Made by a program: the position numbers and the translations under genes. Shown piece after piece: positions 1-22,286 of a stretch of 22,286 nt of DNA (its first letter is position 1; every line of letters begins with the position of its first letter). This stretch comes from a virus. The notes under the pieces were generated by a model, which ran no database searches, had not been told where the DNA came from, and saw only the letters and a list, made by a program, of their open reading frames with translations. The stretch lies in IMG/VR virus record IMGVR_UViG_3300050010_000090, positions 1 to 22,286 of that record, one strand, 5' to 3'.

Positions 1-48
1 GGCATTGATGATTTCACCTTCCCGAACGGGCCAATCGGCGGCGACTAG
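1..48 (+). CDS. 3' end of an upstream gene (partial, unknown)
   Basis: Frame 1 reads GIDDFTFPNGPIGGD and ends at TAG 46-48; the gene begins outside the window. The fragment is rich in D, G and F, but it is too short to assign to a family. Calling it coding rests only on its tight position before the next gene and its ordinary codon use, so this is tentative. Confidence 0.35.
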   Translation, partial: GIDDFTFPNGPIGGD

Positions 49-86
49 GGAAAATAAAAACTCAGCACGAAGGGCACGGTAGAGCT

Positions 87-410
87 ATGCCTAAACTGTC
101 GCGTTGTCAGAAAAAACGGGCAAAAGTAGCTCCGAAACGCCCCCTGCAAATAGATAGGCCTGTGATCAGGTTTACGGCCTCAGATGCCCGGAAAATACAC
201 AAACGGGCAAAAAAGATTGCATCACCCATGATGTTTTCGATTGCCGACAAGTTCCGCGCTGACAATAAGGCTGGGCAAATGAGCGAGGAGTACGCCGGCG
301 CTGTGCACGAGTGCGCGTGCGCTTTCCGGGAACGAGCGGGGATCAAGTATTTCGGACGGCGCAATCTGAGCGCCTGGGATCAGGCCGTAGACGACTGGAC
401 TAAGGCATAA
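87..410 (+). CDS. hypothetical small basic protein
   Basis: This 107-residue protein has a very Lys/Arg-rich N-terminus (roughly residues 1-50), then a more mixed, probably helical region with a Cys pair (HECAC) near residue 75, and ends DDWTKA. I do not recognise the family. The ATG at 87 has only a weak GAG-type ribosome site just upstream (AGAGCT). The basic N-terminus could bind nucleic acid, but that is inference. It is the last gene before the IS21 remnant. An 85-codon antisense frame lies wholly inside it and is treated as a shadow. Confidence 0.6.
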   Translation: MPKLSRCQKKRAKVAPKRPLQIDRPVIRFTASDARKIHKRAKKIASPMMFSIADKFRADNKAGQMSEEYAGAVHECACAFRERAGIKYFGRRNLSAWDQAVDDWTKA

Positions 411-494
411 GCAGCAAGCCGACAGTGTTAGCGGCGTCGTGAAAATGTAGCAAAAATGGCGGTTTAAAAATGTTTGGATATATGAACATGGAGA

Positions 495-527
495 CCGCCG
501 GGTCTAAAGAGTATTAGATACCGGCGG
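495..527. repeat. inverted repeat downstream of istB remnant
   Basis: CCGCCGG (495-501) pairs with CCGGCGG (521-527) across a 19-base AT-rich loop. It lies between the istB stop and the presumed IS end, so it probably belongs to the element (a sub-terminal repeat or weak terminator). A second copy of the GGCGGT core lies at 458-463. The stem is short and the loop long, so a terminator role is doubtful. Confidence 0.35.
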
Positions 528-534
528 CGGGCAA

Positions 535-846
535 TCATGATTCAATCTCGCCCTTCATCCGATAACTTTTGCCTTCGATGAGAACCGTTTCGGCGTGGTG
601 AAGAAGCCGATCAAGTATGGCCGAAGTAAGAGTTGAATCGTTGTTGAAGATACCAGGCCAGTCTTTATACGCTCTATTCGAAGTGATCACCATGGACCCC
701 TGTTCATAGCGCAGACTGATAATCTGGAAGAGCAGATCGGCGCCGCGTTTATCGATAGGAAGAAAGCCGAGTTCGTCCAGGCAAAGCAAGGCGGGTGACA
801 AGTATTTTTTGAGTTCCGCTTTCAGTCGATGACCGGCTTGTGCCGA
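535..846 (-). pseudogene. istB: IstB-like ATP-binding protein, C-terminal fragment
   Basis: Read leftwards from about 843, the frame gives AQAGHRLKAELKKYL, then the Walker B stretch LLCLDELGFLPI, then SNRAYKDWPGIFNND, LTSAILDRLLHHAE and GKSYRMKG, ending at TGA 535-537. These are classic features of the IS21 helper ATPase C-terminal half. Full IstB is about 240-260 residues; only about 100 remain, and the DNA-binding N-terminus and Walker A (GxxGxGK) are missing. The frame runs open to a TTG at 903, but residues before AQAGH do not look like IstB, so the start is an accident of fusion to flanking DNA. The protein would be inactive as a transposition helper. Confidence 0.85.
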
Positions 847-908
847 CGAGCGCGACCTGTCGTTGCTGCGATTGTTCGCCGGCTGGCCGATAGGAGTGTG
901 CAACTAAT

Positions 909-1325
909 ATGACCCCCGATCCAACACTATCGCGTCTCGCCGATCAGACCCTTTTGGCGCTCTGCATTTGGGCCGAAGCCGAAGGGGAGCCACCCGAAGG
1001 GCAGCTTGCTGTCGGGTGGGTAGTCCGCAACCGCGTGGAGCATCCGTGCTGGTGGGGACATGATTATCATAGTGTTATCCTAGCCACATGGCAATTTTCA
1101 TGGACCGACCCGCACTGTGACCGGTATCAAAAGGCAATCGCAATCATCGATAGCATCCCGGATCATTTCACCATCCTGGCAGAGAATGTAATCCAAGGGA
1201 ACCTGCCCGATCCGGTCCCCGGGGCTGTGTGTTATCACGCTCCTTACTGTCATCCAGGCTGGGCCGATCATATGCAATTCATCCGGCAGATAGGACGCCA
1301 TTTGTTCTACAAGGAAAAAGCATGA
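909..1325 (+). CDS. SleB-like cell wall hydrolase (probable endolysin)
   Basis: This 138-residue protein matches the Hydrolase_2/SleB family. WAEAEGEPPEGQLAVGWVV at residues 21-39 carries the expected catalytic glutamate (probably E23 in WxEAxGE), followed by RNRVEHP (40-46), the WQFSW segment near 61-65, and the family's closing pattern GAVCYHA then IGRHLFY. SleB-type enzymes are lytic transglycosylases acting on peptidoglycan; in phages without another lysozyme they serve as endolysin. There is no signal peptide, so export would need a holin. AGGAG at 891-895 is somewhat far (13 nt) from the ATG. The next three genes look like lysis partners. It sits directly beside the IS remnant but is intact. 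Confidence 0.87.
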   Translation: MTPDPTLSRLADQTLLALCIWAEAEGEPPEGQLAVGWVVRNRVEHPCWWGHDYHSVILATWQFSWTDPHCDRYQKAIAIIDSIPDHFTILAENVIQGNLPDPVPGAVCYHAPYCHPGWADHMQFIRQIGRHLFYKEKA

Positions 1326-1456
1326 GCGAAAATGCGCGGGAGCGGGATTGCGATAGCTGCGAATACCACGGCGAGGATTTGATTTATGGGAGACACTGCC
1401 GGGGGTGTGATGAGGATAACTCGGAATATAAGTCGGTTGACGGGGCAGACACGTGA
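1322..1456 (+). CDS. four-cysteine mini-protein (possible zinc ribbon)
   Basis: The ATG at 1322 overlaps the endolysin stop in an ATGA junction and gives a 44-residue acidic protein. Cysteines form CDSC near residues 10-13 and CRGC near 28-31, a CxxC-x14-CxxC spacing typical of small zinc ribbons. A longer frame opens upstream at 1229, but that part lies inside the endolysin gene in another frame, so the coupled start is preferred. No family is recognised. Similar small Cys-pair proteins are common in phage accessory clusters; zinc binding is inference. Confidence 0.6.
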   Translation: MSENARERDCDSCEYHGEDLIYGRHCRGCDEDNSEYKSVDGADT

Positions 1457-1689
1457 ACATGCCAGACATGGGCAACGCAGTAATCGGATTGATCGGCGTG
1501 TTAAATATCGGCATGATCGTTTATCTCGTAAGGCTCGTCATTGCGCCACTGGCCGAAACTATGCGGCAGCTATCGATCTCAGTGAAAGAGCTATATGAGA
1601 GCAGGGACAGCCACGAGGTTGAGATAACGAGAATACAAACAGTCCATAAGCTCAGAGGATGCGACGCGCCGATTAAAGGGCATGATTGA
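1453..1689 (+). CDS. single-TM protein with helical tail (holin or spanin-like candidate)
   Basis: A GTG at 1453 overlaps the previous stop (GTGA); an ATG at 1459 is an alternative start. The 78-residue product starts with a hydrophobic helix, about residues 8-33 (AVIGLIGVLNIGMIVYLVRLVI), followed by a polar helical region with heptad-like spacing and the ending HKLRGCDAPIKGHD. One N-terminal membrane helix plus a coiled tail, next to the endolysin and upstream of a lipoprotein, fits a holin or inner-membrane spanin-type subunit, but there is no sequence signature that proves it. The only cysteine is in RGCD. Confidence 0.6.
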   Translation: MNMPDMGNAVIGLIGVLNIGMIVYLVRLVIAPLAETMRQLSISVKELYESRDSHEVEITRIQTVHKLRGCDAPIKGHD

Positions 1690-1697
1690 TCTGCCAA

Positions 1698-1758
1698 AAA
1701 ACTTTAATAAGGCGCAATCGAATTAAAAAAATGGCATTAAAACTTTAACAAGGAGCAA
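1698..1758 (+). repeat. pair of near-identical 20-base direct repeats upstream of lipoprotein gene
   Basis: AAAACTTTAATAAGGCGCAA (1698-1717) and AAAACTTTAACAAGGAGCAA (1739-1758) match at 18 of 20 positions, offset by 41 bases. The second copy contains the Shine-Dalgarno AGGAG (1751-1755) for the lipoprotein gene; the first has AAGGCG at the same place. A five-codon frame (ATG 1731 to TAA 1748) lies between them. This looks like a local duplication of a ribosome-binding segment. Confidence 0.6.
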
Positions 1759-1762
1759 AGAG

Positions 1763-2131
1763 ATGAAAAAGTATTTCGCAATCGGATTGATGGTTTTGAC
1801 TTTAGCAGTAACAGGCGGATGCGGTTCGACCGGAACCAACATCATTAATGACATCAATGGGTTCATCACTAATACCGCCGTCCCTGATGTGTGCGCGGCG
1901 GCGAACTATTACACCGAATACGCTAAAGGCGTCGTGGATGCAGCCGGCGCCGTTGCAGGCGTAAGCGGGATTGTTGCCGAGGTGGACGCAGGCATAGGTA
2001 TTCTCAACGGCATGTGTTCCAGCGGCGCGCTGACTTCCACCATCCAGGGCGAGTTGACAACAATCGATGGGTATATCCAACAGCTTAACTCTCTCGTTAC
2101 GCAGGCCAAGGCCAAGGGGGAAATAAAGTAA
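1763..2131 (+). CDS. lipoprotein, probably lysis-associated or superinfection-related
   Basis: This 122-residue product has a textbook signal: MKKYF, hydrophobic AIGLMVLTLAV, then TGGC with the lipid-modified Cys at about residue 20. The mature part is Ala/Gly/Ile-rich with predicted helices and few charges, and ends AKAKGEIK. AGGAG at 1751-1755 is 7 nt from the ATG. It follows the endolysin and the membrane protein, so an outer-membrane role in lysis or superinfection exclusion is plausible. It is not obviously an o-spanin, which is usually shorter and Pro-rich. No precise family is recognised. Confidence 0.72.
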   Translation: MKKYFAIGLMVLTLAVTGGCGSTGTNIINDINGFITNTAVPDVCAAANYYTEYAKGVVDAAGAVAGVSGIVAEVDAGIGILNGMCSSGALTSTIQGELTTIDGYIQQLNSLVTQAKAKGEIK

Positions 2132-2132
2132 G

Positions 2133-2312
2133 ATGAGCGAATGCCAGGCAAAATATGAGCTGTGGTTTGTAGAAGAGGCCGGGGGAACCCCTGGATCTTT
2201 GCGCGATAAAACTCCCGGTGGCTACGCCGACCACGACGTCAATATGCAGTGGCACGGCTGGAAGGGCGCTTGGGAGAAGTTACGAGATGTAGAGGGAGAA
2301 ACAAAACAATGA
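2133..2312 (+). CDS. hypothetical 59-residue protein
   Basis: ATG 2133 lies one base after the lipoprotein stop, and the TGA at 2310-2312 overlaps the next ATG (2309) as ATGA. The product is Trp- and Gly-rich: MSECQAKYELWFVEEAGG at the start and MQWHGWKGAWEKL at residues 38-50. Upstream AAGGGGGAAATAAAG can act as ribosome site. Short proteins with a WxGWxxAW-type patch are common in phage accessory clusters, but I cannot assign a function. The call is supported by the coupling on both sides. Confidence 0.6.
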   Translation: MSECQAKYELWFVEEAGGTPGSLRDKTPGGYADHDVNMQWHGWKGAWEKLRDVEGETKQ

Positions 2313-3088
2313 GCGAACTAAAGCGCGGCGCCCTGCCATACAAACACGATAACAGGCACCTGAAACTGTCAAATTATATCGCCGCTCCGTTTCTAACCCA
2401 CCCAGCAAAATGGGATTGGGCGCAGAATGTCAAGTCGTGGCCGATGATGAAAAACGACGAGATAGGCGACTGCGTGATCGCAAGCGCGGGCCACATGATA
2501 ATGTCGTTTACCGCGGCGAACGGAAATTTGTTCATTCCGAGCGATCAGGACATAGTTTCCACCTACTCGGCCATTACCGGCTACGATCCGAGCAGGACGG
2601 ACGGCGAAGGCAATAATCCGACCGACAATGGGACGACATTGGCCGACGCTCTGAAATATTGGAACAACACCGGCATAGCAGGCCATAAGATCGGCGCATA
2701 TGCCCAGATTGACATCCGCGATATTAATGCGCTCAATGCTGCTATCTACTGGTTTGGCGGGGTATTCTCGGCCATCCAGGTAGACAAGTTCATGGAAGAT
2801 CAATTCAAGGGCGAGTCGGCGTGGACTATCCCACGAGGCATGGATTTCGAAGCCAATGACCAGGTGCTTGGCGGTCATGGCGTTCCACTTCTCGGGTTCC
2901 AGCCTCATTGGCTCAATCTGATTACCTGGGCCAAAGATCAACGGGGGACCGACAATTGGTGGTGGGGTCTTGGCCTTGAGGCATGGTGTGTAATCTCTGA
3001 GGATTTTGTCACCGATCAAAAGCCAGCCCCTAACGGTTTTGACATGCAGGCACTGGTTGCAGATCTGGCAAAAGTGAAAGCGGCGTAG
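2309..3088 (+). CDS. papain-like phage protein of unknown role
   Basis: From ATG 2309 (overlapping the previous stop, with GAGGGAG just upstream) the product is 259 residues; an in-frame ATG at 2249 would lie inside the preceding gene and is rejected. Residues 45-61, WPMMKNDEIGDCVIASA, hold a Cys (C55) in the position of a papain-type nucleophile. GGHGVPLLGF (188-197) supplies a matching His (H190), and WWWGLGLEAWCVISEDF (217-233) mimics the papain WG-xx-Y-x-I ending. The C-terminus PNGFDMQALVADLAKV is typical of a family I recall from many phages and prophages, usually annotated hypothetical. The fold and catalytic pair are inferred from motif order. Whether it cuts host peptides, peptidoglycan or virion proteins is unknown. 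Confidence 0.7.
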   Translation: MSELKRGALPYKHDNRHLKLSNYIAAPFLTHPAKWDWAQNVKSWPMMKNDEIGDCVIASAGHMIMSFTAANGNLFIPSDQDIVSTYSAITGYDPSRTDGEGNNPTDNGTTLADALKYWNNTGIAGHKIGAYAQIDIRDINALNAAIYWFGGVFSAIQVDKFMEDQFKGESAWTIPRGMDFEANDQVLGGHGVPLLGFQPHWLNLITWAKDQRGTDNWWWGLGLEAWCVISEDFVTDQKPAPNGFDMQALVADLAKVKAA

Positions 3089-3090
3089 CT

Positions 3091-3195
3091 ATGTGGCCAT
3101 TAATCGCTCTTGGGGCAGTCTTCGGTATCGTGTTGATCGGCCTGATATTCGGAGAAAAACTCGTCGAGGTCTTCAAGAGGATCTTAGGGCAATGA
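3091..3195 (+). CDS. 34-residue single-TM peptide
   Basis: ATG 3091 follows the previous stop by two bases, and the TGA at 3193-3195 overlaps the next ATG at 3192. The product starts MWPLIALGAVFGIVLIGLIF, one membrane helix, then a short amphipathic basic tail KLVEVFKRILGQ. This shape fits a mini-holin or membrane accessory peptide. GCGGCGTAGCT upstream gives no good ribosome site, so translation would be coupled. The evidence is position, coupling and a clean hydrophobic helix. Confidence 0.5.
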   Translation: MWPLIALGAVFGIVLIGLIFGEKLVEVFKRILGQ

Positions 3196-3422
3196 ACCCA
3201 ACCCCCGATGATATCCTTTGCCGCGCCCACGAATTGGCTACCGAGTGTGAAGAGTATATCAAGGCCGCCAAGGCAGAGTTGAGGGGTATGTCAGAGGAAC
3301 AACTTACTCGGGTGATCGAGGCTTGGTATTTTATGAAGCTGGCCGAATTAGACTTGAGGCATGAATGCAAGTGCCAGGCAAAGCCGACGATAACGAGCGA
3401 TGGGATTAAGTGGGACGCATGA
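3192..3422 (+). CDS. hypothetical helical protein
   Basis: The coupled start ATG 3192 (ATGA with the previous stop) gives 76 residues. An earlier ATG at 3093 would put 33 residues over the membrane peptide gene in another frame and is rejected. The product is helical and acidic, with HELATECEEYIKAAKAEL in the N-terminal half, then RHECKCQAKPTITSDGIKWDA at the end, including a CKC pair. AAGAGGATCTTAGGGC upstream provides an AGG-type site. I do not recognise the family. The frame continues 20 protein-like codons past the TGA (see findings). Confidence 0.55.
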   Translation: MNPTPDDILCRAHELATECEEYIKAAKAELRGMSEEQLTRVIEAWYFMKLAELDLRHECKCQAKPTITSDGIKWDA

Positions 3423-3499
3423 GTAATAGCGAAAGCGTTTGAAGATTGGTGCGGCGACCACAAACTTGACGAGAATAAGATATAGGGGAGAAAAGTAAA

Positions 3500-3931
3500 A
3501 TGGCGTTTTACATTGGTGTGAAAATTATCGAAGCAAAACCGGCAAAGGCTCACAAGCCAGCCGGGAAACATGCGGCGGGAGCCGATGGATACGAGGTGAA
3601 ATACCCTGACGGCTATACTTCGTGGTCGCCAAAGGAAGTCTTCGAAGCTGCATATTTCCCTATGGGGGAAGATCCATCGAAGGTAACTCCCGAAATGGTT
3701 GATGGATTCATCGGCCAAGTGAATACGAAACAATTCGATGAGAAAACCAGCATAACAGTTGCCGAAACTATCACTGGATTCAAACAATACGAAGTCAGTT
3801 CTTGTGTTGATCCAAAGAATTTTGACCTGCAAATTGGCGGGGGGATTGGAGAGAAGCGGATCAAGGACACCATGTGGAAGTGTCTTGGGTTTGTCCTTCA
3901 ATGGGGCCGGTTCGGACTTAAAAAGAAATAA
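3500..3931 (+). CDS. Phage gp49/66-family protein (N4 gp49 / Sf6 gene 66) fused to a conserved N-terminal domain
   Basis: This 143-residue protein has two parts. Residues 1-56 (MAFYIGVKIIEAKPAKAH ... YTSWSPKEVFEAAY) match a small phage protein that I recall as usually stand-alone and ending in SWSPKEVFExAY. Residues 62-134 match the N4 gp49/Sf6 gp66 family: VTPEMVDGFIG, then TVAETITGFKQYEVSSCVDPKNFD, then GEKRIKDTMWKCLGFVL. Both families are common in phages and their biochemical role is unknown. GGGGAGAAAAG gives a good ribosome site. A 260-codon antisense frame covers this gene but has no family features. Confidence 0.83.
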   Translation: MAFYIGVKIIEAKPAKAHKPAGKHAAGADGYEVKYPDGYTSWSPKEVFEAAYFPMGEDPSKVTPEMVDGFIGQVNTKQFDEKTSITVAETITGFKQYEVSSCVDPKNFDLQIGGGIGEKRIKDTMWKCLGFVLQWGRFGLKKK

Positions 3932-3956
3932 CCTCTTGCGTTGATAGTCAACCAAG

Positions 3957-3995
3957 GCGGGCGGGGCTTGCCCCTGTCAGGAAGGAACCGCCCGC
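3957..3995 (+). promoter_or_regulatory. GC-rich hairpin abutting a Shine-Dalgarno
   Basis: GCGGGCGG (3957-3964) can pair with CCGCCCGC (3988-3995), an uninterrupted 8-bp GC stem. A competing inner stem, GGGG (3963-3966) with CCCC (3971-3974), shares bases with it. The ideal ribosome site AGGAGG (3996-4001) begins at the very next base and is 7 nt from ATG 4009. There is no T-tract, so this is more likely an mRNA structure affecting translation or decay than an intrinsic terminator. The function is inferred. Confidence 0.45.
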
Positions 3996-4008
3996 AGGAG
4001 GAAATACA

Positions 4009-4131
4009 ATGATCCAGGATTGGCTTGATTATTTCTACAAGGTACTTGGAACGGGGGTGGGGTTGGGGCTAGTCTTTGCCGTCGCCCTTGTAATCATGCT
4101 CATTACCGGGCTAATAGCGATACTGGAGTGA
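4009..4131 (+). CDS. 40-residue single-TM peptide
   Basis: A strong AGGAGG (3996-4001) and 7-nt spacing support ATG 4009. The product begins MIQDWLDYFYKVLGTG and continues with one long hydrophobic helix (about residues 17-39, VGLGLVFAVALVIMLITGLIAIL), ending in E. It lacks charged residues in the helix and could be a holin-type or membrane accessory peptide. It is followed after two bases by another small hydrophobic gene. No family is recognised. Confidence 0.6.
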   Translation: MIQDWLDYFYKVLGTGVGLGLVFAVALVIMLITGLIAILE

Positions 4132-4133
4132 AT

Positions 4134-4271
4134 ATGGACAACAATACCTATGCGATAATTTTTGCGGCTCTTCTGGCTGTATCCGAGGCGCTGTCATTGA
4201 TCCCGGCAGTTAAGAGCAACGGGATATTTCAGCTTCTTTTTGCGGTGATTCAGAAGTTGCAGGGGAAGTGA
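4134..4271 (+). CDS. 45-residue hydrophobic phage peptide
   Basis: ATG 4134 comes two bases after the previous stop. The product is MDNNTYAIIFAALLAVSEAL followed by SLIPAVKSNGIFQLLFAVIQ and KLQGK. Peptides with this SEALSLIPAxKSNxIFQL pattern are, in my recollection, common in tailed phages and usually unannotated. Hydrophobic residues 8-23 may insert in a membrane, with an amphipathic helix after the KSNG turn. It is followed directly by the next ATG at 4272. The role is unknown. Confidence 0.62.
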   Translation: MDNNTYAIIFAALLAVSEALSLIPAVKSNGIFQLLFAVIQKLQGK

Positions 4272-4433
4272 ATGATCCTGTTAAAACCCAATGAAGTATG
4301 CCCCAATGCCTCGGATTGCGACTATGCAGACGATAAGGATTTTGGCGTCTGCTTTGGAGCGAGAGCGGAACGGGACGGCGCGTTTATCTGCGAATTGGCT
4401 CCAGAAGAATTATCACAGCGTGGTAACGGATAA
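4272..4433 (+). CDS. four-cysteine small protein
   Basis: The ATG at 4272 abuts the previous stop, and the TAA at 4431-4433 overlaps the terS ATG as TAATG. The 53-residue product MILLKPNEVCPNASDCDYAD... has Cys at about 10, 16, 27 and 40, a spacing I have seen in small phage proteins with a C-P-x(3-4)-C start. Metal binding or disulfides are possible, but neither is shown. GCAGGGGAAG upstream supplies a ribosome site. It lies immediately before the packaging genes. Confidence 0.6.
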   Translation: MILLKPNEVCPNASDCDYADDKDFGVCFGARAERDGAFICELAPEELSQRGNG

Positions 4434-5092
4434 TGTATCTCCCCTGGCAACCTCACATAAAGATGCGTTCTCTTGCTCGGCGGAACAAGACAAATTCCGA
4501 TAAGAAATCAAGCTTTCGATATGAGACGTTAGATGATTTTACTAAAGCCATTGGGGAATATTTCTACGGACTCGGCAAGGGCGAGCGTAAAGACGAATTT
4601 CCTACAGTCACTGGATTGTCTATTTTCCTTGGATTAACAACTCAGGCGTTCAACAATCAAATGGCAAGGGGTGAGGATTGGGCCGAAGTTGTTGGTATAG
4701 CCAAAGAATCCGTCAGGGAATACGCCACGCAAACCGCGCTTTATCATATCGCCCAAATAGCCCATCAAGACATTCGGAAACTCTACGATGAGAACGGGAA
4801 CCTGAAGCCGGTTCATAAACTCGATGACGACATCGCCGGGGCCGTCTCCTCCATTGAAGTAGTGACGAGCTGGTCAAAGGACGAAGAAGGTAATTCGGTC
4901 GCCGAGTATACCAAGAAGGTGAAAACGTGGGACAAGGGGGCGGCGCAAGAGCGGTGGGCTAAGCTGTACGGATTGGCGGCAGTGGAAAAGCATGAAATGA
5001 AACATACCGGCAAAATCGGCATATCAAGCCTTCTGGACGAGATAGATGGAAGCACAAGAGGACTACCTACGAGCCAAACAGATTCTGAGTGA
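4433..5092 (+). CDS. terS: terminase small subunit
   Basis: This 219-residue protein has the two parts expected of a small terminase. The N-terminal region contains LDDFTKAIGEYF and TVTGLSIFLGLTTQAFNNQ (residues 33-75), a helix-turn-helix-type DNA recognition region. The C-terminal part has IRKLYDENGNLKPVHKLDDD (114-133), GAVSSIEVV and KVKTWDKGAAQERWAKLYGL (162-181), a signature widely found in Terminase_2-type small subunits. It would recognise the packaging site and recruit the large subunit. The start overlaps the previous stop (TAATG), and its 3' end overlaps terL by 47 bases. Confidence 0.82.
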   Translation: MYLPWQPHIKMRSLARRNKTNSDKKSSFRYETLDDFTKAIGEYFYGLGKGERKDEFPTVTGLSIFLGLTTQAFNNQMARGEDWAEVVGIAKESVREYATQTALYHIAQIAHQDIRKLYDENGNLKPVHKLDDDIAGAVSSIEVVTSWSKDEEGNSVAEYTKKVKTWDKGAAQERWAKLYGLAAVEKHEMKHTGKIGISSLLDEIDGSTRGLPTSQTDSE

Positions 5093-6542
5093 CCAGTACG
5101 AAAGGCTTAATAATCTCTACTGGATCATCGATGAGCACGGGCAAAAAGTAAAATTTAAACTCAACTGGGCGCAAGAGGAATTCTATCGGCAAATGTGGTA
5201 TTTAAATCTCATATTGAAAGCCCGTCAACTTGGATTTACTACGTTTCTGTGTATCTTTATGCTCGATTGCGCTCTATTCAATTCCAATGTCGAATGCGCC
5301 GTTATAGCTCACACTATTCAGGATGCCGGGAAGATATTCGAGCACAAGGTTCAGTTTCCATACAACAACCTCCCGGAAACAATTAAGGCGGCAAGGCCAG
5401 CCGATACCGATAATGCCAACGAACTTGCATTCTGCAATGGATCGTCAATTCGGGTTGCAACGTCCGTCAGGTCCGGAACCCTTCAATATTTACTCATAAG
5501 CGAGTTCGGAAAGATTTGCGCAAGGTTTCCAGAAAAAGCGAAAGAAATAGTAACCGGCTCTCTTAACACGGTCCATTCCGGCAATTTCGTGTTTATCGAA
5601 TCGACAGCGGAAGGCAGGGGTGGCTATTTCTATACTTATTGCGACTCAGCACAAAAAGCAGCGCAAGAGGGCAGAAGCCTTACGAAAATGGATTATAAGT
5701 TCCACTTCGCGCCCTGGTGGAGACATCCGGATTACACGCTTGATGATTGCGAGAGTGTAGTTATCCCAAAGGATTTGCGGGACTATTTTGAGGAAGTCGA
5801 ACAGAAAATAGACATCGCCCTAACGTCTGGTCAAAAGACTTGGTACGCTAAAAAACTCGCAACACAGCAAGACGAAATGAAGCGCGAGTTTCCGTCTACC
5901 CCGGAAGAGGCTTTTGAGGCGGCGATCCAGGGAGCCTATTATCGAAACGAAATGACGGAAGCAAGACTTCAAAAGCGCATAACGGAGGTCCCTTTCGATC
6001 CTCGCTTGCCGGTAAATACTTATTGGGATCTTGGCATGGATGATTCCATGACGATCTGGTTTTGGCAGCTTCATGGTCAAGAGATCCGAGCTATCAACTA
6101 TTTCGAGCATAACGGCGAGGCCATGGGGTTTTATAAGCGCAAACTCGACGAGATAGCCAAGGAGCACCGGTATCGTTATGGTTCTCATTATGGCCCGCAT
6201 GACCTCAATGTCAGGGAACTTGGGCATGAAAAGACGAAGACCCGATGGGAGTCGGCGAAGAACATGGGCTTAAACTTCCAGATCGTACCGCGCATTTCGA
6301 AAGAGCTTGATGGCATAGAGGCCGTAAGAAAAATCCTTCCTCGCGTATGGTTTGACAAAGAAAAGTGTGAGCGCGGAATCCTCTGCCTCGATAATTACCG
6401 AAAAGAGTGGAATGAAAAGTTTGGCGTGTTCTCCGACCGTCCGGTTCACGACGAGTTTTCGCATGGGGCGAAAGCTTTCGAGACGGGCGCACTTGCATTA
6501 ACCCGAAAAGGATTCTTCGATGGCGTTGCACTTGCTTCATAA
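5046..6542 (+). CDS. terL: terminase large subunit
   Basis: At 498 residues this is normal for a TerL. The ATPase half has a deviant Walker A, KARQLGFTT (58-66), Walker B LLISEFG (149-155, catalytic E153) and the coupling segment IESTAEG (184-190). The RNase H-like nuclease half begins with TYWDLGMDD (325-333, D328), followed by GPHD (383-386) and HDEFSHGAKAF (468-478). It forms the motor that pumps DNA into the prohead through the portal and cuts the concatemer. ATG 5046 lies inside the terS 3' end. Its stop overlaps the next gene by 23 bases, so these genes are probably translated together. Confidence 0.93.
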   Translation: MEAQEDYLRAKQILSDQYERLNNLYWIIDEHGQKVKFKLNWAQEEFYRQMWYLNLILKARQLGFTTFLCIFMLDCALFNSNVECAVIAHTIQDAGKIFEHKVQFPYNNLPETIKAARPADTDNANELAFCNGSSIRVATSVRSGTLQYLLISEFGKICARFPEKAKEIVTGSLNTVHSGNFVFIESTAEGRGGYFYTYCDSAQKAAQEGRSLTKMDYKFHFAPWWRHPDYTLDDCESVVIPKDLRDYFEEVEQKIDIALTSGQKTWYAKKLATQQDEMKREFPSTPEEAFEAAIQGAYYRNEMTEARLQKRITEVPFDPRLPVNTYWDLGMDDSMTIWFWQLHGQEIRAINYFEHNGEAMGFYKRKLDEIAKEHRYRYGSHYGPHDLNVRELGHEKTKTRWESAKNMGLNFQIVPRISKELDGIEAVRKILPRVWFDKEKCERGILCLDNYRKEWNEKFGVFSDRPVHDEFSHGAKAFETGALALTRKGFFDGVALAS

Positions 6543-6804
6543 TAAGACTGAGCTTCAAGGTATGGTCATGCACAATTTTCTCGGCCAGATCGTAAAAGAT
6601 ACCGACGCGGCTTTGAATAAGGTTCTCAAGGAATGCCACGCCATAAATGTGTTTGTGACAATGACTGACCTGTTCAGATCTGGACGGCTAACGATTACAA
6701 ACGCCTACGCGCTCGATGCTGATTTCGAACTGGACGGCGAACCCATACTTTTCAGGCGCCGGGTGGGAACCGAAATTGTTTATTACGAGCAGGACCCGAA
6801 TTGA
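6520..6804 (+). CDS. hypothetical protein downstream of terL
   Basis: This 94-residue protein starts inside the terL end, with AAAGG upstream of ATG 6520. The N-terminal half is helical (NKTELQGMVMHNFLGQIVKDTDAALNKVL), and the C-terminal half is beta-rich (LFRSGRLTITNAYALDADFELDGEPILFRRRVG). The ending VYYEQDPN overlaps the next TTG start. No family is recognised. Its position between terL and the capsid-staple-like gene suggests a packaging or head role, which is inference. Confidence 0.7.
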   Translation: MALHLLHNKTELQGMVMHNFLGQIVKDTDAALNKVLKECHAINVFVTMTDLFRSGRLTITNAYALDADFELDGEPILFRRRVGTEIVYYEQDPN

Positions 6805-7418
6805 TAAAGTCCCGCTTCACTGAAAAGGGATTTAATACCGAGCAGGAAGAATACTTCCACGACGATCTGACCGGCAGGGATTACGGCCTGATTATCGGTG
6901 GTATGGCTTGGCCGACAGCAGATGGTGGCGCTGCGGTAATCATTGCGGAAGAATTTGACTCCGATCAGATTTGGATAGTGACCGATTGCGATGGGATGCC
7001 GGGGAACATATTCAAATTCATGTCGGGGGCTGCGAAGAGATGGATGTGCAAACGGTGGTATGGAAACGGCTTTGATGAAGCCTATATGCAGATGCTACAC
7101 GATTGGAACCGCACCCATTCGGGGATTTCCAGGATTGGCTTAATTGATGCGCCCTTTGTGGAAGAGCAAAACTCGACGCCTGTTTACTTCCAATTCATCC
7201 GGGACTATGCGCCGAAACTTCATGACGGGACCGATTCTGATTATTCCGGGAAGCTCTCTTCTGTTGCCGAGGATTTGCGGGTAGAGAAAAACGAAGGTGA
7301 ACATTTCGTGTCTGTCCTTGCTCTTGGTTATGCGCTGGCGGCTTACAGGATTTATCGACGCGGGCAGGCGGCATTCAACGTTGAAGTTGAACCTTTCGAT
7401 GAAAGAGGAGGGATATGA
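6801..7418 (+). CDS. hypothetical protein, possible RNase H-like fold
   Basis: A TTG at 6801 overlaps the previous TGA (TTGA junction); no ATG is better placed. The 205-residue product has alternating strands and helices: YGLIIGGMAWP, AAVIIAEEF, QIWIVTDCDGMPGNIFKFM, then RIGLIDAPF and HFVSVLALGYALAAYRIYRR. This order recalls the C-terminal nuclease half of large terminases, but the first catalytic Asp expected after strand 1 is absent (GGMAW), so activity is doubtful. It may be a structural paralogue or an unrelated head protein. The relationship is weak and comes from visual comparison only. Confidence 0.6.
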   Translation: MIKSRFTEKGFNTEQEEYFHDDLTGRDYGLIIGGMAWPTADGGAAVIIAEEFDSDQIWIVTDCDGMPGNIFKFMSGAAKRWMCKRWYGNGFDEAYMQMLHDWNRTHSGISRIGLIDAPFVEEQNSTPVYFQFIRDYAPKLHDGTDSDYSGKLSSVAEDLRVEKNEGEHFVSVLALGYALAAYRIYRRGQAAFNVEVEPFDERGGI

Positions 7419-7765
7419 AAACCGATCTAACCGACCTCAAACGCCCAAAGCCGAAGAAATCAACCGGCAAAGACGCGCCAGAAATAGTATCCCATGACTA
7501 CTACGACAAATACCCTTACGGCTTACGGCTTTCTCTTTGCGATGAAGAGCTTGAAAAACTTGGCATCGACGCCGGTAAACTCACAACCGGGACCGAGATT
7601 ACCATCAAGGCAACCGGCCAGATAACCGAGATACGGAACAGCAAAGAGATACGAAACGGCAAGACGGAAAAAGATCAACGGGTTGAAATTCAAATCCAAA
7701 AGTTAAGCCTTGCCGATGACGGTAATTTCGATGATGGGTTTAAGGAAGACGGGGAGGAAGACTAA
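7415..7765 (+). CDS. capsid-staple-like protein
   Basis: This 116-residue protein overlaps the previous gene as ATGA (ATG 7415) and has AGAGGAGG just upstream. The core YPYGLRLSLCDEELEKLGID (33-52), then TTGTEITIKATGQITEI and the strand RVEIQIQKLSLAD, matches a small beta-fold family that I recall being annotated as capsid staple protein in tailed phages, thought to bind across capsomers. The acidic tail NFDDGFKEDGEED (104-116) carries the F-D-x-G-F peptide also seen in two other head-region proteins. The assignment comes from memory of the family consensus. Confidence 0.68.
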   Translation: MKTDLTDLKRPKPKKSTGKDAPEIVSHDYYDKYPYGLRLSLCDEELEKLGIDAGKLTTGTEITIKATGQITEIRNSKEIRNGKTEKDQRVEIQIQKLSLADDGNFDDGFKEDGEED

Positions 7766-7954
7766 TTGAGCAATCTCGTTGAAAGCTGGCTAAAGTCTCC
7801 AGGCTCCGGAAGTCTGAAGCTCAATAAGGCTAAAAACAGTAACGAGTTAATTGCAAGCCTTAACGCAAGGCTCGATAATGACTTTGATTCGATCACGATC
7901 AAGCGGGGAAAATTCGGGTATATCATCAACATAGATAAAACCGTCGAACCATAG
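7766..7954 (+). CDS. hypothetical 62-residue protein (TTG start)
   Basis: The TTG at 7766 directly follows the TAA of the previous gene and has GGAGG 7752-7756 at 9-nt spacing. The product MSNLVESWLKSPGSGSLKLN then has a helix (NELIASLNARL) and two strands (FDSITIKRGKFGYIINID). It is a small alpha/beta protein without a known family. It is the last gene before the intrinsic terminator, so it ends the packaging transcription unit. Confidence 0.6.
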   Translation: MSNLVESWLKSPGSGSLKLNKAKNSNELIASLNARLDNDFDSITIKRGKFGYIINIDKTVEP

Positions 7955-7993
7955 CAGCTATTTATTTTTTCCATTAGGATAACCTAAGAAAAT

Positions 7994-8035
7994 GGGCTCC
8001 TTTCTCCCGTGCGGGGATTGGGGCCTTTTTTATTT
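7994..8035 (+). terminator. intrinsic terminator between packaging and head genes
   Basis: GGGCTCC (7994-8000) pairs with GGGGCCT (8020-8026), with G-U pairs, around an inner UCCC/GGGG hairpin, followed by T-tract TTTTTTATTT (8026-8035). Upstream A residues 7989-7992 can extend the stem against the T-run. It lies 40 bases after the 7766-7954 gene and just before the portal ribosome site. It should end or attenuate transcription before the head module. Confidence 0.72.
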
Positions 8036-8048
8036 GCGGAGCCAAGAT

Positions 8049-9953
8049 TTGGCAGAGCTTAACAAATCACGGAGCCTTGTGTCGTATGTGAAGGAAGTTT
8101 ACGACAACTTCAAGCAGCAACGACAGCCCTTAGAGGATATTTGGGAGCTTTCCTACGATGCTTTTCTCGGAAGGTACTCTCAATCGAATCTTGCAAAATG
8201 GAAGGCGCTAGAGGGTCACGATTGGCGTAGCAAGGTCTTTATCCGCTTTGCGCGGCGCAAGGTTTTAAGTTCTGTTTCTCAGATAAACGACATTCAGTTT
8301 CAAGCCGGCCAGATGCCTTTTAACATCACGCCTGCCGATTCGCCAAAAGGGCAGTTCCCTTTACCCGAACAAATGATCGCCGAACGCGCTCTGAACATGA
8401 AGCAGAAAATATCAGGATTTTTGCAGCTTCAAAAATACGATCACGCGCTTATGGCCTCAAACCTTGAAGCCGCAATCTACGGGATGAGCGTTCATAAGGC
8501 CCCGGTGGTCCGTCAAAGAAAAGACCTGTCCTATCAATTCAGGCCTCCACTTGTGGCTTCCTGGCTTCCGGCCCCCGTTCAGTTAATGCTTGCCTCGAAA
8601 TTCGGGCGGCACGTCCCAGTTGAAAGCATGATGAATATCCCGCTCGTCGAGCATGTGAACCTATGGGATTACTTTTGGGACCTGGAAGCAACAGAATATG
8701 AGCCCGGCCTTGCAGATATTCAGCGCGTCATGATGGATTCGGGCATGGTGCGAAGGCTCGAAGATATGCCGGGCTATGACAAGAGTGCAATCAACCAGGC
8801 GCTTTCGGCCTATCAGGATACGATCACTCAGGGCGCTGACTCAAGTGAGTCCCCCGGAAGGCAAAGACTCGAGTGGAGACGGCGCGGGATAGAGGTTGTG
8901 GAGTTCCGTGGGCGCGTTCCCGTTGATAAGTTGGGAGATCACAAGGACCGGATTTTGGCGCAGACAGAAGCCTCTCAGCGTGGCAAGGAACGCGAAATCA
9001 TAACCGTCATTGCCTTTGTCGCTGGCGGGAAAAACCAGACAGAACCGGGCATTGAAATCTATCCGGCGCAACCCAATCCTTTCCCGCTTCAAGCGCGCGG
9101 TTTCCATAAAGCATATTGGGAAGTTCTGCCTCACGAAAAGCAAGGCGTGGGGATCTGCGAGAACGTGCAAGACTCTCAGATCATGCAGAATGGATTCTGG
9201 CGGGCCTTTATAGATAGCGCCGCACTTTCCAGCAACCTTGTCCGGTTCTATAAATCCGGGGCCTTCAAGCCGGGGCAGGACATGAACATGCGACCGGGCG
9301 CGGGGTATGAGTTGGAAGATTGGGTAAGATCGGTTTCAGATGCCGTGACATGGGTATCGCCGCCTTTTATCGGTGGCCAGATGATCGAAGCGTTAAATAC
9401 TGCCGAAAGAATCGGGGATGAAGAGTCGGGCGTTCCTCGCATGATGCAGGGCGAACGCAGCAAACAGGCTCCGAAGACCGCCTTTGAATCCTCACAGCTT
9501 CTTGAATCTGCCAATAAGCAGCAGGGGCAGATCATAAAAAACATCGACGAAGGCCATATCGAGCCGGACGTAACTGCGATTTACCACTACCTGATGATGA
9601 CCGATCCAAACGAAGCGATCAAGGGGCAGTTCGAAATACAAGCAACGGGCTTTGCGGCGTTTAACGACAAGATGCGTAAGGGCATGGCGGTTCAACAGCT
9701 TTTTGGAATGTTCATGGGAAGCGATAGGACGGCGTTTCTTGTTAAGGTTGATGCGAACATGCGGGAACTCTACAAGCTGCGTGACCTTGACCCGGATCAA
9801 TTCATGCTCTCCGAAAAAGAAATTCAGCAGGAAAAAGAACAGGCCATGCAGATGGCAGCGCAAGCCGGGATTGCTCCGCCTCCGGGGCAAGAACCTATTG
9901 GACCGCCGCCAAGCCAAAATCCCATGATTCCGGGAGGACCGCCAAATGGATAA
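8049..9953 (+). CDS. portal protein
   Basis: A long protein with WELSYDAFLGRYS near the N-terminus, WRSKVFIRFARRKVLSSVSQ, several aromatic-rich segments around NLWDYFWDLEAT, a central FVAGG-containing beta region, and a late helical part (TAERIGDEESGVPRMMQG, AFESSQLLESANKQQGQII), which is the pattern of podoviral portal/head-tail connectors. The C-terminus is Pro-rich (APPPGQEPIGPPP). I choose TTG 8049, with GGAG 8038-8041 at 7 nt, giving 634 residues starting MAELNKSRSLVSYVKEVYDN. The in-frame ATG at 7992 lies in the terminator hairpin and lacks a ribosome site. It forms the dodecameric gate at one capsid vertex and docks the terminase. Confidence 0.85.
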   Translation: MAELNKSRSLVSYVKEVYDNFKQQRQPLEDIWELSYDAFLGRYSQSNLAKWKALEGHDWRSKVFIRFARRKVLSSVSQINDIQFQAGQMPFNITPADSPKGQFPLPEQMIAERALNMKQKISGFLQLQKYDHALMASNLEAAIYGMSVHKAPVVRQRKDLSYQFRPPLVASWLPAPVQLMLASKFGRHVPVESMMNIPLVEHVNLWDYFWDLEATEYEPGLADIQRVMMDSGMVRRLEDMPGYDKSAINQALSAYQDTITQGADSSESPGRQRLEWRRRGIEVVEFRGRVPVDKLGDHKDRILAQTEASQRGKEREIITVIAFVAGGKNQTEPGIEIYPAQPNPFPLQARGFHKAYWEVLPHEKQGVGICENVQDSQIMQNGFWRAFIDSAALSSNLVRFYKSGAFKPGQDMNMRPGAGYELEDWVRSVSDAVTWVSPPFIGGQMIEALNTAERIGDEESGVPRMMQGERSKQAPKTAFESSQLLESANKQQGQIIKNIDEGHIEPDVTAIYHYLMMTDPNEAIKGQFEIQATGFAAFNDKMRKGMAVQQLFGMFMGSDRTAFLVKVDANMRELYKLRDLDPDQFMLSEKEIQQEKEQAMQMAAQAGIAPPPGQEPIGPPPSQNPMIPGGPPNG

Positions 9954-10161
9954 ACGCGAACGTCATAGAAAAATAGCAAGTATGCAGGGCTCGGAAAACT
10001 GGGCCGCGGTTGTCGAGGAATTAGAAGAGCAGGAGAAAAACGCTTTTGAGGGGCTTTTAAACCATATGGCTCCTGAAGCTGTGATTGGAACAGTGCTGAT
10101 TCTGCGAAAGATCAAAGCCTTGCCGCAGATAGCCAAGAACCTTTTAGGTAAAGGGAGTTAA
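9946..10161 (+). CDS. hypothetical 71-residue helical protein
   Basis: ATG 9946 overlaps the portal end by eight bases and has GGGAGG at 9932-9937, well spaced. The product MDKRERHRKIASMQGSENWAAV... is entirely helical in appearance, with an acidic stretch EELEEQEKNAFEGLL followed by an Ala/Val/Leu segment and a basic C-terminus KNLLGKGS. No family is recognised. Small genes between portal and scaffold are usual in phage head operons, so a head-assembly role is possible. Confidence 0.62.
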   Translation: MDKRERHRKIASMQGSENWAAVVEELEEQEKNAFEGLLNHMAPEAVIGTVLILRKIKALPQIAKNLLGKGS

Positions 10162-10165
10162 GGAA

Positions 10166-11605
10166 ATGTGGGAAACCGAGGTCAACAAGAAAAGATTCAC
10201 TGACCTGATAACGTTGTCGGCTCAAAATGGGATCATCGCAGGGACAACCCGAACACGTGTCGGCGCTACTCCGTTAATCGCGCAACTAAACCGCGTCGCC
10301 ACCTCAACCGCTCCGAGTTCGGGTACGATTCTTGGTGACGGTGTTTTACTTCCGCCTTCGATGCCGGGGATACCTGTTCTTCTTTACAATTCTACGGCCA
10401 ATCCTATTCAGGTTTACGCTCAAGGGGCGGACACGATAAACGGCGTTGCCGGGTCAACGGGTGTCCCAATTCCGGCCTATGATATTGCCCTTTTCATGTG
10501 CGCCGGCGTTGGTTCATGGGGGTTCGAAGCCGGTGTCGGCTCTTCCGGTTCGCTTAATACAGTCCTTTCCTGTGACAATATCACCGCTTACGCTTCTGGT
10601 GGCCAGGCAAGCGCAACGCTTCTTCCCGGTGACATCAACCGTATCACCACGGCAGCGGCGGGAAGTTCAATCAAGTTGCCTGCGAGCGCCCCCGGCCTCG
10701 ATATTTACGTTATCAACCACGGCGCCAATGCTGTTCAGGTATTTGGCTCCGGTACAGACACCATCAATGATATCGCCACGGCCACCGGCGTATCTCAGAT
10801 GGTGGGAAGCATGACTTTGTATTCATGCTCTACCGCAGGCGCTTGGTATTCGAATGGCATAGGCGAGGGCTATGTTGGATCGCTCATGACACAGAATTAC
10901 CAGACCGGCGTGTCGGCGGCAGGGACGACGCAAGCAACCGGAACACAATTAACAAACCAGATCGCGATTGTTACCACGGTTGGCGCTAATGCTGGCGTAA
11001 ACTTGCCGGGGACTGTTGTAGTTACCACTTCACAGTCTGCCGGTCTCGAATGCGCAGTCGTGAACCTCGGCGCGAACCCCTTGTTTGTATATCCCCCACA
11101 GGGCGCAACCAGCGACACGATCAACGGGCAAGCCTCAACGGCTGGCGTTATAGTAAATCCCGGCACAACCGCGTTCTTCACCTCCGGATCAAACGGTGTC
11201 TGGACAGGTTCTGGCGCATCGACGCAAATGGCTGTTTCAAACACTATTGCCTCGGCTGCGTCTCTTACATTGACTACGGCAGTTCTTACAGGCGGCGTGG
11301 CTTCGGTTGATTGTACGATTACCGGCTCTACCGCAGTAACCACTCTTGTGACTGATTCGGCAGTGAACATAGTCAAGGCGCTTCACTGCCCGGTTGTTGG
11401 CACCTCCTACCGACTGAGAATCATCAATGTGTATACCACTGCTACATCCGCGCTTACGGGCGGATCAGGCGTCACCGTCAATAGTGCAGGCTCTGGCGGG
11501 GTGACAATTCCTTTAAGCGGTTGGCGTGAATTCGTCGTGAAAGTAACCAACGTGGCGGCTCCAGCAGTCACAATCACATCTGTTGCAACAGGAACCTGGA
11601 CATAA
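10166..11605 (+). CDS. triple-repeat beta-domain protein (capsid decoration / head fibre candidate)
   Basis: This 479-residue protein is Ala/Gly/Ser/Thr-rich with almost no long helices after residue 30. It contains three tandem copies of a roughly 80-100-residue beta module: residues 41-120, 158-228 and 267-348. Each has the pattern LP-x(3-5)-G-(L/I)-x-V-x-N-x-x-(A)NP/AxQV-x(3)-G-x-DTIN-x(2)-A-x(2)-TGV, with DTIN at 89, 198 and 317, and closes with G-x-W. The C-terminal domain (about 355-479) differs. This repeat is common in phage structural proteins of unknown detailed role. AAGGGAG upstream is well spaced. Its place between portal and scaffold points to a head-surface protein. Confidence 0.72.
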   Translation: MWETEVNKKRFTDLITLSAQNGIIAGTTRTRVGATPLIAQLNRVATSTAPSSGTILGDGVLLPPSMPGIPVLLYNSTANPIQVYAQGADTINGVAGSTGVPIPAYDIALFMCAGVGSWGFEAGVGSSGSLNTVLSCDNITAYASGGQASATLLPGDINRITTAAAGSSIKLPASAPGLDIYVINHGANAVQVFGSGTDTINDIATATGVSQMVGSMTLYSCSTAGAWYSNGIGEGYVGSLMTQNYQTGVSAAGTTQATGTQLTNQIAIVTTVGANAGVNLPGTVVVTTSQSAGLECAVVNLGANPLFVYPPQGATSDTINGQASTAGVIVNPGTTAFFTSGSNGVWTGSGASTQMAVSNTIASAASLTLTTAVLTGGVASVDCTITGSTAVTTLVTDSAVNIVKALHCPVVGTSYRLRIINVYTTATSALTGGSGVTVNSAGSGGVTIPLSGWREFVVKVTNVAAPAVTITSVATGTWT

Positions 11606-11723
11606 AATCGAACAGTAAAAGGCAAGTAAACCTTAAATCCTGAAGGCCCCTTTTTCTAAAGGACTCGTGCGGGAGCGCCCCTAACGAAAAAAGGATTCGC
11701 CGCAAAGGAAGGGAAAGACCGTA

Positions 11724-12614
11724 ATGGGAACTCAAAACATAGATCAAGAAGCTAACGATTTTGACGGCGGCTTCGATGAAAAGGATGGAAAAGATGGCAA
11801 AAGCATCGAGCAAGAGGGAAGGCGGTCACATGATTCCGGGGATGGTCCCGAGCAAGCCGGGGACGAAATTGACCGGGGGCAAGAAGAGCAGCAAGGGCAA
11901 GAAGAGCAAGTAGAACCAAAACCGGAAGAAACCGTAGATTGGAAGGCTAAGGCCGAAGAAACCGAAAAGCGGGCCAAGGACAACCAGGCCGCTTTCACCA
12001 AGAGCCAACAGGAACTTGCTGAGACTCGAAAAAAACTCGAAGAAACTGAGGGCAAACTGAAACCGGCAGGCGCTCAAGAGCCTGAAGAGTTCCAGTATCC
12101 TGATGAAGTCGCTCAGTTTTTTAACGACTTCCCGGAAGCCAAGGCCGCAGTCGGTATTGAAGCGGAACGGATCGCGGCAAAGAAAATAAAAGAACTCTTT
12201 GGCGACATCGATGCCGGGAAACTGAAAACGGTTCAGGATACAACTTTCGCGCTTCAGTGGGAGAACACGGTAACTCGCGGTTACTATGACGAGCAGGGAA
12301 ACTATGTTCCTGGCGTTCAGGACTACTACGAGATTACCGCGCAAAGCAATAAACCCTATTGGGACTGGTACGCTTCCAAGGGTTACGCCGGGTGCGACCC
12401 GGTAACGGCTATTGCGCGGCTCAAGGAATGGAAGACCCTAAAGGAAGTCGAGCGAGTAGCAAGCGAAGCTGGTAAGGGCGATCAGGCTGCAAAGGACCGC
12501 GCCAAGCAAATAGAGCGTGCGGCCTCCGGTAGTCTTCCGAGTTCACAGCGGCGCGTTTCGGGTGAGCCTTCAAAGAAGGATGAAAACGATTTTGACGGGG
12601 GATTTGACGATTAG
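11724..12614 (+). CDS. scaffolding-like protein
   Basis: This 296-residue, very acidic and Gln/Glu/Lys-rich protein lies directly upstream of the major capsid gene, the usual scaffold position. Residues 58-115 form a long charged coiled coil (WKAKAEETEKRAKDNQ, FTKSQQELAETRKKLEETEG). A more ordered middle contains EVAQFFNDFPEAKAAVG and YYDEQGNYVPGVQDYYEI. The ends match each other: NDFDGGFD at residues 11-18 and NDFDGGFDD as the last nine residues. AAGGAAGGG gives the ribosome site. The scaffold role is inferred from composition and position; no protease is seen nearby. Confidence 0.72.
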   Translation: MGTQNIDQEANDFDGGFDEKDGKDGKSIEQEGRRSHDSGDGPEQAGDEIDRGQEEQQGQEEQVEPKPEETVDWKAKAEETEKRAKDNQAAFTKSQQELAETRKKLEETEGKLKPAGAQEPEEFQYPDEVAQFFNDFPEAKAAVGIEAERIAAKKIKELFGDIDAGKLKTVQDTTFALQWENTVTRGYYDEQGNYVPGVQDYYEITAQSNKPYWDWYASKGYAGCDPVTAIARLKEWKTLKEVERVASEAGKGDQAAKDRAKQIERAASGSLPSSQRRVSGEPSKKDENDFDGGFDD

Positions 12615-12672
12615 TTAAACAACTTATATTCCATCGCGCTGAAGACGGGCGGGACGCTCTAAGAAAACGGAA

Positions 12673-12704
12673 TCCCGGATGGCTTTTAAATAAGCTGTCC
12701 GGGA
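12673..12704 (+). terminator. strong hairpin upstream of major capsid gene
   Basis: TCCCGGATGGCTT (12673-12685) pairs over 13 positions, two of them G-U, with AAGCTGTCCGGGA (12692-12704) around the 6-base loop TTAAAT. A TTTTT run follows only at 12712-12716, after CCTTGCG, so termination may be partial. It could equally act as an mRNA-stabilising or processing element that sets the capsid mRNA level. Confidence 0.62.
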
Positions 12705-12761
12705 CCTTGCGTTTTTAACCTCCTTCTTTTAGCCGCCAGATGGAGAAGAGGGAGTAAATAG

Positions 12762-13766
12762 ATGGCCGATATAGAAAAATACGGAGACTTAAAACCGCGT
12801 GAGGCTGGTTACGCCTGGAAGGAGCTTTTAAAACGAGCTATTCCCGGCATGATTACCGAACTCGTTTTACAGGTAAAGCCCTTACCCAAGAAGAACACCG
12901 GAACCGTTATTTTTAGGCGGTACAACCGGATCAACCCGGCGCTTACGCCCTTGGCCGAAGGTGTGACCCCTTCCGGCGAAAAACCCACCTATACCGACGT
13001 TGTAGTCCAGCTTCAGCAATTCGGGGATTTTGTAGCTTATTCCGATGTTCTTGAAGACCTTCATCCTGACAATGTGGTACAGGAATACGGAAGCATTCTT
13101 TCTGAGCAAATGGCCGAAACGCGGGAACTGCTAAACATTTCCGGCATAAGCGCGGGCGTTACAGTCTATTACGGCAACGGTTCAGCGAGAAGTTCCGTCA
13201 ATACCTTCACCACAGTCGGCCAGCTTAAAAAGATCGTCCGATATCTGAGAATCCAGAAGGCGAAGCCAATCACGATGATTTTGAAATCGACTCCGAACTT
13301 TGCCAGTCAGCCGATTCAATCGTCCTTTGTAGCAATGTGCAGCACCGATTGCGTTGCCGACCTTGAAGCCCTCCCCGGCTTTAAGACTGTCGAGCAGTAC
13401 GGAAATCCCGACATGAGGCTTTCGGATTATGAAGTTGGCGCTGTTGCAAACATACGATTTCTCGCGACCTCTCTTTTCTACGCCTGGTCCGATGCGGGAG
13501 GCGCGGCCGGTTCCATGATAACGACCTCCGGAACCTACGCGGACGTTTACCCTATTTTTATTATGGGGCAGGACGCAGCCTGCACCGTTCCTCTTCGCGG
13601 AAACACTTCGGGCTATCCGATAGTTACCGGTACCAAGCCCGATAAAAGCGATCCTTTGGGTCAACGCGGTTCGGTCGGCTGGAAATTTTGGTGGGGAGGC
13701 GGGATTTTGTACGATCCATATTTTGCGCGTTTGGAATGCGCCGCGACTCTTAACCCAACGATCTAA
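12762..13766 (+). CDS. major capsid protein, N4-gp56 family
   Basis: This 334-residue protein fits the N4-gp56-type HK97-fold capsid family. Residues 44-62 include KNTGTVIFRRYNRINPALT, then LAEGVTPSGEKPTYTDVVVQ, QFGDFVAYSDVLEDLHPDN and EQMAETRELL. The C-terminal part has PLGQRGSVGWKFWWGG and LYDPYFARLE. It should form the icosahedral shell around the scaffold-like protein encoded just upstream. GAGGGAG precedes ATG 12762 with good spacing. Hairpins sit on both sides of the gene, at 12673 and 13791, so it may have its own stable mRNA. Confidence 0.92.
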   Translation: MADIEKYGDLKPREAGYAWKELLKRAIPGMITELVLQVKPLPKKNTGTVIFRRYNRINPALTPLAEGVTPSGEKPTYTDVVVQLQQFGDFVAYSDVLEDLHPDNVVQEYGSILSEQMAETRELLNISGISAGVTVYYGNGSARSSVNTFTTVGQLKKIVRYLRIQKAKPITMILKSTPNFASQPIQSSFVAMCSTDCVADLEALPGFKTVEQYGNPDMRLSDYEVGAVANIRFLATSLFYAWSDAGGAAGSMITTSGTYADVYPIFIMGQDAACTVPLRGNTSGYPIVTGTKPDKSDPLGQRGSVGWKFWWGGGILYDPYFARLECAATLNPTI

Positions 13767-13790
13767 GTTGTTGATATGGTTAGTATTTGA

Positions 13791-13825
13791 ACGGCAGGCC
13801 GGAACTCAAAACCGGCCTGTTCCGT
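13791..13825 (+). promoter_or_regulatory. hairpin downstream of major capsid gene
   Basis: ACGGCAGGCCGG (13791-13802) pairs with CCGGCCTG-TT-CCGT (13812-13825) in 12 base pairs with a two-base bulge and a 9-base loop AACTCAAAA. No T-tract follows; ATATCGAAAGG leads into the next ribosome site. It is more consistent with an mRNA 3' stability or processing element than with a classic terminator. Confidence 0.58.
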
Positions 13826-13844
13826 ATATCGAAAGGTAAATAAA

Positions 13845-14636
13845 ATGCAGACTCCCCAAATAGTTAGGGGAACCGGAGTGGGGACCGGCAGCATTATTGC
13901 TGTTGCCCTCGGCTTCATTCCCAGACACGTTGAGTTATGGAACGAGGTAAGCGGCGTTAAGGTCACATGGGATCAGCAATTCGGACTTGCCTACGCTCCC
14001 GGTGCGGCTCAAGGTATTAAAGAGAAGGGAACATCTTCTCCCACCAGGGTGCTTTTAAGTTCGGCAGGCATCTTGCCTTACCCTGGCGGTGACAGAATCC
14101 AGTATCTTACCTCAAGCGGGTATTGGAATCTCAACGCGCTGGTAAATAGTTCCCTTTTAGGCGCGCCTAGCCTTGGAGCAAACGCCAACCAGATATTCCT
14201 GGACGGCGATTGGGAAATCCCCGGCTTTACCACTACATCTTCAAGTTCCAATACCGTTGCAAGTTCGGGTTCTCTTACCTTTACCGTCCCCGGTGGTCTG
14301 CCCTGGTTGACGGTCGGCAGTTCCGTATTGATATACTCGACTGCCAGCCCGACAAACTATATGGTTGCCACTATCACCTCCTATTCGGGTACGTCCCTTG
14401 TTGTGACTGCCACGGGATCAGGCGGTTCAGGAACTCTCTCAGCATGGACCATCGAGCCTCAAAGCGCGAGTGGCGTTCAGGGCATAAACTACAACTGTGC
14501 GGGATTCGCCGTTGATCCTTCCGGCCAGAATCCATACAACGGAAGCGTTGTCGAAGTCCCGGCAGGGTTTATCCTCGGAACGGATAGTGACCTGAATTCT
14601 TCAGGCAATCAGATCGTCTGGATCGCCACCAAATAA
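13845..14636 (+). CDS. head-associated protein carrying a fibre-type beta module
   Basis: This 263-residue protein has an N-terminal part (residues 1-128) with GVGTGSIIAVALGFIPRHVE and LWNEVSGVKVTWDQQFG, a pattern I have seen in phage virion proteins encoded right after the capsid. Residues 129-203 look inserted: TSSSSNTVASSGSLTFTV, then VGSSVLIYSTASPTNYMVA, then TSYSGTSLVVTATGSGGSGT and W. This module is widespread in tail fibres and other virion surface proteins. The C-terminal part returns to the host protein (FAVDPSGQNPYNGS). GAAAGG upstream is the ribosome site. It may be a capsid decoration or vertex protein. Confidence 0.66.
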   Translation: MQTPQIVRGTGVGTGSIIAVALGFIPRHVELWNEVSGVKVTWDQQFGLAYAPGAAQGIKEKGTSSPTRVLLSSAGILPYPGGDRIQYLTSSGYWNLNALVNSSLLGAPSLGANANQIFLDGDWEIPGFTTTSSSSNTVASSGSLTFTVPGGLPWLTVGSSVLIYSTASPTNYMVATITSYSGTSLVVTATGSGGSGTLSAWTIEPQSASGVQGINYNCAGFAVDPSGQNPYNGSVVEVPAGFILGTDSDLNSSGNQIVWIATK

Positions 14637-14657
14637 ATCACAACAATATGGCCGGTG

Positions 14658-14683
14658 TGCCCTCGTCCATAACGGCGGGGGCA
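14658..14683 (+). promoter_or_regulatory. hairpin in spacer before the next head gene
   Basis: TGCCCTCGTC (14658-14667) pairs fully, with two G-U pairs, with GGCGGGGGCA (14674-14683) around the 6-base loop CATAAC. There is no T-run downstream. It resembles the capsid-flanking hairpins in stem length and loop size and sits just upstream of GGGAAAGGA, the ribosome site for the gene at 14705. Confidence 0.52.
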
Positions 14684-14704
14684 TGATCGGGAAAGGACTA
14701 TCCA

Positions 14705-15202
14705 ATGTCAGGCAAAAAAGATGAGAATTTCGATCAAGGATTTAACGAGCCGGCCGAAAGAGACCCCGGAACTTTTGAGGTTAGATCGACTCTTGATGAG
14801 GTAGTTGATTCAGTTCTAAAGAAACGTCCTAAAGAGGGGAAGAAAAACTACGATCTTCCGAAGAAGTGGGGGCTTGTCCGCCTGGAACAGAAACGGAGCG
14901 AACATGAAATAGACGACGTTCCGGTTTGCTGCAACGGTCACAATGTAATTCTTCAGCGCGGGATGTGGGTTCCGATCAATTGGGCGTTTATCGAAATCCT
15001 GAAAAACGCAAAATATCCGCAGTATGCCAATAAGCCGGGTGAGCAGAGAAAGGTTGTGGGCATGGTAAGCCGGTTCCCCTATCAAGGCCCCTTTGAACTT
15101 TCCGAGCAGGAATTCAATCATCTCAGAAAAGTGGCGCTCAAAGGTGAAATCCCGATAAAGGACTATCCGGAACGCTATCAAGCCATGATGGATGCCGCCT
15201 AA
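14705..15202 (+). CDS. hypothetical head protein with NFDQGF motif
   Basis: This 165-residue protein starts MSGKKDENFDQGFNEPAER, repeating the F-D-x-G-F peptide found in the scaffold-like and staple-like proteins. The middle part VPVCCNGHNVILQRGMWVPI and AFIEILKNAKY is compatible with a small beta-sheet head protein seen between capsid and neck genes in podoviruses, but I cannot name the family. Its TAA overlaps the next ATG (TAATG). GAAAGGA precedes ATG 14705. A virion or assembly role is inferred from position and the shared peptide. Confidence 0.68.
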   Translation: MSGKKDENFDQGFNEPAERDPGTFEVRSTLDEVVDSVLKKRPKEGKKNYDLPKKWGLVRLEQKRSEHEIDDVPVCCNGHNVILQRGMWVPINWAFIEILKNAKYPQYANKPGEQRKVVGMVSRFPYQGPFELSEQEFNHLRKVALKGEIPIKDYPERYQAMMDAA

Positions 15203-16104
15203 TGGTTCGTTCTGTTTACGCAAGAACAGTTCAGCAGATTATCGATGATTCTTTCCGTCTGTGCCTGGATTTTCGAGGGAGCGGTACAGACGGAAGGCTC
15301 TGGAAATACTCTGAAGTTCTGGACGATCTGAATTTTGCATTGATCGATCTTGCGAAAAATAGTGGGATACTTAGAGGAACGGCAGTTGTTCCAATCACGG
15401 CAGGGGTAAATGTCTATAACCTTCCAGCCGATTGCATCAGGCCGTTGCGCTTCATGATCCACGGCTTACAGGGAAAGTTTTTGCTTCCAACCAGCAAGAC
15501 AAAGCGGGATTTGCAGCGGCTTCCGTTTACGCCAACCGGGGACCCGCGATATTTTTTCCGGGAATTTCTGGCACCAAACCAAGTCGGCTTTTTCCCCACG
15601 CCTTCACAAACAGGCTCCACCTTCACGGAGGGCGCAGGCTTTGGCGGTGGGACCTTCGGCGGCGGCGGGTATAATATTGGCGATGGTGGTGGAAACAGTA
15701 TCACTCCCGGCATTTTGCGCGGCATTTCCGATGCCGATGGACATATACCTTTCGACGCTAATAAGCCGTTACGGGCGATAAGGGGAGTTCCTTTTACCAG
15801 GCTTGGCGGTGATGGGAAGATCATCCGAAACATCATAAGTCCACAGGGAAATATTCAGGTCTGGTATCTGAGGACCCCTGAAGTGGTTGAGCGTCAGAAT
15901 CAATACCCGGATGTCGGCATTCCTGAGTTCATACATATGTGGATCAAATACGGAGTCGCGGCACGCATGTGCATGTATTCAAAAAGGCAAGTGCATCAGG
16001 ATAAACTCAAAAGGTTTTTAATGACCTGGCGCGGGGCAGTGAACCGGCTAAAGAGGTTCGCTACTTGGCAAGGGCCTATGGGCAACGAAGTGAGGCCGTT
16101 CTAA
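15202..16104 (+). CDS. putative head-tail adaptor protein (first)
   Basis: This 300-residue protein starts RTVQQIIDDSFRLCLDF and YSEVLDDLNFALIDLAKNSG, the helical start typical of adaptor proteins that bind under the portal. This is followed by a beta part with VYNLPADCIRPLRFM and the C-terminal helical return IHMWIKYGVAARMCMYS. A glycine-rich loop, about residues 143-170 (GAGFGGGTFGGGGYNIGDGGG), breaks the middle. The start overlaps the previous stop as TAATG. The paralogous-looking next gene suggests a two-ring neck. Assignment rests on position and fold-like pattern, not a firm family match. Confidence 0.63.
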   Translation: MVRSVYARTVQQIIDDSFRLCLDFRGSGTDGRLWKYSEVLDDLNFALIDLAKNSGILRGTAVVPITAGVNVYNLPADCIRPLRFMIHGLQGKFLLPTSKTKRDLQRLPFTPTGDPRYFFREFLAPNQVGFFPTPSQTGSTFTEGAGFGGGTFGGGGYNIGDGGGNSITPGILRGISDADGHIPFDANKPLRAIRGVPFTRLGGDGKIIRNIISPQGNIQVWYLRTPEVVERQNQYPDVGIPEFIHMWIKYGVAARMCMYSKRQVHQDKLKRFLMTWRGAVNRLKRFATWQGPMGNEVRPF

Positions 16105-16808
16105 TGTATACCATAACTCAGGAGGCCAAGCGTCTTGACTGGCTGATAGCCCGAACGCTTCTCTGTTTGGAAGACCCATGCGGAGAGAAATACGCACAGT
16201 CTCGTATTATCGAAGCTCTAAACTTCGCCTGTCTTGAAGTGGCAATGCAGACCGAACTCATAAAAGACGAAGTGGATATGCAGCTTCAGGCACAGCAGCC
16301 CATTTATAATATTCCACAACACATTGCGATGCTTACCACAAAACACCCTTACGCCTACCCGCTCAGGATCGGTTATGAGGGCGCGACGTCTCCGGCCATA
16401 CTTCCGGTTAGCACGCTTACACTTGACGCTGAAAATGCGGTCCTCGTCGAGCAGGGAGACCCGCAGTCATGGACGATAGATCTTCTTTCTTATGGCGAGA
16501 TTTCGATACAACCCATTCCGCAGACAACCGGCAATCCGCTATCCGACGAAATAGGAAACGTCCAGGTGACTTATGCGGGGATGCCCTTCCCTATGGCGGA
16601 CCCTTTGGCCGATTACCCTGACCCGCTCATTCCCGGATACTATCACGAGTACCTTCCGTTTGTCGCGGCGGCGCTCATACTCGACGAGGCGGGCGTTGAA
16701 GACATGAAACTTGGAGATCAGTACCGCAGCAATTCCGAAAAGGGCATGAGCCAGATTAGATCGGATGGCTACAATCAGACGAGTTACCAAGACGTGAGGC
16801 CGATGTAA
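16104..16808 (+). CDS. putative head-tail adaptor / tail tubular protein (second)
   Basis: ATG 16104 overlaps the previous TAA (TAATG) and gives 234 residues. An in-frame start at 16065 would lie inside the previous gene and is rejected. The N-terminal helices (SRIIEALNFACLEVAMQTE, MQLQAQQPIYNIPQHI) are followed by beta strands and a closing helical segment YYHEYLPFVAAALILDEAGVED. This alternation resembles the first adaptor and gp11-type tubular proteins of podoviruses. Its own TAA overlaps the next ATG at 16808 (TAATG). The role is inferred. Confidence 0.62.
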   Translation: MYTITQEAKRLDWLIARTLLCLEDPCGEKYAQSRIIEALNFACLEVAMQTELIKDEVDMQLQAQQPIYNIPQHIAMLTTKHPYAYPLRIGYEGATSPAILPVSTLTLDAENAVLVEQGDPQSWTIDLLSYGEISIQPIPQTTGNPLSDEIGNVQVTYAGMPFPMADPLADYPDPLIPGYYHEYLPFVAAALILDEAGVEDMKLGDQYRSNSEKGMSQIRSDGYNQTSYQDVRPM

Positions 16809-18670
16809 TGAAGCCAATCGGGTTGAGCAAATTTGGCGGGATCGCGCCGCTTTATGAAGGCAACTTAAAGCCGGGTATGGCCGTAGTCGCTCAAGACTGC
16901 GAGCTTGCAAACGGCAAGGTCAGGCCGCTCCCGGGGAACTCTCTCGTGGAGGCTTTATCTGGTCCTCCTTATCCCGATAGCCTCATTCAATACCTAAATA
17001 CTTGGTACACCGGCAGTCAGGAATATTATCTTGAATGGCTTTTGGATGGTAACGATGCCCTGATATTTTTAAATGGCGGGACTGCCATGAAAACGGTGGG
17101 CGGGGTTACGGTGGCGTTGGGCCAACCTATCCCCAATCCCCCCACGGTCACAAACCTTACCACGGATACATTACTTACCAGTACCACCTATGAATGGACG
17201 GCGACAACCTCAACGACTTCAGGGGCAAGCGTTTATTATTGTCAGCTTGCAGCAGGCGGGAACCCTGGCCTTGATCTCCCTGCCGAACTCGCAATAGACG
17301 ATATTGTAGCAACGCAGGGGAGTCTTTCGGCGGGCCTTACCGATCACCAATGGGCCTACGGAAACGTCGATACTCTTGGGTATAACACGATCTATGTCTG
17401 TCTTGCCGGTGGCATTTCCTATCACACAATCGACCATCTTGTAAATCCAGGCAACGTGAACGGGACCGTCTATTATCTTGTCTGCACAGATAGAACCGTT
17501 GGCGGTATGATGGATAAATCCGGGCCATCGTCAGCGGCCCCAGTGAACGGACTTGCAACCGTCTGGTCAAAAGTGCAGATCACTGCGCCCACATTTTACG
17601 ATCCGAACGCTACCCACTGGTATATCTACCGGCTTTCGAGCAATTCCGGTGCGTTCATGCTGGTGGCTACCCTCGGAATTGGGACCACAACCTATATCGA
17701 CAACACCCTTGATGCAAATCTTGGCACAGAGCTTGATACCGAATACACCGGATCACAAACCGGCGTCACGATTACCTACGGGCCACCGACAACCACTTTC
17801 GACGGAATAGCAAATAGCGTCTATAACGGGATGCTTTTCGCCTGGAAGGGCAACACCCTCTATTGGTGTGAGCCTGGTGTACCGGACTCCTGGCCTCCCG
17901 TTTACAACATGAATATGGAAAAGCCGATCAAAACGGTTGTTGTGGGAGTGAACTACGCGGCAATATTCTGCGAAGACGGATGTTACCCGATTTCGGGCAC
18001 CGACTCAGAAGTGCTTTACGCCTCAACCAAAATAGGAACGGAAAACTGTACCAGCACAAAGGCGTGTTCGACCACGCGGGGGATTGTTTTCGTGACCGAA
18101 GGCGGGCTGGCCATAGCGACAAACGCCGGGGTCCAGATGCTTACCGATGAAGGTTACGGCTTAGAGTGGTGGAACGCGAATGTCGGGACTGTCAATTTTA
18201 TCGCAGAAGTTAACAGGCGACTTATTGTTGCCTGTTCGAACATGACTTTAATGCTCAACGCCTCAAGAGGCACAGAACTAAATTGGTCAACGCTATCATC
18301 GATATTTTACGCTGGATGGGAAAACCCGGCTGACGGATTTCTTTATGTCGTGGACTCTCAAGGCATAAAGAAGTTTATGGGGTCACAAACTCTTTTATCC
18401 ACATGCGCCTGGCAGAGCGGAAAACTTTACGGGGACCGGCCGGTAGAAAAAACCTTTGATGCCTGCATTATGCGCGGGTCCGGTTCAGTAAGCCTTTCTC
18501 TCACGGTGGATGGAAGCCCGGCAGGATCAAAGGCCGTCAATCTTGATTCGCCTTCCGACCGAGACAAGCGGCTGAGGTTTCCGGAACAAAACTCCGGAAG
18601 GTATTGCGAGATCGGATGGACCGGAAGCGGCCTTGTCGATGATGTCGTCGTGACGCAGTTGGAGGACTAA
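16808..18670 (+). CDS. tail nozzle / tail tubular B-like structural protein
   Basis: This 620-residue, beta-rich protein starts GLSKFGGIAPLYEGNLKPGMAVVAQDC and GKVRPLPGNSLV, the pattern of podoviral nozzle proteins that begin by listing data along a shell-like propeller. Residues about 105-330 contain Thr/Ser-rich Ig- or fibronectin-like strands (TTYEWTATTSTTSGASVYY, THWYIYRLSSNSGAFMLVAT). The C-terminal half continues with propeller-like repeats (GIVFVTEGGLAIATNAGVQML, RRLIVACSNMTLMLNAS). The start and stop both overlap neighbours. It would form the tail tip through which DNA leaves. Confidence 0.7.
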   Translation: MKPIGLSKFGGIAPLYEGNLKPGMAVVAQDCELANGKVRPLPGNSLVEALSGPPYPDSLIQYLNTWYTGSQEYYLEWLLDGNDALIFLNGGTAMKTVGGVTVALGQPIPNPPTVTNLTTDTLLTSTTYEWTATTSTTSGASVYYCQLAAGGNPGLDLPAELAIDDIVATQGSLSAGLTDHQWAYGNVDTLGYNTIYVCLAGGISYHTIDHLVNPGNVNGTVYYLVCTDRTVGGMMDKSGPSSAAPVNGLATVWSKVQITAPTFYDPNATHWYIYRLSSNSGAFMLVATLGIGTTTYIDNTLDANLGTELDTEYTGSQTGVTITYGPPTTTFDGIANSVYNGMLFAWKGNTLYWCEPGVPDSWPPVYNMNMEKPIKTVVVGVNYAAIFCEDGCYPISGTDSEVLYASTKIGTENCTSTKACSTTRGIVFVTEGGLAIATNAGVQMLTDEGYGLEWWNANVGTVNFIAEVNRRLIVACSNMTLMLNASRGTELNWSTLSSIFYAGWENPADGFLYVVDSQGIKKFMGSQTLLSTCAWQSGKLYGDRPVEKTFDACIMRGSGSVSLSLTVDGSPAGSKAVNLDSPSDRDKRLRFPEQNSGRYCEIGWTGSGLVDDVVVTQLED

Positions 18671-19161
18671 TGGCCAGAACGCCGAAAGTTTACCGCCTTA
18701 CGAGCACGAATCTGGTGGAGATGAATAATCTTCTTCAGCAAGTTCAGCAGGACATGGACGCAGCTCTTGGAACGAATCAGAGTCTTAACGCTAAAGGAAG
18801 GCCAATAAAAAACCTTGGCAGTGCGACATCAACCAATGATGCAGCCTTGCATGGAAGCATACCAAAGGTCGGCGGCAGTATTGTAGCTCAGACAAATTTT
18901 GATATGAGCCCATCGGCAGGGAATAGCCCTGAATATGCTTCATCAAATCATGTTCACGGCACGCCTACAACGTCTACCGTTACTTCAGTAGCCACAACTG
19001 CGGCGAAGAAAGTATCTCAGGGGAGCTGGCCGGTAGGTTCCGTGATGCCTACGGCTGTCAATACGAACCCTAACACGCTTGTCGGGTTCGGAACCTGGAC
19101 TTCTCTTGGCACTCAAACAATCGGTTCCACTACGGTTTATTATTGGAAGAGGGGTTCATGA
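18670..19161 (+). CDS. short tail fibre / tail-tip receptor-binding protein candidate
   Basis: This 163-residue protein has an N-terminal helix (NLVEMNNLLQQVQQDMDAAL), then SLNAKGRPIKNLGSATSTNDAAL, a fibre-type repeat unit. SSNHVHGTPTT at residues 91-101 is an H-x-H element found in trimeric phage fibres, where it can bind a metal ion. The C-terminal GSVMPTAVNTNPNTLVGFGTW and YYWKRGS is the ending seen on many receptor-binding tips. It is short for a fibre. The stop overlaps the GNAT gene (ATGA). Confidence 0.68.
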   Translation: MARTPKVYRLTSTNLVEMNNLLQQVQQDMDAALGTNQSLNAKGRPIKNLGSATSTNDAALHGSIPKVGGSIVAQTNFDMSPSAGNSPEYASSNHVHGTPTTSTVTSVATTAAKKVSQGSWPVGSVMPTAVNTNPNTLVGFGTWTSLGTQTIGSTTVYYWKRGS

Positions 19162-19613
19162 TCGAGATTAGGAAAATCAGGCTGCACGAAATTGAGACGG
19201 ATACAGCCTTGCCTGCTTTGTGCAAAGAGTATGAAAACGAAGCACGCATCGAAGGAATGCCGCTCATTAATGTTCAGAACCATATTTATCATCAGATCGA
19301 ATCTACTGGGTCTTTTGTTCTTTTTGGCGCTTATCATGACGGCAAACTTATTGGTTTTCTATCAATACTGGTCACGCTTGCGCCGCATTATGGCACCCTG
19401 TCGGCAATGGGAGAGTCTTTTTTTGTCGGTAAACTTTACCGAAAGACCGGCGCAGGGTTGAAACTTCTTGCCGCCGCCGAGAAATTTTCCGAACAAATTG
19501 GGGCGCCAGGCTTTCTATGTTCCGCAAGGGTTGAGAGTGTACTTTCAAAGGTTTTGCCGCGCCGGGGATATAAAGAAACAAATCGTGTTTTTTTTAAGAG
19601 CTTTTCGAAATGA
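19158..19613 (+). CDS. GNAT-family N-acetyltransferase
   Basis: ATG 19158 overlaps the fibre stop (ATGA), giving 151 residues; the upstream in-frame start at 19143 lies inside the fibre gene and is less likely. Residues 53-72 (FVLFGAYHDGKLIGFLSILV) form the core strands. ESFFVGKLYRKTGAGLKLL (86-104) carries the acetyl-CoA loop R-x-x-G-x-G (R95 to G100), and the end GYKETNRVFFKS is typical. GNAT enzymes transfer acetyl groups to amines. The substrate here is unknown; related genes downstream of phage tail genes occur in other podoviruses. It could modify a virion or host protein. Confidence 0.82.
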   Translation: MIEIRKIRLHEIETDTALPALCKEYENEARIEGMPLINVQNHIYHQIESTGSFVLFGAYHDGKLIGFLSILVTLAPHYGTLSAMGESFFVGKLYRKTGAGLKLLAAAEKFSEQIGAPGFLCSARVESVLSKVLPRRGYKETNRVFFKSFSK

Positions 19614-20080
19614 ACGACTTGGTGCAACCAATCCCTTCACTTCCCGCGATGCCTGCAATGTCGGAGGCAGTCGTTGGCAGGGTTCGCGAGGTTGAATCCG
19701 AGCTTGCAAAACTTCCACAAATGGAACTCAAGACGATGCATGTTCTTCACGGCGGCATGTATTCAAGAACGGTAATAGTCCCGGCCAACCATGTCATTGT
19801 CGGGGTGCTGGTAAAGGTTCCTACTCAGGTAATCGTCTCGGGCAGTGCAAGAGTCTTTGCGGGTGATAAGGTTTTAAACCTCGCAGGCTTCAACGTCATC
19901 CCGGCGCAAGCTGGAAGAAAACAAATCTTTGTCGCGATCACCGATATCTTTGTCACAATGATTTTCCCCAGTTCGGCGGAAACGGTAGAGCAAGCCGAGT
20001 CTGAATTTACAGACGAAAACGAAATGCTAATGTCTCGCCATGACGACTCACAAAATATTGTAATAAACACGGAGGCCTGA
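19610..20080 (+). CDS. conserved cupin-like phage protein
   Basis: ATG 19610 overlaps the GNAT stop (ATGA). The 156-residue product has a helical N-terminus (PAMPAMSEAVVGRVREVE) and a double-stranded beta core: HVLHGGMYSRTVIVPANHV, VGVLVKVPTQVIVSG, AGDKVLNLAGFNVIPAQAGRKQIFVAIT, then FPSSAETVEQAESEFTDENEML. The GG-x-YxRT and ExEFTDE signatures match a family I recall as widespread in phages next to tail and internal virion genes, with no proven function. A cupin fold is inferred from strand order and the conserved His. The position between GNAT and ejection-type genes suggests a shared cassette. Confidence 0.7.
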   Translation: MNDLVQPIPSLPAMPAMSEAVVGRVREVESELAKLPQMELKTMHVLHGGMYSRTVIVPANHVIVGVLVKVPTQVIVSGSARVFAGDKVLNLAGFNVIPAQAGRKQIFVAITDIFVTMIFPSSAETVEQAESEFTDENEMLMSRHDDSQNIVINTEA

Positions 20081-20082
20081 AT

Positions 20083-20814
20083 ATGTCGGGCGTATCGGTA
20101 GGAACGGCTTTAGCGGTTGGATCTGCGGGTATAGGCGCGGTTGGCAGCATCATGAACGCCAGCAATATGTCAAGCGCAATGGGCGCACAGACCGCAGCAT
20201 TGCAGGAGCAAGAACAGCTTGCGATGGCGCAATGGAACCGGTACATGACCGAATTCGCGCCGCTTGAAAACGCAATGGTAACGCAGGCAGAACAGCCGGC
20301 CAACAAGCAAGCCGGATATCTCCAGGCAGAAGGGCAACTTAACAAATCTTACGCTGACCTTGAAGCCAACACACAAAGGTCGATGGCGGAAAAGTATCCG
20401 GGCGGCTCTGGAATGAGCACTGGCATTAAGGCCTCTCAGGAGCGAGGGCGTATTGAGGATAATGCCAATCTTTCATCTTCCTGGAACCAGCAGCGGTGGA
20501 ATCAAATGATGGGGATTGCCGGTTATGGCAGGGGACTTACTTCAAACGCCATGCAGGGCTATCAAAGTGCGGCTTCGGGCTTCGGTCAACAGGCCGGGAT
20601 GTATGGAAATCTCATGCAGAGTAGCGCCTACGGCTTGGGATCTTCGATTAACTCCTTGAATAACAGCGGTGGCCTCAATTCGATGTACCCGTCAAGCTGG
20701 TTCGGCGGCGGGGGTGGCGGGAGCGGTAATTCCGTCTCGGGTTTGAGTGCGAACAATTGGGGCATGGGAAATGTGGACAGCAGTATTTTTGCTCCGAGCT
20801 ATTCTTCCTCTTAA
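20083..20814 (+). CDS. internal virion / ejection-type protein
   Basis: This 243-residue, Ala/Gly/Ser/Gln/Asn-rich protein starts MSGVSVGTALAVGSAGIGAVGS, followed by helical SAMGAQTAALQEQEQLAMAQWNRYM, SYADLEANTQRSMAEKYPGG and a glycine-rich C-terminus (WFGGGGGGSGNSVSG). Low-complexity helical proteins of this kind right after the tail genes in podoviruses are typically ejected into the host to build the DNA channel, as for P22- and T7-type inner proteins. GAGGCCTGAATATG upstream gives only a weak GAGG site. The call rests on composition and position; no strict family match. Confidence 0.65.
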   Translation: MSGVSVGTALAVGSAGIGAVGSIMNASNMSSAMGAQTAALQEQEQLAMAQWNRYMTEFAPLENAMVTQAEQPANKQAGYLQAEGQLNKSYADLEANTQRSMAEKYPGGSGMSTGIKASQERGRIEDNANLSSSWNQQRWNQMMGIAGYGRGLTSNAMQGYQSAASGFGQQAGMYGNLMQSSAYGLGSSINSLNNSGGLNSMYPSSWFGGGGGGSGNSVSGLSANNWGMGNVDSSIFAPSYSSS

Positions 20815-20826
20815 AGGATAAACGAT

Positions 20827-22286
20827 ATGGCCCCTTCAATGATAGGAGCGTTAGGCGCGGCGGCGGGATCTGCCCAAATGGGTTACGACGACTCGCAGGA
20901 CCGGACACAGCAAAGACAAATGCGCCAGCAGCAAATGGATTCGCAGAAACAGCAGGATTTTCTAAAGTCTTTTGCAATGGTAGTCCAGCATACATCGGAT
21001 GCCGATCTTCCGAAAGTGACCGAACAATATAACCAAATCGCGCCAAGGTTTAATTTGCCGACTCTTACGAAATTGCAGCGGGACGGTGGCGCACAGCATC
21101 AGTATCATGTAATGACATCAAACGGCAGAAATCTGTCTGTGGATCTTGTGACGGGGGAATCGAAAGACCTTGGCCCTGCCGATGTTAAGCCAATCGAAGT
21201 GCCACCAGGCGGAACCCTGTACGATCCTACGTCAAGGCAGCCGATATACTCGTCTCCACAGAAAGCGGAGTATGACCGGGTACAAGATTCTACCGGCAAT
21301 TACGTCTATATTCCAAAGCCAGACTCGGGTGGCGGCGGCATGATGAGCGGCGGGCAATCACAGCAGTCAGCGCCTTCGGCTTATTCCTGGGGGACCGGGC
21401 CGGACGGAAAACCGACTATTGTGGCGGCGGGCGGCGGCGGAAAGCCTGCCGTTACTCCCGGTGCTGCAAATCCACGGGCTGTCGCTCCAGCGGGTCAGCC
21501 TCCCGTGAATCCCATGATGCCGACAACGCCAACGGCTCAACCGGCTGGCATTAATACCGGCGTTCGCGGTCCATCTCCTGAAAAGTCCGAGTTCCAGACA
21601 TTCGCGGAAGGCAACCGCGACTATTTAACCAATAAAGAGGGCTGGACCGACCAGGGCGCAATTGACCGCGACACTTCAAATGAATGGCAGAAGCGCAAGG
21701 TTGAGCTTGAATCGGCCAAACACGACACGAAATCCAAAGAAATCGATATTCATTCTTTGGCGGAGGCGGTAGCGAACAGTCAGGATTCCGCAAATAATAT
21801 CAAGGGAAGCATGGGAAACCCCGTGGCCTCAAAAGTCAAAACGGAAATTCTTAAAAAATACCCCAAATTCGATTTCAATAAATCGGAAGCGAACGCCACT
21901 TGGCAAAAGAGCCCGCAGAATCAAAAGGTAATTTCACAGGTTGAAGGTATTCTTCCTCGAATGCAGGCGCTTTCGGATCAGGTTGCGACGCTTAAAAATG
22001 CTGATTTAAACCTTATAAACAAAGCCTGGAACTCAGTAAATAAAGAGTTCGGAAAGCCGGAAGTCACAAACTTTGAGTCGAACCGAAATGCAATCGTTCA
22101 GGAAGTAGGCACGGCGCTTTCGGGATCTTCTACCGGCTCCGACACAAGAATTAAGCTCGAACTCGATAACTTGAAGTCTTCCAGGGGCCCGGCGCAGCTT
22201 GCAGGCGCTATCCACAATCTAAACGAGGCACTTCTTTCAAGACTTGATACTCAATTGTCGGTTCCATATCCGCCTGAAGTTGTCCG
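20827..22286 (+). CDS. large internal virion / ejection-type protein (3' end outside window)
   Basis: ATG 20827, with AAAGGAT 9-10 nt upstream, opens a frame with no stop to the window end (at least 486 codons). The N-terminus MAPSMIGALGAAAGSAQMGY is followed by a Gln-rich helix (QQRQMRQQQMDSQKQQ). A Gly/Pro/Ala linker spans about residues 160-245 (SGGGGMMSGG, AAGGGGKPAVTP, PMMPTTPTAQPAG). The C-terminal part visible here is a helical domain with YPKFDFNKSEANATWQ, ISQVEGILPRMQALSDQVA and FESNRNAIVQEVGTALSG, a pattern that I recall from large podoviral virion proteins. Because it has no stop it is easy to miss. Confidence 0.72.
   Translation, partial: MAPSMIGALGAAAGSAQMGYDDSQDRTQQRQMRQQQMDSQKQQDFLKSFAMVVQHTSDADLPKVTEQYNQIAPRFNLPTLTKLQRDGGAQHQYHVMTSNGRNLSVDLVTGESKDLGPADVKPIEVPPGGTLYDPTSRQPIYSSPQKAEYDRVQDSTGNYVYIPKPDSGGGGMMSGGQSQQSAPSAYSWGTGPDGKPTIVAAGGGGKPAVTPGAANPRAVAPAGQPPVNPMMPTTPTAQPAGINTGVRGPSPEKSEFQTFAEGNRDYLTNKEGWTDQGAIDRDTSNEWQKRKVELESAKHDTKSKEIDIHSLAEAVANSQDSANNIKGSMGNPVASKVKTEILKKYPKFDFNKSEANATWQKSPQNQKVISQVEGILPRMQALSDQVATLKNADLNLINKAWNSVNKEFGKPEVTNFESNRNAIVQEVGTALSGSSTGSDTRIKLELDNLKSSRGPAQLAGAIHNLNEALLSRLDTQLSVPYPPEVV

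Follow-up and report, generated by a model that had tools for sequence, protein, structure and literature searches.

A short terminal peptide shared by the scaffold and small head proteins of an N4-gp56-type phage, a candidate capsid-docking signal

We show here that a short acidic-aromatic peptide, FDxGF, stands at both ends of the scaffold-like protein and at one end of two further small proteins in the head region of a 22.3 kb virus record (the window, that is, the whole stretch of DNA analysed). By analogy with known scaffolds we infer that the peptide binds the capsid, and FDxGF is probably the docking peptide of this phage, common to the scaffold ends and the small proteins.

Peptide copies and their carriers in the window

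The window encodes 25 likely proteins, and in its six frames FDxGF occurs exactly four times, each time in a head gene; no other occurrence was found in any frame. The four copies, the genes that carry them and the capsid gene are as follows.

7415-7765, plus strand: Gp10-like small head protein, 116 aa, assigned by PF21628
7724-7750, plus strand: copy 1, NFDDGFKED, in the probably disordered C-terminal tail of the Gp10-like protein
11724-12614, plus strand: scaffold-like protein, 296 aa, net charge -25, assigned by position and composition
11754-11780, plus strand: copy 2, NDFDGGFDE, at the scaffold N-terminus
12585-12611, plus strand: copy 3, NDFDGGFDD, the last residues of the scaffold, followed by the stop codon to 12614
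12762-13766, plus strand: major capsid protein of the N4-gp56 family, the presumed partner in docking, assigned by TIGR04387 and PHROG 1357
14705-15202, plus strand: small protein, 165 aa, between the capsid and adaptor genes, listed for its N-terminal copy
14723-14749, plus strand: copy 4, ENFDQGFNE, at the N-terminus of the 14705-15202 protein

All four copies are thus present where the original prediction had placed them, with one correction, the end of copy 1, which had been set one codon short at 7747 instead of 7750. The Gp10-like protein belongs to PF21628 (E 7.7e-9, 36.2 bits against a cut-off of 27, residues 30-101) and is related to epsilon15 gp10. The scaffold-like protein is acidic and of low complexity, its gene lies immediately upstream of the capsid gene, and it gives a weak match to the head scaffolding family PHROG 9857 (E 3.6e-4). 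The major capsid protein is a member of TIGR04387 (E 1.3e-81, 274 bits against a cut-off of 60) and matches PHROG 1357 (E 8.5e-49); the portal and adaptor of the window give SU10-type matches. Further upstream, in the stretch 5046-7418, the large terminase matches two separate PHROGs, one per half, and two small genes of unassigned function with very few relatives (6520-6804 and 6801-7418) lie between the terminase and the Gp10-like gene. A reverse-strand reading frame at 535-903 looks by eye like the end of an insertion-sequence IstB-type ATPase.

The copies are terminal, and the tails had been presumed to be disordered. In agreement with this, the AF2 model of the Gp10-like protein has a core with pLDDT about 90 and residues 108-116 under 50, and the model of the 14705-15202 protein has a low-confidence N-terminus (pLDDT about 57), so that both ends are probably disordered as modelled. 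Structure searches with these two models gave no match at E <=0.001, and therefore neither fold indicates where its protein is located. A single-protein search of viral contigs with the same two proteins returned only an overlapping contig (L003) or nothing.

One account of the recurrence is chance, or the biased composition of tails that are acidic and disordered. When the 25 likely proteins were shuffled, FDxGF occurred 0.044 times on average, or 0.061 times when shuffling was confined to 20-residue blocks that preserve the acidic tails, and none of 5000 shuffles contained four. If the post-hoc choice of pattern is allowed for, 2 of 200 shuffled proteomes had an equally rare pattern in at least three genes, which is moderate only and leaves some room for chance. 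Judged on the window alone, the recurrence is suggestive; on the sequences of relatives, described below, it becomes decisive.

Phage-specific matching of scaffold and small-protein tails

About 80 relatives were fetched by their capsid proteins, by way of a three-sequence capsid alignment; a profile of nine capsid proteins contained no stretch conserved enough for scanning. In these relatives the protein encoded upstream of the capsid gene usually has two related peptides, one close to the start and one at the end. An expectation-maximisation search over 57 representatives converged on the motif [DN][DE]F[DE]x[AG][FW] and put the share of scaffold ends with a copy at an estimated 90%. In other versions of the peptide the two scaffold copies change together (W/W, LWNEEAD/LWNYEAK, DDEFEKYL/DADFKKYL), and E. 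coli phage N4 gp57, which is in the scaffold position, has one copy close to either end, MSDEEILNMP towards the start and MSDEDFMKLP towards the end. The two-ended layout also occurs in relatives retrieved via the terminase, some scaffolds among them being apparently one-ended. When N- and C-terminal copies were compared in 67 clusters, own pairs scored 28.6 against 21.9 for swapped pairs (z 9.8), with z 9.7 in 39 clusters and z 7.2 in 30 clusters below 35% identity; the clusters, here and in the Gp10-like comparison below, are partly related by descent, and the z values overstate the count of independent events. This limit does not touch the switch of peptide type between lineages, where AFYP or LY types accompany epsilon15-type capsids and F-x-x-[AG]-[FW] types accompany N4-gp56-type capsids, nor does it touch the epsilon15/PAT1 recombinant described below. 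Scaffold control regions retain a weak within-genome signal (z 0.9 to 3.9), a point in favour of composition bias, and composition thus accounts for a small part only of the matching between the two scaffold ends.

The same holds for the Gp10-like protein. Homologs of the window protein have the peptide of their own scaffold at the same C-terminal place, and so do the homologous proteins of phages with other peptide types:

epsilon15: scaffold-position protein ends SDLISAFYPKK, Gp10-like protein ends KELKDAFYPDGEDD
phiV10: scaffold ends RSAAEVLYGK, Gp10-like protein ends KSAAETLYGNGGE
BPP-1: scaffold ends DARRLYAASNMNP, Gp10-like protein ends AAQRLYGASSMSA
BcepC6B: scaffold ends ARAAKLYDKS, Gp10-like protein ends QRAAKFYANTPTT
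CP2: scaffold ends WNRMYPDM, Gp10-like protein ends YARMYADDPSMKD

Across 32 clusters, epsilon15 and BPP-1 included, the Gp10-like C-terminal tail scored 27.7 with its own scaffold tail and 18.5 with swapped ones (0 of 20,000 permutations, z 8.7), and three control regions showed no matching to the own scaffold (z -0.4 to 0.3). Of 5080 gene ends scanned without bias against the tail of their own scaffold, 28 reached z 5 or more, and 22 of these were Gp10-like C-termini. Apparent tandem double copies of the tail were seen in several Gp10-like proteins (for example RATALYGAG...LSNALYGGG), namely those of L130 (ctEw122), L149, L150, L151, L164, L177, L192, L205 and L212.

Reading the epsilon15-type proteins in this way requires a word on annotation. 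The scaffold-position protein of epsilon15/BPP-1 phages (L014:5224-5940, PHROG 458) is labelled 'protease' in PHROGs and in sequence records, a label that is probably wrong. No Pfam protease match was found for it, and because of this, together with its position and composition, we treat it as the scaffold. The record of Limnohabitans phage DC33 (L134/L138, PQ492659.1) is classed in the Inoviridae, yet it has an epsilon15-type tailed-phage head operon, in which the scaffold reading frame is apparently shifted near its end.

Using a motif matrix built from scaffolds on 1875 genes, we found 22 non-scaffold ends with at least 13 bits, compared with 0.3 expected from shuffled ends. Nine of them were scaffolds missed by the automatic choice, and the other 13 comprise 12 small head-module proteins and one terminase-like protein, the single exception to carriage by small head-module proteins. 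The search of N4-gp56 relatives that had been proposed with the original prediction thus found enrichment at scaffold ends and at small head protein ends. Absence from close relatives, or an equal rate in non-structural proteins, had been named as grounds for dismissing the idea; instead, relatives have phage-specific versions at the scaffold ends and at the C-terminus of a small head protein, and the strong non-scaffold copies are, apart from the one case just given, in small head-module proteins. The comparison of own and swapped tails, with its null control regions, and the excess of motif-matrix counts over shuffled ends both argue against chance or composition bias, which as a general account is now most improbable. 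A chance origin of the scaffold and Gp10-like copies is refuted by the own-versus-swapped tests; for copy 4, a chance origin is possible.

Recent duplication of DNA was rejected as the source of the likeness. The codons had been said to differ among the copies, and 4 of 8 indeed differ between the two scaffold copies of the window. Tail pairs of relatives have the codon in common at 173 of 385 identical residues, with 177 expected, a sharing that is not above chance. Hence, the likeness of the tails is maintained at the protein level.

Other small proteins present a mixed picture. The core family of the 14705-15202 protein is present in about 100 relatives, and the N-terminal copy is mostly missing there, so that conservation of the peptide in this third carrier is not borne out. 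In the window itself, copy 4 scores 17.3 bits with the motif matrix, and its context KKDENFDQGF is closely like KKDENDFDGGF at the scaffold C-terminus. Nearer relatives were sought among TerL-related contigs, none of which had a Gp10-like protein. A second small family, 82-105 residues long and gathered by its core only with the tail excluded, occurs at about 46 loci between the capsid and small-protein genes and has the motif at the C-terminus in 22 of 28 clusters (0.9 expected). Its tails do not match their own scaffold more than others (z 0.07), in a test of low power given a near-invariant motif. An 85-residue protein (L013:5600-5857) ends in QAMNQGFKSVRGGGMYGA, close to DAFTKGFNSIR of its own scaffold, and is possibly another type of carrier. 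No third carrier was seen in N4 and several other genomes, the C-terminus of the N4 virion RNA polymerase, considered as possible cargo, does not have the scaffold peptide, and among T7 protein ends examined by eye none resembled the end of gp9.

Exchange of the scaffold tail with the capsid cassette

The Salmonella phages epsilon15 and PAT1 have the host species in common and are nearly identical in portal (99%), adaptor (99%) and scaffold body (94%). Identity falls to 44% in the capsid protein, 39% in cement, 41% in gp9 and 46% in the Gp10-like protein, and the last 20 residues of the scaffold are 32% identical. At the DNA level, the two phages are 93-98% identical over most of the scaffold gene; the figure is about 76% for the 180 bases of the gene that follow and about 55% once the last 20 scaffold codons are reached, and it is back at 97% in the adaptor gene. 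The Gp10-like tail lies at the far end of the exchanged cassette. By these sequence comparisons epsilon15 and PAT1 are natural recombinants, in which the scaffold tail, capsid, cement, gp9 and the Gp10-like protein were exchanged together, and since the scaffold tail adjoins the capsid gene, its exchange could partly reflect the accidental place of the crossover. Thus, the tail travels with the capsid cassette and not with the host, the portal or the scaffold body. Consequently, host, portal and scaffold body are disfavoured as partners of the peptide, the capsid protein is the likeliest receptor, and cement and gp9 are the alternatives.

This bears on three other readings. Terminal acidic aromatic peptides are common as signals for host adaptors, and a chaperone, protease or adaptor of the host that handles assembly proteins might read this one. 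Such a host factor is very improbable, given that enterobacterial phages differ in their peptide (AFYP in epsilon15, AAxxLYG in PAT1 and phiV10, MSDEDF in N4) and that the peptides of epsilon15 and PAT1 differ despite the same host species. The peptide could also be an element of scaffold self-association, its tails binding a folded part of the scaffold; the scaffold has two copies, and the small proteins could enter the scaffold core via the same contact. If the scaffold body were the receptor, tails that differ on bodies 94% identical, as in epsilon15 and PAT1, would be unexpected, and we regard self-association as improbable. Somewhat less so, and still unlikely, is a partner elsewhere in the cassette, cement or a gp9/14705-type protein, that binds the peptide and gathers the scaffold and the Gp10-like protein. 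The genes for cement and gp9 did move with the capsid gene in the epsilon15/PAT1 exchange, but in known cases it is the capsid protein itself to which a scaffold tail binds, as in 80alpha (PMC5644958) and, as summarised in PMC12749128, in D3 and others. In addition, phages with quite different accessory genes retain the two-ended scaffold motif.

A putative capsid-docking peptide and its relation to known systems

We therefore return to docking at the capsid protein as the preferred reading, in which the major capsid protein would be the partner and the site would presumably be the interior one used by known scaffolds. A two-ended scaffold could hold two capsid subunits with one molecule during procapsid assembly. 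The Gp10-like protein, whose flexible C-terminal tail bears the peptide as well, would be directed to a capsid-protein site of the same kind, and the N-terminal peptide of the 14705-15202 protein may bring that protein there as well. The small proteins would then dock alongside the scaffold, or take its place as it leaves, and may hence compete with or succeed it, and the peptide and its binding site would change together from phage to phage. The original prediction of a docking peptide for the capsid lattice is thereby favoured, apart from its staple label.

The label had been given to the first carrier, which is the Gp10-like protein of PF21628, and it descends from an assignment of Gp10 to outer density of epsilon15 that a 2022 re-analysis judged likely wrong (PMC9207676). 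A protein of 130 residues suits that density better than Gp10 with its 111 (PMC9207676); annotated epsilon15 gp8 has 130 aa, and a similarity to Bbp16, the cement protein of BPP-1, is noted for it. A 2025 paper places epsilon15 gp10 on the inner surface (PMC12391199). The description of PF21628 as 'Major coat protein-like' apparently goes back to the same disputed staple assignment. The closest counterparts of the window carrier, epsilon15 Gp10-like (PF21628) and BPP-1 Bbp20, have a homologous core and a C-terminal tail that copies the tail of their own scaffold. They differ from it in having an AFYP/LY-type peptide, whereas the FDxGF of the window is of the kind seen in other N4-gp56-type scaffolds.

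The T4 capsid targeting sequence and the cargo peptides of encapsulins are short terminal peptides by which proteins enter a shell of the HK97 fold; we know of neither as being common to both ends of a scaffold. In P22, 80alpha and the D3/HK97 scaffold domain, one end of the scaffold attaches to the inner side of the capsid protein (PMC12749128); among the passages located on such scaffolds, none describes a two-ended copy or its sharing with other proteins. The nearest parallel is in 80alpha, in which the C-terminal hook of the scaffold binds a capsid cleft and SaPI1 CpmB competes through the same hook, a common C-terminal RIIK at the same capsid site (PMC5644958). As in that system, a small head-assembly protein here has a short C-terminal peptide that is also found in the scaffold. 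In contrast, CpmB is encoded by a satellite and changes capsid size, whereas the carriers described here are the phage's own small head proteins; their peptides are of FDxGF or LY types, in phage head operons, and not RIIK. A further difference from 80alpha is that the scaffold N-terminus has the peptide too and that, over many lineages, each phage has its own version. By analogy, the window carrier may work like CpmB, though we do not class it as CpmB.

A broader reading, which we put forward tentatively, is that at least two capsid lineages use a phage-specific docking code, in which one capsid site would be read by both scaffold ends and by an accessory protein that succeeds the scaffold, the parts co-evolving and being exchanged as a cassette. 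If this is true, members of the Gp10-like family would be internal head proteins that mimic the scaffold, and not outer staples, and the family gains a testable role now that the staple assignment has been questioned. Contacts between scaffold and capsid protein are known from structures of few phages, and scaffolds are too diverged for alignment; a phage-specific repeated peptide allows the docking site to be approached from sequence in many uncultured phages. The peptide also suggests a way for phages to swap capsid cassettes and keep the scaffold body.
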